NCBI RefSeq assembly: GCF_007859945.1
Contig: NZ_SJPQ01000001.1
Location: 496,001-560,000 of the forward strand
Direction: 5' to 3'
DNA length: 64,000 nt
From: Pseudobythopirellula maris
GTDB taxonomy: Bacteria > Planctomycetota > Planctomycetia > Pirellulales > Lacipirellulaceae
Part shown: positions 1-64,000 of the stretch, piece after piece
Layout of the letters: each line of letters starts with the position of its first letter
Numbering within the stretch: position 1 is the stretch's first letter
Notes under the pieces: model-generated
Databases searched by the model: none
The model's input: only the letters and a program-made list of their open reading frames with translations
What the model was told of the DNA's origin: nothing
Translations under genes and position numbers: made by a program

Positions 1-105
1 AAAGGAATGGCGCCCGATGAGCGTGCTTCTCCCCTTCTCAATGATTTGCGTGAGAGCGAAAGTTCTTCGTTGTGGCCGTCGTGTCGTCGTGGTTCCCCTC
101 CTTGA
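1..105 (+). CDS. Possible 3' end of an upstream gene (partial)
   Basis: The first reading frame is open from the window edge to a TGA at 103-105. It would encode a 34-residue hydrophilic tail (KGMAPDERASPLLNDLRESE and onward). The next gene is a metal ABC transporter permease, and such permeases often follow a second permease gene, so this may be the C-terminus of that partner. There is too little sequence to show a family, and the stretch could equally be non-coding. Confidence 0.3.
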   Translation, partial: KGMAPDERASPLLNDLRESESSSLWPSCRRGSPP

Positions 106-165
106 TTTGTCGGTTGCAATCCGTCCAATCCGCGTTCATCCGCGTCCCACTCGTAATAGAAAAAC

Positions 166-1458
166 GTGCTCGAAGACCTCTACATCACCGCCCCCACCCG
201 CGCCGTCATGGTCGCCGCCGTGACGAATGTCTCGTGCGCGTTGGTGGGTGTGTTCTTGGTGCTGCGGCGGATGAGCCTGATGGGCGACGCGATCTCGCAC
301 GCCGTGCTGCCCGGCCTGGTGATCGCCTTCCTGCTCTCCGGGAGCACCGGGGCCACGCCGATGCTGCTCGGCGCGGCAGGGGCGGGGCTCGCCACCACGT
401 TCCTCACCCAAACGCTCAACCGCACCGGCAAGGTAGCCGCCGACGCCAGCTTGGGCGTCGTCTACACCACGCTCTTCGCCTTGGGCGTCGTGCTCGTGAA
501 GCGGTTCCTTGGCCAGATCCATTTCGATACGGCCTGCGTGTACCAAGGCTCGCTGCTGAAAGCCGCGCTCGACACCACGCCGATCGCCGGCATTGAAATC
601 CCGCAGGCGCTGATCGCCGCCACGATCGTGCTCGCTCTTGTGGTGGTCGTGTTCTTGCTGCTCTGGAAGGAGCTCACGGTCAGCTCGTTCGATCCGGCGC
701 TGTCGAGCACGATGGGCTACTCGGCCGACCTGATGCATTACCTGCTGATGCTGCTCGTGGCGTTCACCTCGGTCGTGTCGTTCCAGTCGATCGGCGCCAT
801 CCTCGTCGTGGCGATGCTCATCGCCCCGGCGGCGGCGGCGCACCTGCTGGTCGACCGGCTGGCGCCGATGGCGCTGATCTCTGCCGCGATCGCGCTGATG
901 GTGAGCGTCGCCGGCTACGCGTTGGCCTCGCACTGGGACGTGTCGCCCGCCGGCACGATGGCCGCCCTGGCCGGGGCCGCCTACTTCGCCGCCGCCATCG
1001 GCTCGCCCAGGCACGGGGCGCTGGCCAAGCTCGCCGCCAACGCCCGGCTCGCCCTCAGGATCCGTCGCGACGACCTGCTGGCCGCCCTCTACCGCGGCGA
1101 GGAGACGGACGGCAACGCGCCGATGCCGCGGCAAGAAGCGCTCCATTGGGCCGACGACGGCCTCTACGCCCGCTGGGTTCTCCGGCGGCTGAAACGCTGG
1201 GGCCAAGTGAGCGAGTCGTCCCAGGGCCTCAAACTCACGAAAGCCGGACGCCATGCCGCCGCCCAGTTGGTCCGCCAGCACCGCCTGTGGGAGGCGTATC
1301 TCGTCGAGCACGCCGGCCTGCAAGAGGACCACGTGCACGACCCGGCCCACGTGGTCGAGCACTACACCGGCGCCGAGCTCGAGGCGTTCCTCGAGCAAGA
1401 GCTCAGCGACGCGGTCCGCGACCCGCACGGGAAAGAGATCCCGGGGCGGGAGAATTAA
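166..1458 (+). CDS. Metal (Mn/Zn/Fe) ABC transporter permease fused to a DtxR-like C-terminal domain
   Basis: This is an inner-membrane permease of the ABC-3 family (ZnuB/MntB type), which moves Mn, Zn or Fe ions into the cytoplasm together with a binding protein and an ATPase. Residues 1-285 hold about eight hydrophobic helices, including the typical motif MSLMGDAISHAVLPG near the N-terminus. Residues about 295-430 are soluble: a winged-helix-like segment (WVLRRLKRWGQVSESSQGLK), then a segment rich in His and Glu (RQHRLWEAYLVEHAGL, VHDPAHVVEH) that matches the metal-binding and dimerisation region of DtxR/MntR repressors. A plain permease has about 280 residues, so the tail is a real fusion. 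The start is GTG, giving MLEDLYITAP. The ATPase and binding protein would lie upstream, outside the window. The metal cannot be chosen from sequence. Confidence 0.88.
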   Translation: MLEDLYITAPTRAVMVAAVTNVSCALVGVFLVLRRMSLMGDAISHAVLPGLVIAFLLSGSTGATPMLLGAAGAGLATTFLTQTLNRTGKVAADASLGVVYTTLFALGVVLVKRFLGQIHFDTACVYQGSLLKAALDTTPIAGIEIPQALIAATIVLALVVVVFLLLWKELTVSSFDPALSSTMGYSADLMHYLLMLLVAFTSVVSFQSIGAILVVAMLIAPAAAAHLLVDRLAPMALISAAIALMVSVAGYALASHWDVSPAGTMAALAGAAYFAAAIGSPRHGALAKLAANARLALRIRRDDLLAALYRGEETDGNAPMPRQEALHWADDGLYARWVLRRLKRWGQVSESSQGLKLTKAGRHAAAQLVRQHRLWEAYLVEHAGLQEDHVHDPAHVVEHYTGAELEAFLEQELSDAVRDPHGKEIPGREN

Positions 1459-1573
1459 TGGGTTGCTCCCTCACCACGCCGCGGACGTGAAGATTTTGTA
1501 AACTCGCCACCAAGGATTTTTCGTTTCTGTTACGATCGCGATGTCTCATCCAAGGCTCGCCGCGAGGAACAAC

Positions 1574-2959
1574 ATGTTTGAGGGTATTGAAAGATCCATC
1601 TGTAGAAACCGAGACACGACCCTTCGGAACCGCGTGCTTGCTTTCTTGTTACTTATTTCCGTCTCGAGCACTGCTTTCGCCGCGCCTTTTCTTATGGGTC
1701 TTGGTGAGCTCATTGAGGGAGACAGCGATCCACGGGGCATCTCGGCGAACGGTGCGGTTGCGGTAGGACGAATCAGTGCGGGCAGTCTCGGCAGCGGTTT
1801 TCGCTGGGATTACCGCACGGGCTTGTCCGGCATCGCCGAGGCACAATCCGGCGACTATCTTTCCGTTGGTTACGCGACGACGCGCGACGGGGGAACGATT
1901 GTAGGGATCGGCCGTATCGACGGTGAGATTCACGCGGCGCGGTGGACATCTGCGAAAGGGGTCGAGTCTCTCCTGTCACTCTCGGCTGCAACTCCCGAAT
2001 ACCATCTGCGAAGAGCCGAAGCCGTATCCGCAGATGGACGAGTTGTTGCCGGTTCAGCAGGACATGGAGACGGATCGTTCGCGTACCGTTGGACCATCGA
2101 AAATGGACCTGAATACCTCGAATACGAATCTGGGTCGTATCGGCAAAGCGGCCCCACGGCAATCTCAGCCGACGGTGCTGTGGTCGTAGGATATGTTGAT
2201 GCAGGGGTGGGTGGCCTTGCTTTTCGTTGGAACGAAGCAGACGGCATGGTCACGCTCGGTGACTTGCCCGGGGGTAAAAACTCCAGCATCGCGTACGACG
2301 TTTCGGCCGATGGCACGGTCGTGGTCGGTGAGTCGACGACGGACTTCGGCAGAGAGGCCTTCATCTGGACCGCAGAGAGCGGGATGCAACCTCTGGGGAT
2401 CCCAATTGTCGACTCCTACTTTTCGATCAAGATCAGCGGCGACGGCTCGCGAATTGTTGTCTGGTCCGCCGTGGACTCACTCGGCTACTGGGAGGAAGGG
2501 TTGGGAGCGGTCGATCTCATTGACCATCTCACAAACACGTACGGCCTGGACTTCAGCGGGTGGGATAGCCTGAGGGTTCATGACATCTCTGACGACGGCA
2601 ACACGATCCTCGGCAGCGGCCGATTTGAAGAAGGCGGTAACCAGGCGTGGATCGCCCACATCGCCCCGGAGACGGCGCCGGGCGACTTCGACGGCGACGG
2701 CCAGGTATCGCTCGCCGATTACGACAAGTGGGTCGCTGACTTTGGCCAGCCCTCGCTCCCCAGCTACGGCGCCGACGGCAGCGGCGACGGCGTCGTTGAT
2801 GCGGCCGACTTCACCGTGTGGCGCGACCACTACGAGCCGCCTGGCGCGCCGCCCGTCCCCGAGCCAACGACTATTGCACTGCTGCTATTCTCGGTGTGTT
2901 CAATTCGACGTCGACGCGGAGTCCGGTTCGCAATGCGAAGCGTCTGCACGCAGGCCTAG
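1574..2959 (+). CDS. Secreted HAF-repeat protein with dockerin-like loops and PEP-CTERM sorting signal
   Basis: The protein starts with a signal peptide (RVLAFLLLISVSSTAFA). Repeats of the HAF type follow, of the form 'ISANGAVAVG', 'VSADGRVVAG', 'ISADGAVVVG' and 'VSADGTVVVG', each probably a beta-propeller blade. Near the C-terminus are two calcium-loop motifs like those of dockerin type I (GDFDGDGQVSLADYDKW and GSGDGVVDAADFTVW). The protein ends with a PEP-CTERM-like signal: VPEPTTIALLLF, a short hydrophobic stretch and RRRR. It is probably exported and anchored or sorted at the envelope; no enzymatic role is visible. An in-frame ATG lies upstream at 1541, but the ATG at 1574 has a GAGGA ribosome-binding site about seven bases before it and gives a normal signal peptide, so it is preferred. 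Base composition is less GC-rich than the neighbours. Confidence 0.8.
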   Translation: MFEGIERSICRNRDTTLRNRVLAFLLLISVSSTAFAAPFLMGLGELIEGDSDPRGISANGAVAVGRISAGSLGSGFRWDYRTGLSGIAEAQSGDYLSVGYATTRDGGTIVGIGRIDGEIHAARWTSAKGVESLLSLSAATPEYHLRRAEAVSADGRVVAGSAGHGDGSFAYRWTIENGPEYLEYESGSYRQSGPTAISADGAVVVGYVDAGVGGLAFRWNEADGMVTLGDLPGGKNSSIAYDVSADGTVVVGESTTDFGREAFIWTAESGMQPLGIPIVDSYFSIKISGDGSRIVVWSAVDSLGYWEEGLGAVDLIDHLTNTYGLDFSGWDSLRVHDISDDGNTILGSGRFEEGGNQAWIAHIAPETAPGDFDGDGQVSLADYDKWVADFGQPSLPSYGADGSGDGVVDAADFTVWRDHYEPPGAPPVPEPTTIALLLFSVCSIRRRRGVRFAMRSVCTQA

Positions 2960-2984
2960 CCCCGAGCCCCTCGGTCCTCACCCC

Positions 2985-3839
2985 TTACTTGATCAACCCA
3001 CGCAGCGTGCGCAGATTGATCACATCAAGGTCCTCGCCGTCCTCTTCGCCCTTGGGCGTCTCCATGTACATCGGCGTTTTCTTGAAGCGGCGGTCGTTCA
3101 GCAGGTTGCGGAACGGCTCGAGGCCCATCTCGCCGCGACCGATCGCCGCGTGGCGGTCAACCCGCGAGCCGAGGGGCTTGAGGCTGTCGTTCAAGTGGAA
3201 CGCGCGCACCTTGTCCAAGCCGACCGCCGCGTCGAGCTGCTTCATCGTCGCCTTGTACGCTTTGGGCGTGTCCATCGCGTAGCCGCCGGCGAACACGTGG
3301 CAGGTATCAAAGCAAACGCCGAGGCGGTCGGGGTCCTTCGTTTTGTCGATGATCTCGCCCAGGTGCTCGAACTTCCAGCCGAGGTTGCTCCCCTGGCCGG
3401 CGGTGGTCTCGAGCAACACCTGGGCGTCGATCTTCTTGGTCTGTTTGTGGACCTCGTCGAGCCCCTTGGCGATCCGCTTGAGCCCCGCCTCTTCGCTGCT
3501 CGTGGTGAAGGCGCCCGGGTGGGCGACGACGTACGGGATGCCGAGCTTCTCGGCCCGCTGGAGCTCGATGACCAGCGCGTCGATCGACTTCTTCCAGAGC
3601 TCGTCGTTGGGGCTGCCCAAGTTGATCAGGTACGAGTCGTGCGAGATCGGGTGCGCGATCCCCCGCTCCTTGAGCGCGGCCTTGAACCGCTCGGCGTCGT
3701 CGTCCGAGAGCTCCTTGCCCTTCCACTGGTTGTTGTTCTTGGTGAACAACTGCACGCAGTCGCAGCCCGCACGGTGCGCGGCCTCGACGGCCTTGTAGTA
3801 GCCGCCCGCGATCGACATGTGTGCGCCAAGGATTGCCAT
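2985..3839 (-). CDS. nfo: Endonuclease IV (AP endonuclease, Nfo)
   Basis: This enzyme cuts DNA 5' to abasic sites in base-excision repair, using three zinc ions in a TIM-barrel fold. The 284-residue protein has the family landmarks in order: GAHMSIAGGYYKA at the N-terminus, FTKNNNQWKGK, YVVAHPGAF, LLETTAGQGSNLG, GVCFDTCHVFAGGYAMD and FHLNDSLKPLGSRVDRH, which supply the metal-binding His, Glu and Asp residues. The length is normal for the family. A longer frame upstream would begin inside the inverted repeat at 3867-4040; its extra residues are repeat-encoded and not part of the family, so the ATG at 3839 is chosen. It converges with the upstream HAF-protein gene. Confidence 0.95.
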   Translation of the reverse strand: MAILGAHMSIAGGYYKAVEAAHRAGCDCVQLFTKNNNQWKGKELSDDDAERFKAALKERGIAHPISHDSYLINLGSPNDELWKKSIDALVIELQRAEKLGIPYVVAHPGAFTTSSEEAGLKRIAKGLDEVHKQTKKIDAQVLLETTAGQGSNLGWKFEHLGEIIDKTKDPDRLGVCFDTCHVFAGGYAMDTPKAYKATMKQLDAAVGLDKVRAFHLNDSLKPLGSRVDRHAAIGRGEMGLEPFRNLLNDRRFKKTPMYMETPKGEEDGEDLDVINLRTLRGLIK

Positions 3840-3866
3840 GCTTGCCGAGCCTAGCGGCTGCGGGAG

Positions 3867-4040
3867 GAACCGCCAAGACGCCAAGACACGCCAGGCAGCC
3901 AACTAGTAACTGTGGGAGGGGTCTCCGACCCCGATAACACGCTGCGGGCGTTTTCGGCTAAGGCGCCGTTTTCGAGGTCGGAGACCCCTCCCACGGTTGA
4001 TCAGCTTCTTCCTTGGCGTGTCTTGGCGTCTTGGCGGTTC
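3867..4040. repeat. Nested inverted repeat between nfo and ndk
   Basis: The outer arms 3867-3893 and 4014-4040 are perfect reverse complements over 27 bases and contain the motif CCGCCAAGACGCCAAG. The inner arms 3912-3930 and 3976-3994 are perfect reverse complements over 19 bases (GTGGGAGGGGTCTCCGACC). Each inner arm can itself fold (GGGGTC-TCC-GACCCC). The unit is 174 bp with a 45-bp centre. The outer motif recurs at 20281-20296. It has the architecture of a small palindromic mobile or REP-like element, with no transposase inside. Confidence 0.9.
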
Positions 4041-4106
4041 TAACCTGGTCGCCTAAAATCGTCGCCTCACCATTTCTCTCCCACCCAACGAAGGCGGCCT
4101 ACTCCG

Positions 4107-4568
4107 ATGCAACGCACCCTGATCCTCCTGAAGCCCGACTGTGTCCAGCGTCGCCTGATGGGCGAGGTCATTTCGCGGTTCGAGGCGAAGGGCCTGAACT
4201 TCGTGGCGATGAAGCTGATGCGAGTCACGCCCGAGCTCGCCAAAAAGCATTACGCCGAGCACGTGGAGAAGGAGTGGTACCCGACTCTCGAGCTGTTCAT
4301 CACCGGCGCGCCGGTGCTGGCCGCGGTGGTCGAGGGGCTCGACGTGATCTCGGTGGTCCGCAGCATGCTCGGCGCCACGAGCGGCCTGAAGGCCGAGCCG
4401 GGCACGATCCGCGGCGACTTCAGCTCGAGCCGCCAGATGAACCTGGTGCACGGCTCCGACGGCCCCGAGGCCGCCGAACGCGAGATCCATCTCTACTTCT
4501 CGCAAGAAGAGCTGCTCGACTTCGAGCCGACGATCACCCCCTGGGTCCGCGCCTCCGACGAGGCGTGA
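4107..4568 (+). CDS. ndk: Nucleoside diphosphate kinase
   Basis: The enzyme transfers the gamma phosphate from ATP to nucleoside diphosphates through a phosphohistidine intermediate and so balances the (d)NTP pools. The 153-residue protein covers the whole family: RTLILLKPDCVQRRLMGE at the N-terminus, KEWYPTLELFITGAPV, then the active-site segment MNLVHGSDGPEAAEREI with catalytic His115. Length and start are standard. It ends 49 bases before the end of the convergent sigma54 activator gene, with a strong hairpin between them. Confidence 0.96.
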   Translation: MQRTLILLKPDCVQRRLMGEVISRFEAKGLNFVAMKLMRVTPELAKKHYAEHVEKEWYPTLELFITGAPVLAAVVEGLDVISVVRSMLGATSGLKAEPGTIRGDFSSSRQMNLVHGSDGPEAAEREIHLYFSQEELLDFEPTITPWVRASDEA

Positions 4569-4584
4569 GTCGCTAGCGGCTATC

Positions 4585-4617
4585 AGCCAACAGCGGCTCG
4601 CCGAGCCGCTGTTGGCT
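4585..4617. terminator. Perfect hairpin between convergent ndk and sigma54-activator genes
   Basis: Bases 4585-4600 (AGCCAACAGCGGCTCG) and 4602-4617 are perfect reverse complements, a 16-bp stem with almost no loop, placed exactly between the two stop codons. There is no clear U tract, so it would act as a bidirectional, GC-rich terminator or an mRNA 3'-end stabiliser. Confidence 0.6.
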
Positions 4618-6678
<2,061 letters not shown>

Positions 6679-7277
6679 CGGCGGGACACGGGCAACGGCT
6701 GGGGCGGTTCGGTGAACCGCTTCTGGCGGGGGGCGGGCCACCTTCGGCCGCCGTGGAATCTTCAAGATCGGCGGAGTGTATCAAAACGATCCACTCTGAA
6801 CCTCCCTAACCTATTCTGCTTCATGGTCGGTAAGCAAGAATTATTGGGCAAAAAGCTAGGTGAGACAACGACTTAGGCTAATATCCGGTACGGCTCGACA
6901 GACGCCAGCCCTAATAAGACGCCCCTGCGGACCGCCGCCGACGGGCTCGGCCGTAAGTTGCTTGATGGGCAGGCCTTGCTCGGGGCCGCGGGGCAAGTCG
7001 CCCCGGAGCCTGCTCAGCACGCAAATGCTTGCTGGCGTAAGGCTTTGTGACTAATCTGGCAAGTTCAGGGCATCGTAGCGCCATTCCAACGATATCGACG
7101 GCGGTGCGATTCCGAACGGGGTCGTCTCATGCGGTGGCCGCTAGCTATCATCACAGAGATGGTGCGGCCCGCTGGGCCTCCTACGAAGCTCTACAACGGC
7201 CAGCAACGCTTAATCACACGTCCCGCCGGCACACGCCCCGCCGGGCATATTCAACGCGATCAGAGAAGAGAAGAAGC
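6679..7277. other. Gene-poor 599-bp region upstream of the DUF1598-type gene
   Basis: I see no convincing gene, tRNA or riboswitch here. The first 200 bases after the divergent start are relatively AT-rich and probably hold promoters for the two divergent genes, but no clean -35/-10 pair stands out. One plus-strand frame is open from 7047 into the next gene, but its translation is compositionally random and lacks a signal peptide. Confidence 0.4.
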
Positions 7278-8621
7278 ATGCATTTGAAGTTCTACTGCGG
7301 TTGGGCTTTGTTGGCGGCTTTGGCCGTGGCGTTGGCGCCAGCTTCGGCAACAGCGCAGCTTGTCACTCAGCAAGCGCCCGCCGTGGGCGGCGTGTCGATC
7401 AACCCCGAGGGTGTGCTCTCGGCGCCCGAGGTGGCCGACAACGACCAGCTGCGCGCGACTTGGCAGGCCGGCTTGGCGGCGGCGCCGGCCGACCTGGAGC
7501 CTTACAACGACCTGCGGTTCGTTTCGCTCAAAGGTCTTGAGCAGCGTGTCGCCGAGGCCAGCGAGCAAGGCAACGACATCCCCGATGACGTGCGTTACCT
7601 TGCGGGCCTGCTGCGTGTGAAGCACGTGCTCGTCTATCCCAAGCAGGGCGACATCGTTCTGGCCGGCCCCGCCGAAGGCTGGAAGGCCGACCGGCTCGGC
7701 AACGTGGTTGGCGCCACGACCAACCGGCCGGTGCTCACGCTCGACGACCTGATGGTCGCGCTGCGGACGATGGAAGACACGAACGGCCAAGGCATGAGCT
7801 GCTCGATCGATCCGACCCAAGAGGGACTGAAGCGGGTTCAGCGTTTGCAGAACCGTCTCACCAGCGACATTAGCCCCAAAAAGGCGGCCGGAGCCGTTGA
7901 GCGGGCGCTCGGCGAGCAAACCGTGAGCGTGAGCGGCGTGCCGGCCACGAGCCGCTTTGCCCGCACGATGGTGGCGGCCGACTTCCGCATGAAGCGGCTG
8001 GCGATGGGCCTCGAGGAGGCCCCGATCGGCGGCCTGCCGAGCTACCTCACCCTGCTCGAGGGCCGTGGCGCCCAGGAGAGCATGCTGCCCCGCTGGTGGA
8101 TGGCGGCCAACTACGAGCCGATGCTCCGCGACGAGGAGGGCCTCGCCTGGGAGATCCGCGGACAAGGCGTTAAGTGCATGACCGAGAACGACTTCGTTAG
8201 CGCCGACGGCGAGCGGAGCCGCTCGGGCAAGTCGGGCACGGTCGCCCAGCAATGGGCCGATCGTTTTACCGAAGGCTTCGAAGAGCTCGCCGACCACGAC
8301 TCTTCCTTTGGCCGGCTCCGCAACGCGATGGACATGGCCGTCGCCACGGCCCTGGTAGCCAAGGAAGACCTGCTCACGCTGGTTGGCCTGTCGCTGCCGA
8401 ACCTGATGGGCGACGCCGAAACCGAGCAATACCCGGCCCCCAAGTCGGTCGCCACCGAGGCGAGCTTCATGCGGATGGGATCGCGCTGGGTGATCACCGC
8501 CTCGGGCGGTGTGCAGTTCTACCCCTGGCTGGTGGCCGATCAGGCCGAGACCTCGGCCGACGTCGCCGCGGTCCGCTCGGCCGGCGCCGAGCAACTCGGC
8601 GGCAACTGGTGGTGGCAGTGA
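7278..8621 (+). CDS. Secreted protein of unknown function (DUF1598-like)
   Basis: The 447-residue protein has a clear signal peptide (FYCGWALLAALAVALA, then ASATAQ) and no further membrane helix, so it is probably periplasmic or exported. The body contains LAGPAEGWKADRLGNVVGA, PVLTLDDLMVALRTM and GMSCSIDPTQEGLKRVQ. I recognise these as typical of the planctomycete-restricted DUF1598 proteins; this is from memory and has no biochemical role attached. The ATG at 7278 follows a purine-rich site (AGAGAAGAGAAG) and begins the signal peptide, whereas an open extension upstream does not look coding. The gene converges on the next one. Confidence 0.75.
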   Translation: MHLKFYCGWALLAALAVALAPASATAQLVTQQAPAVGGVSINPEGVLSAPEVADNDQLRATWQAGLAAAPADLEPYNDLRFVSLKGLEQRVAEASEQGNDIPDDVRYLAGLLRVKHVLVYPKQGDIVLAGPAEGWKADRLGNVVGATTNRPVLTLDDLMVALRTMEDTNGQGMSCSIDPTQEGLKRVQRLQNRLTSDISPKKAAGAVERALGEQTVSVSGVPATSRFARTMVAADFRMKRLAMGLEEAPIGGLPSYLTLLEGRGAQESMLPRWWMAANYEPMLRDEEGLAWEIRGQGVKCMTENDFVSADGERSRSGKSGTVAQQWADRFTEGFEELADHDSSFGRLRNAMDMAVATALVAKEDLLTLVGLSLPNLMGDAETEQYPAPKSVATEASFMRMGSRWVITASGGVQFYPWLVADQAETSADVAAVRSAGAEQLGGNWWWQ

Positions 8622-8662
8622 ACCGGTCGCTCTGCTCGCCCTGATACGAGCTAGACGCGGGC

Positions 8663-9814
8663 TCAGTACGTCACGCCGCTTCTGACGAAGAGCGTGTCGT
8701 CGAGCTCGAAGACCGTTCCGCTCTCGGCGTACTCGAGCTCGCGGCCGAAGGCGTAGCCGGCTTCGATGCGGCGGTTCCAGCCTCCCTTGACCCCCTGCTC
8801 AACGCCGGCAAAGAGCTGGTAGCTCAGCAGGTCGGCCCGCTCGGTGAGGCCCGTGCCCGTGCGGGCGACGGCCCAAGAGCCGCCGCCAAACTCGCCGCCC
8901 AAATAGACCCTGCTGTCGCCGCCGAGCTCCCAGGTGAGCTTCGGCCGCGGGAAGAGCAGGTCGGCCTTGAAGCCGCCGCTCTTGTAGACGGCGCCCAAGG
9001 CGGGAAGGATCGGCACGTCGTCGCGGTCGAGGTAGACCACGCCGACGATCCACTGCCACTCGTGCGTCGCCTGGTAGATGCCGATCGCCCGTCCTGTGAT
9101 GCGCAGCGCGTCGCCCGAATCGAGGCTGTGGTCGTCGCCGTACACGCCGATCGAGGTGCTGAGGTTGAGCATCCACCGCGGCGACAGCAAGCGGATGTGG
9201 CCGAATTCGACCGCCGCCTCGTGAGTGCGGGGCGGCATGTCGGTCACCGTGGGCCCTTCGAAGTAATTCACCTCGTAGCGTGGGGTGATCAGCAGGTGCC
9301 CGTCGGTAAACGGCAGCGGGGCTCCGAGCATCACGCTCGCCCCCAGGCTCGAGACGCCCAGGGCCGAAGGATCACCGTCGATGGCGGGGAACCACTCACC
9401 GGTCCACTGGAAACGCTGGAACATCCCCGGCCGACCGCGGGGCATCTTGATCTGCGGCTCGCTGGGGCAGCAGTACTGGCCCAGCGAGGGCGGCCCGGGT
9501 GCGAAGGTCGTGGGGTAGACCGACGGATCGAAGTATTGCGTCGGCCCGTCCTTGCCAGACGTGTAATAGGCCACGTCGTCGGTCAGGTAGTGCGGGCTTG
9601 GCGACACGGCCGCCGGTGCGCCAGCTGACGGCGCCACGGCTGGCAAAGCCCCAGCCGGCAGAGCCCCAGCCGGCAGAGCCCCAGCCAACGGGGCGGACCC
9701 GTGGCTTGTTCCCTGCGCAGTCGCGAGCGACGAACCACTCGCCAAGGCAGCTAGCAAGCATGCGGCCGCCCCAAGGTACAGACGGCGTGCGATAGTTCTG
9801 TTCGAGTGCGTCAT
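8663..9814 (-). CDS. Outer-membrane beta-barrel-like protein (DUF6268-like), copy 1
   Basis: The 383-residue protein has a signal peptide (LYLGAAACLLAALASGSSLATAQ), then a low-complexity linker of Ala-Gly-Ala-Leu-Pro repeats. From about residue 125 the rest consists of alternating amphipathic beta strands, such as GHLLITPRYEVNYFEGP, WQWIVGVVYLDRDDVPILP, LYLGGEFGGGSWAVAR-like segments and a C-terminal strand ending in DTLFVRSGVTY, as expected of an outer-membrane barrel. It is a paralogue of the next gene upstream on the same strand: both share VVYLDR, the segment GGGSW, FDREL/FGRELE and a closing strand ending in an aromatic residue. The DUF6268 label is from memory. Ligand and function are unknown. 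Confidence 0.72.
   Translation of the reverse strand: MTHSNRTIARRLYLGAAACLLAALASGSSLATAQGTSHGSAPLAGALPAGALPAGALPAVAPSAGAPAAVSPSPHYLTDDVAYYTSGKDGPTQYFDPSVYPTTFAPGPPSLGQYCCPSEPQIKMPRGRPGMFQRFQWTGEWFPAIDGDPSALGVSSLGASVMLGAPLPFTDGHLLITPRYEVNYFEGPTVTDMPPRTHEAAVEFGHIRLLSPRWMLNLSTSIGVYGDDHSLDSGDALRITGRAIGIYQATHEWQWIVGVVYLDRDDVPILPALGAVYKSGGFKADLLFPRPKLTWELGGDSRVYLGGEFGGGSWAVARTGTGLTERADLLSYQLFAGVEQGVKGGWNRRIEAGYAFGRELEYAESGTVFELDDTLFVRSGVTY
9648..9690 (-). repeat. 15-nt tandem repeats encoding Ala-Gly-Ala-Leu-Pro
   Basis: Nearly three copies of GCCCCAGCCGGCAGA lie in frame in the linker just after the signal peptide of barrel copy 1. On the coding strand each unit encodes the pentapeptide LPAGA. 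Copy number can change by slippage without shifting the frame. Confidence 0.85.
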
Positions 9815-9851
9815 CGGCCTGGCGATTGCTAGCTGCAGGGGGCGAGCCTAG

Positions 9852-11234
9852 TTAGAAACCAAGGCCCAGGCGAAACATGATCGTTTCGTCCGGCTCGAAC
9901 CGTTCGGGCGAGTTCGAGTCGAAGACCAACTCGCGGTCGAACACGTACCCGACCTCGGCGTGGCCGCGGAGTTGACTGGCGGATTCCCATTCGAATCCCA
10001 GCACAAAGCGGATGTCGTTGTAATCGAAGCGGTCGTTGCGCGGCGCCGGAGCGGTTCGCTCGACTGTCCAAGACCCGCCGCCGTACTCGGCGGCGAGGTA
10101 CCACCACCAGTCGGCGCCACCGACCGATTGCAATCTTTTTCGGATCTTGGGGTTGGGAAACACGAGGTAAAGGTCCCATTCCGGCGTAGGCCGCCAACGG
10201 ACACCGCCCGCCGGCAACATTTTCACCCGGATGCGGTCGAGATAGACCACGCCGAGCAAAAAATCCATCTGCGGGGAGACCGTTAGCACGCCCAAGCCGC
10301 GCCCCATCAACCGCAAGGAATCGCTGTCGAGATTGGAGAAGTCGGACCAAACACCGGTGCGGAATCCGAGTTCGGCGCCGAGTGCGGTGTTGATGCGCGG
10401 GTACCAAGCCGTGTCGAGGTAGGCGTCGTATACCGTGCCGGGCACGTTGGCCTCGGCCGAACGCGGACCGTCGAGCCAGTTGAAGGCGAAGCCGGGCGTG
10501 ACGAGCAGCGGGGCCTCGATGTTGCCCGCCACAGGAAAGGTGAGCGTCGAAGTCAACTCCATCCGGTTGAGCTCGAACGCGTCGCTGCTGCCGTCGCCCA
10601 TCAGTAAGGTGTGTTCGCCGCGTACCTGGCGGAGAAACTGCTGAAAACGGACCGTGGTGCCGGGGCTCGACTCGAAGCCGTAGGTCCCCTTCTCCCAGCC
10701 GTAAGGGGCGGTCTCGTTGCCCCAGCCGCCGTAGCCCGGGGCCGACGGCGCCGGTGTGTACGGCGTGTAGGCGGGGGCGCCGCTGTAGGGCGCCGCCGAA
10801 TAGGGCGCCGCCGAATAGGGCGCCGCCGCACCGGCGGGCGGTGTGTAAGTGTAGGGCGAGCCGACCGGCGCTCCGTAGGGCGTCGCGACGCCCGGCGCGT
10901 AAGCGTCGAACGCGGGGGGCGGCACAGCGCCAACGGCGCCAACGGCGCCTTGAGCGGGGTAAGCGCCAGCCTGCGTTCCCCACGCCGAGGGGGCCTGCGA
11001 GGGAGCCGCGAAGGTCGAGGGCGCCGTGGCCGGGATCTGCACCCGCTGGGCCATCGCCGAGCCAGTCAGCATCAGCCAAGCCAAACAGACGGACCCCCAG
11101 CGCAGCCCCCAGCGGGCGGCGATGGTCGCAACAGTCCGTCGGCTTCTGCTTCGCACCCCGAGTGGCCTCTGGTTTGGTGAGGGGCCCCCCGCAATGGGAC
11201 GCCCGATTGCCAGAAAGGCAAGTACCAAAGCCAC
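9852..11234 (-). CDS. Outer-membrane beta-barrel-like protein (DUF6268-like), copy 2
   Basis: The 460-residue protein starts at GTG. A hydrophobic signal (SVCLAWLMLTGSAMAQ) lies at about residues 48-63, so the true start may be downstream. A long Pro/Tyr/Ala linker follows (APYSA repeats, YTPYTPAPSAPGYGGWG), then a barrel-like domain with strands such as APLLVTPGFAFNWLDGP, MDFLLGVVYLDRIRVKMLP, DLYLVFPNPKIRKR, YLAAEYGGGSWTVERT and a final strand DETIMFRLGLGF ending in Phe, the usual outer-membrane insertion signal. It is 37 bases from copy 1 and in the same direction, so the pair is probably co-transcribed. The two differ mainly in their linkers. Function is unknown. Confidence 0.72.
   Translation of the reverse strand: MALVLAFLAIGRPIAGGPSPNQRPLGVRSRSRRTVATIAARWGLRWGSVCLAWLMLTGSAMAQRVQIPATAPSTFAAPSQAPSAWGTQAGAYPAQGAVGAVGAVPPPAFDAYAPGVATPYGAPVGSPYTYTPPAGAAAPYSAAPYSAAPYSGAPAYTPYTPAPSAPGYGGWGNETAPYGWEKGTYGFESSPGTTVRFQQFLRQVRGEHTLLMGDGSSDAFELNRMELTSTLTFPVAGNIEAPLLVTPGFAFNWLDGPRSAEANVPGTVYDAYLDTAWYPRINTALGAELGFRTGVWSDFSNLDSDSLRLMGRGLGVLTVSPQMDFLLGVVYLDRIRVKMLPAGGVRWRPTPEWDLYLVFPNPKIRKRLQSVGGADWWWYLAAEYGGGSWTVERTAPAPRNDRFDYNDIRFVLGFEWESASQLRGHAEVGYVFDRELVFDSNSPERFEPDETIMFRLGLGF
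10786..10830 (-). repeat. 15-nt tandem repeats encoding Ala-Pro-Tyr-Ser-Ala
   Basis: Three head-to-tail copies of TAGGGCGCCGCCGAA, the last with one change, lie in frame in the linker of barrel copy 2. On the coding strand they give APYSAAPYSAAPYSA. They are tandem with no spacer, so this is not a CRISPR array. Confidence 0.88.
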
Positions 11235-11348
11235 GCTAGCGGGGTCAACGCCAATCGTCGCCTCGGCGAATGCGCTTCATGGCGATGGCCCGACATCGCC
11301 CGCGGCGATCCAACCATTACCCCGCCGCACCAGCGAGAAAGAGCCGCA

Positions 11349-11882
11349 TTAATCGCTGCGCCGTTCGATGGCTCGGATCAGTCGCAGCGGAACGCCATGC
11401 TTGCGAAGCTGGCACTCCCAGACGGTCCAGACCGAGTAGCCCAACGCCCGAAGCTCACGGGCCACGCGCCGATCGCGGCGGCGGTTGCGATCGATCTTCG
11501 CCTCCCAGTAGGCGGCGTTGGTCTTGGCGGGCCGGTCGCCGCGGGGGCATGGGTGGGCGTGCCACCAGCAGCCGTGGACAAACACCACAAGCCGCGCGGC
11601 GGGGATCACGAAGTCGGGCCGCCCGGGGAGCGACTTCACGTCGCGCCGAAAGCGAACCTTGGCGGCGCGCAGTGCGGCGGCCATGGCCAACTCGGGTCCC
11701 GTGTCGCGGCTCTTGACTGCCGCCATCGTGCGGCTGCGCTGGGGAGAGGGCGACTCAGTCGCAGCGGCCACGCGTTTCGGTCGGTTCGATCGCTTCGCCA
11801 AGACTTGCCTTACCTTCGCTCCGGCGCGCCCCTCTCGCTCCCTAGAAAGTCCTCGCTCCCTAGAAGGGTAAGTCCGAGCCAT
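11349..11882 (-). CDS. vsr: Vsr-type very short patch repair endonuclease
   Basis: The family cuts next to T:G mismatches that arise by deamination of 5-methylcytosine. Residues about 50-165 carry the domain: RSRTMAAVKSRDTGPE, then LPGRPDFVIPAARLVVFVHGC with the catalytic Asp of PDF, the zinc-site segment GCWWHAHPC, AAYWEAKIDRNRRRDRRV and GYSVWTVWECQL. The first 45 residues are Arg-rich and not part of the family, so translation may start later than 11882. The called start overlaps the end of the upstream VKOR gene by 23 bases, which suggests coupling. No cytosine methyltransferase lies in the window, so its usual partner is not adjacent. Confidence 0.88.
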   Translation of the reverse strand: MARTYPSRERGLSREREGRAGAKVRQVLAKRSNRPKRVAAATESPSPQRSRTMAAVKSRDTGPELAMAAALRAAKVRFRRDVKSLPGRPDFVIPAARLVVFVHGCWWHAHPCPRGDRPAKTNAAYWEAKIDRNRRRDRRVARELRALGYSVWTVWECQLRKHGVPLRLIRAIERRSD

Positions 11883-13410
11883 TGGTCTGCGTGTCGAATG
11901 GCTGGGCGTCCAAAGGCTGGGCGTCGAGCAGTTGATCGCCTAACGGCGATCCCTTGCGGCGGCCGCCGCGTGTGGGCTCCACGCCGAACTGCTTGCTCCA
12001 AAGCTCGCAGATCTCCTCGACCGACGCGCCGTCACCCGAGGTGATCGCGTCGCCGTAGATCTGCAGCGGCAGACCGACGTCTTGCCGGCGTCGCAACGCG
12101 ACCCACAGCTCGATGTTGCGCTGAACGATTAACGGGATCTCTTGGAGACGCGTTTCAGCGCTCAGCCGGTCGCGGTCGGCCATCGTTTGCGCCTCGATCA
12201 GCGCCTCGGTGTAGCTCGGCTTCTCCTCGTCCCGCAGCATGAAGCTGTGCAGCTTCTCGAAGTGCTCCGGCTCAAGACGTGCGAAAGCCACCGCCAGCTT
12301 GGCGAGCTTGCAGGAGCCGCGCGACTTCCGATTCGCCTGCTTGACATAAGGGTTGCACAAGATCTCGGTCGGCACCGGGAGGATCAAGATCGCCACGTCG
12401 CCGCCGAACCGCCGCTGCGCTTCGATCAGCTTGGGGTACACCGCGCGGCAGTGGCTGCAGGAGTAGTCCATCATCTCGACCACAACGTGCGGCGCCTCGG
12501 GCGAGCCGAGGATCGGGTACTTGTACGTATCGATCCGCAGTTTGCCGCCCAAAAACTCGGCGACGCGTGAGCCGTTTTTGCGGCGACCGTGGGTCTTCTC
12601 TTCGACGCGAGGCGTCTCGGCAACGGGCGCCGGGGCTGGGCTCTCGGCAGTCTCGTCGGCCGGAGGCGTTTCGTCCATCTGCTGCTCGGCCGGGGCGACC
12701 GCCTTGTTGGCGGTGCGGGTTTCGGCCGCGGGGGCCTCGGTCAGGTCGATCGATTCGTCGAGCTCCGCGATCTCGGTGCGAGACATCTTGGGCGGCAACA
12801 GGATCTGACCGCCGACGAGCGCCGTCAGGGCGACGACGCCCAGCAGGCTCGGCCAGCCGAGACGGGGCGGTCCCGCGGGCTCCGTGGCGACCAGCGGCAT
12901 CGGCGAACCGCTCAGCGGAGAAACGACCGGCGCAACCATTGGGCCCTGGGCGCTGGACTCTTCAGACGCCAGCGACCGCCGCAGGAAAAACGCGAGCAGG
13001 AGTGCGGTCACCCCGGCGGCGTGGGCCATCAGGCAGTACAGGCAGTACCCCTCCAGGACGAACGCCTGCAAGCCAATGAACCACAGCGCGGCGCCCACGG
13101 CGACCGGGGTCGCCGCCTCGAGCACCCGCCAGCCAAGAGACGACAAGGATGCGTTGTCCGCGGGCGCCAACCACGACGCCACGAAAACGGCCGCGTAGCA
13201 GAGGGCCCCGCCCAGGGCGACCGACAAGCCGAGCCAACTCGACCACCGGCTCGCCAAGGCCGAGTGGCAGTCAAAGGCCGAGAAGTCGCAGCCCGCCACG
13301 GGGCCATCGCCGGTCGACAGGAAAAGGAACACCGAAAGCCCCGCCGCCACGAGTGATAGCAGCCGCAGGGGCCAAACGAGCAGCGGGCTGGGATTCGGGC
13401 TCTCGTGCAT
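11860..13410 (-). CDS. VKOR-family disulfide oxidase fused to a DsbA-like thioredoxin domain
   Basis: This 516-residue inner-membrane protein would make disulfide bonds in exported proteins and pass the electrons to quinone. Residues about 10-145 form a four- to five-helix VKOR domain with the paired cysteines C41 and C48 in the periplasmic loop and the quinone-side pair CLYC at 123-126. A further membrane helix lies at about 185-203, then an acidic/Pro linker, and from about 285 a thioredoxin-like domain with the active site CSHC at 317-320 (VEMMDYSCSHCRAVYP). Catalyst and oxidase are therefore one polypeptide. A GTG lies upstream at 13491, but the ATG at 13410 sits right before the first helix and is preferred. 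Its end overlaps vsr. Confidence 0.9.
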   Translation of the reverse strand: MHESPNPSPLLVWPLRLLSLVAAGLSVFLFLSTGDGPVAGCDFSAFDCHSALASRWSSWLGLSVALGGALCYAAVFVASWLAPADNASLSSLGWRVLEAATPVAVGAALWFIGLQAFVLEGYCLYCLMAHAAGVTALLLAFFLRRSLASEESSAQGPMVAPVVSPLSGSPMPLVATEPAGPPRLGWPSLLGVVALTALVGGQILLPPKMSRTEIAELDESIDLTEAPAAETRTANKAVAPAEQQMDETPPADETAESPAPAPVAETPRVEEKTHGRRKNGSRVAEFLGGKLRIDTYKYPILGSPEAPHVVVEMMDYSCSHCRAVYPKLIEAQRRFGGDVAILILPVPTEILCNPYVKQANRKSRGSCKLAKLAVAFARLEPEHFEKLHSFMLRDEEKPSYTEALIEAQTMADRDRLSAETRLQEIPLIVQRNIELWVALRRRQDVGLPLQIYGDAITSGDGASVEEICELWSKQFGVEPTRGGRRKGSPLGDQLLDAQPLDAQPFDTQTNGSDLPF

Positions 13411-13687
13411 GGCGAGGGTCGATCGCAATAAGTATTTCGATGAGTCGTCGGCCGTGCGCCGCGCGCACGGCCGAAGGAATGAGGTCCTCACGAGTATAAA
13501 CCCGGCCGCGAGCGTGCGACAGCAAGCCGGGCCGATGGCGGCCTGTCGACCGAGTCTCGCCGGCGGGACCGGGCGACTTTGACGATTACGCTAATTGGTC
13601 GGGCGCCTCGGGCCGATAGTAACAATCGCCCCCCCAGCACGGTTCACGACCGTGAGGCGGCCTGCCACCTCCCAGGATCTGACATCG

Positions 13688-14791
13688 ATGAACCTCCACC
13701 CGAAGGTGCGTCCGCTCTGGCAACGCGTGCCGTTGTGCGCCGGCCTGGCTGGCTTGGCCGCCTACAAGGCGTTGCGGCTGCCGACATCGATCCTGCCGCG
13801 AGACATCAAGGCGATTGTCCGCAACTGGGACTTCGAGATGTTCGGCAAGATCATCGGCTCCGGGCTGACGAGCGCGTTCATCGACCAGCCTTGCTACTTC
13901 AAGGCGCCCGCCAAGATCGAGCCCAAGGCCGAGGTGGCGCCCGAGTACCGCATGTCTCCCGAGCAGCTCAGCTCGTTCTACGAGCGCGGCTTCGTCGGCC
14001 CGTTCGACGTGTTCACCCCCGCCCAGATGCAGGACTTCAAGCACGACCTGCTGGCGATCGAGGGTCGCCCCTCGGCGACCTACGGATTCACCACGCCGCG
14101 TGACCGGCACCTCGAGATGCCGCGGCTTTGGAACTACATGCGGAGCCCGGCGGTCACGGAACGGATCGCGCAGATCTTGGGGCCCGACCTGAACTGCTGG
14201 CGGTCGCAGATCTTCTACAAGGGCCCCGGTTCGCCCGCCATCCAGTGGCACCAGGCGAGCACGTTCATGGTCGAGGACTACCAAGACCCGGCGATCTTCC
14301 CCGAGGACCGCAGCGAGATCTTCCAGATCACGGCGTGGATTGCGGTGGACGACTCGACAACCGAGAACGGCTGCCTCCGCTTTGCCGCCCGCTCGCACGA
14401 CCGAGTCCGCCCGATCTTGTTCGGCGGCAACGAGGGCTTCTACAACGCCGCCTTCCGTCTCGATTTCGACGAATCCGAAGCCGAAGTGGTCGAGGTCCCC
14501 TGCCGTGCGGGCCAGATGGTGCTCTTCACCGAACGCTGCATCCACGGCTCGGCGCCGAACACGACCGACCGCCACCGCTTGGCGTTCAACATGCGAGTGA
14601 CGCCGACCAACATCGCGGTTTACCCGAACAAGAAGCACTACCGCTCGGTCTACAACGGCGGCAAGTACGTGCTCGACAAGTGGGGCGTTTGCTCGCTGCG
14701 GGGCGAGGACCGCCATGGGCTGAGCAAGACGGTATCGCCCGAGCAACTCGAGCGAGACGGCGCCGTCGCGCCGCTCAAGCGGGCCGCCTGA
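13688..14791 (+). CDS. SyrB2-like Fe(II)/2-oxoglutarate enzyme with HxA motif: candidate aliphatic halogenase
   Basis: This 367-residue member of the PhyH superfamily is usually annotated as phytanoyl-CoA dioxygenase. In hydroxylases iron is held by HxD and a distal His. Here the first motif is WHQAS with H188 and A190, so the carboxylate ligand is missing, as in the halogenase SyrB2 where Ala118 leaves a site for chloride. The distal His is H286 (ERCIHGSAPN); R297 and R303 are candidates for binding 2-oxoglutarate. Other stretches follow SyrB2, as I remember it, in order: GFVGPFDVFTPAQM, QILGPDLNCWRSQIF, ITAWIAVDDSTTENGCLRF and VYPNKKHY near the end. About 95 N-terminal residues, with a hydrophobic stretch (LCAGLAGLAAYKA), are extra. 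No carrier protein or NRPS lies nearby, so the substrate is unknown. The SDR gene follows 47 bases later. A decayed or otherwise non-halogenating enzyme remains possible. Confidence 0.8.
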   Translation: MNLHPKVRPLWQRVPLCAGLAGLAAYKALRLPTSILPRDIKAIVRNWDFEMFGKIIGSGLTSAFIDQPCYFKAPAKIEPKAEVAPEYRMSPEQLSSFYERGFVGPFDVFTPAQMQDFKHDLLAIEGRPSATYGFTTPRDRHLEMPRLWNYMRSPAVTERIAQILGPDLNCWRSQIFYKGPGSPAIQWHQASTFMVEDYQDPAIFPEDRSEIFQITAWIAVDDSTTENGCLRFAARSHDRVRPILFGGNEGFYNAAFRLDFDESEAEVVEVPCRAGQMVLFTERCIHGSAPNTTDRHRLAFNMRVTPTNIAVYPNKKHYRSVYNGGKYVLDKWGVCSLRGEDRHGLSKTVSPEQLERDGAVAPLKRAA

Positions 14792-14838
14792 GCCAAGGCG
14801 AGCCCGGAGGATACAACCCGGGGGGGATGGGAGGCGAC

Positions 14839-15738
14839 ATGCGGCTGGCGAACAAGCACGCGATGATCACCGGCGCCGCTTCAGGCATCGGTCGCGCGAT
14901 CGCGATGCGACTCGCCAGCCGCATGACGCACCTGACACTTGTCGACATCGACGCGGCGGGGCTCGAACGCACGGCGCGCGAGGCCCGCGAGTTGGGCGCC
15001 GCGGTCGACAGCCAACGACGCGACCTCACCCTACGCGACGAGGTCGACGCCACCGTGCAGGAGAGCCTCGACCAATCGGCCGGCGTCGACCTGCTGGTCA
15101 ACAACGCCGGGGTGACCTACCACGGTCCGACCCACGCGATGCCAGCGGGCGATCTCGAACGGTTGATGTCGCTCAACCTGCTCGCTCACGTGAGGCTCAC
15201 GCACGGCCTGCTGCCGTCGCTGCTCGCCCGACCCGAGGCCCACGTGCTCAACGTCTGCAGCGTGTTGGGGCTGGCGGGCATGCCGCGGGTGTCGGCCTAT
15301 TGCGCGGGCAAATTCGCGATGGTTGGCTTCAGCGAGTCGCTACGCAGCGAGTACGGCCGAGTGGGCCTCGGCGTGACGGCGTTCTGCCCCGGGTTCGTGC
15401 GGACCGAGTTGTTCGGCTCGGCGCCGTTGCCCGAAGGCCAGAGCAAGCCGAAGTCGCCGCCCGCTTGGATTTGTCTCAGCCCGGAGCGTGTGGCGCGACG
15501 GGCGGTGCTAGCGGTCGAGAGAAACCGCGGCCGGGTGGTGCTCGACCCCTACTGCTGGTGGGCGATCGGCCTGAAACGCAGGTTGCCGGCGGCTTTCGAC
15601 TGGGCGCTCTCGCTCGGCCGGCGGCGGCGCGTTGAGCGCAAGCGTCGCGAGCTGGCTGCCCTGGCGCCCGACCCCCAGACCGCCTTGCGGATGAAGTTGG
15701 GACTCGGCGAGAGGCCAAGGCTCGCTCGGGCGGCTTGA
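14839..15738 (+). CDS. Short-chain dehydrogenase/reductase (SDR)
   Basis: This is an NAD(P)-dependent oxidoreductase of 299 residues with the classical SDR pattern: cofactor motif TGAASGIG at 11-18, NNAG at 88-91, and the catalytic S141, Y154 and K158 (YCAGK). The acidic residue after the second strand (VDID) suggests NAD. The last 60 residues are basic and extended (GRRRRVERKRREL), longer than a minimal SDR, and may attach to the membrane surface. The ATG at 14839 follows a GGAGG ribosome-binding site. It lies 47 bases after the halogenase-like gene and probably shares its transcript, so it may act on the same substrate. The substrate cannot be named. Confidence 0.9.
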   Translation: MRLANKHAMITGAASGIGRAIAMRLASRMTHLTLVDIDAAGLERTAREARELGAAVDSQRRDLTLRDEVDATVQESLDQSAGVDLLVNNAGVTYHGPTHAMPAGDLERLMSLNLLAHVRLTHGLLPSLLARPEAHVLNVCSVLGLAGMPRVSAYCAGKFAMVGFSESLRSEYGRVGLGVTAFCPGFVRTELFGSAPLPEGQSKPKSPPAWICLSPERVARRAVLAVERNRGRVVLDPYCWWAIGLKRRLPAAFDWALSLGRRRRVERKRRELAALAPDPQTALRMKLGLGERPRLARAA

Positions 15739-15854
15739 GCGGTAAGCGAACCACGCGCGAACCGGCATTGGAGAGCCCCACGCAGCGGGATATGCTGTTG
15801 ACCCCGACCGGTCCGGGATGGATCGGGCCCACGTTTTCCCTTCGCAGGTCAAGG

Positions 15855-16898
15855 ATGACCACCAAGCACGGCCCTCGGGTCCTCATCGCGCGTTTGAGCG
15901 CAATCGGCGATACGATTTTCACCGCTCCGGTGGCGTGTGCGCTGCGCGACCGTTACCCCGGCGCCCGCATCACGTGGGTCGTCGAGGAGAAGTCGGCCAC
16001 GTTTGTTCGCAACCACCCGGCGATCGACCAAACCGTTGTCGTGCCGCGCGGCTGGTTCACCTCGTGGCGGGGCCTCCGCGCGGTGCGAGCCGAGCTGCGA
16101 CGCTGCGGGCCGTTCGACGCCGCCGTCGACGCCCAAGGCATGACCAAGAGCGCGGTCGCCTGCTGGCTGTCGGGAGCCCCGATGCGGATCGGCCTGTTGG
16201 GCGAGCATGGCCGCGAGCTCAGCCCGTGGCTCAACAACCGCTTGGTGCGTCCCGAACATACGCACATCACCGACCGCTCGCTCGAGTTGCTCGGGCCGCT
16301 CGGCATCCACCGGCCGCAAGTTCGCTGGGACCTGCCCGACGACGAATCGGCCGAGCGCACCATCGGCACGCTGGTGCGCGGCTCGTATCCCACCGGCTAC
16401 GCGGTGGTGAACCCCGGCGCCACTTGGGAATCAAAGCTGTGGGAAACCAACCGCTTTGGGCAGGTCGCCGCCGAGCTGGGCCGCCGCCGCACACTGCGCA
16501 CGCTCGTGGTGTGGGCCGGCGATCGCGAGCGCGAGGCGGCCGGCGAGGTGGTCGCCGCGAGCGACGGCTGGGCCAAGGTGGCCCCGCCCACTTCGTTGAT
16601 GGAGCTCGCCGCGCTGTTGCGTCGGGCAAGCGTTGTGCTCAGCGCCGACACCGGCCCGCTGCACCTGGCCACCGCCGTCGGGGCCCCGGCCGTGGGCCTC
16701 TACGGCCCGACGCGTCCCGAGGACTGCGGCCCTTACGGCGACCGGGCGATCGCCCTGCAGAGCCGCTACCAGAGCGGCACGCGCCGCGAGCGACGGCGGG
16801 CGGGCAACGACGCGATGCGCGAGATCACCGCCGAACAGGTCGTCGCCGCTTGCGAGAAACTGCTCGACGCGGCGCCCGCTTCCCGCCTGGTCGCCTGA
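15855..16898 (+). CDS. Family 9 glycosyltransferase (heptosyltransferase-like)
   Basis: Members transfer heptose or related sugars to the lipopolysaccharide inner core. The 347-residue protein starts with RVLIARLSAIGDTIFTAPV, the usual N-terminal motif (…LSAIGD…), and has the C-terminal donor-binding segment SADTGPLHLATAVGAP followed by LYGPTRPEDCGPYG, both hallmarks of the WaaC/WaaF/RfaQ family. The ATG at 15855 puts this motif at the start; an open extension upstream adds 40 unrelated residues. Only 12 bases separate it from the LpxL-type gene, so the two are probably co-translated in lipid A/core synthesis. The exact sugar is not readable from sequence. Confidence 0.92.
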   Translation: MTTKHGPRVLIARLSAIGDTIFTAPVACALRDRYPGARITWVVEEKSATFVRNHPAIDQTVVVPRGWFTSWRGLRAVRAELRRCGPFDAAVDAQGMTKSAVACWLSGAPMRIGLLGEHGRELSPWLNNRLVRPEHTHITDRSLELLGPLGIHRPQVRWDLPDDESAERTIGTLVRGSYPTGYAVVNPGATWESKLWETNRFGQVAAELGRRRTLRTLVVWAGDREREAAGEVVAASDGWAKVAPPTSLMELAALLRRASVVLSADTGPLHLATAVGAPAVGLYGPTRPEDCGPYGDRAIALQSRYQSGTRRERRRAGNDAMREITAEQVVAACEKLLDAAPASRLVA

Positions 16899-16910
16899 CG
16901 ACAGCAACCG

Positions 16911-17855
16911 ATGGCTCAACAACGCAACCTCGCGCTCGACTGGCTCGCCTACGCCGCGTTGCGGTCGGTGGTCGCCGTCATCCAAGCCTTGCCGCTGTCG
17001 GTTTGCGAACGCGGCAGCGAGGCGCTCGGTTGGCTGGCCGGCACGGCGATCGGCTTCCGCCGCAAGCTCGTCGACGAGAACCTGCGGACCGCTTTCCCCG
17101 ACTCAACGGGCGAAGAACGCCGCGCGATCGCACGCCGCACCTGGAAGCACCTGTTCCTGATGGCGGCCGAGATCGCCCACACCCCGCGCAAGCTGCACCG
17201 CAGCAACTGGCGGGCGATCTGCACCGTGCCGGACGAACGCCAGGTCGTCCGCACCATGCTGCGCGACGATCCGAAGGTGCTGATCTCGGGCCACTACGGC
17301 AACTTCGAGTTCGGCGGCTACCTGCTCGGCATGCTCGGCTTCCCCACGCACACCGTCGCCCGGCCGCTCGACAACGTGTTTGTCGACCGATTTGTGAACG
17401 ATTTCCGCGGTCGCACCGGGCAGCGGATCTTGCCCAAGAAGGGGAGCAGCGACGACATCGAGCGCGTGATGCAGGCGGGCGGGGCGCTCACGCTGCTCGG
17501 CGACCAGTCGGCCGGCCGCAAGGGGTGCTGGGTCACGTTCTTCGGCAAGAAGGCGTCGACCCACAAGGCGGTGTCGCTGTTCTCGCTCACCTACCGCGCC
17601 CCCACGATGGTCGTTTACACCCGACGCCGCGAGGCGCCCTTCTCGTACGAGATCGGCCTGGCGGGCGAGGTCGACCCGGGGGCGGCCGACTTCGAGTTCG
17701 GCTCCACGCCGCTGCTGACCGAGTGGTTCACGCGGCGGCTGGAGGAAGTGATCGCCCGGCACCCCGACCAATACTGGTGGGTCCACAACCGCTGGAAGGC
17801 GGCCAAAGGATCCAGGGCGACAAAGCGGGTTACGAAACTCTCTGCCGGAGAGTAG
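16911..17855 (+). CDS. LpxL/HtrB-type lysophospholipid (lipid A) acyltransferase
   Basis: This family adds a secondary acyl chain to a lipid A precursor at the inner face of the cytoplasmic membrane. The 314-residue protein has an N-terminal hydrophobic helix (AALRSVVAVIQALPL), the catalytic HX4E motif as H128-E133 (SGHYGNFEFGGYL), the segment LTLLGDQSAGRKGCWVTFFG and the closing signature DQYWWVHNRWK. Length matches the family. It follows the family 9 glycosyltransferase by 12 bases, which points to an outer-membrane glycolipid pathway. Confidence 0.92.
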   Translation: MAQQRNLALDWLAYAALRSVVAVIQALPLSVCERGSEALGWLAGTAIGFRRKLVDENLRTAFPDSTGEERRAIARRTWKHLFLMAAEIAHTPRKLHRSNWRAICTVPDERQVVRTMLRDDPKVLISGHYGNFEFGGYLLGMLGFPTHTVARPLDNVFVDRFVNDFRGRTGQRILPKKGSSDDIERVMQAGGALTLLGDQSAGRKGCWVTFFGKKASTHKAVSLFSLTYRAPTMVVYTRRREAPFSYEIGLAGEVDPGAADFEFGSTPLLTEWFTRRLEEVIARHPDQYWWVHNRWKAAKGSRATKRVTKLSAGE

Positions 17856-17917
17856 ATTGCGAGCGGCCCCGGCCGCCTGCCCAATCCCCCCCACCCGACC
17901 CGCCGCGCGAGATACCG

Positions 17918-18880
17918 GTGCTCGAGATCCGGCCCTTCCGCAACTCGGACCCCCCCGCCTTGGCGGCGATTTGGCGGAGCCAGCCGCCGCAGCGTGGGCT
18001 GATGCAGCCCCTTTCGTCGGCGATTTTTGAACAGTGTGTGCTGTCTAAAATCTATTTCGACCGGGCCGGGCTGCTGGTCGCCACCCGCGAGGGAGAGCCG
18101 GTCGGCTTTGCCCACGCCGCCTTCGGGCCCGGCGACGGGGGCGAGTGTGTCGACTGCACGCTCGGCACCACGGCGATGCTGATGGTCCGCGGCGACGTGG
18201 ACGACCCCGCGATCGCCGACGCCCTGATCGGACGCAGCGAGGCTTACCAACGCGACCGCGGCGCATCGGTCCATTACGCCGGCGGCATCGACCCGCTCAA
18301 CGGCTTCTATCTCGGCCTGTACGGCGGCAGCGAGATGCCCGGCATCCTCGAGTCCGACCCGCGGCAGCTGGCTGCCTTCGAACGCAACCAGTACCAAGAG
18401 TCGGGCCGCGTGGTGGTGCTGCAGCGGCAGCTCGTTCGGTTCCGCCCCGACGCGAGCCGCGAGACACGCCTCGTGCGTCGCAAAGCGCAGTTCGCCCACA
18501 ACTTCTCGCCGTCGGCAAAGAACTGGTGGGACGCCTGCGTCTGCGGGCCGCTCGACCGCATGCGGTTCTCGCTGCTCATGCGCGGCCAGGAGCGGCCGGC
18601 GGCCAGCGTGACCTTCTGGGACCTCGAGCCGCTCGCTACGAGCTGGGGCATCCGCACCATGGGCATGCTCGACCTGCTGGTCGAGCCCGAGCACCGCCGC
18701 CAGCGGATGGCGACCTACCTGCTGAACGAGTCGTTCCGCGAACTGCTCAAGCGCGGCGTCACGATGATCGAAGCCCAAACCATGGCCGATAATCAGGCGG
18801 CCCTGGCCTTCTACCACAAGATGGGCTTCACGGCCGTGGACCACGGACGCGTGCTGCGGAGGGCGCCGCGCGACGGCTGA
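17918..18880 (+). CDS. Tandem GNAT-family N-acetyltransferase
   Basis: The 320-residue protein begins at GTG (MLEIRPFRNSDPPALAAIW) and has two GNAT-like halves. The first (about 1-150) is degenerate. The second (about 165-320) has the acetyl-CoA loop as VEPEHRRQRMATYLLNE and the closing motif NQAALAFYHKMGF. Such double GNAT proteins usually use one active half. The substrate is unknown. The start lies 62 bases after the acyltransferase gene, so it may be the last gene of the same transcript. No ATG is available near the domain start, which makes the GTG the best choice. Confidence 0.85.
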   Translation: MLEIRPFRNSDPPALAAIWRSQPPQRGLMQPLSSAIFEQCVLSKIYFDRAGLLVATREGEPVGFAHAAFGPGDGGECVDCTLGTTAMLMVRGDVDDPAIADALIGRSEAYQRDRGASVHYAGGIDPLNGFYLGLYGGSEMPGILESDPRQLAAFERNQYQESGRVVVLQRQLVRFRPDASRETRLVRRKAQFAHNFSPSAKNWWDACVCGPLDRMRFSLLMRGQERPAASVTFWDLEPLATSWGIRTMGMLDLLVEPEHRRQRMATYLLNESFRELLKRGVTMIEAQTMADNQAALAFYHKMGFTAVDHGRVLRRAPRDG

Positions 18881-19017
18881 TTCGACAAGTGCTCTTCGGG
18901 TGCAAGCTGTCTTGAGCCGCAAGCACTAGATCGTACTATCGATAGCCGTAGCGTTGTTTTCGCCATATCGACGTCGAATCACACCGCCACACACGCTACG
19001 CATCCGTGCGATTCGCA

Positions 19018-20238
19018 CTAGACGTGCGGACCGGCGTCATGGATGTGTCCCGATGACGGCCCCGCGTGCGGCGGGTCGACGCGGAAACGCTTTTTTACGG
19101 GCGCCGATTTCTTCGGCTTCGCGATGCGGCCGCGGCGGGCGATGCGGCGTTGGCGGCGACTGCGGAGGGCGACGAGGCAGATCTCGTGGCGGTTGAACGC
19201 CAGCTGTCGGACTCGCACGTCTTGGTAGCCCCACTTGCGCACGCGTTCGAGGTACGCAACGATCGCCTCGGGCGAGCCCATCGACTTCTCGAGCAGCTTG
19301 ATCGTGAGCACCAGACCGCGGATCGACACCTCGGGGTGCGAGACGATGCTCTCGACTGCGCTGAGCAAGGTTTCGGGGTCGACGTTCAGGTCGGCCGCCA
19401 GCCACTGGGCGGTCGAGAATTCGACCCGGCGGGCGTCTTGAACGCGCATCTGCAGCTGGTGGAAGTTCTCCTCGGCCTCGACCACCGGGTCGACCTTGGC
19501 CGGGTCGACGCCGAGGACCTGCATGCCCTCTTCGAGGAGCGCCTGGCTCGCCCCGCCCGGCGCGCAGCCGAGTTCGATCCAAACCTCGCCGGCCATGGTC
19601 GGCAGCCCGGCCCAGCGGAGCGACTCTTGCATCTTGAGGTACGCCCGCGAGACGGCGTGGCCCGGCAGTGCGAGGGGCATAACGCCGCCGGCGAAGCGGT
19701 CGCTGCGGTTCGCCACGCGGTGGGCCCCGATCCACCAGCGGTCGGGCTCGACGAGGGCCACGTCGAGCACGCGGGCGCCGTTGCCGGTCTCGCGCGAGGC
19801 GAGCAGCTCGCGGTCGCCCGCCGAGGCCTGCGGGGCCGACGAGCGGAGGGCGGCCTCGGCCGCACGGCTCTCGTCGGTGGGGCCCGGCTCGACGCCCTGC
19901 TGGCCGGGCAATGCGGTGTCGCGGCGCCAGACGTGCAGGCCCAGCTTGGGGCAGGCCTCGACGTACGCGGCGACGGCCGGCTCCTCCCACACCGCGGCGG
20001 CGAGCTCTTCGTTCGACTCGCCGGTCACGCTGCCCAGCGACAGACCGATCGTGCGGGCGAACACCAGGTGAGGCGCCTGGAAGCGGTCGAGATTGGCGGG
20101 CTTATCGAGCTTAAAAGTCACAAAACCGGGCCGCGAGTACGCGAACTTCCAGTTCGGCACGCGCGCGGCGACCTCGGACTTCAACGCCAGCTCCGCTCCC
20201 GGCTGGCAGACACAGAACACAAACTCGCTTTCGATCAT
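19018..20238 (-). CDS. rlmM: RlmM-like 23S rRNA 2'-O-ribose methyltransferase
   Basis: E. coli RlmM methylates C2498 of 23S rRNA using S-adenosylmethionine. The 406-residue protein has an N-terminal THUMP-like region (about 1-180) and an FtsJ-type Rossmann domain: VWIELGCAPGGASQALLEEG for cofactor binding, LAADLNVDPE, and VLTIKLLEKS, which contribute the Lys and Asp residues of the methyl-transfer site. The C-terminal tail is very basic (RRQRRIARRGRIAKPKK), suited to RNA binding. The frame stays open upstream to 20406, but the extra 56 residues are encoded by the repeat at 20281-20423; the ATG at 20238 begins the domain. The exact target nucleotide is inferred from the family. Confidence 0.85.
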   Translation of the reverse strand: MIESEFVFCVCQPGAELALKSEVAARVPNWKFAYSRPGFVTFKLDKPANLDRFQAPHLVFARTIGLSLGSVTGESNEELAAAVWEEPAVAAYVEACPKLGLHVWRRDTALPGQQGVEPGPTDESRAAEAALRSSAPQASAGDRELLASRETGNGARVLDVALVEPDRWWIGAHRVANRSDRFAGGVMPLALPGHAVSRAYLKMQESLRWAGLPTMAGEVWIELGCAPGGASQALLEEGMQVLGVDPAKVDPVVEAEENFHQLQMRVQDARRVEFSTAQWLAADLNVDPETLLSAVESIVSHPEVSIRGLVLTIKLLEKSMGSPEAIVAYLERVRKWGYQDVRVRQLAFNRHEICLVALRSRRQRRIARRGRIAKPKKSAPVKKRFRVDPPHAGPSSGHIHDAGPHV

Positions 20239-20280
20239 CGTCCTACTATAGCAAGGCGAACCCCAGGTCCGGGAAAGGAA

Positions 20281-20423
20281 CCGCCAAGACGCCAAGGACC
20301 CCATGTCACCTGTAGGGACCGCCCTCTGTGGCGGTCCAGCCCCGGCGGGCAGGCCCGGTCCTGGAGAGAGTTCTGAAGAGCCTGTACTCGGCGCCCGGAA
20401 CGCCACAGAGGGCGTTCCCTACA
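20281..20423. repeat. Paired-hairpin inverted repeat with compensatory changes, between rlmM and the helicase gene
   Basis: Arms 20311-20337 and 20397-20423 are reverse complements at 25 of 27 positions. Each arm is itself a hairpin: GGACCGCC-CTCTGT-GGCGGTCC on the left and GGAACGCC-ACAGAG-GGCGTTCC on the right. The two differences between the arms are the two sides of one base pair (C:G against A:T), so each hairpin stays perfect. The motif CCGCCAAGACGCCAAG at 20281-20296 is shared with the element at 3867-4040. The right arm ends one base before the helicase stop codon. Confidence 0.88.
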
Positions 20424-20424
20424 G

Positions 20425-22740
20425 CTATCTGCCCGCCGGCCGCAGGGGGCTGTAGGCCAGGACGAACCGCTTCTCGCCCGCGGTGGCGAATTTGACGGTT
20501 GCCCGCCGCGCCTGGCCGGCGCCGCTGAGCGTGGCGATCTTGCCCGGGCCGAACTCCGGGTGCAGCACCGCCATGCCGACCCGGAACACGTCGGGCGAGA
20601 CCCGCGGCGGCTTGTCGTCGGCTTCTTGCTCGGCGCCGCCGAGCGAGGCGGCGGTTTTCACCCCGATGGCGGCGAGGTCGAGCTCGGGCTTCGGCTTCGG
20701 TCGCCCGGCCCGCTCGGCCGCTTCTTCTTCGCTGAGCTGTGAAAAGTCGTCGGCGTCCGCCACGGCCTGCTCGGCTTGCCACTCGAGCATCTCCCAGTCG
20801 TCGGCCGGCGCTTGATCGACGATCTCCATCTCGTCACGCGGCAGCTCCATCAGGAAACCGCTGGGGATCGAGATCCGCCGCTGGCCGCGGAAGTCGCGCC
20901 GCTGCGCGTAGCTGAGCTGCAGCTGCTGCTCCGCCCGCGTGATGCCGACAAACGCCAACCGGCGTTCCTCCTCGTGCTGCACCGGGTCGCGCAGCGAACG
21001 CTCGTGCGGCAGGATGCCGTCCTCCACGGCGATGAGGAACACCGACGGGAACTCGAGCCCCTTGGCGGCGTGCAGCGTCATGAGCGTCACCTTGTCGCTG
21101 TCGTCCTCCCAGCTGTCGGTCTCGTTCACGAGCCAGGCGCGCTCCAGGTAGTCCTCGAGAGTGGGGTCTTCGTTCTCTTCGTCGAACTGGCGGGCGTCGG
21201 TCAGCAGCTCCTCGATGTTGGCCAGGCGGTTCTCGTCCTCCTCGCTCTCGCCGGCGACCAGGTGGTCGCGGTAGCCGCTCTCGGTGAGCACGGCGCCGAT
21301 CGCCTCCTCGACCGGACCGCCCACATAATCGGCGAGCCGGTCGACGATCGTGACGAACTTGCCCACCGCGGTCGCCGACCGCTTGGCGAGCGTCTCGATG
21401 AGCCCCGCCTCGCGGGCCGCGTCGAGCATCGTCACGCCGAACCGGTTGGCGTGGCCGGCGAGCTGCTCGATCGTCTTCTTGCCGATCCCCCGAGGCGGGC
21501 TGTTGATGGTGCGCTCCAACGCCAGGTCGTCGCGGGGGTTGTTCATCAGCTGGCAGTAGGCCAGCACGTCCTTGATCTCTTTGCGCTGATAAAACTCTTG
21601 GCCGCGGACCATCTGGAACGGCACGCGCTCGGCCCGCATCGCCTTCTCGACCGCCCGCGAGAGGGCGTTGGTGCGGTAGAAGATGGCGTAGTCGCTCGCC
21701 TTGCGCACGCCCGAGTCGATCGCCGCGCGGATCTGCTGAGCGATGCCGCGCGCCTCGGCGTCGCCGTCGGCGTACGAGACGAGCCGCACGGGTTGGCCCT
21801 CTTCGTTGTCGGTGAACAGCGACTTGGCCTTGCGTTTGACGTTGTGGGCGATCAACGCGTCGGCGGCCCGCAGCACGCTCTTCGTGCTGCGGTAGTTCTG
21901 CTCGAGCCTGACGACCTTCACCTCGGGGTAGTCCGACTCGAACTCGAGGATGTTGTTCAGGTCGGCGCCGCGCCAGCCGTAAATCGACTGGTCGGGGTCG
22001 CCCGTGGCCGCCAGGTTGGGGTGATCGACCGACAGTGCGCGGAGGATCACGTACTGCGCCCGGTTCGTGTCTTGGTACTCGTCGACCAGCACGTAGCGGA
22101 ACCGCTCGTCGAGCTCGGCGCGGAGCTCGGCGTTGTCGTGCAGCAGCTTGGCGACGTGCAGCAGCAGGTCGTCGAAGTCGACGGCGGCCGACTCGAGCAG
22201 CTTCTTCTGGTACGCGGGGTAGACCTTGGCCACGACGCCCGACAGCGGGCTCTCGCGGCGCGGCTTGTACTCGTCGGCGGTGATCAGCTTGTTCTTGGCG
22301 CCGCTGATCGCCGCGGCGATGCGGTCGGCCGTGTAATGCAGCGGGTTGATCTTCTCCGCCTCGACCACCCGCTTGAGCGTGTGCCGAACGTCGGTCGTGT
22401 CGTAGATCGTGAAGTTGGGCGCCAGGCCGAGCAGGTCGCCATGCCGACGCAAGATCTTGGCGCCGAAGCGGTGGAACGTGCTCATCCAAACCCGCTCGCC
22501 CGGCGCCAAGCGGTCGAGACGGCGGCGCATCTCGTCGGCGGCCTTGTTGGTGAACGTGAGGGCCAGGATCTGCCGGGCGTTGACCCCCTGCGACAGCAGG
22601 TGGGCCACCCGGTGGGTGACGACCCGTGTCTTGCCGCTGCCCGGCCCGGCCAGCACGAGCATCGGCCCCTCGAGGTGCCGCACCGCCTGGCGTTGGGCGT
22701 CGTTCAGGCCCACGAGCAGCGGGTGGTCGTCGGGCGTCAT
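20425..22740 (-). CDS. pcrA: UvrD/PcrA-type superfamily 1 DNA helicase
   Basis: This ATP-dependent 3'-5' helicase acts in nucleotide excision and mismatch repair and in removal of proteins from DNA. The 771-residue protein shows the SF1A motifs in order: LNDAQRQAV (Q motif), Walker A AGPGSGKT at 31-38, ALTFTNKAADEMRRR, VDEYQDTNRAQ (Walker B), ATGDPDQSIYGWRGAD, LEQNYRST, VTLMTLHAAKGLEFPSVF and FVGITRAEQQL. Near the C-terminus is a short domain (FRVGMAVLHPEFGPGKIATL) found in PcrA-type helicases. The ATG at 22740 is preceded by AAGGAA at good distance; an extension upstream has no family residues. PcrA and UvrD cannot be told apart with certainty. Confidence 0.95.
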   Translation of the reverse strand: MTPDDHPLLVGLNDAQRQAVRHLEGPMLVLAGPGSGKTRVVTHRVAHLLSQGVNARQILALTFTNKAADEMRRRLDRLAPGERVWMSTFHRFGAKILRRHGDLLGLAPNFTIYDTTDVRHTLKRVVEAEKINPLHYTADRIAAAISGAKNKLITADEYKPRRESPLSGVVAKVYPAYQKKLLESAAVDFDDLLLHVAKLLHDNAELRAELDERFRYVLVDEYQDTNRAQYVILRALSVDHPNLAATGDPDQSIYGWRGADLNNILEFESDYPEVKVVRLEQNYRSTKSVLRAADALIAHNVKRKAKSLFTDNEEGQPVRLVSYADGDAEARGIAQQIRAAIDSGVRKASDYAIFYRTNALSRAVEKAMRAERVPFQMVRGQEFYQRKEIKDVLAYCQLMNNPRDDLALERTINSPPRGIGKKTIEQLAGHANRFGVTMLDAAREAGLIETLAKRSATAVGKFVTIVDRLADYVGGPVEEAIGAVLTESGYRDHLVAGESEEDENRLANIEELLTDARQFDEENEDPTLEDYLERAWLVNETDSWEDDSDKVTLMTLHAAKGLEFPSVFLIAVEDGILPHERSLRDPVQHEEERRLAFVGITRAEQQLQLSYAQRRDFRGQRRISIPSGFLMELPRDEMEIVDQAPADDWEMLEWQAEQAVADADDFSQLSEEEAAERAGRPKPKPELDLAAIGVKTAASLGGAEQEADDKPPRVSPDVFRVGMAVLHPEFGPGKIATLSGAGQARRATVKFATAGEKRFVLAYSPLRPAGR

Positions 22741-22999
22741 GGGCGTAACTTCCTTGCAAGCATCCGGCGGACGGCGCGAAGCAGCGCCGCTATCACCAGT
22801 GTATTCCGAGGGGCGCGACAGAGACCATAGGCGCCGCTCCACCAGCAAGCCACGCAGGCGAGCCGACGGGCGTAAGCCCCCGGCGCCATCGAGCAACCAG
22901 CCGACCTCCGTAGCAAGACCAACTGCGGCAACTCAAGCCCCCGGTATTTAGCCTGGTGGATTTGGGGGAATCCGCCAGTGTGGAAAAAATGGTGGAAGC

Positions 23000-23030
23000 T
23001 TGACGAAAACCGGTCTTGTTCCGCTACAAT
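23000..23030 (+). promoter_or_regulatory. Probable sigma70-type promoter of the alpha-CTD gene
   Basis: TTGACG at 23000-23005 and TACAAT at 23025-23030 are separated by 19 bases, slightly long but in range. The local sequence is AT-rich (GGAAAAAATGG upstream) in an otherwise GC-rich region. Initiation here would give a leader of nearly 300 nt before the ATG at 23332. Confidence 0.55.
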
Positions 23031-23331
23031 CTCCGGCAGTTCCACCAAGATTGGTGACACGCTTCGCGATGGCGACCCCGGGACGGGGCCGCGGCGAGAC
23101 GTTCCGCTAGGACGCACACCGACTTCTAACTCTGGACCACGGCGGGCCCACGAACGCGGGCCCGCACCCGTGTGGTTCTGAGCGGTACGGCGTCTGAGCC
23201 GGCCGCTAGCTCTAAGCTCCGCGGCTTGGCGCCCGGGATGGCTGCGCCGCCGGCTCGATGGCTCGTCGGTCGGTTCGATCGTGGCGTGTGTCGCCGGTCC
23301 CCCACCACCACCGCAAGGGAGGGATCCCCTC
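23031..23331 (+). other. Long GC-rich untranslated leader of the alpha-CTD gene
   Basis: About 300 bases lie between the predicted promoter and the ATG, with no convincing gene on either strand. Several self-complementary pieces are visible, for example GCGGGCCCACGAACGCGGGCCCGC around 23132-23165 in part, and CGGGACGGGGCCGCGG near 23090. I could not match it to a known riboswitch, 6S, SRP, tmRNA or RNase P. It may be a structured regulatory leader or hold an unrecognised small RNA. Confidence 0.35.
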
Positions 23332-23595
23332 ATGTCGCGCATTCCACTCGACACCGTCCAGATGCAAGCGGACAGCATGAAAGAGCGGCTCGAGATGAGC
23401 ACCGCGGAGATCGGGCTCGCAGTTCGCACGACGAACTGTCTCGAAGAGAAGGGCGTGTTCACCGTGAACGACCTGCTGCATTGCACGCCCGAAGACCTGC
23501 TGAGCATCTCGAACTTCGGCGAAAAAACGCTCGACGAGGTTTACAAAGCGCTCGAGAACGTCGGTTTCCGCCGGCCCCCGCGGCTCGCCAAGTGA
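23332..23595 (+). CDS. Free-standing RNA polymerase alpha-subunit C-terminal domain protein
   Basis: The 87-residue protein aligns without gaps to the alpha-CTD of E. coli RpoA, the module that binds UP-element DNA and activators. The DNA-contact residues are kept at matching spacing: R32, N35, C36 and L37 (for R265, N268, C269, L270), G63 and K65 (for G296, K298) and E69 (for E302); S299 is Thr66. The helix-hairpin-helix segment is LLSISNFGEKTLDEVYKAL. No N-terminal assembly domain is present, so it cannot replace RpoA. It could bind DNA or activators alone, or compete with the polymerase. The ATG is preceded by GGGAGG. A promoter, a long leader and a terminator make it a single-gene unit. 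Confidence 0.88.
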   Translation: MSRIPLDTVQMQADSMKERLEMSTAEIGLAVRTTNCLEEKGVFTVNDLLHCTPEDLLSISNFGEKTLDEVYKALENVGFRRPPRLAK

Positions 23596-23633
23596 GCCGA
23601 GGCGCCGTGCGACCGGGCGTGTTATAAGGGAGG

Positions 23634-23657
23634 GCGGGCGGCCTGTGCGCCGCCCGC
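23634..23657 (+). terminator. Terminator hairpin after the alpha-CTD gene
   Basis: GCGGGCGGC (23634-23642) pairs perfectly with GCCGCCCGC (23649-23657) across a six-base loop, followed by TTCCTT. It lies 38 bases after the stop codon, where an intrinsic terminator would be expected. Confidence 0.6.
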
Positions 23658-23702
23658 TTCCTTCACCGAGCCCGCGCGCCGTCCCCCGCCACGCCCCAGC
23701 CG

Positions 23703-25073
23703 ATGCCCGTCCGCTTTCCTCTGCTGCTGATCAAGAAGCGCGGCAAGCGGAGCACCGTCTCGCGCCTCGGCGCTAGGCTCGGCGAGGTCTTCTACAATTT
23801 GGTGATCATCGCCGCCGGCGCCGTCGGTGGCTGGTGGGTCGTCACGGACGCCTTGCTGCCCGACCTGCGGCTCTACCGCGACGTGGGACGCTTTGTCGAA
23901 ACCACCGGCCGGGTGATCGACGCCCGCGTGATCACCCGACCCGGCTTGGCCGAGCAAGAGTACAGCCCCGAGCTGCTCGTCGTGTTCCACACTCCCGCGG
24001 GAGAGCGGCACACGACCTGGACCCGTCACGGCGTGGGCCGCGACGCCCCGAGCGAGCTCGACGCCCAACGGGCGCTCAAGGCGTTTCCGATCGGCACGGA
24101 GCTGCCTTGCTGGCATGACCCGGCCGACCACGACCGCGTGTTGCTGAGCCCAAGCCGGCCGTGGCAGCCGTGGCTGCAATTACTCATCCCGCTGTCGCTG
24201 ATCTTGGTCGGCGTGGTGGGCGTGGTGCGGGCCTTGCTCAAGACACGCGTCTCGCCCGAGATGCGATCGGCCATGCGTCGCCGTGGCGTGGATGTCGAGC
24301 TGCTCGAGACCGGCTCTCCGAGGCCGACGCTGGCGGCGGCGTTGCCCCCCGTGGCGACGGCGAGCGACAGCCCCGGCGTGCGGCTGGCCCACCGGCTGCC
24401 GATCGACGGCGAGCGCGGCTGGCGGCTGGTCGGCATGGCGATCATCTGCCTGCTATGGAACGGGCTGGCCTTGTTGTTCATCTTCCAATTGGCCGCCGAC
24501 TTTTTCTCCGGCGAGCGGCCCGTGATGGTCAGCCTGATCGTCGCCCCGCTGGCGATCACCGGCGGCTGGCTCGCCTACTCGCTGCTGTGCGACGCCTGGA
24601 GCCCCGGCGCCGGCGGGCTCACGCAGATCGAGGTGTCGCGGTGGCCGCTCCGCTCGGGCGAGACGTGCGAGGCCCTGCTGATCCAGAAGGGCCAAACGCG
24701 TGTTCGCGAGCTGACCGTCGCGCTCGTCTGCGAAGAGGTCGCCACCTACCACCAGGGGACCGACTCGCGGACCGCGACCGAAGAGGTTTACCGCAAGAAG
24801 CTGGTCGCCGAGGGCCGATTCGACGTCGAGAACGAAGCGGGCTACGAGCGGCCCTTCAGCTTCACGCCGCCGGCCGATGGGCCCGCGTCTTTCGTCTCGC
24901 CCCACAACGAGGTTCGTTGGCTGCTCGAGGCCCGGGTGGCGTCGCGGCGTTGGCCCGAATTCAAGCGCCGCTTCGAGCTGTGCGTCTACCCCGCCAGCTG
25001 GCCGGTCGGCGCCGCCGAGGCGCAGACTAACGACGCGTTGGCCCTCACCACGCAACAGGAGACCTTGGTGTGA
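23703..25073 (+). CDS. DUF3592-type membrane protein
   Basis: The 456-residue protein has hydrophobic helices at about 30-50, 158-180, 235-262 and 272-292. Between the first two lies a beta-rich domain typical of DUF3592 proteins (RFVETTGRVIDARVITRPG, then CWHDPADHDRVLLSP), and after the last is a soluble domain of about 160 residues (LRSGETCEALLIQKGQTRV) resembling an arrestin-like beta sandwich. No catalytic motif is visible. The stop codon overlaps the GTG start of the next gene, so the three genes 23703-26178 form a tightly coupled operon. Function is unknown. Confidence 0.72.
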   Translation: MPVRFPLLLIKKRGKRSTVSRLGARLGEVFYNLVIIAAGAVGGWWVVTDALLPDLRLYRDVGRFVETTGRVIDARVITRPGLAEQEYSPELLVVFHTPAGERHTTWTRHGVGRDAPSELDAQRALKAFPIGTELPCWHDPADHDRVLLSPSRPWQPWLQLLIPLSLILVGVVGVVRALLKTRVSPEMRSAMRRRGVDVELLETGSPRPTLAAALPPVATASDSPGVRLAHRLPIDGERGWRLVGMAIICLLWNGLALLFIFQLAADFFSGERPVMVSLIVAPLAITGGWLAYSLLCDAWSPGAGGLTQIEVSRWPLRSGETCEALLIQKGQTRVRELTVALVCEEVATYHQGTDSRTATEEVYRKKLVAEGRFDVENEAGYERPFSFTPPADGPASFVSPHNEVRWLLEARVASRRWPEFKRRFELCVYPASWPVGAAEAQTNDALALTTQQETLV

Positions 25074-25552
25074 GCCAAATGCCGCCTCCGATGAACCCGC
25101 TGCCGGCGCTCGTGCCGGAGGTCTGGATCGAGCACGGCGCCAAGCAGCTCGCGGCCGGCGAGCGGCTCGACGGGCGATTCCGCGTGAAGGGCTGGCGAGA
25201 GACGCGAGCCTACGCCTGCGAGGTGTCGGTCTTGTGGTACACGGCCGGCAAGGGCGAAGAGGACACCTCGGTCCATGAGTTCTTACGCTACCGCCTGCCC
25301 GACAAGGATGGGCCGTCCGAAACAGCCGATCGTTTAGATCCGTCGCAGCCGGTCGCTTTCTCGACCCGCTTGCCTTACAGCCCGTTGAGCTACGACGGCG
25401 TGATCGTGAAGGTCTGCTGGTGCGTGCGGCTGCGGGTGCTGCTGCCGCGCGACCGCAGCGTGGTTTGTGAAACGTCCTTCGCGTTGGTCGGCCCGAACGA
25501 CGCCAAGGGAGAATCGCCCTCCCACACGGCGGACAAAGAGGCTGCGCCGTGA
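25070..25552 (+). CDS. Small arrestin-like beta-sandwich protein of unknown function
   Basis: The 160-residue protein has no signal or membrane segment. It is mostly beta strands: AAGERLDGRFRVKGW, ACEVSVLWYTAGKG, FSTRLPYSPLSYDGVIVKV and CWCVRLRVLLPRDRSVV. This order resembles the C-terminal sandwich of arrestin or Spo0M-like proteins and the soluble tail of the preceding protein. The GTG start overlaps the previous stop by four bases, and its own stop overlaps the next GTG. I do not recognise a named family. Confidence 0.7.
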   Translation: MSQMPPPMNPLPALVPEVWIEHGAKQLAAGERLDGRFRVKGWRETRAYACEVSVLWYTAGKGEEDTSVHEFLRYRLPDKDGPSETADRLDPSQPVAFSTRLPYSPLSYDGVIVKVCWCVRLRVLLPRDRSVVCETSFALVGPNDAKGESPSHTADKEAAP

Positions 25553-26178
25553 CGCCCGCCCTCGCAACACTCGGGCCGCGCGAAGCCCCATGCCCTTCTC
25601 GCGACAGCAACCCGTTCTCGACCTGCTGGACCCGCCCGGGCGCGTTGCCGTTTGTCTTCCCCGTGGGGCGAGACGCCGACACGATGGTCGACGCCCTGGC
25701 GTCGCATGGCTGGCGCGGCCAGCTCTGCGGTCCGCACGGCGTGGGGAAAACGACTCTGCTCGTCGCGCTAAGGGAGCGGCTCCTAGAACGTGGCGTACGC
25801 GTGATCGAATGGCCCGCACCCGTTCAATCCGCATCGATTGGCCACGGCGGAGAACAAGCCGTGTGGGTCGTCGATGGCTTTGAGCGTTTCAACGCTTTGC
25901 GGCGGTGCTGGGTCACGCGGCAAGCGCGAAGCCGAGGCTTGGGGCTGTTGGTCACCACCCACCGCCCGGCGAGGCTGCCGATGCTGGCAAGCTGGCGGCC
26001 CGACGACCGGTTGGTCTTGTCGCTGTTCGACACGCTCACCGAACGTCGCCCCACGCCGCTGAGCCACGCAGACGCGCTGGCTTGCTGGCGCCGTTCGGAG
26101 GGGAATCTCCGGGAGACTTGGTTCGACCTCTACGACCTGCACGAGCAAGCCGTGCGTTCGTCGGCCGCTCGTTTCTGA
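25549..26178 (+). CDS. P-loop ATPase of unknown function
   Basis: The 209-residue protein has a clear Walker A motif, CGPHGVGKTTLL, and a Walker B-like strand, EQAVWVVDGFERF, followed by GLGLLVTTHRPARLP in the place of a sensor 1 motif. This is the layout of a small AAA/ATPase-like domain. The final third (ALACWRRSEGNLRETWFDLYD) resembles the lid region. It overlaps the previous gene by four bases, so the ATPase is made together with the DUF3592-type membrane protein and the arrestin-like protein. It may be a regulatory ATPase for that membrane protein; this is inference. Confidence 0.75.
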   Translation: MTPALATLGPREAPCPSRDSNPFSTCWTRPGALPFVFPVGRDADTMVDALASHGWRGQLCGPHGVGKTTLLVALRERLLERGVRVIEWPAPVQSASIGHGGEQAVWVVDGFERFNALRRCWVTRQARSRGLGLLVTTHRPARLPMLASWRPDDRLVLSLFDTLTERRPTPLSHADALACWRRSEGNLRETWFDLYDLHEQAVRSSAARF

Positions 26179-26573
26179 GCCGGGCGAGCTACGGTTTAAG
26201 CGTGAGCTCGCGAGCCAATTGTCCAGTGCTGGTGCGGCCTCGTCCGCCGGCCAAACGGCCATGTCGCCTTTCCCGCCAGGCGGCGGGCCCTACAGTGGGA
26301 CACGCCACGGGGGCCCGGGACCGGCCCAGCTAGGAAGCACGACTTTTCTCCGGCGCGGGTGTGTCGCCCTTTTGAGGCGACCGCCAGTTAGTTCGTCCGG
26401 CGACCGGCCAAACCACGCCGACCGCCGAACCGCCACAACCCGCCGAACTCCCCCAGAACTAATCTGCGACCATTTTGCAGGAAGTCTGGAGCTTTTGGTT
26501 GCCTAGGGGGTGGTCTGCGAGTTAGATCTTAAGAGATAGGTTCGTACGCCCCCGTACCAACGAGAAACGACAA
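26179..26573. other. Gene-free 395-bp region upstream of the Tyr/Cys-rich secreted protein
   Basis: No gene or RNA is recognised. The middle contains a GC-rich inverted stretch (CCCGCCAGGCGGCGGG at about 26272-26287), possibly the terminator of the preceding operon. The last 80 bases are AT-richer and contain the promoter candidate listed separately. Confidence 0.4.
26499..26527 (+). promoter_or_regulatory. Candidate promoter for the Tyr/Cys-rich secreted protein
   Basis: TTGCCT at 26499-26504 and TTAGAT at 26522-26527 are separated by 17 bases. The match is moderate, but the position, 46 bases before the ATG, and the AT-rich setting fit. Confidence 0.35.
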
Positions 26574-27524
26574 ATGCCCCGCACGACTTTCTACGCCGCC
26601 CTGCTGCTCGCCGTGATGGCCGGCCCCTTGGCCGCCGCCTCCCGCGCTCAGTGCGCCACGTGCCCCACCCCCACCGTGGCTTACTCACCGGTCGTCTACC
26701 AACAGACGGAGTACACCGGCTGGTACCCGGGCAAGTACCTGGGCGACTTCACGCGCAACCTGTTCTCGCCGTACCGGTCGACGTACACCACCTCCTACGC
26801 GCCGACCGCGTACACGGCTGGCTACGCCCCCACGTCTTACACGGCGGGCTACGCGCCATCGACATACTCGGTGGGCTACCGTGGCGCTCCGACCGCTTAC
26901 CGCGCCGCGTACCAGCCGACTTACCCGGTCAGCTACTACGCCGGCTACGCTCCGGTCGTGCAGTCGGTCTACCGGCCTGTGACACTCCAGCCGGTCTGCC
27001 AATCGGTCAGCTACGCCCCGTCGGCCTGCTCGGGTTGCTCGACCGGTTGCTCTTCGTGCGGCGTGACCACCGCGTCGTACGAGCCCTCGTACGCGACGGG
27101 TTCGAGCTGCTCGAGCTGCGCCCCGTCGGCTTCCTCGTCGTCGAGCGTTTACGACTACAACAGCAACCAGCCCAGTCTCGCCCCCGAGGCCGAGGTGCCG
27201 GTCAACCGTCAGCTCGACAAGCCTGTCTACGATGAGGACGACAGCGTGCTGAACAACGCCGACGAGACGAGCGGCGCCTACTTCGAGGCGCCCAAGCTCT
27301 TCCTGCCGAGCGACCGCACGACCAAGCGTCCCACGGCGCCGGTTTGGACCGCGGTTTACGAGGGACAAACCAAGGGCCGCCTCACGGCCCACACCGCCAC
27401 GCACACGACACGCACCGCGCATCGCCCGCTGGCCGATCAGCCTGTCGCCAGCAACCAGGCCACGAGCCGTCCGGCGAAGGGGCCGCAAGTCGGCGCCAGC
27501 GGATGGGTCGCGGTGCAAGACTGA
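26574..27524 (+). CDS. Secreted Tyr/Cys-rich repeat protein of unknown function
   Basis: The 316-residue protein has a signal peptide (FYAALLLAVMAGPLAAASRAQ). Residues about 60-130 are a repeat of the form (S/T)YxAGYAPxxY: SYAPTAYTAGYAPTSYTAGY and similar. Residues about 150-190 are Ser/Cys-rich with paired Cys (SGCSTGCSSCG, SSCSSCAPSASS). The C-terminal third is polar. No enzyme domain is seen. The composition suits an exported structural or adhesive protein with disulfide or dityrosine cross-links. Proteins with such Tyr-Ala-Pro repeats appear in other planctomycetes as I recall them. It has its own promoter candidate and is transcribed towards rnc. Confidence 0.7.
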   Translation: MPRTTFYAALLLAVMAGPLAAASRAQCATCPTPTVAYSPVVYQQTEYTGWYPGKYLGDFTRNLFSPYRSTYTTSYAPTAYTAGYAPTSYTAGYAPSTYSVGYRGAPTAYRAAYQPTYPVSYYAGYAPVVQSVYRPVTLQPVCQSVSYAPSACSGCSTGCSSCGVTTASYEPSYATGSSCSSCAPSASSSSSVYDYNSNQPSLAPEAEVPVNRQLDKPVYDEDDSVLNNADETSGAYFEAPKLFLPSDRTTKRPTAPVWTAVYEGQTKGRLTAHTATHTTRTAHRPLADQPVASNQATSRPAKGPQVGASGWVAVQD

Positions 27525-27605
27525 CACGCCCCCCGGGCTGATCGCTCAGCCAAGGGACTCCAACGAGTCATCGAGATCACCGCACGCCCGGGCGCCGCTC
27601 TTGCG

Positions 27606-28403
27606 TCACTCGGGCGTGTCGTTTTGAGCGGCCTCGGCCGCACGGCTCTCGCAGGCGGCGTCTTCCGCCGCCATCGTTTCCGACCAGTCGTTGGTCGCCT
27701 TCGAAGGCTCGGCGAGCTCGCAGATGGCGTTCTCGGCGGCGCGTTGCTCGCTTTCCTTCTTGCTGCGTCCCCAGGCCGCCTCGAAGCGGCGCCCGCCCAA
27801 CTGGGCGGCGACCTTGAAGCACTTGGCGTGGTCGGGGCCCTTCTCGTCCAGCATCAAGTAGCAGGGCGTCACGCCGTGCTCGCGCTGGGCGATCTGCTGA
27901 AGCTGCGACTTGAAGTTGCAGCCGCTCTCTCCCGAGACGGCCAGTTCGATCTCCGGCGCCATGTGGCGCAGGATGAAATCGGCGGCCGGCTCGTTGCCGC
28001 CGTCGAGGTAGATCCCCGCCACCAGCGACTCGAACACGTCGGCCAACAGCGACATCGGCACGTCCGGCGTCGTGGTCATCCCCTTGCCGAGAATCAGAAA
28101 CTCTTGCAGGTCGAGGTCGCGGCTGATCTTCGCGCAAGTCTGGCGGCTGACGACCACCGACTTGATCTTGGTGAGGTCCCCCTCAAGGAACTCCGGGTAG
28201 CCGTGGTAGAGCCGCTCGCTGACCACCGAGCCGAGGATCGCGTCGCCGAGAAACTCCATCCGCTCGTTCGACTCGAGCCGGTGATCGGCCCCCGAGGCGT
28301 GGGTGAGAGCCGCTTCGAGCAAGGCGCGGTCACGAAACGCGTAGCCAATCCGCTCCTCGCAAGCGCCGAAGTCAACCGGCGAGTTGTCGTCCACACAAGG
28401 CAT
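27606..28403 (-). CDS. rnc: Ribonuclease III
   Basis: RNase III cuts double-stranded RNA in rRNA precursors and regulatory RNAs. The 265-residue protein has the nuclease domain at about 10-160, with the signature ERMEFLGDAILG at 47-58 carrying acidic metal ligands, and DVFESLVAGIYLDGG later. The double-stranded RNA-binding domain follows at about 165-235 (NFKSQLQQIAQREHG, RRFEAAWGRSKKESEQRAA). A 30-residue acidic tail beyond it is unusual. The ATG at 28403 matches the normal N-terminus; the frame continues upstream into non-family sequence containing the short tandem repeat TTGAAACCGAAGG. Confidence 0.95.
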   Translation of the reverse strand: MPCVDDNSPVDFGACEERIGYAFRDRALLEAALTHASGADHRLESNERMEFLGDAILGSVVSERLYHGYPEFLEGDLTKIKSVVVSRQTCAKISRDLDLQEFLILGKGMTTTPDVPMSLLADVFESLVAGIYLDGGNEPAADFILRHMAPEIELAVSGESGCNFKSQLQQIAQREHGVTPCYLMLDEKGPDHAKCFKVAAQLGGRRFEAAWGRSKKESEQRAAENAICELAEPSKATNDWSETMAAEDAACESRAAEAAQNDTPE

Positions 28404-28766
28404 CGTTGATGAAACCGGTTGTTGAAACCGAAGGAGGTTGAAACCGAAGGAAAAAGAGAAATGGGGCCGCGGCGGGCGATCGCCGCCTCTCGCGAAGCGG
28501 CCGTCGCACTTCCTCACAGGGGGCGACGCCGCATGAGCGGAGCGAGGCTACAGCCCCGGGTCGCGTTGCGTCAATCCACAACCCACGGCGGCGTTCGGAC
28601 TCACGCACGCGACCCACGCGAGGTAGACTGATCATAACACGCCGCCGAGGCGTTGACCGCCCCAACACCCCCGCCCACGGCTCACCGCCCAGCGCGACCG
28701 TTCCCGAAGCGATCGCCCCCGGCGCCCGCCCCGCCCCTCGCTACCCGTCAGTTTGCCTTGGCCGCC
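28404..28766. other. Divergent intergenic region between rnc and mgtE
   Basis: The 363 bases hold two nearby copies of TTGAAACCGAAGG (about 28418-28445) just upstream of rnc and a GC-rich stretch. A weak TATGAT-like box reads on the minus strand near 28630-28640. No Mg-sensing leader (M-box) could be recognised upstream of mgtE, and no gene is evident. Confidence 0.4.
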
Positions 28767-30197
28767 ATGCTGCTCAACACGCTCTACCTGCCTGAACTGC
28801 GCGAGATGATCGCCTCGGACGACCGCGAGGGGCTGCGCGATTTCTGCGGCGCCCTGCACCCCGCCCGGGTGGCCGAGTTCATGGAGGGCCTCGACGCCCA
28901 GGAGTCGTGGCGTGTGCTGCTAGCGGCCGACCCCGAGCTGCAAACCGAGCTGTTCGGCTATCTCGACCCGCAGAAACAGACCGAGGTGGTCCACAACGTG
29001 GCCGAAGCGGGCGACCAGCAGGCGATCAGCCGACTGGTGGTCGACATGCCGGCCGACGACCGCGTCGACCTGCTCTACCGCGTCGACAACAGCGTGGTCG
29101 ACGAGCTGCTGCCGCTCTTCCCGCGCGACGACCGCCACGAGACGCTCCGCCTGCTGGAGTTCCCCGAGGGGACGGCCGGCTCGAAGATGACGACCGAGGT
29201 CGCCAAGCTCAGCGAGAAACTCACCGTGCGCGAGGCGCTCGAGGAGATCGCCCACCAGTCCGAAGACCTCGAGACGATCTTCTACCTCTACGTGGTCGAC
29301 GAGGGTGGCCGGCTCCAGGGGCTCGTCTCGGCCCGCCAGCTGGTGGTCCACTTCCGCAAGCCCGACACGCCCATCGCCGAGCTCATGCAGCGCGACGTCG
29401 TCACGGTCCGCGCCAACGACGACCAAGAGGCGGTCGCCGAGAAAGTGGCCGCCTACGACTTTCTGGCGATCCCCGTCGTCGACGACGAACGCAAGCTCTT
29501 GGGCATCATCACGCACGACGACATCATCGACGTCTTGCGCGCCGAGGCGACCGAAGACGCCCATCTGGCCGTGGGCGTCGCGCCGCTCGAGGGCGGCTAC
29601 CTCGACACCCACTGGTTCACCCTCGCCTGGAAGCGCGGCATGTGGCTCGCCATCCTGTTCTTCGCCGCCTTGCTCACCGCCCTGGCGCTGCGCAACTACG
29701 AGGGCGACTTCCAGAAGGCGGCCTGGCTCGTGCTCTTCATCCCGCTGGTGATCTCCAGCGGCGGCAACTCGGGCAGCCAGTCGGCCACCCTCGTGATCCG
29801 CGGCCTCACCGACGGCGACGTCCGCCTGGGAGACTGGCGCCGCGTGCTAAAACGCGAGCTGGTGATGGGCCTCTGCCTCGGCACGACGCTCGCCACGGCC
29901 GGCTACTTCTGCGCGGTGCTGCTCACCCGATCCGCGCTACCCGAGGGGGCGGACGCCGTCGCGATCGCCGCCGAGTCGCCCCCCCCCACCATGGGCGAAG
30001 TGCTCGTCGTGCCGATCACACTGCTGCTGGTGGTGCTCTGCGGAACGCTCTCGGGCGGCGTGCTGCCGCTCGTGTTCCAGCGACTGGGCCTCGACCCGGC
30101 GCTGATGAGCAACGCCCTGGTGGCCGGCATCATCGACATCGCCGGGATCATCATCTACATGACCGTGGCGGTCTGGATGGTCAGCGGGCTGGGGTGA
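28767..30197 (+). CDS. mgtE: MgtE-type magnesium transporter
   Basis: MgtE is an inner-membrane Mg2+ channel gated by cytoplasmic Mg2+. The 476-residue protein has the three family parts: the N domain of helical repeats (about 15-120; LDPQKQTEVVHNV, ADDRVDLLYRVD), a pair of CBS domains (about 125-250; TPIAELMQRDVVTVRANDD, KLLGIITHDDIIDVL), and five membrane helices with SSGGNSGSQSATLVIRGL, the conserved pore-helix motif. The ATG at 28767 gives the usual N-terminus; a TTG further upstream would add a Pro-rich extension not seen in the family. No other gene overlaps it. Confidence 0.95.
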   Translation: MLLNTLYLPELREMIASDDREGLRDFCGALHPARVAEFMEGLDAQESWRVLLAADPELQTELFGYLDPQKQTEVVHNVAEAGDQQAISRLVVDMPADDRVDLLYRVDNSVVDELLPLFPRDDRHETLRLLEFPEGTAGSKMTTEVAKLSEKLTVREALEEIAHQSEDLETIFYLYVVDEGGRLQGLVSARQLVVHFRKPDTPIAELMQRDVVTVRANDDQEAVAEKVAAYDFLAIPVVDDERKLLGIITHDDIIDVLRAEATEDAHLAVGVAPLEGGYLDTHWFTLAWKRGMWLAILFFAALLTALALRNYEGDFQKAAWLVLFIPLVISSGGNSGSQSATLVIRGLTDGDVRLGDWRRVLKRELVMGLCLGTTLATAGYFCAVLLTRSALPEGADAVAIAAESPPPTMGEVLVVPITLLLVVLCGTLSGGVLPLVFQRLGLDPALMSNALVAGIIDIAGIIIYMTVAVWMVSGLG

Positions 30198-30219
30198 GCG
30201 GGGCTCCCCTCTCACCACG

Positions 30220-30334
30220 CGCCGGGCGCCCCGGGTCGCAGCGAAGCGGAGCTCTCGGGGAATCACCAAGGGGGCGTCTGCTCGCTTAAAGCTGGGGGCT
30301 ACGCCTGGCGGCTGCGCCCCCAGCCACCCCAACT
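30220..30334 (+). repeat. 115-bp direct repeat, copy A
   Basis: Copy A runs from CGCCGGGCGCC to CCACCCCAACT and matches copy B (32170-32284) over its full length with about a dozen changes. Its right end holds the inverted pair GCTGGGGGC / GCCCCCAGC (30291-30324). It lies 22 bases after the mgtE stop and has no reading frame of note. Confidence 0.85.
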
Positions 30335-30358
30335 ATAGGACGCCGGGGTAAATACAGA

Positions 30359-30410
30359 TGTCAGGAACCTTTTGCTGACCGACCAAGGAAGGCACATACG
30401 GTTCCTGACA
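30359..30410. repeat. REP-like palindrome with TGTCAGGAACC arms
   Basis: TGTCAGGAACC (30359-30369) and GGTTCCTGACA (30400-30410) are perfect 11-base inverted arms around a 30-base centre. I recall this core (GGTGTCAGGAACC type) as common beside REP-associated IS200-like transposases in many bacteria; no such transposase lies here. It sits 30 bases before the small AT-rich gene at 30441. Confidence 0.65.
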
Positions 30411-30440
30411 CCTTTGTCTGACACCCGAGGTAAAGTAGCG

Positions 30441-30683
30441 ATGGATATTGAAGAATTGAAAAAAGAACTAACACGCCGAAGCGTGCCTCAGCATTACTAC
30501 TGCCTAACCGGCGGTTTGCCAATCGACGCCTATTGTGTAGAGCAAAGACCAGACGGTCGGTGGCAGACTTACTACAGCGAGCGAGGCGCACGGGATCGAA
30601 TTGAGGTCTTTGACACTGAGGATGAAGCATGCCGGAACTTGCTTCAGAAAGTAGCCAGGTACGGCGAGGCGAAAGCTCAATAG
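30441..30683 (+). CDS. Small hypothetical protein, possibly of immunity-protein type
   Basis: The 80-residue protein (MDIEELKKELTRRSVPQHYY…) is acidic, soluble and has no signal peptide. The pattern GGLPIDAYCVEQ, then WQTYYSERGARDRIEVFDTE and DEACRNLLQKV resembles small proteins that I associate with immunity genes of polymorphic toxin systems; this is a memory-based guess and no toxin lies nearby. The gene is clearly AT-richer than its surroundings and uses codons such as ATA/GAA/AAA, which suggests recent acquisition. The ATG at 30441 follows a weak GAGG site; an open extension upstream runs into the REP-like palindrome. Confidence 0.65.
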   Translation: MDIEELKKELTRRSVPQHYYCLTGGLPIDAYCVEQRPDGRWQTYYSERGARDRIEVFDTEDEACRNLLQKVARYGEAKAQ

Positions 30684-30804
30684 AATACTAACTGTTAGAC
30701 CAGTATCGCTTACCATACAATCCTCCAGGAATATTTCGCCCTATTTCTGCCCCCTTCATTCTCCTTAATGCTCGTTAAACGCGAAGTTGAATCAGCTGAT
30801 CCGA

Positions 30805-30922
30805 GAGCCATCACGGGCCGTGCCCCGAGGAACCACGGCGAGTCGGGCGGCGCCAAAACGTTCGCGGCTGGGCGCGTCGCCATGACCCGCTGTTCCAGGC
30901 GCAGCGGCAGCAGCAGTTTGCT
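30805..30922 (-). repeat. Diverged coding-like repeat, copy C1
   Basis: Read on the minus strand this stretch encodes LLLPLRLEQRVMATRPAANV and then APPDSPWFLGARP. Copy C2 (31990-32120) encodes the same pattern (PLHEEQRITATRLAA, APPDSPGLVGARL). The DNA has drifted, but the reading frame and peptide pattern are kept, so both may be remnants of one former gene family. C1 ends just before the start of the 319-residue gene. Confidence 0.55.
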
Positions 30923-30940
30923 GGTTATCGAGGCGTCGTC

Positions 30941-31900
30941 ATGACAGCTACTGAGGCAATCGCCGGCCGAATCAAGCACTTACGCCGGGTGCTGAAGAAG
31001 CAGCCCGAAGCCCTCGCTTCGAGCTTCGAGAGTTCAGTCGATCGCATCCGCAAGCACGGCGAGTCCGAAAACCCTCGCTCGGCGGTCTTGCTCGGATCGA
31101 GCTGCGAGTACTTGGCGTCGGACTACGGGTTCCGCGGGATGATGACGCTGATCGACGGCGACCAGAGCGGCTGGGAATCCATTGACAAAGCCTTGCAGCT
31201 GTTCTTGTGGCGAGCCAAGTTCGATCTGGCGTCGCGCGTCAAGGCGATCGAACGCGATGATTTTTATTCATCGATCTACCTGGGGTTTGAGATGGCCGAC
31301 TGCGCTTCCGCCTTGTGCCACGCTTACTATTCCAGTCAACACGGTTGGCACCAAGAACTGTCGGAGGCGTGGCGAAGGTTCGTCGAAATCCCCGATCTGC
31401 ATGAATTGGGAAGCGATTTTTGGAGAGGCGGCGTCCACGGCGAGGCGCATTACGAGGCCTATTGTGTGCGGCTGTTCCGCGAGGGGGTTGCGAGACCGGC
31501 CTGGGAGTTGCCCGATTACATCGAGGGGCGCGATCTCGGCCCGTTCCAGAAGATTGTCGACGAATGGCGCACGCCTGACCGTCTCGGCGACGCGTTCGTC
31601 ATCGCCCTGGATTACCACTGCGCCAACTTCGAAGACGATGGTCCCGGCACGCCATGGGCGCCGTTCAAGCACCTGCCCTTCGATCTCGTGCCGGTCTGGT
31701 ACCTGGCGTCCCTCAAGCGGCGGCGGGAAGAGGGGCTGGAGACGCCCGAGGTCGATCACCCGCTGCTCCGGCTACCGACGGCTCAACCAGGCGGCTACGT
31801 CTTTGGGACGGCCAAGGACCCGCTTTTCGAGGAGCTGGAAGGCTACTACAAGAAGTACGACCTCTCGCTCGACCCGCCTAAGCGGGCCGCTGGCGATTGA
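30941..31900 (+). CDS. Soluble protein of unknown function (319 aa)
   Basis: The protein is cytoplasmic-looking, mostly helical, with many Trp and acidic residues: LQLFLWRAKFDLASRVKAIE, IYLGFEMADCASALCHAYYS, GWHQELSEAWRRFVEIPDL and LGDAFVIALDYHCANFEDDG. I do not recognise a named family. Its size and helical, acidic make-up resemble immunity proteins such as the Imm49 or PoNi groups, and it sits beside another immunity-like small gene, but no toxin gene is within the window, so this stays a guess. The ATG follows directly on repeat C1. Flanking repeats suggest that this segment has been moved or rearranged. Confidence 0.7.
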   Translation: MTATEAIAGRIKHLRRVLKKQPEALASSFESSVDRIRKHGESENPRSAVLLGSSCEYLASDYGFRGMMTLIDGDQSGWESIDKALQLFLWRAKFDLASRVKAIERDDFYSSIYLGFEMADCASALCHAYYSSQHGWHQELSEAWRRFVEIPDLHELGSDFWRGGVHGEAHYEAYCVRLFREGVARPAWELPDYIEGRDLGPFQKIVDEWRTPDRLGDAFVIALDYHCANFEDDGPGTPWAPFKHLPFDLVPVWYLASLKRRREEGLETPEVDHPLLRLPTAQPGGYVFGTAKDPLFEELEGYYKKYDLSLDPPKRAAGD

Positions 31901-31989
31901 GCAATTCTTTTTAAGCTTCAGAAAGCTCGGCCGGTACCGTGTGGTTCTTGCAGAAAGGCCGAGCCGATGTGGTCAGTTTTTTAGGTGAC

Positions 31990-32120
31990 GAGCATCGCCG
32001 CCAGCCGCGCCCCGACGAGCCCCGGCGAGTCGGGGGGCGCCCAGTTCCCGGCGCCGGTCGCTGCGAGACGCGTCGCCGTGATCCGCTGCTCCTCGTGCAG
32101 CGGCAGCAGGAATTGCTGCA
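31990..32120 (-). repeat. Diverged coding-like repeat, copy C2
   Basis: On the minus strand it encodes FLLPLHEEQRITATRLAA and then WAPPDSPGLVGARLAAML, the same pattern as C1 at 30805-30922. It lies 50 bases before copy B of the 115-bp repeat. No start codon with a ribosome-binding site or full domain is present, so it is listed as a repeat or gene remnant, not as a gene. Confidence 0.55.
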
Positions 32121-32169
32121 GGCCCCTCAGGAGCAGCATCTCGGTGGTCGTCGACCCGCCGTTGCTAAT

Positions 32170-32284
32170 CGCCGGGCGCCCGGGGTCGCAGCGAAGCGGA
32201 GCCCCCGGAGAATCACCAAGGGGTCGTCTGCTCGCTAAAAGCTGGGGGCTACGTCTAGCGGCTGCGAACCCAGCCACCCTAACT
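32170..32284 (+). repeat. 115-bp direct repeat, copy B
   Basis: Copy B matches copy A (30220-30334) in the same orientation, without gaps, including the blocks GGTCGCAGCGAAGCGGAGC, GAATCACCAAGG, GTCTGCTCGCT and AAGCTGGGGGCTACG. The terminal hairpin is weaker than in A because GCGCCCCCAGCC has become GCGAACCCAGCC. It is followed by a run of T. Confidence 0.85.
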
Positions 32285-32752
32285 TTTTTACCAGCCGCGT
32301 GGGACCTTCTTCGCGCTGCGGCGCTATCCTGCGATCGTCGGCGTTGTTCCTTAGTGGTTACCCTTACACGCGAATCGACTCAAACCTTGGCCCAAAAAAA
32401 GTTTGGCGCGACTTATCCGCCTTCGGCGGACTCCGCTGGGCTCCGCTAAACGATCTAATGGCAACGACTTAGGACAAAATCGCGAGTGGCCAAGAATCGC
32501 TGCTGCGCGCTTGGCTCAAAAGCGATTGTCGAAATTAGGTAAAAGAGGCGTTACAAAGACAATTGGGCGCCGCAGGGGGTCCAACTTTTGCAACCAACCG
32601 GGCGTTTCGACTGCGCCCGCCGTGCTGATCGCAGAGCGATCGACGCAAGTCGTGAAGTGTCACGCGGCCAACTTTTTGGCGAAGGCTCGGGCGGCGCCTT
32701 TCTGGAATACTTTTGGCCGCGCGGGGGCAACTGGCCAGAATGCCCTCATGGA
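32285..32752. other. Gene-free region between the repeat island and galK
   Basis: These 468 bases contain T- and A-rich tracts (TTTTTTA at 32284, CCCAAAAAAAGTTTGG around 32393) and a small hairpin, TCCGCCTTCGGCGGA, near 32419-32433. A plus-strand frame from 32403 to 32756 is open but basic and compositionally random, with no match I recognise, and is not called. It may be remnant DNA of the rearranged island. Confidence 0.45.
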
Positions 32753-33943
32753 CTAACCGCTGACGACCGCCGCTCCGGCACAGGGAGGGGTGACGAAGGC
32801 CGCGGCGTCGATGCCGGTGCGTTTCTGGTAGGCCTGGGTGGCGCTGGCGATGATCGAGTCAGCCTTAGCGCGATCGATGAGGCTCACCACGCAGCCGCCG
32901 AAGCCGCCGCCCGTGATGCGGGCGCCATGCACGCCGCCATCGGCCCCGATCGCCAGCAGGCATTCGACCAGCGTGTCGACCTCGGGGCAGCTCACCTCGT
33001 AATCGTCGCGGAGCGACTCATGGCTGGCGACCATCAACTCGCCCGCCTCGCGCCAGCGGCCCGACTCGATGGCGTCGCAGAAGTCGAGCACCCGCTGGTT
33101 CTCGGTCACGACATGCCGCGCGCGGCGTCGGGCCAGGTCGTCGAGCTTGTCGGACGACTCGATCATATCGGCCGTGGCGTCGCGCAGGGCGTCGACGCCG
33201 AGCGCCGTGGCCGCCGCCTCGCAGGCCGAGCGGCGTTTGGGGTACTCGCTGTCGCCCAGGTTGTGGCTCACGCCGCTGTTGACGATGAGCACGGCCACGT
33301 TTGGGTCGGCCATCGCCACGTCGGTCGTCTCGAACGAGCGGCAGTCGAGCCGCAGGAGCGAGCCCTCCTTGCAGCCGGCCGAGGCGAACTGGTCCATCAC
33401 GCCGCACGGCACACCGGCGAACTCGTTCTCGGCCTGCTGGCAGAGCCGGGCTTTGTCGGCGACGCCCAACTCGGCGCCGGCCGCCGCCTCGGCGAGCGTG
33501 GCGGTGGCCACCTCCAAGGCTGCGCTGCTGGAGAGCCCGCTGCCGAGCGGCACGGTCGAGAGCAGCACCGCGTCGGTCGCCCCCATCGCCACGCCGCGCT
33601 GCCGCAGCAGCTCGAGCACGCCGTATGGGTAGTGCGCCCAGCGGGCCAACCCGCTGGGCAGAGGGCCCTGCGGGTCGATCGTGGCGGTCTCGCCGGTCAT
33701 CTCACTCCAGAGCCGCATGCCGGGGCCGCAGCCTGCGTCACCGCCGGCCTCACGCGGCGCCGCGGCGATCACCACGTGGCGGTCGATCGCCATCGGCAGC
33801 ACGAAGCCGTCGTTGTAGTCGGTGTGCTCGCCGATCAGGTTCACGCGTCCGGGAGCGGCGGCGACCCAGCGGGCCTGTGATCCAAAACGCTCGGCGAACA
33901 GCGAGCGGGCGCGGTCGACAAGTTCGCTCAGCGCGGGGGTCAT
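32753..33943 (-). CDS. galK: Galactokinase
   Basis: The enzyme phosphorylates galactose with ATP at O-1, the entry step of the Leloir pathway. The 396-residue GHMP kinase has the galactokinase signature GRVNLIGEHTDYNDG at 32-46, the ATP loop PLGSGLSSSAALEVA, the segment GVPCGVMDQFASAGCKEG with the catalytic Asp, and the C-terminal GARITGGGFGGCVV. The ATG at 33943 gives the usual N-terminus; an open extension upstream is Arg/Pro-rich and not family-like. No galT, galE or galM is adjacent, so the rest of the pathway is elsewhere. Confidence 0.95.
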   Translation of the reverse strand: MTPALSELVDRARSLFAERFGSQARWVAAAPGRVNLIGEHTDYNDGFVLPMAIDRHVVIAAAPREAGGDAGCGPGMRLWSEMTGETATIDPQGPLPSGLARWAHYPYGVLELLRQRGVAMGATDAVLLSTVPLGSGLSSSAALEVATATLAEAAAGAELGVADKARLCQQAENEFAGVPCGVMDQFASAGCKEGSLLRLDCRSFETTDVAMADPNVAVLIVNSGVSHNLGDSEYPKRRSACEAAATALGVDALRDATADMIESSDKLDDLARRRARHVVTENQRVLDFCDAIESGRWREAGELMVASHESLRDDYEVSCPEVDTLVECLLAIGADGGVHGARITGGGFGGCVVSLIDRAKADSIIASATQAYQKRTGIDAAAFVTPPCAGAAVVSG

Positions 33944-34204
33944 GCGAGAGAGGGGGCTGCGGAGCGTGGGGGGCCGATTGGCCGCGGCTCCCCGCCACCT
34001 GAGCGGCTGGCCTAAGCCCGCCAAATTAGGGGGGCGTGCAACAAAACGGCGCCGACGGACGAAGAGGGAACAGAAGACAACGGGTCTCGGCGGCCGCGGT
34101 CGTGGCACGACCGACGGCAAGCCCCGGATCTCGCTCAACGCGAACGCCAAGGGCTCCGCCCGAAACCTTCCGAATCGGCTGAAATCAACGCAAAAGCTAC
34201 TGAG

Positions 34205-34277
34205 TGGACAGGGGGGGGGTCGAACCCCCGACACCAGGATTTTCAGTCCTGTGCTCTACCAACTGAGCTACCTGTCC
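34205..34277 (-). tRNA. tRNA-Phe (GAA)
   Basis: On the minus strand the sequence folds as a full cloverleaf of 73 nt. The acceptor stem is GGACAGG with CCTGTCC, the D arm is AGCTCAGTTGGTAGAGC, the anticodon stem-loop is AGGACTGAAAATCCT with anticodon GAA, and the T arm is GGGGGTTCGAACCCCC. The discriminator base is A. CCA is not encoded and must be added after transcription. Confidence 0.96.
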
Positions 34278-34291
34278 GACGCGAATTTGCC

Positions 34292-34319
34292 ATCCTAGCT
34301 TGAAACGCCCAGATGTAAA
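34292..34319 (-). promoter_or_regulatory. Probable promoter of tRNA-Phe
   Basis: On the minus strand TTTACA (34319-34314) and TAGGAT (34297-34292) are separated by 16 bases. The -10 box ends 14 bases before the tRNA 5' end, which is right for a short leader. Confidence 0.5.
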
Positions 34320-34503
34320 CACCTCCCAGAGCGCCCGATCGTGCCGAGGCCGCGTCGCTTCACGCGGCGGCGATGGACCAACCGCCGCCCCACGACCTTT
34401 CGGCCTAGCAATCGGGTCGACAACAGGTTTTTATAGAGGGGAGGCATTCTCGATCCCTGAGGGATATCCTTCCCGATCGATCCATCGCTCCGGAACTGAC
34501 AAG

Positions 34504-36162
34504 ATGGAATCGTCCCCCAATACCACTGGGTTTTTTAGTCGCGCTGCGCTGCTTGCGTTGGCGTTTGTCGTCGCGGCGTGCGCCGCTCCGGGGCGGGCGT
34601 GGGCGATCGACCCCGAGGGGCCCGAGGTCAAGGAGTTGATCGACAAGGGACTGAAGTTCCTAGAAACCAAGACCGACCGCCGCTTGGGTGGCAAGTGCCT
34701 TATCGCACTGGCCTTTATCAAGGCGGGGCAGCCCAACCACGCACGTGTCGACGAGGCCCTCGCCGCCTGCCGCCAGGAAGTCGGCAAGCCGATCAATCGG
34801 CTCGATGTGTACAGCAACGGCCTAGCGCTCATCTTCCTAAGCGAGGCGCGGGGGCGGGGCGACTCGAACCTGTTGGGTCAGTACCTCGACAAGCTGTACG
34901 AACGGCAAAAGCCGCACGGCGGGTGGGGCTATCACGACAAGCAGACGGGCGACACGTCGCAAACGCAGTACGGCGCCCTCGGGCTGTGGGAGGCGCACCA
35001 AGCGAACCGCCGCATCGATCCCGACGCCGCGATGCGGATGGCGCACTGGCTCGTGGCGACCCAAGACCCGTCGGGCACCTGGGGCTACCAAGGCGCCGTC
35101 AGTGAGAGCTCGGGGCGGGTGGCGCAATCGGGCGTGTCGGTCACCATGGCTTCGGCCGCGATGGGCAGCCTGTTGATCGCCGCCGACATGTTTGGCGTGC
35201 TCAACCCCATCTATTTCGACAGCGTCGACAGCGACGCGGTCGAGCCGCTCGACGGCGACAGCGGCGGTTCGGAGTCGGCGGAACTGCCATCGGCCCTGCG
35301 GCCGCGCGACGCCGGCGGCGCGGCAAGCCGCCAGGCGCCGCCGCTCAGCTCGCGTGGGTTGGCCGTCGCAAGGATTTACCAATCGCTCGAAGACGGCGCG
35401 AATTGGATGGAGAACAACTACAAGATCGACGCCGACACCTACGACAATTACTACCTCTACGCGTTGGAACGTTACAAGAGTTTCGAGGAGCTGCTCAACG
35501 GCGAGGACGATCCCGAACCGCATTGGTACAATGATGGCTACCAGAAATTGCTCGGCTCGGTGCGCGCCGACGGCAGCTGGTCGGAGAGCTGCGGCGTGGC
35601 GGTCGACACGGCGTTTGCGGTCCTGTTCTTGTTGCGTTCGACCAAGAAAAGCATCCGTGCGACCATCGGCGAGGGCGCTCTGGTCAGCGGGCGCGGCCTG
35701 CCGAGCGACGTCTCCAAGGCGCGGCTGAGTCGCGGTCAGGTCGTGGCCGAGCGAGCCGCGGTGAAGCTCAATGACTTTATCGGCATGATCGATCGAGACG
35801 AAACGCCCAGCGGCTACGCCGACGGCGGGGTCTCGTTGGTCGAGGGCGAAGTCGACGCCGAGACCGCCGACCGGCTTGCCGAGCTGCTGCGCACCGGCTC
35901 GCCCGAGGCGAGGCTCGCCGCGGCGGGCCTGTTGGGCAGGACGGGCGACTTGGCCCGTGCGCCCGATCTGATCTATGCTCTGACCGACCCCGACCGCCGT
36001 GTCGTGCTCGCCGCGCGCGACGCCTTGCGTATGCTGTCCCGCAGGATCGGTGGGTTCGGGCTGCCGAACGACTTCAACGAGAATCAACGACGCCAAGCGA
36101 TCGCCTCGTGGACCCGCTGGAGCGAGTCGGTCTCGCCCGGAACCGCGTCAGCCGCACGGTAG
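34504..36162 (+). CDS. Secreted or anchored alpha/alpha-toroid protein (prenyltransferase/squalene-oxidase-like repeats) with HEAT-like tail
   Basis: The 552-residue protein opens with a hydrophobic export signal (AALLALAFVVAACAAPGRAWA); the Cys in it may form a lipoprotein site. Residues about 35-380 contain repeats typical of the terpene-cyclase-like alpha/alpha toroid: RQKPHGGWGYHDKQTGDTSQ, ATQDPSGTWGYQGA and DGSWSESCGVAVDTAFAVLF. The acidic DXDD motif of true cyclases is not seen, so an enzyme role is doubtful. A HEAT-like repeat closes the protein (RTGSPEARLAAAGLLGRTGD). It is the first gene of an eight-gene run with ExbB and ExbD proteins and probably acts with them in the periplasm. 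The ATG at 34504 starts the signal peptide. Confidence 0.8.
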   Translation: MESSPNTTGFFSRAALLALAFVVAACAAPGRAWAIDPEGPEVKELIDKGLKFLETKTDRRLGGKCLIALAFIKAGQPNHARVDEALAACRQEVGKPINRLDVYSNGLALIFLSEARGRGDSNLLGQYLDKLYERQKPHGGWGYHDKQTGDTSQTQYGALGLWEAHQANRRIDPDAAMRMAHWLVATQDPSGTWGYQGAVSESSGRVAQSGVSVTMASAAMGSLLIAADMFGVLNPIYFDSVDSDAVEPLDGDSGGSESAELPSALRPRDAGGAASRQAPPLSSRGLAVARIYQSLEDGANWMENNYKIDADTYDNYYLYALERYKSFEELLNGEDDPEPHWYNDGYQKLLGSVRADGSWSESCGVAVDTAFAVLFLLRSTKKSIRATIGEGALVSGRGLPSDVSKARLSRGQVVAERAAVKLNDFIGMIDRDETPSGYADGGVSLVEGEVDAETADRLAELLRTGSPEARLAAAGLLGRTGDLARAPDLIYALTDPDRRVVLAARDALRMLSRRIGGFGLPNDFNENQRRQAIASWTRWSESVSPGTASAAR

Positions 36163-36209
36163 CGTCCCCCGCCCCGCCACTCCTCCCTCCTTCCCCCCAG
36201 CCGGCCGCG

Positions 36210-37091
36210 ATGGCTTTTGGAAAACGACGTCGATCCGCCGGCGCCGCCGCCAGCCGCCACGCGAACGGGCTCCGAGTCAGCGCCTACGACCGCGTGTCGA
36301 GCCTGCTGATCGCGCTGTTGCTGCTTGTGGGCATGGGGACGGTTGGGATCGGGATTATCTTCTTCACGCGTTCGATCACGACCGTGCGGGTAGCGATCGC
36401 GGTTCAGCCGGTCGAGGCGAGTGCGGCGATCGACTCGAGTCGCGGCGCCGCCGAGGATCCCGAGCCCCCCGGTTCGGAGGACAGCCTGGAGACGGTCGAC
36501 GCCTCGCTGCAAGACACGCTCAACTTGGTGATCGGAGCGGCCAACTCACAGCTCTCCCTCTACGACCCCGACGCGGAAGACACGGAGCTGAACACCCCGC
36601 GCGGCTCCGGACGCGGCGACCACCGCAGGTCGGGAGCGAATCAGAACGGGGCGTACGTCCAGGAGCCTCAGCGGGAGATCCGCTTCGAGCCCGCGTCGCT
36701 GGACGAGTACGCCCGCTGGTACGATTCGGCCGGCATGGAGCTGGCCGTCTTGGGACGCGACAACAAGGTTTACTACGCCGCTTCGCTGAGCCAAGCCAAG
36801 CCGAGCCTGCGCACGGGCGACCCGACCGAAGAGAAGCGGCTGTACTTCAATTCGACCGGTGGGCCGCTCGAAGGGCTCGACCGCCAGTTGGCCAAGAAAG
36901 CGGGTATTCTCAGCAAAGGAAGCGTCGTGCTGATGTTCTGTCAGCCGCAGACTCAGGCCGAGCTGCTCGCCCTGGAAAGCGCGGAGGCGGGCGGCAAGCC
37001 CGTAGAGAAAATCCGCCGCACCGTGTTCCGCGTCAGCCGCGACGCGGGCAAGGGCTTTGTTTTCAGCGTCGAGCGGCAAGACTATTATTGA
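36210..37091 (+). CDS. Single-pass membrane protein of the ExbB/ExbD operon
   Basis: The 293-residue protein has a basic N-terminus (GKRRRSAGAAASRHAN), one strong membrane helix at about 29-52 (SLLIALLLLVGMGTVGIGII) and a large C-terminal domain that would be periplasmic. A Pro/Glu/Ser-rich linker leads to a folded part (EIRFEPASLDEYARWYDSAG, VYYAASLSQAKPSLRTG, RRTVFRVSRDAGKGFVF). This TonB-like layout (short cytoplasmic part, one helix, long periplasmic part) is suggestive, but no TonB C-terminal domain is recognised. It lies between the toroid protein and ExbB with gaps of 47 and 88 bases. The called ATG removes an upstream Pro-rich extension. Confidence 0.72.
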   Translation: MAFGKRRRSAGAAASRHANGLRVSAYDRVSSLLIALLLLVGMGTVGIGIIFFTRSITTVRVAIAVQPVEASAAIDSSRGAAEDPEPPGSEDSLETVDASLQDTLNLVIGAANSQLSLYDPDAEDTELNTPRGSGRGDHRRSGANQNGAYVQEPQREIRFEPASLDEYARWYDSAGMELAVLGRDNKVYYAASLSQAKPSLRTGDPTEEKRLYFNSTGGPLEGLDRQLAKKAGILSKGSVVLMFCQPQTQAELLALESAEAGGKPVEKIRRTVFRVSRDAGKGFVFSVERQDYY

Positions 37092-37179
37092 GAGTGACCG
37101 GTAGCCCTCCCCCCTTCCCCCCATTCAATGGCCGCCCCGACTGACGTCTGGCGCCCTACCTTCCCGCCACGGAATCGAG

Positions 37180-37800
37180 ATGCAGTTCGAAACCCTCTTC
37201 ACCCTGGTCGGCTACATCATCTACACCGTCATGGCGATCGTCGCCCTGTGGGGCGCCTTTTGTGTGATTCTTGTTTGGCGCCGCGTCTCTACCACCCGCT
37301 TCCGCAACGAGCAGGAGCAGGACGCGTTCATGAACGAGCTCGAGCCGTTGCTGCGGACCCGGGCCTACGAGAACGCCTCGGCGTTGTGTGACGACGACAG
37401 CCGGGCCCTCCCGCAACTCGCCATGTTCGCCATCGAGAACCGCGACATGGGCCCCCAACGGGTCGAGCGGCAGCTCGTCGAGCGTTTCCAACTCGACGTC
37501 CTTTCCGACATCGAGCACCGGCTCAGCTGGGTCTCCACGGTCATCAAGAGCGCTCCGATGATCGGGCTCTTGGGCACGGTGATCGGCATGATGGGGGCCT
37601 TCGCCAACCTGAGCACGGGCTCGAAGGTCGACACCGGCAAGATGGCCGAAGACATCATGTTCGCGTTGATCACCACGGCGCTCGGCCTGATGGTCGCCGT
37701 CCCCTTGCTGCTCTGCCGCGAGGGGATCGCCCTGCAGATCCGCAAGATGGAGGACCTGGTGGCGACAGGCATGACGCGGCTGATGGAGATGCTGCGTTAA
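37180..37800 (+). CDS. exbB: ExbB/TolQ/MotA-type proton channel subunit
   Basis: These proteins form a pentameric ring around an ExbD/TolR pair and use the proton gradient to drive movement in the envelope. The 206-residue protein has three helices in the family order: about 8-30 (LVGYIIYTVMAIVALWGAF), then after a cytoplasmic loop 121-140 (KSAPMIGLLGTVIGMMGAF) and 158-178 (IMFALITTALGLMVAVPLLL). The GLLGTVxGM and TALGLxVAVP motifs line the proton path. Two ExbD genes follow at once. The partner driven by this motor is unknown. Confidence 0.93.
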   Translation: MQFETLFTLVGYIIYTVMAIVALWGAFCVILVWRRVSTTRFRNEQEQDAFMNELEPLLRTRAYENASALCDDDSRALPQLAMFAIENRDMGPQRVERQLVERFQLDVLSDIEHRLSWVSTVIKSAPMIGLLGTVIGMMGAFANLSTGSKVDTGKMAEDIMFALITTALGLMVAVPLLLCREGIALQIRKMEDLVATGMTRLMEMLR

Positions 37801-37854
37801 CCGCTTCTCGCCAACCACTCGAGCCCCCCCGCCCCGCCCCGCACGCCCCACGCC

Positions 37855-38343
37855 ATGCCAGCCCCCCTCCCAGAGAACGACAGCGCCAGCCCGTGGATGG
37901 GCATGCGCGCCAAGCGCAACACGGATGGCGGTGATGACATCGATATCACGCCGATGATCGACGTGACGTTCCTGCTGCTCATTTTCTTTCTCGTCGGTTC
38001 GGTGCCCGACCAGGTGACAGCCGTCGAGCTGCCCGAGGCGCTGCACGGCAAGCCCGTCAGCCAGCTCAAGGCGGTGGTATTCACGCTAGGCGATGGTGGA
38101 ATCGACAGCGCGCCGCTGTACGAAGCCGACGGCAAGCTCCCCGACAAGCTCATGCCCAACGAACCGGAGGCTCGCTCGCAAGCGGTTGCCGAAGTGGTCA
38201 CGCGGGGGCGGAGTGAAAAGAAGAACGACGTGGTGATCAAAGCCGACCGCGGCGTCGCGTTCCGCAACGTGTCGGCCTTGATCAAACACATTTCGCAAGT
38301 CGACGGGGTGCAGATCCACCTCGCCGTTTCCGAGAGCGAATAA
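37855..38343 (+). CDS. exbD: ExbD/TolR-type protein, first copy
   Basis: The 162-residue protein has a short cytoplasmic N-terminus, one membrane helix (DITPMIDVTFLLLIFFLVG, about 29-47) with the essential protonatable Asp in PMIDVTF, and a periplasmic domain ending in FRNVSALIKHISQVDGVQIH, as in ExbD/TolR. It lies 54 bases after exbB. Together with the next gene it may form a heterodimer in the ring. Confidence 0.92.
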   Translation: MPAPLPENDSASPWMGMRAKRNTDGGDDIDITPMIDVTFLLLIFFLVGSVPDQVTAVELPEALHGKPVSQLKAVVFTLGDGGIDSAPLYEADGKLPDKLMPNEPEARSQAVAEVVTRGRSEKKNDVVIKADRGVAFRNVSALIKHISQVDGVQIHLAVSESE

Positions 38344-38402
38344 CCCCCAACCGAACGGATCGCTACGCCGCCGGCCGCCACGCCGCCCCCCCAGCGCACG
38401 CA

Positions 38403-38933
38403 ATGAGCTCGACCCCGCCCCTCTACACCGACCCTGACATCGACCACGCCGAGGGCGACCTGCCGGCCAGTTGGTCGCGTCGGTTGCGTGAGGGGTCGGC
38501 GGAGGACGAGGTCGACATGACGCCGATGGTCGACGTGACCTTCCTGCTGCTGATCTTCTTCATGATCACGGCGGCGTTCGCGTTGCAGAAGGCGCTGGAA
38601 GTGCCGCCGCAGCAGGAGCAAGAAGAGGCCGCCTCGATGACCATCGAGGAACTCGAGGCCGACTCGATCGTGGTGCGAGTGGACGGCGACAACGTGTTCT
38701 GGATCGGCAGCCCGTCGTGGTCCGAAGAACGCCGCGCGCCGAGCAAGCAAGAGATGCGTGTGAAACTCCGTGAGGCTCGCGAGGGGCTTTCCAGCAGCGC
38801 GGGCCCGCCGAAGATGCTGGTGCAGGCCAACGGCGACGCCGCGCACGAGTACGTGGTCGCGGCGCTCGACGCCGGCTCGTCGGTCGGGGTCGAGGAGATC
38901 CAGCTGCTCTCTTACGAAGATGGCGATCTCTAA
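38403..38933 (+). CDS. exbD: ExbD/TolR-type protein, second copy
   Basis: The 176-residue protein has the same layout as the preceding gene: membrane helix with DMTPMVDVTFLLLIFFMIT and a periplasmic domain (TIEELEADSIVVRVDGDNVF, VQANGDAAHEYVVAALDAG). The two copies differ strongly outside the helix, so they are not a recent duplication but probably distinct subunits. ExbB rings hold two ExbD chains, and paired exbD genes suggest an asymmetric dimer. The gap to the previous gene is 59 bases. Confidence 0.92.
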   Translation: MSSTPPLYTDPDIDHAEGDLPASWSRRLREGSAEDEVDMTPMVDVTFLLLIFFMITAAFALQKALEVPPQQEQEEAASMTIEELEADSIVVRVDGDNVFWIGSPSWSEERRAPSKQEMRVKLREAREGLSSSAGPPKMLVQANGDAAHEYVVAALDAGSSVGVEEIQLLSYEDGDL

Positions 38934-39011
38934 CCCGCGCCAACGACCGCCGCCCCTCCGAACCGCCCGCCCGCCGCCCCACCCCAATCAGCCAACCCAC
39001 CGCACCGGGAC

Positions 39012-42000
39012 ATGACCGCAGAAGACTTCATCCAGATACTGGACCGCCAGGAGCCGCTCAGCGACGCGTTGCGCCAAAGCCTGTTGCGCACTGTGGCGAG
39101 CAGCCCTCGGCCGGTGTCGCCGTTCGAGTTGGGGCGTCTGCTGGTGAAGAAGGGTTACCTCGATTCCGACCGGGTCAACCAGGCCCTGGCGACGCTCGAG
39201 GAAGAAGCGAGCCCGCCCCCCCCGCCGACGCCGCCGCCGGCCGCGCCGCTAGGGCCGCCCCCCTCGTCGAGCAAGACGCTCGACGCCTTTGTCGAGCGGC
39301 CGGAGAGCAGCGACATCCACGACGAATCGATCGTCTTCGACGAGTCGCAACGCAAGGAGCTCGAATCATCGCTTTCGCAAACGAGTTCGGGGTCGGTCGT
39401 ATCACAAGTCGAATCGCAGGCGCGTCGCAAGACGCTCAAGAAGCCCAAGGGCAACGAGTTCGACTCCCCCTTGATGCTGCTGGGCGGCGGCGCCTTGGTG
39501 CTGCTCGTGCTCGGCGGGGCGGTGATGGCCTATCTGCTGGGCCGTGAGAGCGGCGACAAGCTGCTGCTCGACGCGACCACCCAGTTCGAGTCGGGCGCCT
39601 ACTCGCAGGCGATCGCCCAGTACGAGCGATTCGTCGAGAAGCACGTGTCGCACCACGCGATCGGCGAGGCCCGCGTGCGGTTGTTCCTCGCCCGCCTGCG
39701 GCAGGCGGTCGAGGTCAACAACGACCCCGCGTCCGCCCTCCAGATCGCACAAAGCTCGCTCCCCGAGGTCGAGGACATCGAGGAATTCGGCGAGGCGCGT
39801 CCCGAACTGGCGGCCTTGCTGCCGGACATCGCGCTGAAGCTCACCGAGATCGCTGAGCGTGTATCGGACGAAGCGACCTCGGCGCTCGACGCGGGCGACG
39901 CGGGCGAAGCCCCAGGCGCCGGCGCCACCGATTCCGCCGTCGAGCTAGCGACCGAGGCGATCGCTTTGGCCAGCAACACCAAGTACGTGCCCAAATCACT
40001 CCGCGACGAGCGCGATTACCAGGCCGCCCGCGAGACCCTCCAGCGGATCGCCCGCCGACGCGAGGCGCAGGTCGAGTTGGCCGCGGCGATCGGGGCGATG
40101 CGTGAGGCGATCGCGGCGGGAGACCCGGCGACCGCCTACTCGCGCTACGACGCCCTGCTCCGTTCGCGACCCGAGTTGGCCGAATCGGCGCCGCTCGAGA
40201 AGGCGTTGATGGCGGCCGCCGAGGCGGAGCGTGGCGTGGTGAACTACGAAGCGATCAGCAAGCCGGCGGAGACCCTCGAAGCGGCGAGCCCCGTGGTCGC
40301 CGCAGCGGCGGCCGCCAACCAACGGGTCAAAGGGGTCAGTCGCGACACGGGCGTTTACGCGATCCGCGTGAAGGGGATCGCGTATGGGGTGAACGTGGCC
40401 GATGGCGCGCTCCTTTGGCGTCGGCCCGTCGGCGCCACCGCGAGCGGCTGGCGGTCGGTCGCCGTGGACGACGATTTGCTGATGCTCGACACGCGGTCCG
40501 ACGAGTTGCTGCGGGTCAACGCCCGCTCGGGCGAGCTGCGTTGGCGTCAGTCGGTCGACGTCGGCGCGACGACGCCCGTCGTGCTAGGCGAACGCGTTCT
40601 CGTGGCGACCGCTTCCGGTTCGATGCTGGTGATCGACGCCGCCCAGGGCGCCCTCGTGGGCCGGGTCACGTTCGCCCAGCCGATACGCCTGCCGCCCGCC
40701 GTGAGCCGCGACGGCGACCGCGTCTATCTCGTAGGCGAGCATTCGATCGTCTACACGCTCGCAGCAGACAGTTTTGAGTGCCTGGGCGCTTATTACCTGG
40801 GGCACGAGACGGGGGCCATCACCGCCCCGCCTGCCGTGACGCTGCACAACCACGTGGCCGTCGCGGTGAACGACGGCTTGGAGACCAGCCGGGCGATGCT
40901 GCTCGGCGTGGGTTCGGACGGCGTGATCGAGCGCCTGCTCGACGCCGAACGGATGGAGGGGCTGGTCCGCACGGCGCCGCTGATCGCGGGCAGGTTGCTG
41001 ACCTACGTCACGAACAAGGGCGAGATCCGGGTGTACGAGATCGGTCCGGCGAACGAGCCGTCGCCGCTCAAGCCGCTCGCCGGCCGCAACGCCACGGCCA
41101 ACGCGTCCGTCAAGCGACGCAACGTCATTCGAGCGGGATCGGCGTTGTGGATTTCTAGCGACCGGCTGGTCAAGTGCGTGCCTTCGCTATCGAGCAGCCA
41201 ACTGAACGTGCAACAGATCGAGGAACCTTTTGCCGGCGACGAGTTCCTCGGCGAGATGCAGGTCCACCGCAGCACGTTGATCCACGCCCGCCGCCGACGG
41301 GGCAGCGATTCGGTGACCGTCGCCGCGTCGGAAGTCGAAAGCGGGGCCGTGGTCTGGGAGACCGATCTCGCCGCGCCGCCGGCTGGCGAACCACGCGCCG
41401 ATTCGCCCGCCGGGGCCATGCTGCCGCTCAGCGAGGGGCGCCCGCTGACGCTAGGCAAGCCGCTCCCGCTGGGCCCCCATGACTCGTCACGCTATGACGC
41501 GGCGATCACCCTCGCGAACGGGGCCATGGTGTTTACCAAGGTAGGCTCCGACCGAATCACCACCGTTACCTTCGACGCCAGCGGCCCCCGATCGACCCGG
41601 CACACGCTGGACGACGCCCTGGCCTGTCGGCCGATCGCCGCCGGAGATGCGTGGCTGGCGTCTTTTGAGTTAGGCCAAATCTGCTTGTTGGACGAAAGCG
41701 GGATGCCGGTCGCCGCGCCGTTCCAGGCGCCGGCTGAGCCCGGCGTTCCGGCCGCTTGGCTCGGCGCGCAACAAGCCGGGCCCGATCGGCCCGAATTCGT
41801 TGTTCCCCAAGCAACGGGCGTCGTCCGCTTGTTGCGATTGAACGACGGCCCGGCGCGCGGTCTTGTTGAATTGGCGAGCGTTGACCTGGAGGCGCGCGTG
41901 GTCTCCGACGCCGCGGTCGCCGGGGCTTCGGTTGCGGTGGTCCTTGAGGGCGGACGCCTGGCGAGGCTAGCCTTGGCTGGCCTCCAGTCCGAGGGCGTCG

Positions 42001-42350
42001 TCGATGTTGGCCCCGTGGTTTGGGGGCCTTACGCCATCGGCGAGAGATTCGTGGTCGGCGCCGCCGAGGGCGACTTGGTTGCGATCGCCGCTTCGGGACC
42101 GCTCGCCGTTGAATGGCGAACGCCTGCCCCCAGCGGACGCCCCGTGGGCGCCCCGGCGCTCGACGACAGGGGGCGCATGCTAGTGGCGACCGACCGCGGC
42201 GAGATCGGCCTCTACTCGGCCGCTACGGGCGAGGCGGCCGGCGCGTCTATCACCCTCGGCCAATCACTCGCTTCGGGTCCAGTCTCCCGGGGCGACTCGT
42301 GGCTGCTCGCCGCGCAAGACGGATCAATGCTCTCTGTGGTTGCCCCCTGA
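39012..42350 (+). CDS. Large membrane-anchored protein with TPR-like and PQQ-type beta-propeller regions
   Basis: The 1112-residue protein has a cytoplasmic N-terminal segment of about 155 residues (FELGRLLVKKGYLDSDRVNQ, then a Pro-rich linker), one membrane helix at about 156-177 (MLLGGGALVLLVLGGAVMAY), a helical TPR-like part (SGAYSQAIAQYERFVEKHVS) and, from about residue 420, a long series of beta-propeller blades with the PQQ-type pattern: DGALLWRRPV, SGELRWRQSV and SMLVIDAAQGALVGRV. No PQQ-enzyme residues are evident, so a BamB-like scaffold is more likely than a dehydrogenase. It follows the ExbD genes in the operon and could be the load on which the ExbB/ExbD motor acts. Function is unknown. 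Confidence 0.82.
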   Translation: MTAEDFIQILDRQEPLSDALRQSLLRTVASSPRPVSPFELGRLLVKKGYLDSDRVNQALATLEEEASPPPPPTPPPAAPLGPPPSSSKTLDAFVERPESSDIHDESIVFDESQRKELESSLSQTSSGSVVSQVESQARRKTLKKPKGNEFDSPLMLLGGGALVLLVLGGAVMAYLLGRESGDKLLLDATTQFESGAYSQAIAQYERFVEKHVSHHAIGEARVRLFLARLRQAVEVNNDPASALQIAQSSLPEVEDIEEFGEARPELAALLPDIALKLTEIAERVSDEATSALDAGDAGEAPGAGATDSAVELATEAIALASNTKYVPKSLRDERDYQAARETLQRIARRREAQVELAAAIGAMREAIAAGDPATAYSRYDALLRSRPELAESAPLEKALMAAAEAERGVVNYEAISKPAETLEAASPVVAAAAAANQRVKGVSRDTGVYAIRVKGIAYGVNVADGALLWRRPVGATASGWRSVAVDDDLLMLDTRSDELLRVNARSGELRWRQSVDVGATTPVVLGERVLVATASGSMLVIDAAQGALVGRVTFAQPIRLPPAVSRDGDRVYLVGEHSIVYTLAADSFECLGAYYLGHETGAITAPPAVTLHNHVAVAVNDGLETSRAMLLGVGSDGVIERLLDAERMEGLVRTAPLIAGRLLTYVTNKGEIRVYEIGPANEPSPLKPLAGRNATANASVKRRNVIRAGSALWISSDRLVKCVPSLSSSQLNVQQIEEPFAGDEFLGEMQVHRSTLIHARRRRGSDSVTVAASEVESGAVVWETDLAAPPAGEPRADSPAGAMLPLSEGRPLTLGKPLPLGPHDSSRYDAAITLANGAMVFTKVGSDRITTVTFDASGPRSTRHTLDDALACRPIAAGDAWLASFELGQICLLDESGMPVAAPFQAPAEPGVPAAWLGAQQAGPDRPEFVVPQATGVVRLLRLNDGPARGLVELASVDLEARVVSDAAVAGASVAVVLEGGRLARLALAGLQSEGVVDVGPVVWGPYAIGERFVVGAAEGDLVAIAASGPLAVEWRTPAPSGRPVGAPALDDRGRMLVATDRGEIGLYSAATGEAAGASITLGQSLASGPVSRGDSWLLAAQDGSMLSVVAP

Positions 42351-42388
42351 TTGCTTTCCAATCTCCTCTCTCCTTCCCCCGCAGGCCG

Positions 42389-44692
42389 TTGAGCCCATTC
42401 CGCCGGCAACAACTCGCCAGTCGCTTAGCGCACCGCCCGCCGGCATCGGCCCGCGTCGTGGCGTTGCTCTTCGGCGTGCTGATGAGCGTTGGCGCCGCCC
42501 CGGCTGCCGAACGGCTCATCGACCAAGTCCCTTACGACGTCGTGGTGCTCGACAGGGCCAACGACTTCGCCGAGCTGAGCGTTTACCCGCTGGCGATCGA
42601 GCCGCGGCGGATGCCCGAGCCGCGTCCAAGCGAGCCGCTCTCCCTGCGTCTGACCGACCGCCCTTCGGAAGAGTTTGAAGTGAGCTGGGGAGCGGTCGAA
42701 GAAATCAAGTTTTTTGAAAACCTAGTGCTCGAAGAGGCCCAGCGGCTCGCGAGCGAGGGTGAATTCGACGGGGCGTTCGAGCACCTCGATTGGCTCGCCC
42801 AGCGATACCCACGGCTTGCCGGACTGGGGCCGACGATCCAGAAATTCTTGCGACTCGAGGCCGTGGCCACCTTCAAAGAAGGCGATCACCGCCGGGCGTT
42901 GGCGATCTTGGCGAGCCTTTACGCCCAGGACCCCCAGGCCCCCGGCCTCACGGCGGCGGTCGACGCGATCTCGCTGAGGATGCTCAACAGTTACCTCGGC
43001 CAGCGTGACTACGGCGGCGCGCGGGGCGTGCTGAGCACGCTCGACGCCTGCTTCACCGGCCTGCCGCTGCCGAAATCCGACTCTTGGCGAAAGCGTTTCG
43101 AGGCAGGCGTCGATCGCGAGTTGGGGGCCGCCCGCGCCGCGATCGGGCAGAAAGACTTCCATCGTGCGAGAGAGGCGATCGCCCGCGCCCGACAACTCAA
43201 GCCCGATTCCGCCGAGGCGCAAGCGCTCGCCGACGAGGTCTACCGGCTGAACCCCACGGTCGTCGTGGGGGTGTTCCGCCCGGCGCCGCACGAGCCGAAG
43301 CTCCGCTGCGACCACCCCGCCGCATTGCGGGTGGGTCCGCTCGTGGCGCCCACGATCACGCGACTCGAGGCCTACCCTCCGTCGGGCAGTGTTTACGCAA
43401 GCGTTTTCGGCGAGGTCTTGTCGGACGACAGCGGCGGCCGGTTGTTCATTGATTTCGACCCCGCCTTCGTTCAAACGCACGGCAGCCAGCTCTCCCCCTA
43501 CGCACTCGCCCGCAGGCTGCTGAGGCTCGCCGATCCGGATTCGGAGCAAGCGATTACCGCCTTCAGTCGCATCGCCACCGAAGTCCGCATGGAAGACCCC
43601 ACACGGGTGTCGATCGGGCTGCGCAAGCCGCACGTCAAGCCGGCCGCCACGCTGGCCACCGCCCCCGCAACGGGCGATGGGTTAGCGAAGCCCCCTTTTG
43701 TTCGCCAAGACCGGAGCGAATCGATCGCCGCCTTCTCGGCCCGCTCGGGCGAGGTGACCATCGAAGAGAGACGCTTTGAAGACGAACGCGAGGCGTTCAG
43801 CGCTTTCTTGGGCGGAGGTCTGCACGTGCTCTCCGAACTCGCCCCCTGGCGTTTGGAGCGGCTGACCGACCGCGCCGGCGTGGTGGTTGGGACCTACCGG
43901 CTGCCCACCTTGCACGCGCTCGTCGTATCGCCCGATGCGCGGGCCGATGTGCTCACTTCCGAATTCCGCCGCGCTCTTTGCTACGGGATCAGCCGCGAGC
44001 GGTTTGTCACCAACCTATCGGGGGGCCGGGTGTCGCTGGAGGGCTACCAGGCGGCCAGCGGGCCTTTCGCCGCGGGGGCCTCGCTCACCGACCCGCTGCG
44101 CTACGCCTACAGCGAGCGGATCTCGCCGCGCTCGTTCACGCCCCAGCTGGCGGCGATCCTGGCTTCGGTTGCGCGAACCAAAGCCGAGAAAGCCGCCGGC
44201 GGGAGTTCGCCCGCCATGAAGGAGCCTATCGTTCTGGCTCACGACACGGGCCCCGTCGCCCTGCGGGCCTGCGAGCTTATCCGCGCTCAAATGACGGCGG
44301 CCGGCGTGGAGATCGAGCTGCGTGAGGCGAACGTCGAGAGCCTGCTATCGGGCGCTGTTCCCTACGACCTGCGTTACGCGGAGTTGAGCGTCGAGGAACC
44401 GCTCACGGCGGTGGCCGATCTGCTTGGTCCCGAGGGGTTGGGGGTTGATTGCGGCGCCGCGATGCGGATGGCGCTCGACCGTCTCGACAACGCCGACGCC
44501 TGGACCGAAGTCAACCTCGCAATGCAAGAGATTCACGAGATCGCCCACGACCAGCTGCCTTACGTGCCGCTATGGCAAACCGTGGACCACTACGCCTACC
44601 GAGAAGAGCTAGGCGGCGTCGATCCGGAGTGCGTGCGGCTGTACGAGAATTCCGCCGGTTGGCGCCTCAACACCTCGCGAGGCGCTCGGTGA
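42389..44692 (+). CDS. TPR plus family 5 solute-binding protein (oligopeptide/nickel-binding-like)
   Basis: The 767-residue protein probably begins at TTG 42389, 38 bases after the previous stop, giving a signal peptide (VVALLFGVLMSVGAAPAAE). Residues about 100-290 are TPR-like helices (EGEFDGAFEHLDWLAQRYP, KDFHRAREAIARARQLKPDS). The rest follows the SBP_bac_5 pattern: VVVGVFRPAPHEP, HALVVSPDARADVLTSEFRR then ALCYGISRERFVTN, and the closing QLPYVPLWQTVDHYAYR. Such proteins normally deliver peptides to an ABC importer, yet no permease or ATPase of that kind lies nearby. The start codon is uncertain. It may sense or bind a ligand for the ExbB/ExbD assembly. Confidence 0.8.
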   Translation: MSPFRRQQLASRLAHRPPASARVVALLFGVLMSVGAAPAAERLIDQVPYDVVVLDRANDFAELSVYPLAIEPRRMPEPRPSEPLSLRLTDRPSEEFEVSWGAVEEIKFFENLVLEEAQRLASEGEFDGAFEHLDWLAQRYPRLAGLGPTIQKFLRLEAVATFKEGDHRRALAILASLYAQDPQAPGLTAAVDAISLRMLNSYLGQRDYGGARGVLSTLDACFTGLPLPKSDSWRKRFEAGVDRELGAARAAIGQKDFHRAREAIARARQLKPDSAEAQALADEVYRLNPTVVVGVFRPAPHEPKLRCDHPAALRVGPLVAPTITRLEAYPPSGSVYASVFGEVLSDDSGGRLFIDFDPAFVQTHGSQLSPYALARRLLRLADPDSEQAITAFSRIATEVRMEDPTRVSIGLRKPHVKPAATLATAPATGDGLAKPPFVRQDRSESIAAFSARSGEVTIEERRFEDEREAFSAFLGGGLHVLSELAPWRLERLTDRAGVVVGTYRLPTLHALVVSPDARADVLTSEFRRALCYGISRERFVTNLSGGRVSLEGYQAASGPFAAGASLTDPLRYAYSERISPRSFTPQLAAILASVARTKAEKAAGGSSPAMKEPIVLAHDTGPVALRACELIRAQMTAAGVEIELREANVESLLSGAVPYDLRYAELSVEEPLTAVADLLGPEGLGVDCGAAMRMALDRLDNADAWTEVNLAMQEIHEIAHDQLPYVPLWQTVDHYAYREELGGVDPECVRLYENSAGWRLNTSRGAR

Positions 44693-46203
44693 TCAGCCGC
44701 ATTCCCCTAATACGCTCGTCCCGGCCCGCGTTGCTCCTCGGCGTCGCACTTGCCGCCTTCACGGCCACGACCACCGGCGCTGAAGAGTCGCGTCTTTGGC
44801 GGCTGGCGCCGTACCGCGTGCGGGCGGTGCTCGCTTTCGAAGGGCCGAGCGTCGCAACCGATCGGTTCGCTGCGGAAACGACTCGAGTGTTCGAGCAGGA
44901 CGTGCGACGCAACGCCGGGAGCCTCTGGCGGCTAGAGACCGAACCGGCTGGCCTTGAAGCGCGGGTCGTGATCGCCGAGATGAACGACTCCGCCGCCGGG
45001 TCACCCGACTGGTCTCCACCGGCGGGGCCCGACAAAACCTGGATCCTCAGCGTCCGTGAGACCGCACGGGGCGTTGAGCTGATGGCCTGCGAGTACGATC
45101 ACACGCTCTTATTGTGGGGCGCCCCTGTCCGTGAAGAGGTGGTGGCGATCGACGAGACGCCGATCCGGCTGTCGGCCCTGACCCGCAAGGTGTTTGCTCG
45201 GCTGGCGCGATTCGACCTCGACTCGAATGACTCGAGCCAAGTGCGACTGGCGTACCGTGGCGCGTCGATGGCGGGCCTCAAGGGAGTGCGTCCCGAGGCG
45301 GGCTCCGGCGTGGTCTTCAAACCGTTCTTGCAGAAAACCGATCGCAACGGTGTGCCGCTCGATGAGAGCACGCAACCAACACCGTGGACGTATTTGTTGA
45401 CTCTCGAGCCCCCCGCGGACGCCGGCGAAAGCGAGCCCTCGGAAGGCGACGCCGGGCAGAGCCACAGCCAGTCGGCAAAGATCTATAGCAACTCTCCCCG
45501 CCCGTTTGGCGCCCGGCGTCGTGGGGGCGTCGAACAAATCGCCCTGGCCGCCCACGGCGACGGCGGTCAAGCCACGCTGCGACTCGTCACCAAAGACGCT
45601 GCCGAAACGCCTCTGCCGGGTTACACGGCGATCGTACGAGACGAAGCGACGCGTAAGCCCGTGCCGATCGGCGTGAGCAACTCGCTCGGCGAGATCACGA
45701 TCACCGGCGATGAGCCTGTGATCCGAGTCTTCCTCGTGGCGGGAGATCAGACCGTGGCGATCCTCCCCGTGGCCCCCGGCGTCGACCACGAGCTTCTGGT
45801 CCGTCTGCCCGACGAGCGGCCGCGGCTTACGGCGAAGATCAAGCTCAGCGCGATCGAGGAGTCACTCATCGACCAAGTCGCCCAACGCAAGCTTCTCGAA
45901 GCGAACATCCGCAGCCTGATCGAAGAGGACGCGCTCGAAGAAGCCGATCGCCAGATGCAGAACTACGACGCGTTGCCCGGGCGGCCGCAGTTCAACCGCA
46001 TGATCGATTCAGCCGAACAGCAATGCCGTTCGAAGGACCCGCACGTGCAGCGGCGCGTCGACCGGATGTTCGAAGACGCCCGCGCGGTGCTGGCGATCTA
46101 TCTCGACGCTCGCGCGTCGCTCGAGATCAAGGAGGCGTTGTCCCAAGCGCACCGCCAAGCCAGTTCGCCCGCCAACTCACCCGCTCCCCCCGCTGGAGAG
46201 TGA
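44689..46203 (+). CDS. Secreted protein of unknown function, last gene of the ExbB/ExbD operon
   Basis: The 504-residue protein starts at GTG 44689, overlapping the previous stop by four bases (GTGA), so translation is coupled. It has a signal peptide (LLLGVALAAFTATTTGAEES). The N-terminal half contains strands such as VRAVLAFEGPSVATDRF and KTWILSVRETARGVELMAC; a beta-sandwich-like domain lies at about 290-380 (TPLPGYTAIVRDEATRKPV); and the C-terminal 110 residues are acidic helices (QRKLLEANIRSLIEEDALEE). No family is recognised. Its place suggests a periplasmic partner of the motor complex. Confidence 0.75.
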   Translation: MISRIPLIRSSRPALLLGVALAAFTATTTGAEESRLWRLAPYRVRAVLAFEGPSVATDRFAAETTRVFEQDVRRNAGSLWRLETEPAGLEARVVIAEMNDSAAGSPDWSPPAGPDKTWILSVRETARGVELMACEYDHTLLLWGAPVREEVVAIDETPIRLSALTRKVFARLARFDLDSNDSSQVRLAYRGASMAGLKGVRPEAGSGVVFKPFLQKTDRNGVPLDESTQPTPWTYLLTLEPPADAGESEPSEGDAGQSHSQSAKIYSNSPRPFGARRRGGVEQIALAAHGDGGQATLRLVTKDAAETPLPGYTAIVRDEATRKPVPIGVSNSLGEITITGDEPVIRVFLVAGDQTVAILPVAPGVDHELLVRLPDERPRLTAKIKLSAIEESLIDQVAQRKLLEANIRSLIEEDALEEADRQMQNYDALPGRPQFNRMIDSAEQQCRSKDPHVQRRVDRMFEDARAVLAIYLDARASLEIKEALSQAHRQASSPANSPAPPAGE

Positions 46204-46215
46204 CCGAGCGTCGCC

Positions 46216-46908
46216 TCAGTCTAATCCCGCCAACGCCCCAGCGAGCGCCGCCCCGTAAGCCTTGGCCCAGCCCTTGGGCGGCGGACAGACGAACTCGATC
46301 GGCTCTCGGCGAACCGGGTGCTCCACTACCAGCCGCCAAGCGTGCAGCGCCACGCCTTCGGCGAGCGCCTCCTGGCTGCCGTACTTGCGGTCGCCGACGA
46401 TCGGCGCGCCGATCTTGGCAAGTTGCACGCGGATCTGGTGCTTGCGGCCGGTGATGGGCCGCACCTCGAGCAACGCCCGGTCGCCGCGGTCGTGGACCGT
46501 GCGGTACGACAATTCGGCACGCTGGGCGTCGGGAGTGGTCTCCGCCGTGACGTGGACCCGGCGGTTGCGTTCGTCCTTACGCAGGGCGTGAACCAGTGTC
46601 GCCTCGGGCTCTTCGGGTGACGGGCAGACCAAGGCCAGGTACCGCTTCTCGACGCGTCGCTCGCGGAAGGCCGCCGACAGCCGCGCCGCCGCTTTCGACG
46701 TGCGCGCCATCAGCACCACGCCGGTGACCGGGGCGTCGAGCCTGCTGACGATGCCCAGGTACACGTTGCCCGGCTTGTTGTGCTTGACGCGGACGTACTC
46801 CTTCGCCTCGTCGAGCAGGGTCGTGACATCGGGCCCGGCGCCCATCGTCGGCAGGCCCGCCGGTTTGGCGATGGCGAGCAGGTGGTTATCTTCGTAGAGA
46901 ACACGCAT
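46216..46908 (-). CDS. RluA-family pseudouridine synthase
   Basis: The enzyme isomerises uridine in rRNA or tRNA. The 230-residue protein contains the RluA domain without an S4 domain: YEDNHLLAIAKPAGLPT, IVSRLDAPVTGVVLMARTSK with catalytic D58 (usually HRLDxxTSG, here SRLDAPVTG), KRYLALVCPSPEE, RPITGRKHQIRVQLAKIGAP and IVGDRKYG. Length suits the short RluA-like class whose targets vary, so no gene symbol is given. It converges on the ExbB operon with 12 bases between the stops. Confidence 0.92.
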   Translation of the reverse strand: MRVLYEDNHLLAIAKPAGLPTMGAGPDVTTLLDEAKEYVRVKHNKPGNVYLGIVSRLDAPVTGVVLMARTSKAAARLSAAFRERRVEKRYLALVCPSPEEPEATLVHALRKDERNRRVHVTAETTPDAQRAELSYRTVHDRGDRALLEVRPITGRKHQIRVQLAKIGAPIVGDRKYGSQEALAEGVALHAWRLVVEHPVRREPIEFVCPPPKGWAKAYGAALAGALAGLD

Positions 46909-46927
46909 TTTTTGCTGTGAGCATTTA

Positions 46928-46983
46928 GCCGTTAGCGGTCAGCCAGAGCGACGGCTTCGCCGTCGCGTACCTCTGCTAACGGC
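46928..46983. repeat. Palindromic element between the RluA-type gene and maf
   Basis: GCCGTTAGC (46928-46936) and GCTAACGGC (46975-46983) are perfect inverted arms. Inside lies a second perfect hairpin, GCGACGG-CTTCG-CCGTCGC (46948-46966). The DNA reads alike on both strands and could serve as a divergent-promoter insulator or a small repeated element. Confidence 0.7.
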
Positions 46984-47036
46984 CAACCGCTTAAAGCTAA
47001 CAGCCCCAACCAACCACCGACAGCAGACCACTCCTA

Positions 47037-47633
47037 ATGTCGCAGCCCCAACTGATCCTCGCCAGTGGCTCGCCACGGCGCCGTCAATTGCTCGAAGAAG
47101 CCGGCTACCGGTTTGAGGTGCTCGCCGCGCGTGAAGGCGTCGAGCCGGCCGTCGGGGGCGACGCCCGCGAACTGGTCGCCGCCTCGGCGAGACTCAAGGG
47201 CTTTGATGTCGCGGAGCAACTCAGTTCGGCGCCGCGAGTCGTACTGGCGGCCGACACCGTGGCCGAGGTCGACGGCCAACCGATCGGCAAACCGGCCGAC
47301 GCCCCGCACGCCGCCGCCATGATGCGGCGATTGAGCGGCCGCCAGCACCGCGTGCTGACGGGCGTTTGGCTCCGCGACGCGAGCGGAGCGGTGACCGAGG
47401 AGATCGTCGAGACCTCGCTCGCGATGGACGAGCTGACCGACCAGTGGATCGAGGATTACGTCCGCAGCGAGAAATGGCGAGGCAAGGCGGGCGGCTTCGG
47501 CTACCAGGACGGCCTCGGCTTTGTCCGGGTGGTGCAAGGCAGCGAATCGAACGTGGTGGGGCTGCCGATGGAGCACGTCGCTGTGTTGCTTGCCTCGGTG
47601 GGGTGCGAGCCGACTTCCCCAAACAACACTTGA
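47037..47633 (+). CDS. maf: Maf-like nucleotide pyrophosphatase
   Basis: Maf proteins hydrolyse non-canonical or modified nucleoside triphosphates to monophosphates. The 198-residue protein has the N-terminal loop LILASGSPRRRQLLEEAGY, the metal site region RVVLAADTVAEVDGQPIGKP, the segment LSGRQHRVLTGVWLRDA and KWRGKAGGFGYQDGLGFV. Length and start are standard. The substrate class (dTTP/UTP or 7-methyl-GTP) cannot be decided by eye. Confidence 0.93.
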   Translation: MSQPQLILASGSPRRRQLLEEAGYRFEVLAAREGVEPAVGGDARELVAASARLKGFDVAEQLSSAPRVVLAADTVAEVDGQPIGKPADAPHAAAMMRRLSGRQHRVLTGVWLRDASGAVTEEIVETSLAMDELTDQWIEDYVRSEKWRGKAGGFGYQDGLGFVRVVQGSESNVVGLPMEHVAVLLASVGCEPTSPNNT

Positions 47634-48059
47634 GGCACGCGTTGTCACAAGAGCACTCGAAGGCCGACAAAGAATCGATCAGCGGAGTAGAGGTCTTGCT
47701 GAAAACGAGTATCGCCGCCAAGGGGTGGCTGAATCGATGCTGGCGGTATCGGCAGCGGACTATGTCGCAAGCACTTTGGGCGTGAGAGCGATTCATCTAC
47801 CCTCCTCGCGTGGGGGGAACACAAGCGTTATGCGGTGCTGATATCCCCCTTTCGTGGGCCGCTGACCGGCCCGTGGCCCTCAAACTCGCCTTGATTGCTC
47901 CGGATTAGCCAGCCTCTAGGGCGGCGCCAGCGCTTGGGTTGCGGTGGGGCGAGGGGCTATACTGCTTGCGGTGGGCTGGCGCCTGGCGGCTGTTGCGCCG
48001 TCCCTGCCGCTGCCGAAGAAGGCCTATTGAGGTACACCCTGTTCAGGAGGCGCCGGGTT
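47634..48059. other. Gene-free 426-bp region between maf and the oxidoreductase gene
   Basis: No RNA or gene is recognised. It holds a promoter candidate (listed separately) and, just before the next gene, the strong ribosome-binding site AGGAGG at 48045-48050. Reading frames here are short and compositionally random. Confidence 0.4.
47934..47963 (+). promoter_or_regulatory. Candidate promoter of the Gfo/Idh/MocA oxidoreductase gene
   Basis: TTGGGT at 47934-47939 and TATACT at 47958-47963 are separated by 18 bases. The -10 box is good and the -35 box is weak. The start codon is about 96 bases downstream. Confidence 0.45.
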
Positions 48060-49130
48060 TTGAAATTGCGCGTGGGTTTGGTGGGGCTCGGCCCCTCGTG
48101 GTCGGCGCGGCATTGGCCCGCGTTCCGGGCACTCGATGGCCGCTACGAGATCCGCGCCGTGTGCGACCCGATCGCCCACCGCGCCCAGCAGGTGGCCCAA
48201 GAGCTGGGAGCCCGGCCGGTCGACGGTTTTCGAGCCCTGGCGGCTAGCGACGACATCGACGCGGTCATGCTGCTGTCGGCCCGCTGGTTCGGCGCCCTGC
48301 CGATCGAGGCGGCCTGCGACGCCGGCAAGGCGGTCTACTGCGCCGCTTCGATCGACCTGGCTCAAGACGAGGCCCGGCGTTTGCGGCGGCGGGTGCTCGA
48401 TTCGGGCGTCACCTTCATGGCCGAGCTGCCGCACCGGCTGGCGCCCGCCACGGTGCGGCTCAAGGAGCTCATCGCCACCCGACTGGGCGCGCCGCGGCTG
48501 GTGTTCTGCAACCAGCGGCACACGAGCACCCACACCGCGACGCGGACCATCCCCAAGCGGCACATGATCGAGATGGTCGACTGGTGCCGCTACGTCGTTG
48601 GCCGCGAAGCGACCAGCGTCACGGGCCTCAGCCATCAGGCCGACCTGCCGGGGCCAGCCGCCGTTTCCGAACAACAGAGCGGCTCGGACGACTACTCGCT
48701 GATGGCCCTGGAGTTCGCGGAAGGGGCCCCGGGAACCCCCCGCCCGGTGGCGCAAATCGCCTGCGGCAACTACGTTTCCCAAGAATGGCCCGAGGCGACG
48801 GCGTTCCGCCGCCCGGCCGACATGCAGGTGGTGTGCGAGCACGGCATCGCGTTTATCGACCTGCCGTCGCGGCTGGTGTGGTTCGACGCCGCCGGCCAGC
48901 ACACCGAGTCGCTCGAGCACGAGCGTCCGGTGGGCGAGCAGCTGCTGATGCAGTTCCACCGGTCGGTCTCGAGTCTGGTGCTGCGGTCGTCGAGCCTGGA
49001 AGACGCCTATCGGGCTTTAACGATTGTGCTGGCTGCCGAGCGCAGCTGCCGTGAGGGCCGGCGGGCGGAACTTACCGCAGACCCGCCCGAGGCGGCTGCC
49101 TTCGTTGACCCGCAGCCCCGATCGGCCTAG
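48060..49130 (+). CDS. Gfo/Idh/MocA-family oxidoreductase
   Basis: These NAD(P)-dependent enzymes act on sugars and related alcohols. The 356-residue protein has the N-terminal Rossmann motif LRVGLVGLGPSWSARHWPAF (the usual GxGxxG is here GLGPSW, a departure that may weaken cofactor binding) and DIDAVMLLSARWFGALPIEAA followed by GKAVYCAASIDLAQ, where the family has E(K)P. The C-terminal half is a beta sheet (YSLMALEFAEGAPG, MQVVCEHGIAFIDLPSRLVW). The TTG start has an AGGAGG site about nine bases before it, which decides the start. The substrate is unknown; with the altered motifs it may not be a dehydrogenase. Confidence 0.85.
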   Translation: MKLRVGLVGLGPSWSARHWPAFRALDGRYEIRAVCDPIAHRAQQVAQELGARPVDGFRALAASDDIDAVMLLSARWFGALPIEAACDAGKAVYCAASIDLAQDEARRLRRRVLDSGVTFMAELPHRLAPATVRLKELIATRLGAPRLVFCNQRHTSTHTATRTIPKRHMIEMVDWCRYVVGREATSVTGLSHQADLPGPAAVSEQQSGSDDYSLMALEFAEGAPGTPRPVAQIACGNYVSQEWPEATAFRRPADMQVVCEHGIAFIDLPSRLVWFDAAGQHTESLEHERPVGEQLLMQFHRSVSSLVLRSSSLEDAYRALTIVLAAERSCREGRRAELTADPPEAAAFVDPQPRSA

Positions 49131-49295
49131 ACTCTCGCAGGTTCTGCCTATTAGGCGTGTGCGGCAAGGGCGAGGCGGCCCGGGTCGACGCCTGCATGGG
49201 CAGTCCCTTATCCCCTACAAAAACACCTCCGCCACGTGACCTTGGGTCACGCCGTCGCGACCGCCCCCACGATCGAAAAGACCATCGGGAAGACC

Positions 49296-51350
49296 ATGTC
49301 GAGCTCAGCGACCCTCGAAGACATCCAGACCACGGCCATCAACACCATCCGCACGCTGTCGATGGACGGCGTTCAGAAGGCGAACAGCGGCCACCCCGGC
49401 ACGCCGATGGCGCTGGCGCCGGTCACTTACAAGCTGTGGGCCGACGTTCTGAACTACGATCCCTCCGAGCCGCTGTGGCCGGGCCGCGACCGCTACGTGC
49501 TTTCGTGCGGCCACGCCTCGATGCTGATCTACTCGATGATCCACCTGGCGGGGGTCAAGACCGCGGACGAGAACGGCAACGGGACCGACGAGCCGGCGCT
49601 GACGCTGGAGGACCTCAAGCAATTCCGCCAGTTCGAGAGCCGCACCCCGGGCCACCCCGAGGTGAAGCACACCTACGGCGTGGAAACGACCACCGGCCCG
49701 CTGGGCCAGGGTTGTGGCAACAGCGTCGGCATGGCGGCCGCCAGCCTCTGGCTCGGCGCCAACTACAACAAGCCGGGCTACGAGCTGTTCGACTACAACG
49801 TGTACGTGCAGTGCAGCGACGGCGACCTGATGGAGGGCGTTTGCTGCGAGGCCGCCTCGATCGCCGGCCACATGAAGTTGTCGAACCTGTGCTGGGTTTA
49901 CGACGACAACAACATCACGATCGAGGGCGACACCGATCTGGCCTTCACCGAGAACGTGGCCGAGCGGTTCCGCGGCCTCGGCTGGGCCGTTCAGCAGGTG
50001 GACGACGCGAACGACCTGGGCGCTATGGCCAAGGCGCTCGACGCCTTCCAGGCCGAGGACGCGAAGCCGACCATCATCATCCTCAAGAGCGTCATCGGCT
50101 ACGGCTCGCCCAACAAGGCGAACACGCACGGCGCCCACGGCGCCCCGCTCGGCGAGGAAGAGATCAAGCTCACGAAGGAGGCCTACGGCTGGCCCGCGGA
50201 CGAGAAGTTCCTTGTGCCCGAAGGCGTTTGCGAGCACTTCCAAGAGACGCTCGGCGCCCGCGGCAAGCAGGCCCGCGAGGATTGGAACGAGCTGTTCGCC
50301 GCCTACAAGAAGGAGTTCGCCAGCGAGGCGGCCGAGCTGGAGCAGATCTTCGCCTGCCAGCTGCCCGCGGGCTGGGACGCCGAGATCCCCACGTTCGACG
50401 CCGACCCGAAGGGCCTCGCCACCCGCAAGTCTTCCGGCATGGCGCTCAACGGCGCCGCGAAGAACCTGCCCTGGCTGATCGGCGGCTCGGCCGACCTGGC
50501 GCCCTCGACCCTCACGCTGCTCGACAACGAGGGCGATTTCCAATCGGACAACCACGCCGGCCGCAACTTCCACTTCGGCATCCGTGAGCACGGCATGGCG
50601 TCGATGGCCAACGGCATGGCGCTCTGCGGCGTGCGGCCTTATGTCGCCACGTTCTTCGTCTTCAGCGATTACCTGCGACCGGCGATGCGACTCAGCGCGA
50701 TCATGAAGGTCCCGGTGATCTACGTCTTCACGCACGACTCGATCGGCGTGGGCGAGGACGGCCCGACCCACCAGCCGGTGGAGCAACTCGCCGCCGCGCG
50801 GGCGATCCCTTGGCTCACCGTCTTCCGCCCGGGCGACGCGAACGAGACCGCCGAGGCGTGGCGCGCCGCGATCGCCAACACCTGCGGGCCGACGGTCCTG
50901 GTGCTCACCCGTCAGAACCTGCCGACCTTGTGCCGCGACAAATACGCGCCGGCCGAGAACGTGGCGAAGGGCGCCTACGTCATGGCCGACGCCGACGGAT
51001 CCCCGGACGTGATCCTCATGGCGTCGGGCAGCGAGCTGTCGATCGCCACCGAGGCGTACGAGAAGCTCGCCTCGGATGGCGTGAAGGCGCGGCTCGTGAG
51101 CGTGCCCTCGATGGAGCGGTTCGGCGAGCAGGACCAAGCCTACAAAGACAGCGTGCTGCCGCCGGGCGTCACTAAGCGTGTCGCCGTCGAAGCCGGGATC
51201 CAGCAGCCTTGGGACCGCTACCTCGGTCTCGATGGCGTGTTCATCGGCATGGACGGCTACGGCTCGTCGGCCCCGTACCAACAGGTGTACGAGGACCGTG
51301 GCATCACGCCCACAGCCGTTTACGACGCCGCCAAGAAGCTGCTCGGCTGA
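49296..51350 (+). CDS. tkt: Transketolase
   Basis: Transketolase moves two-carbon units between sugar phosphates in the pentose phosphate pathway with thiamine diphosphate. The 684-residue protein has KANSGHPGTPMALAP near residue 30, ETTTGPLGQGCGNSVGMA, the cofactor motif CSDGDLMEGVCCEAASIAGH ending in DDNNITIEG, FHFGIREHGMASMANGMAL with the catalytic Glu, and THDSIGVGEDGPTHQPVEQL. Length matches the family. The ATG at 49296 is preferred over an ATG 60 bases upstream because family members begin near this point and GGGAAG lies before it. Confidence 0.96.
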   Translation: MSSSATLEDIQTTAINTIRTLSMDGVQKANSGHPGTPMALAPVTYKLWADVLNYDPSEPLWPGRDRYVLSCGHASMLIYSMIHLAGVKTADENGNGTDEPALTLEDLKQFRQFESRTPGHPEVKHTYGVETTTGPLGQGCGNSVGMAAASLWLGANYNKPGYELFDYNVYVQCSDGDLMEGVCCEAASIAGHMKLSNLCWVYDDNNITIEGDTDLAFTENVAERFRGLGWAVQQVDDANDLGAMAKALDAFQAEDAKPTIIILKSVIGYGSPNKANTHGAHGAPLGEEEIKLTKEAYGWPADEKFLVPEGVCEHFQETLGARGKQAREDWNELFAAYKKEFASEAAELEQIFACQLPAGWDAEIPTFDADPKGLATRKSSGMALNGAAKNLPWLIGGSADLAPSTLTLLDNEGDFQSDNHAGRNFHFGIREHGMASMANGMALCGVRPYVATFFVFSDYLRPAMRLSAIMKVPVIYVFTHDSIGVGEDGPTHQPVEQLAAARAIPWLTVFRPGDANETAEAWRAAIANTCGPTVLVLTRQNLPTLCRDKYAPAENVAKGAYVMADADGSPDVILMASGSELSIATEAYEKLASDGVKARLVSVPSMERFGEQDQAYKDSVLPPGVTKRVAVEAGIQQPWDRYLGLDGVFIGMDGYGSSAPYQQVYEDRGITPTAVYDAAKKLLG

Positions 51351-51377
51351 TCCCCGCACCGCAGAGCCACGCACCCC

Positions 51378-53156
51378 ATGCCAGCCGCCTCGCGGAGCAC
51401 GCTCGGGCTTGCGCTCGCTTTTGCGGGCCTGGTGGGGTTGTTTAGCGCAGCGAGCGCCCACGCCCAAGAGCCGCCCGCCGGTGCTCGGCAGGACAGTGCT
51501 GAGCACGAGTGGTCCCAGGCCTTGCCCGAGGGATGGCTGGTCGCGGTTAGCACAACCGATTCAACCCTGCTCGACGACCGCCTCGCCGACCTCGGCAAGC
51601 GGGCGGGCTCATGGTCGGTCCGGCCCGGGGCGATGCTCCGAATGGCGCTCGGCGCAAATGGGAACGGCGATTCGCCGCTCGCGAGCGACACGATGGTCTT
51701 CGGCGCCGCTAAGACCAATCCCGAAGGCCCCACCCAACCTTTCGCCCTGCTGCCGATTGCCGATCTCGACCGCTTCGCGGCTGCGGTGAACGGCGACAAC
51801 ACGGGCGATCGGGTCTTCTTCGAGACGATGGGCATGGAGTTTGTCGCCGCGCCGCTAGGCCCGTGTCTGCGGGTCGCTCCGGTCGACTTCGCCGCGGTGG
51901 CGGGCGCCGCGCCGTCAAGCACCTTACCCACACCGCTCGAGTCGCCCAGCAACCTGCAGGCGTACTGCTCCGCCGAGGGGCTGCGTGAGCTGGCCCGGCT
52001 CTCGACCGAGGCCGCCCGCCGGCTGCCGCCACGGCTGGCGATCTTCGACCGCAGCCGCGGACCGCTCAAGCGGATCAACGCGGTGCTCTCGCTCAACGCC
52101 AAGGTGATCGGCCACGCAGTCGAGTTGCTCGAGGGTGTGAGCGTGGGCGTCGCACTCGACGACCAGCTGGGCGCTCGTTTCGAGGTCGCCTTGGCCGCGA
52201 AAGGCCTGCCGAGCCGCCCCCCGGTGATGAGCCGCCGCGCTCCCGCCCGCTTGCCGCTCGGCGACGACAACACGATCCTGCGAGCGACCTACGCCGGCCC
52301 CGCGACGCCATTGGCGGCGGAGTTGGTCGAGGCGTGCTTCGTGGGGCGGCCCGATTTTATTGAGGCGCAAGCCTACGAGCAGCCAGAACTCGAGCAGTTC
52401 CTCGAAGCCGCCCGGGGTCTCGTCGCCGCGGTCGACGGGGCCGAGTTGCGTGTCGTCGACCCCGAGCCGGGCGAGCCGATCGCGGCGAACCAGTTCGCCT
52501 TGGTCCGCACGTCCGAGGATCGCGACCTGCGGGCGGCGGCCGCCGCGTTGGGGATCCGCTGGAACACGCTGGTCGAGGCGTCCGAGGCGGGCTTCAAGCT
52601 CACCGTCAAGCAGTCCCCCTTGGCCGACCAAAACGACGGCCGGCGGCTTGAGGGCCTCGAATTCTCGACCGATGTCGCCGCCGCAGCGGGAGTGACCGAC
52701 CTGCCGGAAGTCAACGAGCTGATGGCCCGTTTCTACGGCAACGAGGGCAAGCACACCACGCGTTGCGTGCGGCTCGACACGCCGGAAAACGCACAGGCGG
52801 CGTGGCTCGTGGGCGATGAACCGCGGGAGCGATTGGTCAGCCGCATCGACGAAGCAACCCGAGCGACCGCCCGCCCCGCGTCTGACGAGCCGTCTTATCC
52901 AGAGGACGGCGCCACCGTCGCGGGCTCCTATCGCCTCGACCTGCACCTGAATTGGCTCGGCAGGCTCGAGTCGCTGCAGAACGACGGGGTGATCGGCCGG
53001 CGGCCGATCGCCGAAGTGGCGCCGATGCCTGCGGTCGACTTCGCGGTCTACGAAGCGCCAACGAAACAGCCCGACGCCGCGCGGCTGCGGGTCGATGCCC
53101 GGGTTCCGGGCGAGACGCTCGTGGGCGTTCTCAAACGAGCGGTCGAAGCCGACTGA
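51378..53156 (+). CDS. Secreted protein of unknown function (592 aa)
   Basis: The protein has a signal peptide (TLGLALAFAGLVGLFSAASAHA) and no further membrane helix. The sequence has alternating helices and strands: MLRMALGANGNGDSPLASDT, PFALLPIADLDRFAAAVNGD, VSVGVALDDQLGARFEVALA and HLNWLGRLESLQNDGVIGRR. I recognise no family or catalytic motif; the pattern 'FALLPIADLDRFAAAVNGD' is reminiscent of planctomycete lipoprotein-like proteins of unknown role. It follows tkt by 27 bases in the same direction and may be co-transcribed. Confidence 0.7.
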   Translation: MPAASRSTLGLALAFAGLVGLFSAASAHAQEPPAGARQDSAEHEWSQALPEGWLVAVSTTDSTLLDDRLADLGKRAGSWSVRPGAMLRMALGANGNGDSPLASDTMVFGAAKTNPEGPTQPFALLPIADLDRFAAAVNGDNTGDRVFFETMGMEFVAAPLGPCLRVAPVDFAAVAGAAPSSTLPTPLESPSNLQAYCSAEGLRELARLSTEAARRLPPRLAIFDRSRGPLKRINAVLSLNAKVIGHAVELLEGVSVGVALDDQLGARFEVALAAKGLPSRPPVMSRRAPARLPLGDDNTILRATYAGPATPLAAELVEACFVGRPDFIEAQAYEQPELEQFLEAARGLVAAVDGAELRVVDPEPGEPIAANQFALVRTSEDRDLRAAAAALGIRWNTLVEASEAGFKLTVKQSPLADQNDGRRLEGLEFSTDVAAAAGVTDLPEVNELMARFYGNEGKHTTRCVRLDTPENAQAAWLVGDEPRERLVSRIDEATRATARPASDEPSYPEDGATVAGSYRLDLHLNWLGRLESLQNDGVIGRRPIAEVAPMPAVDFAVYEAPTKQPDAARLRVDARVPGETLVGVLKRAVEAD

Positions 53157-53188
53157 GTGTTGTTCGCCGAGTGGGCGCTGGGTGCATG

Positions 53189-53207
53189 AGGCCGTTTCTT
53201 GCGGCCT
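53189..53207. terminator. Short hairpin between convergent genes
   Basis: AGGCCG (53189-53194) pairs with CGGCCT (53202-53207) across TTTCTTG, followed by ACACTTTT. It lies between the stops of two convergent genes, where a bidirectional terminator is expected, but the stem is short. Confidence 0.35.
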
Positions 53208-53301
53208 ACACTTTTGGCCGGGTAATCTCCCGACTATCGCCCGCTAGCAAGGCCGTCAGCTACTTCGACCGTGCGGCCTGCTGCGGCTCAGCCACTCCCG
53301 G

Positions 53302-54678
53302 TCAGACCGCGGCCATCGCGGCGAGTTCCTCGCCGCCGATCCAGACGCTCTCGACCGGTTGCTCATCGGCGAGCACGCGTGCGAGCAGTTCGCCGGGCCG
53401 ACTATCGGCCGTGGCGGCGCCCGGCAGGGAGACCGTCACGAAGTCGGCCCAGGCGCCGGGCCGGATCGCTCCGACGTCGGTCACGCCGAGCGCCTCGGCG
53501 CCGGCGAGGGTGCCCATCCGCAAGATCTGCTCGGGATCAACCTCCGGGTACCGGCCCGCCACTTCGCGCATCTCGCTCAGCAGGCAGAGGTCGGGGTTCG
53601 AGGCCCGGCTGTCGGTGCCCAGGCAAACCGGCACGCCCAGCTCGAGCGCCTCGACGAGCGGGTAACGCTTGTGCTTGAAGAAGGCGTGGGTCCGTGGGCA
53701 GAAGACCAGCGACATGGCGCCGGCGTGGCGGCCCATCATCGCCAGCGAGGCGTGGTCGAGGTAGTTCCCGTGCACCACGAGCGCCCGCGGCGCCTTGGTC
53801 AGCATCCGCAGGTAGTCCATCGGGCTCGACCCGCGGCCGATGACCCACGGGTCCCACATGCCGCGTTCTTCGAGGATCTGCTGGAACGGGCCCTTGCCCT
53901 CGGTGAGCAGCTGCAGCTCTTCGGGCGACTCGGCCAGGTGGATCGCCACCGGCAGGTCGCGGGCCGCGGCCACGGCCACGAGCTCGCGGATCAGCTGCGG
54001 CGAAGCCGTGTAAGGGGCGTGCGGGCTGACGCCGAGGAAGAATTTGTCGTCTTGCGAGGCGTGGCCGTTCGTGTGACCATTCGAGCCGTTGAGCAAACCG
54101 GCGCCGTGGCCATTGGACCCGTTGGAGCCGGCGCCATTCAGGTAGCCGTTCGAGTGGCCGTTGGCGCGTCCGTTGGGCAGCAGGCTGCCGAGCTCGTCGA
54201 GTCGGTTCTCCGCAGCCACCAACGCCGAGCTGGAGCGGGCCTGCGAGAAGCCGATCGACTCCTGCATCAGCACCAGCCGTGGGCTCGGGGAGTCGGTCTT
54301 GTAAGAGTCGGTCTCGGTGCGGCAGATCTCGCCGAGCGTGGTGACGCCGCTCTGAAGGCTCTGCTCGAGGCCCGAGGCGATCGCCTTGCCCACCGTTTTG
54401 GCCGTGGGGCGTTTCTCGATGACCTGGCGGACCCACTTGGGGAGCGTGGCGCCGCGACGGCCCAGAGGCCGTTTGAGGGCGCTGAACTCGAGGTGGCAGT
54501 GTGAGTTAACGAACCCCGGGAGCAGGGCCACATCGCCCAGGTCGCGCACCTCGACGCCCGCGGGGGCCTGTCGCCCAACGCGGGTCACTCGTCCACGGTC
54601 GACCACGACAATGGCGTCCTCGACCGGGGGCGCGGCCACGGGGAACACAACCCGTGCACGTAAAGCCAGCTGTGACAT
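53302..54678 (-). CDS. Amidohydrolase, probable aminofutalosine deaminase
   Basis: The 458-residue metal-dependent amidohydrolase has the HxH metal site H60/H62 (PGFVNSHCHLEFS), SPHAPYT at 218-224, AIHLAESPEE and LGTDSRASN with the catalytic Asp. The stretch after the HxH (LKRPLGRRGATLPKWVRQVI) is typical of the class that converts 6-amino-6-deoxyfutalosine to futalosine in menaquinone synthesis. Its neighbours mqnC and mqnA on the same strand support this. Residues about 169-207 are a low-complexity insert of Asn, Gly, His and Ser (NGSNGHTNGH) that the family lacks. The ATG at 54678 begins the domain. Other substrates such as thiomethyladenosine remain possible. Confidence 0.8.
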   Translation of the reverse strand: MSQLALRARVVFPVAAPPVEDAIVVVDRGRVTRVGRQAPAGVEVRDLGDVALLPGFVNSHCHLEFSALKRPLGRRGATLPKWVRQVIEKRPTAKTVGKAIASGLEQSLQSGVTTLGEICRTETDSYKTDSPSPRLVLMQESIGFSQARSSSALVAAENRLDELGSLLPNGRANGHSNGYLNGAGSNGSNGHGAGLLNGSNGHTNGHASQDDKFFLGVSPHAPYTASPQLIRELVAVAAARDLPVAIHLAESPEELQLLTEGKGPFQQILEERGMWDPWVIGRGSSPMDYLRMLTKAPRALVVHGNYLDHASLAMMGRHAGAMSLVFCPRTHAFFKHKRYPLVEALELGVPVCLGTDSRASNPDLCLLSEMREVAGRYPEVDPEQILRMGTLAGAEALGVTDVGAIRPGAWADFVTVSLPGAATADSRPGELLARVLADEQPVESVWIGGEELAAMAAV

Positions 54679-54908
54679 CGGTTTCCTAAGAGCAATCACG
54701 TGTGGTGCCGGCGGAGTCCGCCTGACGGAGCGATCACCACGGCCACTCCTTCCCGAGGGTCCCGAGGAACCCTGCGGCGAAGTCGGGCCGACGATCGCGC
54801 TGCCAGGCGCTCCGACGGGAACGTGCGATTGGCCCGCCAACACGGACGCGGGGCCCTGAGGGACGGCGGGCCGCGTCGAAACCGATAAAATTGGCGGTTT
54901 CTAGCGGC

Positions 54909-57146
54909 TCAAGCCGTGCAGGGCTCGCGGCGCGGGGCCGAATCGCTCGGGTGGCGTCCGATCCGAGACAAGACGAACAGAGCCGCCACCGAACCCAGAA
55001 TAACAATTAGGGGCCCGTAGCCTAGTTGCTCGCCCTCGAATTCACGGAAAACCAATCCGCGGGCCCCCCACTGATCCGCCAAATCCCGCATAGGGACCCA
55101 ATATTGCACGGAAAGAAGCTGCAAGGCGTTGTACGCCCCGTGAAACGCCATGCAGGGCCACAGACTGCCCGTCTTAACAGCTAGAACGCCAATTACCACG
55201 CCAACAGCCGCTGCGGAGATCGACTGCTGTAGGAGCGTGTGTGTGGCTCCAAAAGCGATTGCCGTGAGCACCACCGCTTCGGGGGAGGTAGCGGCCTTCC
55301 GCAGACCGCTGAGCACAAATCCTCGGAATGCTAACTCCTCGCAAATGGCTGGCAGCACGGCGATCATCAGAACCCCTATCCAGGGGTAGGGTGCGTCGCC
55401 CAGCAATCGAGCAAACTCCATCGCCTGAGCCTGGACACCTTCGCTCATCGGGTAGAGCTGGGCGATCCAGAGCGACAGCTGCCGGCCCAACGGGTGGAAC
55501 ACCAGGGCGAGCAAAACGGCTAGGCCGATCTGCCGCCACGAGGGGGCCTTCTGCAGCAAAAAGGTTTTCCGCGGGCTGTGGGTCAGCAGATAAGCCAGCA
55601 GCAAGGTGGGCGCTAAGATGCACCCCAGCTGGCTGATGAGCAGCACCGTCGCCAGGTAGCCGAAGCCGGGCGCCTCGGGCGGGCTGGCCGCCAGCAGCAT
55701 CTGCACGAAGAACTGCACGATCAAGATCGACGCAACGCAAACCACCGCCGCGGCTGGGGTGGGCGTGTCGTCGCGGCGCCGGACCAAGCCAACGAGCCAA
55801 GCCCGCAAGTCGAACCGCTCGCTCTCACGGAACAGCACGCTCTCCTGGTTGAACTGGGCGACCGCCCACCGCACGGCTGCGAAGCAGCAGAGCAGCGTCA
55901 CCCCCACAACCGGCGCGGTGTAAGTCAACGCGAACGCATACTGCCCCTCGATCAGCGCCCGCATCAGCAGCACCAGGCCCATCACCGGGGCGAGACTCGT
56001 GCCGAGGTTGAGCTCGATGCCCGGCATCGTGGGGAAGACGAGCAGCGGCATCAGGCCCATGAATAGCGGCATGAAGTAATACTGCCCCTCCTTGGTGCTG
56101 CGGGCGAACGACGCACAAGCCAGGCTCAGCGCCCCGAACAACGCCGAGACCGGCAGCATCGCCAGCAGCAACCAAAGCAGCGACCAGGGCGAGGGCAGAG
56201 CCAAGTCGCCCAGCCCGCCGGCGCCCGCCGCGCCCAACAAACGCGGTATCACAAACCGACCGGTCGCCCCCATGCAAATCAGGTTGAGCATCGCGGTGAG
56301 GATGCTGAACGTCATCACGGTGAGCAGCTTGCCGAACACGATGTCGGTCCTGCCCGCCGGGCTGGCGAGCAGCGTCTCGAGCGTGCCGCGTTCTTTCTCG
56401 CCGGCGCAGAGGTCGACCGCCGGGTAAAATGCCCCCGTGAGCGCCCATAGGAAGACGATAAACGGCAGCAGCTTGGACCACACCACCGCTTGACGGCCTT
56501 GGACGCTGGCGATGTCGATCGGGTCGACCTCGAACGGGCGAGTGGCGGCGATCGGCACGCGGCTGACGGCCAGGTTCTGCTGCACGATCCGCTGCTGCCA
56601 GCGATCGAGCACCCGACGGACACGCAACTGCGCGACCTGCGAAGCCTCGCGCGCGGTGCTGTAGATGACCATCGGCTTGGGGGCTGCCGCCACTACCGCC
56701 AGGGGCGACTCCCCCTCGTTGAGCGCGCCCATTCGGTCGCGCAGCGCCTGCAACCGCGCGGCGAAGTCTTCGGGGAAGTAGAGCACGACGTCGACTTCGC
56801 CCGAGGCGACCCGCGCCCGCGCCACGGTCAGCGTGTTCGGCCCCGTCTGCTCGGCGCGGGAGACGCTGAGCAGATCGCTCTCGAGCGGAGAATCGAAGAA
56901 CTCGGCCGAGAAACGCTCGCCCTCGACCAGCGGCGACACCCCCGTGAGCGAGTCGAGTTGCTCGGCTCCCACGAGCCAAGCCTTCGCCTTGGTCTGCCGC
57001 ATGAATTGCGACAGCTGCAAGAACGACATGCCTAGCAGTGGGTAAAGCAGAAGCGGCAGCACCACCACCATGAAAAGGGTGCGGCGGTCGCGCACCTGGT
57101 CGCGCATCTCGCGGAACCAGATCAGTTGGGTGTTGCGCCAGTTCAT
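54909..57146 (-). CDS. ABC-2 type permease fused to a CPBP intramembrane domain
   Basis: The 745-residue inner-membrane protein resembles NatB: an N-terminal helix after IWFREMRDQVRDRRTLFMVV, a large periplasmic loop (about 40-225) and a set of helices with the permease segment KERGTLETLLASPAGRTDIV. The last 200 residues form a second membrane domain with the CPBP/Rce1 motifs: PAICEELAFRGFVLSGL (EExxxR), AFGATHTLLQ and MAFHGAYNAL. Members of that family are proteases or scaffolds. The ATPase gene 40 bases upstream is its partner. A role in Na+ or drug export is inferred from NatAB. Confidence 0.9.
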   Translation of the reverse strand: MNWRNTQLIWFREMRDQVRDRRTLFMVVVLPLLLYPLLGMSFLQLSQFMRQTKAKAWLVGAEQLDSLTGVSPLVEGERFSAEFFDSPLESDLLSVSRAEQTGPNTLTVARARVASGEVDVVLYFPEDFAARLQALRDRMGALNEGESPLAVVAAAPKPMVIYSTAREASQVAQLRVRRVLDRWQQRIVQQNLAVSRVPIAATRPFEVDPIDIASVQGRQAVVWSKLLPFIVFLWALTGAFYPAVDLCAGEKERGTLETLLASPAGRTDIVFGKLLTVMTFSILTAMLNLICMGATGRFVIPRLLGAAGAGGLGDLALPSPWSLLWLLLAMLPVSALFGALSLACASFARSTKEGQYYFMPLFMGLMPLLVFPTMPGIELNLGTSLAPVMGLVLLMRALIEGQYAFALTYTAPVVGVTLLCCFAAVRWAVAQFNQESVLFRESERFDLRAWLVGLVRRRDDTPTPAAAVVCVASILIVQFFVQMLLAASPPEAPGFGYLATVLLISQLGCILAPTLLLAYLLTHSPRKTFLLQKAPSWRQIGLAVLLALVFHPLGRQLSLWIAQLYPMSEGVQAQAMEFARLLGDAPYPWIGVLMIAVLPAICEELAFRGFVLSGLRKAATSPEAVVLTAIAFGATHTLLQQSISAAAVGVVIGVLAVKTGSLWPCMAFHGAYNALQLLSVQYWVPMRDLADQWGARGLVFREFEGEQLGYGPLIVILGSVAALFVLSRIGRHPSDSAPRREPCTA

Positions 57147-57185
57147 CCGATGCCGTTTGCCATTGCTAGATGCCAGTGCCGGGGG

Positions 57186-58022
57186 TCAGTCGTTTGGGTC
57201 AGCGACCGGGGGGCCATCCTCGGCCCCGCCGCGAACGAGGCGGAAGAACAGCTCTTCCAAGTCGCTCTCGCCATGGCGCTCGCGGAGCTCTTCGAGCGTT
57301 CCGGACTCCACGATCCGGCCGCGGTCCATCACGGCGATGCGGTCGCAGATGCGCTCGACCTCGCTCATGATGTGGGTGGAGAACACCACGCACTTGTCCA
57401 AGTCGCGTAGCTTCGCCACCTCGTCGAGCGACGCCCGGGCGGCGAACGCGTCGAGGCCGTTCGTCGCTTCGTCGAACACGATCACCGGCGGGTCGTGGAC
57501 CAACGCGCGAGCGATCGAGGTCTTCTGCTTCATGCCGGTCGACATCTTCGAGCCGAGCATGTCGCGCAGGTTCTGCATCTGCAAGCGTTCGAAGAGCGAC
57601 TCCATGCGGTCGTGCAGCAAGTCGTCGTCCAAGCCATGGAGGCGGCCGAAGTACTCGACGAACTCCCAGGCGGTCATGCGGTCGTAGATCGCCGTGTTGG
57701 CCGAGATGAACCCCACCTGACGGCGCACGAGCTCGGGCTGAGCGGCGCAATCGAAGCCGTTGATCATCGCCACGCCGGAGCTCGGCTTGAGCAGCGTGGT
57801 GAGGATCCTCAGGGCGGTGGTCTTGCCGGCCCCATTGGGCCCCAGCAGGCCGAAGACCTCGCCGGAGTGCGCCTCGAACGACAGCCGGTCGACCGCGACG
57901 AACGGCTCGCCCTGAGCCTCGTCGTAACACTTGGTCAGTTCCTGCGCGCTCACCATGACCCGCGGCGGGCCGGCCATCGAGCTGCGGTCGGCCGCTTCGG
58001 CTTCGGGGGGCGGGTTGGTCAC
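57186..58022 (-). CDS. ABC transporter ATPase (NatA-like)
   Basis: The 278-residue ATPase has Walker A GPNGAGKT at 61-68, the ABC signature region KMSTGMKQKTSIARAL (STGMKQ as in NatA and related exporters), Walker B PPVIVFDEATNGLD and the switch His in FSTHIMSE. It lies just before the ABC-2/CPBP permease gene, so the two form one exporter. The N-terminal 20 residues are not part of the domain, and translation could start at the internal Met16. Confidence 0.92.
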   Translation of the reverse strand: MTNPPPEAEAADRSSMAGPPRVMVSAQELTKCYDEAQGEPFVAVDRLSFEAHSGEVFGLLGPNGAGKTTALRILTTLLKPSSGVAMINGFDCAAQPELVRRQVGFISANTAIYDRMTAWEFVEYFGRLHGLDDDLLHDRMESLFERLQMQNLRDMLGSKMSTGMKQKTSIARALVHDPPVIVFDEATNGLDAFAARASLDEVAKLRDLDKCVVFSTHIMSEVERICDRIAVMDRGRIVESGTLEELRERHGESDLEELFFRLVRGGAEDGPPVADPND

Positions 58023-58158
58023 GATCGGCCGCCTCCTGTGCGGCCGCTCTCGGTGTCGTATCGGGGGGGAGCTGCTAGAGGACTCGCAAAGTGCTCGTGC
58101 TAAAGGGGGGATGCTGCAAGTCTGCCCCGGCGCCGCGGCTCGCTGGGTCGGGCGACCC

Positions 58159-59298
58159 TTAGTTCACTACCGGTAGCTTCGGCAGCCGGCCCGCCGTGTC
58201 GTTTGCTGGGGGCTCAAACTCACGGTCGACCAACTCGTAGAAGACGTTCCGCTGGCGCGGCTCGTAACCGATTTCCCGGATGCTCGCCCGGATGTCGTCG
58301 AGTGTGAGGAAATGGACCGTGCCCGCTTCGGCTACCACGTTCTCTTCGATCATCAAGCTGCCCATGTCGTTGGCGCCGTAAAGCAGCGCCATTTGCCCCA
58401 CCTGCAATCCTTGCGTGACCCAACTCGACTGCAAGTTCGTCACGTTGTCGAGGAACAACCGGGCCACGGCGTTGGTGCGCAGGTATTCGTGCGCCCCGGC
58501 CCGCGGCAGGTGAGAAATCTGCGTGTTGTCCGGCTGAAAGGTCCAGCAGATGAACGCCGTGAAGCCGCCGGTCTCGTCTTGCAGTTGGCGGACGCGGTCG
58601 AGGTGCTCTATGCGCTCCTCCAGGGTCTCGACGTGGCCGAACATCATGGTTGCCGAGCCGCGGCCCCCGAGCTCGTGCCACACGCGGCAGACGTTCAGCC
58701 AGTCGTCCGACAAGACCTTGCCGCGGGTGATCTCCTTGCGGACGCGGTCAACGAGGATCTCGGCGCCGCCGCCCGGCAGGCTGCCGAGGCCGGCCGCTCG
58801 GAGGCGCTCCAGCACGGTCTTGAGCGGCAGCTTGTTCAGCTTCGTGAAGTGGTGGATCTCGGGAGGGCTGAAACCGTGGATGTTGACCTGCGGGTAGCGC
58901 GACTTGATCGCCGAGAGCATCTCCTCGTACCAATCGAGTTTGAACTCGGGGTGCAGGCCGCCCTGCAGCAAGATCTGCTCGCCGCCGAGCGCGACGGTCT
59001 CGTCGATCTTCTCGAGAATCTCCTCCAAGGGGAGCACGTAGCCCTCGTCCGACTTCGGGCCGCGGTAGAACGCGCAGAAGTCGCACACCGCCGTGCAGAC
59101 GTTCGTGTAGTTGATGTTGCGGTCGATGTTGTAGGTGCGGTACGGCTCGGGGTGGAGCCGCCGCGTGACCTCGTCGGCCGCCCGGCCGAGCGAGGTCAAA
59201 CTCGCATCGCGTAGCAACCGCAACGCCTCGGCGGGTGTGAGACGCTCGCCGGCGACCGATTTTTCGAGCAGCTCACTGACGGGGATGGGAGCGATCAT
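58159..59298 (-). CDS. mqnC: Cyclic dehypoxanthinyl futalosine synthase (MqnC)
   Basis: This radical SAM enzyme closes the ring of dehypoxanthinyl futalosine in the futalosine route to menaquinone. The 379-residue protein has the iron-sulfur motif C68-x3-C72-x2-C75 (NVCTAVCDFCAFYRGP) and the MqnC-type segments GEQILLQGGLHPEFKLDWY, HGFSPPEIHHF, GLGSLPGGGAEILVD, TMMFGHVETLEERI and ICWTFQPDNT. These separate it from MqnE. It is followed, on the same strand, by the ABC exporter and the probable aminofutalosine deaminase and preceded by mqnA. Confidence 0.94.
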   Translation of the reverse strand: MIAPIPVSELLEKSVAGERLTPAEALRLLRDASLTSLGRAADEVTRRLHPEPYRTYNIDRNINYTNVCTAVCDFCAFYRGPKSDEGYVLPLEEILEKIDETVALGGEQILLQGGLHPEFKLDWYEEMLSAIKSRYPQVNIHGFSPPEIHHFTKLNKLPLKTVLERLRAAGLGSLPGGGAEILVDRVRKEITRGKVLSDDWLNVCRVWHELGGRGSATMMFGHVETLEERIEHLDRVRQLQDETGGFTAFICWTFQPDNTQISHLPRAGAHEYLRTNAVARLFLDNVTNLQSSWVTQGLQVGQMALLYGANDMGSLMIEENVVAEAGTVHFLTLDDIRASIREIGYEPRQRNVFYELVDREFEPPANDTAGRLPKLPVVN

Positions 59299-59386
59299 GC
59301 GTTAGGAAAATCTAGGGCGATTGATTGGAAGGAGCCGGCCCAGCGACTGGCGGGGCGAGCGTGCGGCCCGGGCGTGGGGCGTGTCG

Positions 59387-60232
59387 TTATCCATCGACAG
59401 CGGCGCCGTTGGGCGCCAACAATCCCTGTTTTTCGCATTCCGTGCGGAAACGTGCCAGCCCTTGCCGCTCTTGCGGGCCAAGGCGGAACTTGAGGTTCTG
59501 GCTGAGATACTCGACCGACTCCTCGACCGTGAGCCCCAGAGCGGGCGCCTCGCGTTGGGCGATCGCCTCAACGCTGTCCAAGCCGCGGTCGCGGCAGCGC
59601 TCAAGTTCCTTCACCAGAGAGCCGTCAGGGAGTGGAGTCCTAACGCACCAGCAAGCGAACACGAACGGCAGCCCCGTCTCGGCGAGCCACTCGGCGCCGA
59701 GGTCCCAAACGGTGTGAAAGGGCGCCTCGTCCTGGAGCATCGCGCGGTCGCCGATCAGCAGCACCGCGTCGGCGTCGGCGTCGGCAAGACCCGACCCGAG
59801 CGGCAACGAGGTCCGCTCCGGCTCAACGCCCAAACGCCGGCCGAGCAGCACGCGGCTCAGCGCTGCGCTGGTCCGCGAGCCCTCGTCCAGCGCGAGGCGG
59901 CGGACACGGGCCGGCTCGGTTCGGAAATAGAGCTTCACGCTCCGTACCGGGCCGCGGCTCGCCACACAGGCGTCGGAAACAATCTTGTGCCCCGGCTGAC
60001 GCAGCGCCTCGAAGACCGGCACGAGCGCCACGTCCAAACGGCCGGCGGCCAACGCGTCGGCCAAACGGCTCGGCAGGTCGAACGACAGGCGCGTGCCTTC
60101 CGCCACACGCGAGCCGTCGAAACCTTCGACCAGCGGCTTCGAGTTCAGGTAGTTGACCGCCCCCACACGCAACGGCGTGAGGGCCGTCTCGGCGGGGAAC
60201 TGCTGCGGGTTATGGGGGGCGTCGGTGCTCAT
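59387..60232 (-). CDS. mqnA: Chorismate dehydratase (MqnA)
   Basis: MqnA turns chorismate into 3-enolpyruvylbenzoate, the first step of the futalosine pathway. The 281-residue protein has the family opening LRVGAVNYLNSKPLVEGF, then LSFDLPSRLADALAAGRLDV, ALVPVFEALR, SVKLYFRTEPARV, LLIGDRAMLQ and WDLGAEWLAETGLPFVFACW. The fold is that of a periplasmic binding protein used as an enzyme. It lies 88 bases upstream of mqnC. Confidence 0.93.
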   Translation of the reverse strand: MSTDAPHNPQQFPAETALTPLRVGAVNYLNSKPLVEGFDGSRVAEGTRLSFDLPSRLADALAAGRLDVALVPVFEALRQPGHKIVSDACVASRGPVRSVKLYFRTEPARVRRLALDEGSRTSAALSRVLLGRRLGVEPERTSLPLGSGLADADADAVLLIGDRAMLQDEAPFHTVWDLGAEWLAETGLPFVFACWCVRTPLPDGSLVKELERCRDRGLDSVEAIAQREAPALGLTVEESVEYLSQNLKFRLGPQERQGLARFRTECEKQGLLAPNGAAVDG

Positions 60233-60305
60233 CTGTCTGCTGGGTATTGTTGCGTACGTGGGCCAGCCTGGCGAGCGCCGGCCCTAGGTGACGACCCGTT
60301 GCCCC

Positions 60306-62114
60306 TTAGAAAAAATCGAGATCGCGGAACGCCCGCACGCCGCGTCGCAGGGGCAATAGCGTCGTCACCATGCCAACGATGATCGCCAAGAGCGCCGCCC
60401 CCACCACCCAGTACGGCAGGTGCTCTGCTTGCACAAAACCGAGCGAGAAGGCGCCGCGCTCGACAATCAGGTAGATGTGACACGGCAGGGCGGCGAGCAC
60501 GATCGTCACGATGATGTAAAGCGCGCTGAGCACGAGGTTGAGCGTCCCTCCAAAGCCGGCGGCGATCTTCGAGGGCGACGGCTCGTGGAAGTTGGGCATC
60601 ATCGCCCCGAGCCCCACCGCGAGCGCCGCGAGCCCGAAGCAGAGCAGCACCGTGGTGAACTGGTGGGCCGCGATGATCAACCCATCGACCCGCAACATCG
60701 CGTCGCTCACCAAGATCAGCAGCCCGCACGGGGCCCACGAGCCGAACGAGGCGAACACGAACTTGCTCCACACGATCGTCTCGCGGCGGATCGGCATCAG
60801 TCCCAAGACCCAGAACCGGCGTCCCTCGAGACTGACCATCGGGTAGATGAAACGCGTGGTGAACGTCGACAGAATGAGCCCCACGACCGCCAGGTTCAGG
60901 AAGCTCACCATGTTGACCCAGGTGATGTAGCTGACGTCGTTCTTCGGGTTGTTGAAGCGGTCGAGGTTCAGGAAATAGAGCCCCAACAGGCCGAAGAAAA
61001 TGAGGAACTGCGACCACTGCACCGGGTCGCGACGCAGCAGGCGCCAGTCCTTGATCAAGATCAGCCGCATCTGCTTGGGCAATGGCGCGAGGGCGTGGTC
61101 GGCCAGGCGGTCGACCCAGGCGATCGCCGCGCGACGGGGCCAGCGCGGCCGGCATTCGAGCTGGCTGAAGGCCTTGCGGTACCACCACTTGCCCGCCTGC
61201 CACACCGCCAAACGGAGCAGCAACGCGTTGGTTACGAGCACCGACAGGTAGAGCAGGCTGCGGATGATCGGCGTCTCGGTGAACTCGGTCGCCACGCCCG
61301 TCATCGGTCGCACCGCCTCGAGCAGGCCGTGGCTCAGCCAGGAACTCGGCAGCCACTCTTCCTGGGTGATGCTGAAGCGGCGCACGGTCTCGTTGAACCA
61401 CTCGCTCCCAAAGAGCCGCTCCTGAGGCCCGCTCACGGTGAGCCACACCGCCCTGCCAGCAAACGCCACCGACACCAATGCAACGACCGCCGCCACGGCC
61501 TGCCGCATCGCCGGCATCATGTACACCAAGAACAAACATATGAGCGCTCCCACGCCGCACGGGATGTACACGAACGACAGCACGAGCGGCATGATCAACG
61601 CATAGTATTGCCAGCCCGCCCCGCTCACCAAGCCGTAGGCGATCGTCATGGGGCTCGCCAGCAGGAAGAACCCCCAGCTGCTAAAAAGCACCGCCTCTTC
61701 GAACTTGTGCAGCACGATCCGCTCGGCCCGCGCCGGGGTGGTGAGCAGAAAACGCGCCTCGCGTGAGCTGAACAAACCGCTGTAAAGGATGATGCCGGAG
61801 GAGAACACCAGCATCACGTTGAGCGACGCAAAGAACAGGTCGAAGATGAACTGAACGGTTTGCGAGTGGTAAGACGCACCGGGGGCGCCGACGTGCTGCG
61901 AGATGAAGCTGAACCCCCAGTGGAACAGCAGGAACAATCCGCCCCAGAAAAACGCGCTGAGCCCCGCGACCAGCAGCGTCCGCAACCGGGCGTGCGCCAT
62001 CAATTCCCGAAGGTTGGCCGCGATGATCTGCTTGCGCAGCCGGCTGAAGAGGCGCGCCTCGGTGTCCTCGCTCGGCGCCGCGGGGGCCACGCCCTCGGGG
62101 GTTGTCGTGCTCAC
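60306..62114 (-). CDS. ABC-2 type transporter permease
   Basis: The 602-residue inner-membrane protein has about twelve hydrophobic helices in two clusters, for example TLLVAGLSAFFWGGLFLLFH and VGLILSTFTTRFIYPMVSLE. A basic cytoplasmic stretch (KQMRLILIKDWRLLRRDP) follows the first cluster, as in large two-part exporters of the YhgE/ABC-2 class. The GTG start overlaps the stop of the ATPase gene by four bases (GTGA), so the two are translationally coupled. An open extension upstream is shadow sequence of the ATPase gene. The cargo is unknown. Confidence 0.88.
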   Translation of the reverse strand: MSTTTPEGVAPAAPSEDTEARLFSRLRKQIIAANLRELMAHARLRTLLVAGLSAFFWGGLFLLFHWGFSFISQHVGAPGASYHSQTVQFIFDLFFASLNVMLVFSSGIILYSGLFSSREARFLLTTPARAERIVLHKFEEAVLFSSWGFFLLASPMTIAYGLVSGAGWQYYALIMPLVLSFVYIPCGVGALICLFLVYMMPAMRQAVAAVVALVSVAFAGRAVWLTVSGPQERLFGSEWFNETVRRFSITQEEWLPSSWLSHGLLEAVRPMTGVATEFTETPIIRSLLYLSVLVTNALLLRLAVWQAGKWWYRKAFSQLECRPRWPRRAAIAWVDRLADHALAPLPKQMRLILIKDWRLLRRDPVQWSQFLIFFGLLGLYFLNLDRFNNPKNDVSYITWVNMVSFLNLAVVGLILSTFTTRFIYPMVSLEGRRFWVLGLMPIRRETIVWSKFVFASFGSWAPCGLLILVSDAMLRVDGLIIAAHQFTTVLLCFGLAALAVGLGAMMPNFHEPSPSKIAAGFGGTLNLVLSALYIIVTIVLAALPCHIYLIVERGAFSLGFVQAEHLPYWVVGAALLAIIVGMVTTLLPLRRGVRAFRDLDFF

Positions 62115-62890
62115 GGGGCGGCCGCCTCGGCGTCGGTCTCTGTCGGCTGCGACTCGGCCTCGGGGCGGTGGGCGCCGACCATGTCCAGGTACAGCCGCTC
62201 CAGCGACCCGTCGGCGTCGCCCCCCGCCTGACGCATCTCGTCGAGCGTTCCCAGGAACAGCAGCTCGCCGCGGTTCATCACCCCGATGCGATCGGCGATC
62301 TCCTCGGCGGCCGTGAGGGTGTGGGTCGACATGAACACGGTCGCCCCGCCTCGCGCCTGCTCGCGCATCAAGTCTTTCACCAAGCGGATGCTGTGCGGGT
62401 CGAGGCCGACCATCGGCTCGTCGACGATCAGCACCCGCGGCGTGTGGATCAAAGCCGAGGCGAAAACCGTGCGTTGCTTCATGCCGTGCGAGTAACTCTC
62501 GCACAGGTCGTCGACAAAGGGCTCTAGACCGAACCGCTCGACCTCGCGGCCGATCGCCGCCGCCGCCTCGTGCGGCGCCAGGCCGTGCATCTCGGCGACG
62601 AACGTCAGGAACTCGCGGCCCGAGAGTTTGTCGTACAGATACGGTTCGTCGGGGACGTAGCCGATGAGCTGGGCCGCCCGCCGCGGGTCTTGGGCGACAT
62701 CGAACCCTTCGACGAGCACCCGGCCGGCGCCGGCCCGTAGCAAGCCGACGAGCATCTTGATCGAGGTGGTCTTGCCTGCGCCGTTGTGGCCGAGTAGCGT
62801 GAACAGCTCGCCGCTCTCGATGCGGAGCGATAGCGATCGGACGGCCTGTTTTGAGCCGTAATTCCTGCTGACCGCTTCGAACTCAATCAT
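62111..62890 (-). CDS. ABC transporter ATPase
   Basis: The 259-residue ATPase has Walker A GHNGAGKT at 34-41, the signature region YSHGMKQRTVFASAL, Walker B PRVLIVDEPMVGLD and the switch His (FMSTHTLTAAEE). The signature SHGMKQ instead of LSGGQ is common in drug/lipid-type ABC-2 exporters. It is coupled to the permease downstream. The C-terminus is Ala/Glu-rich. Confidence 0.93.
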   Translation of the reverse strand: MIEFEAVSRNYGSKQAVRSLSLRIESGELFTLLGHNGAGKTTSIKMLVGLLRAGAGRVLVEGFDVAQDPRRAAQLIGYVPDEPYLYDKLSGREFLTFVAEMHGLAPHEAAAAIGREVERFGLEPFVDDLCESYSHGMKQRTVFASALIHTPRVLIVDEPMVGLDPHSIRLVKDLMREQARGGATVFMSTHTLTAAEEIADRIGVMNRGELLFLGTLDEMRQAGGDADGSLERLYLDMVGAHRPEAESQPTETDAEAAAP

Positions 62891-62963
62891 GCCTAAGCGC
62901 CGGGGCTGCCGGGGGACCTGCTCCTGGGAAGACTGGCGACGCCAAGCCCTGAATCCAGTCGCT

Positions 62964-63980
62964 TCAGTTTACGCCCGACGGATGGGCAGCGGGAGAGTCG
63001 GCCTCAGTGCCGATCGGACGGAACCCCGCGCCGCCGCCGGCCTCCCACGTCGGTACAGAAGCAGTGCTCTCTTCGGCGGGACGCTCGGCCTGGTCGACTA
63101 CCGCGTAGCGGGCCAGTTCGAGCAGGTCGTGGGCGATCTGGTTCGAGCTCCGCTCGTCCATCCGCTCGAACATCAGCTTGGTGCTGACAAAGTAGGCGTG
63201 CTGTCTGAGGATCCGTCCATCGTCCGACACCCAGAGTTCCGCGCGGAGGCGGTTGTCGCTCGACACGCCCGCCGTTGGCGACGCGCGGTATTCGATTCGT
63301 CGGGCGTTAACCAAATCGCCGTGGTGGGTGATTCGCACCTGCTCCATCACCTCGGCCTCGATCATCTCGACGGGAGAACGCGGCGTGCCAAACGGGTTGT
63401 AGACCTCGCGCACCCACTTGCGCCCCACCGAGGCGTGGAGCAGCTTCGTGTCGGGTATCAGCTCTGTGGAGAGCACGCCATCTTCCGGCCAAGCAAACTC
63501 CATCTCCTTGGTGAACCCGCTGACGCGTGCTTTGACGACGAAAGTGCCTTTGTTCACGCGGCCGCTGAGCGTGACATGGTCGGGGATGTCGTTCACCTCA
63601 ATCTTGGCGTTGAACGACGAGAGCTTGCCAATCGAGTCGAGCATCGCCCGCGTCCGCATGGTGAGCGACACGCCTCCCAGGCTCTGCACGAGCCCCGCCA
63701 TCCAGGGAGGGGCGACTTGCGCAACCGGGATGTCCCGCAGACGCACGAGGCTGTGCACTTCCTTGGCGCCCAAGACGCCATCGACAGTCTGAGAGACGGC
63801 TTCGCCGCACTTTTTGCCGCCGAATTCAATCTCCCACGCCACTGGGCGGCTATCGTGCATGGCCAGCGTGGCGGGCGGCTCGCCGCGGTACATCTGCGGC
63901 AAGATCTTGGCGAACAGAAGCCAAGACATGCTGGCGGCCCAGGTCGTTAAGACCGCCGCGGTGAACAAACGATTTCCCAT
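62964..63980 (-). CDS. Membrane-anchored protein of unknown function upstream of the ABC exporter
   Basis: The 338-residue protein begins with a hydrophobic anchor (FTAAVLTTWAASMSWLLFA) and continues with a beta-rich domain: GKKCGEAVSQTVDGVLGAKE, SLTMRTRAMLDSIGKLSSFN, FNAKIEVNDIPDHVTLSGRV and ELWVSDDGRILRQHAYFVST. No family is recognised. It lies 73 bases before the ATPase gene on the same strand, so it may be a periplasmic accessory of that exporter. Confidence 0.72.
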   Translation of the reverse strand: MGNRLFTAAVLTTWAASMSWLLFAKILPQMYRGEPPATLAMHDSRPVAWEIEFGGKKCGEAVSQTVDGVLGAKEVHSLVRLRDIPVAQVAPPWMAGLVQSLGGVSLTMRTRAMLDSIGKLSSFNAKIEVNDIPDHVTLSGRVNKGTFVVKARVSGFTKEMEFAWPEDGVLSTELIPDTKLLHASVGRKWVREVYNPFGTPRSPVEMIEAEVMEQVRITHHGDLVNARRIEYRASPTAGVSSDNRLRAELWVSDDGRILRQHAYFVSTKLMFERMDERSSNQIAHDLLELARYAVVDQAERPAEESTASVPTWEAGGGAGFRPIGTEADSPAAHPSGVN

Positions 63981-64000
63981 GGCTGGCTTCCGGGCCCCCT

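Follow-up and report, generated by a model that had tools for sequence, protein, structure and literature searches.

Halogenases of the SyrB2/HctB type keep both iron-binding histidines and have a small non-carboxylate residue in place of the iron-binding aspartate. In SyrB2 and CytC3 this residue is an alanine (HxA motif). HctB (hectochlorin, Lyngbya majuscula) is a three-domain protein that has a valine at this position and halogenates ACP-bound hexanoate (PMC6218459). In this computational study, His111, Val113, His227, Glu223 and Arg245 are named for HctB, Glu223 is said to occur only in HctB among the reported non-haem iron halogenases, and models are described in which this glutamate lies on the Fe-Cl axis or is paired with an arginine. 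Loss of the aspartate is also known outside of the halogenases. AspH, which belongs to another family and acts on protein substrates, has a natural two-His iron site without carboxylate (HxG), and for FIH it was reported that an Asp-to-Gly exchange retains some activity while an Asp-to-Ala exchange does not (PMC10947486). The P4H variant D414A, which had been built to mimic SyrB2, showed neither hydroxylation nor halogenation (PMC2767507).

The HxA protein of Pseudobythopirellula maris

The open reading frame P0001 of Pseudobythopirellula maris was analyzed within a DNA stretch of 64,000 nucleotides, which is called the window throughout. It occupies window positions 13688-14791 on the plus strand and encodes 367 amino acids followed by a stop codon. 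The frame is open upstream of the ATG at 13688 as far as a TTG at 13595, and the ATG is backed by the orthologues, as M1, N2, P5 and K6 were invariant in an alignment of ten rows. A sequencing or start-site artefact was ruled out, because the orthologues have the same start and the same motif. The features of the locus are as follows:

13688..14791, plus strand: P0001, a PhyH-type Fe(II)/2-oxoglutarate enzyme with HxA replacing HxD (profile, PDB and orthologue comparison)
13688..13939, plus strand: N-terminal extension, residues 1-84, nearly all missing from SyrB2 (alignment, model, charge profile)
14240..14257, plus strand: I185-Q-W-H188-Q-A190, proximal iron His and vacated Asp position (alignment)
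14258..14329, plus strand: long loop (residues 191-214) that connects HxA with the following core strand and, like the SyrB2 row, contains TF (alignment)
14531..14545, plus strand: E282-R-C-I-H286, distal iron His with a Glu at His minus 4 (alignment)
14576..14596, plus strand: R297 (2-oxoglutarate Arg by position), N301 and R303 (alignment)
14839..15738, plus strand: short-chain dehydrogenase (SDR) of 299 amino acids, the conserved next gene in Lacipirellulaceae (TGAASGIG and YxxxK, found by eye)

The PhyH profile PF05721 matched residues 97-297 with an E-value of 1.7e-26 and 94.2 bits, far above the gathering cut-off of 22, and the alignment spanned profile positions 1-211 of 213. It was the one PhyH match of the P. 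maris genome at E 0.001. The closest PDB sequences were SyrB2 (E 9e-36) and CytC3 (6.3e-30). The model for chlorinating enzymes, TIGR01762, gave 158.6 bits (E 2.1e-46) and thus stayed below its curated cut-off of 226.3. Five halogenase-type rows that were scanned reached 292-470 bits, and the HxD relative L018 reached 117.4 bits, so that the score of this model does not separate halogenation from hydroxylation. An AspH-type domain was absent among the four Pfam matches of P0001 up to E 1.

An initial annotation of this DNA had described a SyrB2-like halogenase candidate. Translation and alignment located HxA at residues 188-190 (codons of H188-Q189-A190 at 14249-14257), H286 (codon 14543-14545), R297 and R303 where it had placed them. 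The stretches that it had likened to SyrB2 were found again in the alignment with the PDB sequence, where they read GFIGPFDAY, ILGPNVLCWR, NGCLQF and VYPDSD.

Homologues with at least 38% identity were present at 39 loci, which yielded 24 distinct sequences after repeats of the same gene had been dropped. Ala190 and E282 occurred in 24 of these 24 sequences, P0001 counted. Down to 39% identity H188, A190, T215, W217, E282, H286, R297, N301 and R303 were invariant, and position 193, which was tallied together with the iron, 2-oxoglutarate and pocket positions, was the exception. The combination of both histidines with a small non-carboxylate residue at the position of the iron Asp, which is typical for SyrB2 and HctB, was likewise found in 24/24. 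A singleton mutation among HxD hydroxylases, named in the initial annotation as a result that would speak against a halogenase, was ruled out by the alanine in all distinct sequences; across the alignment, HxA has become fixed in a planctomycete clade. Two-His sites can take other ligands, and the vacant position might bind another anion, or the PhyH protein might be inactive or regulatory. Nothing specific favours this explanation, and the nine invariant positions over 24 distinct sequences argue for a working enzyme, making it improbable.

The second sphere and related variants

P0001 shares with SyrB2 and CytC3 the HxA motif, both histidines, the 2-oxoglutarate Arg, the TF following HxA, a comparable loop length and the status of best PDB matches. 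It differs at two positions of the pocket: at distal His minus 4 SyrB2 and CytC3 have a Ser and P0001 has a Glu, and at proximal His minus 3 they have a Thr and P0001 has an Ile. E282 stands at the position of the Ser that lines the chloride pocket of SyrB2, and R303 was aligned to R254 of SyrB2. Further differences are a second insertion, present in SyrB2 and CytC3 and missing from P0001, the lack of a carrier protein seen near P0001, and its TIGR01762 score below the cut-off.

The likeness to HctB goes further. Both have a two-His site without Asp, and I185, E282, N301 and R303 correspond to Ile108, Glu223, Asn243 and Arg245 of HctB, the last two shifted by one residue; these positions were matched by offset to the residue numbers published for HctB (PMC6218459). 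In contrast to the valine of HctB, P0001 has an alanine at the Asp position, and it consists of one catalytic domain that is preceded by about 80 additional N-terminal residues, whereas HctB has three domains and acts on an acyl-carrier-bound chain. Judged by these residues, the pocket of P0001 resembles that of HctB more than that of SyrB2. By analogy with the HctB models mentioned above, a halide together with a Glu-Arg pair would be believable in P0001.

Of the 25 HxD rows, 7 have a glutamate at distal His minus 4, compared with only 1 of the 11 halogenase-type rows. SyrB2-type rows have a Ser at this position, and three HxV rows (L055, L057 and L059) have an Ala. The Planctomycetota HxD PhyH enzymes L017-L021, L025 and L026 share with P0001 the family, an identity of 27-32% and this Glu. 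In contrast to P0001 they have kept the iron Asp and have a short loop of 17 residues. As relatives with an intact Asp carry it, E282 by itself does not prove halogenation.

Several variants of the motif were encountered among the relatives. L055, L057, L059 and L060 are relatives of the chlorinating enzymes with HxV, as in HctB. L060, from Nonomuraea, exceeds the TIGR01762 cut-off and has the Glu at distal His minus 4. A stretch of 72 residues after the L060 gene had no Pfam match and was therefore not called a carrier protein. The same Glu is present in L016 (genome G150), a relative with HxG, and in L058, a PhyH protein from a Halorussus caseinilyticus plasmid (match at 2001-2645) with HxH and a possible three-His site, encoded near a siderophore-synthesis gene. 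In these alignments the P0001 clade and L060 extend the HctB-type Glu beyond HctB; if the halogenase reading is right, the clade also puts to the test the published view that this second-sphere residue is special to HctB.

E282 is expected close to the vacated Asp site, and it could reach the iron when no halide is bound. It might thus serve as a relocated third iron ligand, with a rearranged triad and ordinary oxygenase chemistry. Its invariance in 24/24 sequences is in accord with this role, and so is its presence in the HxG (L016), HxV (L060) and HxH (L058) relatives, which would be expected if the Glu lets the Asp drift. In one computed model the HctB Glu lies on the Fe-Cl axis, but HctB carries the Glu and nevertheless halogenates (both according to PMC6218459). 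Moreover, seven HxD rows have Asp and Glu together, so in these rows the Glu serves a different purpose, which may be to pair with the second Arg. The Glu was rejected as decisive proof of an iron-bound carboxylate, since HxD relatives and HctB have it as well, and a ligand role of E282 in P0001 is regarded as rather improbable.

We lean towards P0001 being a carrier-protein-independent aliphatic halogenase for chloride or bromide, probably acting on a lipid chain. Halogenation was judged the likeliest activity because the nearest solved two-His members of the superfamily halogenate, and because the clade keeps their loop and has an HctB-like pocket. In such an enzyme Fe(II) would be held by H188, H286 and 2-oxoglutarate, the latter anchored via R297. 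The alanine at position 190 would allow a halide to bind to the iron where hydroxylases put the Asp, and E282 and R303 would form a charged pair behind or beside this halide, as computed for HctB. Reaction of O2 and 2-oxoglutarate would then generate a haloferryl species, which would take a hydrogen from an alkyl carbon, followed by rebound of the halogen to that carbon. The substrate would probably be a fatty-acyl or other lipid chain and not an amino acid bound to a carrier. On this chain the SDR would act on a neighbouring alcohol or ketone, by oxidation or reduction. Should this hold, halogenation of aliphatic carbons would belong to the ordinary repertoire of a bacterial family and would not be limited to a rare step of peptide and polyketide assembly lines, and synthetic chemistry could make good use of a carrier-free halogenase that acts on lipids.

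Fold, loops and tree position

An AlphaFold model of P0001 was built from ten close sequences. SyrB2 and CytC3 headed both fold comparisons (Foldseek E 2.7e-15; VIA Z 19.8 with 246 aligned residues and an rmsd of 3.4). The model had a mean pLDDT of 67.2 and is weak at the active site, where residues 184-203 were below 50. Hydroxylases came next in the VIA comparison, with GriE at a Z of 18.4 versus 19.8, i.e., within about 1.5 Z units. Because hydroxylases such as GriE follow so closely, the fold alone does not decide between halogenase and hydroxylase.

With 29-30 residues between the proximal His and the Trp, the loop of the P0001 clade lies in the range of the 11 halogenase-type rows (29-36) and is longer than that of the 25 HxD rows (16-20); it has 24 residues in the HxG protein L016 and 17 in the Halorussus HxH protein. 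The clade thus has the long loop after HxA that is typical for halogenases of the SyrB2/HctB type. It lacks another of their characteristics, a second insertion, about 20 residues long, ahead of the distal strand: the distance from the Trp to the distal His is 69-70 residues in the clade, 81-90 in the halogenase-type rows and 67-75 in the HxD rows. With a first loop of halogenase length and no second insertion, the P0001 clade is a mosaic.

A tree was calculated from 47 of the 61 gathered rows, from which 14 further orthologues had been dropped as redundant, after E282 and the HxA loop had been cut from the alignment. In this tree without the diagnostic columns, a planctomycete clade of nine rows was sister to the 11 carrier-protein halogenase-type rows with a support of 98/93. 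L016 branched just outside of the clade and the halogenase-type rows (95/73). Loss of the iron Asp took two changes on the tree, the second of them in the Halorussus HxH protein. An AU test revealed that grouping the P0001 clade with the HxD relatives that bear the Glu costs 13.75 log-likelihood units, which was not rejected (p 0.095). The tree support for a position of the clade beside the halogenases is moderate. With respect to the SyrB2-like nature claimed at the outset, the sister position to the tethered halogenases and the long HxA loop agree with it, while Glu282 instead of Ser, the HctB-like pocket, the missing second insertion and the score below the TIGR01762 cut-off do not.

The N-terminal extension relative to SyrB2 amounts to about 80 residues, as query residue 84 was aligned to residue 5 of the chain (83 to 3 in a second comparison), and the value of about 95 that had been given before was too high. 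The extension is kept in the orthologues, and a related sequence is present in the Alienimonas homologues. It has a net positive charge and a modestly hydrophobic stretch at residues 14-30 or thereabouts. In ten sequences the maximal mean hydropathy over 17 residues was 0.7-1.8, and the net charge of residues 1-45 was +6 to +9. In the AlphaFold model helices were predicted at residues 10-28, 38-46 and 49-57, and the ten-residue blocks from 11 to 60 had pLDDT values of 77-93. Charge and hydropathy of the extension would suit contact with a membrane.

Neighbouring genes, distribution and the Alienimonas homologues

NRPS, PKS or carrier-protein domains were not found in a Pfam scan of the 11 neighbours in the window (about 7-23 kb), which is in line with the description of the enzyme as free-standing. 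At other loci the neighbours were compared through BLAST or ORF starts. The SDR was the only gene that lay beside the orthologue in all nine loci compared. A link to lipid A, suggested by neighbouring glycosyltransferase 9 and LpxL-like genes of P. maris, was rejected, as these had no counterpart near the orthologues in the nine loci, in contrast to the SDR. Outside of two genera of the group f5 (g9 and Alienimonas), the SDR was adjacent in 16/16 distinct loci, 13 of them in Lacipirellulaceae genomes; L004, L008 and L009 are planctomycete assemblies outside the 13 assigned to the family. This number was derived from 19 loci without L001 and L063, which contain the P0001 gene again, and L044, L047 and L048 equal L002, L003 and L005, respectively. 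No SDR was found beside the gene at the six g9 loci and the two Alienimonas loci (flanks of up to 1.5 kb), and an SDR match was also absent from the wider loci L084-L088. The best solved chain for the SDR was HSD17B13 (E 9.4e-33), followed by acetoin reductase, FabG and HSD17B11; these relatives may point to a lipid substrate, which is a hint only.

Two further genes upstream of P0001 were observed on the minus strand: window positions 11863-13410 encode a fusion of a VKOR domain with a thioredoxin-like domain, and 11352-11882 encode a Vsr very-short-patch mismatch endonuclease, for which L003 and L004 contain homologous ORFs that are about as far away from the HxA gene.

The adjacent SDR is also what would be expected if P0001 were a hydroxylase or oxygenase without a protein carboxylate, with water at the third site as in AspH, and if the SDR oxidised the new alcohol. 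Hydroxylation followed by the SDR would be a simple two-step route, for which the adjacency in 16/16 loci speaks, and the wide retention of the gene in one copy is consistent with a core lipid modification. AspH is a natural hydroxylase with HxG (PMC10947486), so that absence of the Asp is not in itself a sign of halogenation. AspH belongs, however, to a different family, and its Pfam domain is not among the four matches of P0001. Furthermore, the loss of activity in FIH after Asp-to-Ala and the inactivity of P4H D414A in both reactions (PMC10947486 and PMC2767507) stand against it, as does the tree, which places the clade beside the halogenases. Judging from the inactive P4H variant, losing the Asp is of use only when other changes accompany the loss, which in the clade has been retained over long divergence. 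A two-His hydroxylase is thus considered unlikely, though it deserves more weight than a ligand role of E282; jointly these two hydroxylase readings are the main and a serious rival of halogenation, though the less probable one. If P0001 is a hydroxylase nevertheless, it would be a 2-oxoglutarate hydroxylase outside of the AspH family without iron Asp, and the rule of genome mining that HxA means halogenase (PMC12871659, Table 1) would be broken.

An orthologue was present in 35 of 43 Lacipirellulaceae genomes, one copy each; two genomes had weak matches only and six had none. Botrimarina and Aeoliella are among the named genera with a matching locus. When genomes with at least 90% completeness and at most 5% contamination were considered, 26 of 28 had a match. 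When 156 genomes were drawn from the order, matches at E 1e-25 were obtained in 24, all of them Lacipirellulaceae (24 of the 26 listed from this family), and in none outside of the family. In the f5 draw, 8 of 150 genomes matched, which belong to 2 of 58 genera, g9 and g21 (Alienimonas). With TIGR01762, 13 of 392 planctomycete genomes from a draw of the phylum matched at E 1e-20 and none exceeded the curated cut-off. Relatives from plasmids were also included (11 taken among the 40 matches listed, from 58 matching records). In a viral collection none of 48 pattern matches was confirmed as a relative, and phages yielded none. The wide presence in Lacipirellulaceae speaks against a halogenase, as a housekeeping role would explain it more readily than a specialised halometabolite would. 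Among the open-licence articles listed, no work on the HxA clade was found by title and beginning of the abstract, nor were halolipid or fatty-acid data for this family; PMC7717034 has no mention of fatty acid, halogen, chlor or lipid.

The Alienimonas homologues (L015 and L081) are about 39-41% identical to P0001 and were found in both genomes of the genus that were examined, A. californiensis CA12 (G361) and, very probably, A. chondri. A 2025 review describes a product of A. chondri in which a chlorinated fatty acid is esterified with 4-hydroxybenzoate, and it calls the biosynthetic genes 'currently unknown' (PMC12078418). The compound, alichondrichlorin, is a chlorohydrin according to the title of its description. 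In both genomes the next gene lies on the same strand, and its products are 66% identical to one another and have an HHxxxD motif, found by eye. The A. californiensis gene matched PapA5 (E 3.4e-8), wax-ester synthase (1.5e-7) and PapA_C (4.8e-6), all below the curated cut-offs, and had no PDB match at E 0.01. Enzymes of the PapA5/wax-ester-synthase kind make fatty esters. Elsewhere, a partial match to this gene (31-37% identity) was present in one of six Lacipirellulaceae genomes (G432), and the gene was not found in the P. maris genome or in two g9 genomes. Carrier-protein, NRPS and PKS domains were absent among five Alienimonas neighbours.

A putative chain chlorinator beside a putative esterifier fits what the A. 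chondri ester needs, which is an association and not a proof. If the halogenase reading is right, the homologue would be a gene candidate for the chlorinated fatty-acid ester of A. chondri (PMC12078418). A chlorohydrin could, however, also arise via addition of HOCl. A match to the Trp_halogenase model over the cut-off (42 bits versus 21) was present in both Alienimonas genomes; all six genomes searched had such matches, as did 5 of the 14 controls, among them E. coli. Searches of the two Alienimonas genomes for genes of the VCPO_N and AurF types were negative. Tentatively, and with clearly less confidence than in the halogenase reading as such, a wider scenario can be proposed. In this scenario a carrier-free membrane-lipid halogenase would be encoded by a core gene of Lacipirellulaceae together with the SDR, its Alienimonas cousin and the wax-ester-synthase-like partner would make the chlorinated fatty acid of alichondrichlorin, and the clade would be an early-branching sister of the SyrB2/HctB halogenases, with the HctB-type Glu being ancestral.

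Rhodopirellula baltica, which belongs to another family, has been reported to make a chlorinated fatty acid. Together with the lack of an orthologue outside of Lacipirellulaceae in the order draw, this indicates that planctomycetes chlorinate by other ways too. The P. maris genome itself contains a match to VCPO_N at locus L094 (G000:C1:1072571-1073026; 32.7 bits, cut-off 29.3), and similar matches were observed in two other members of Lacipirellulaceae.
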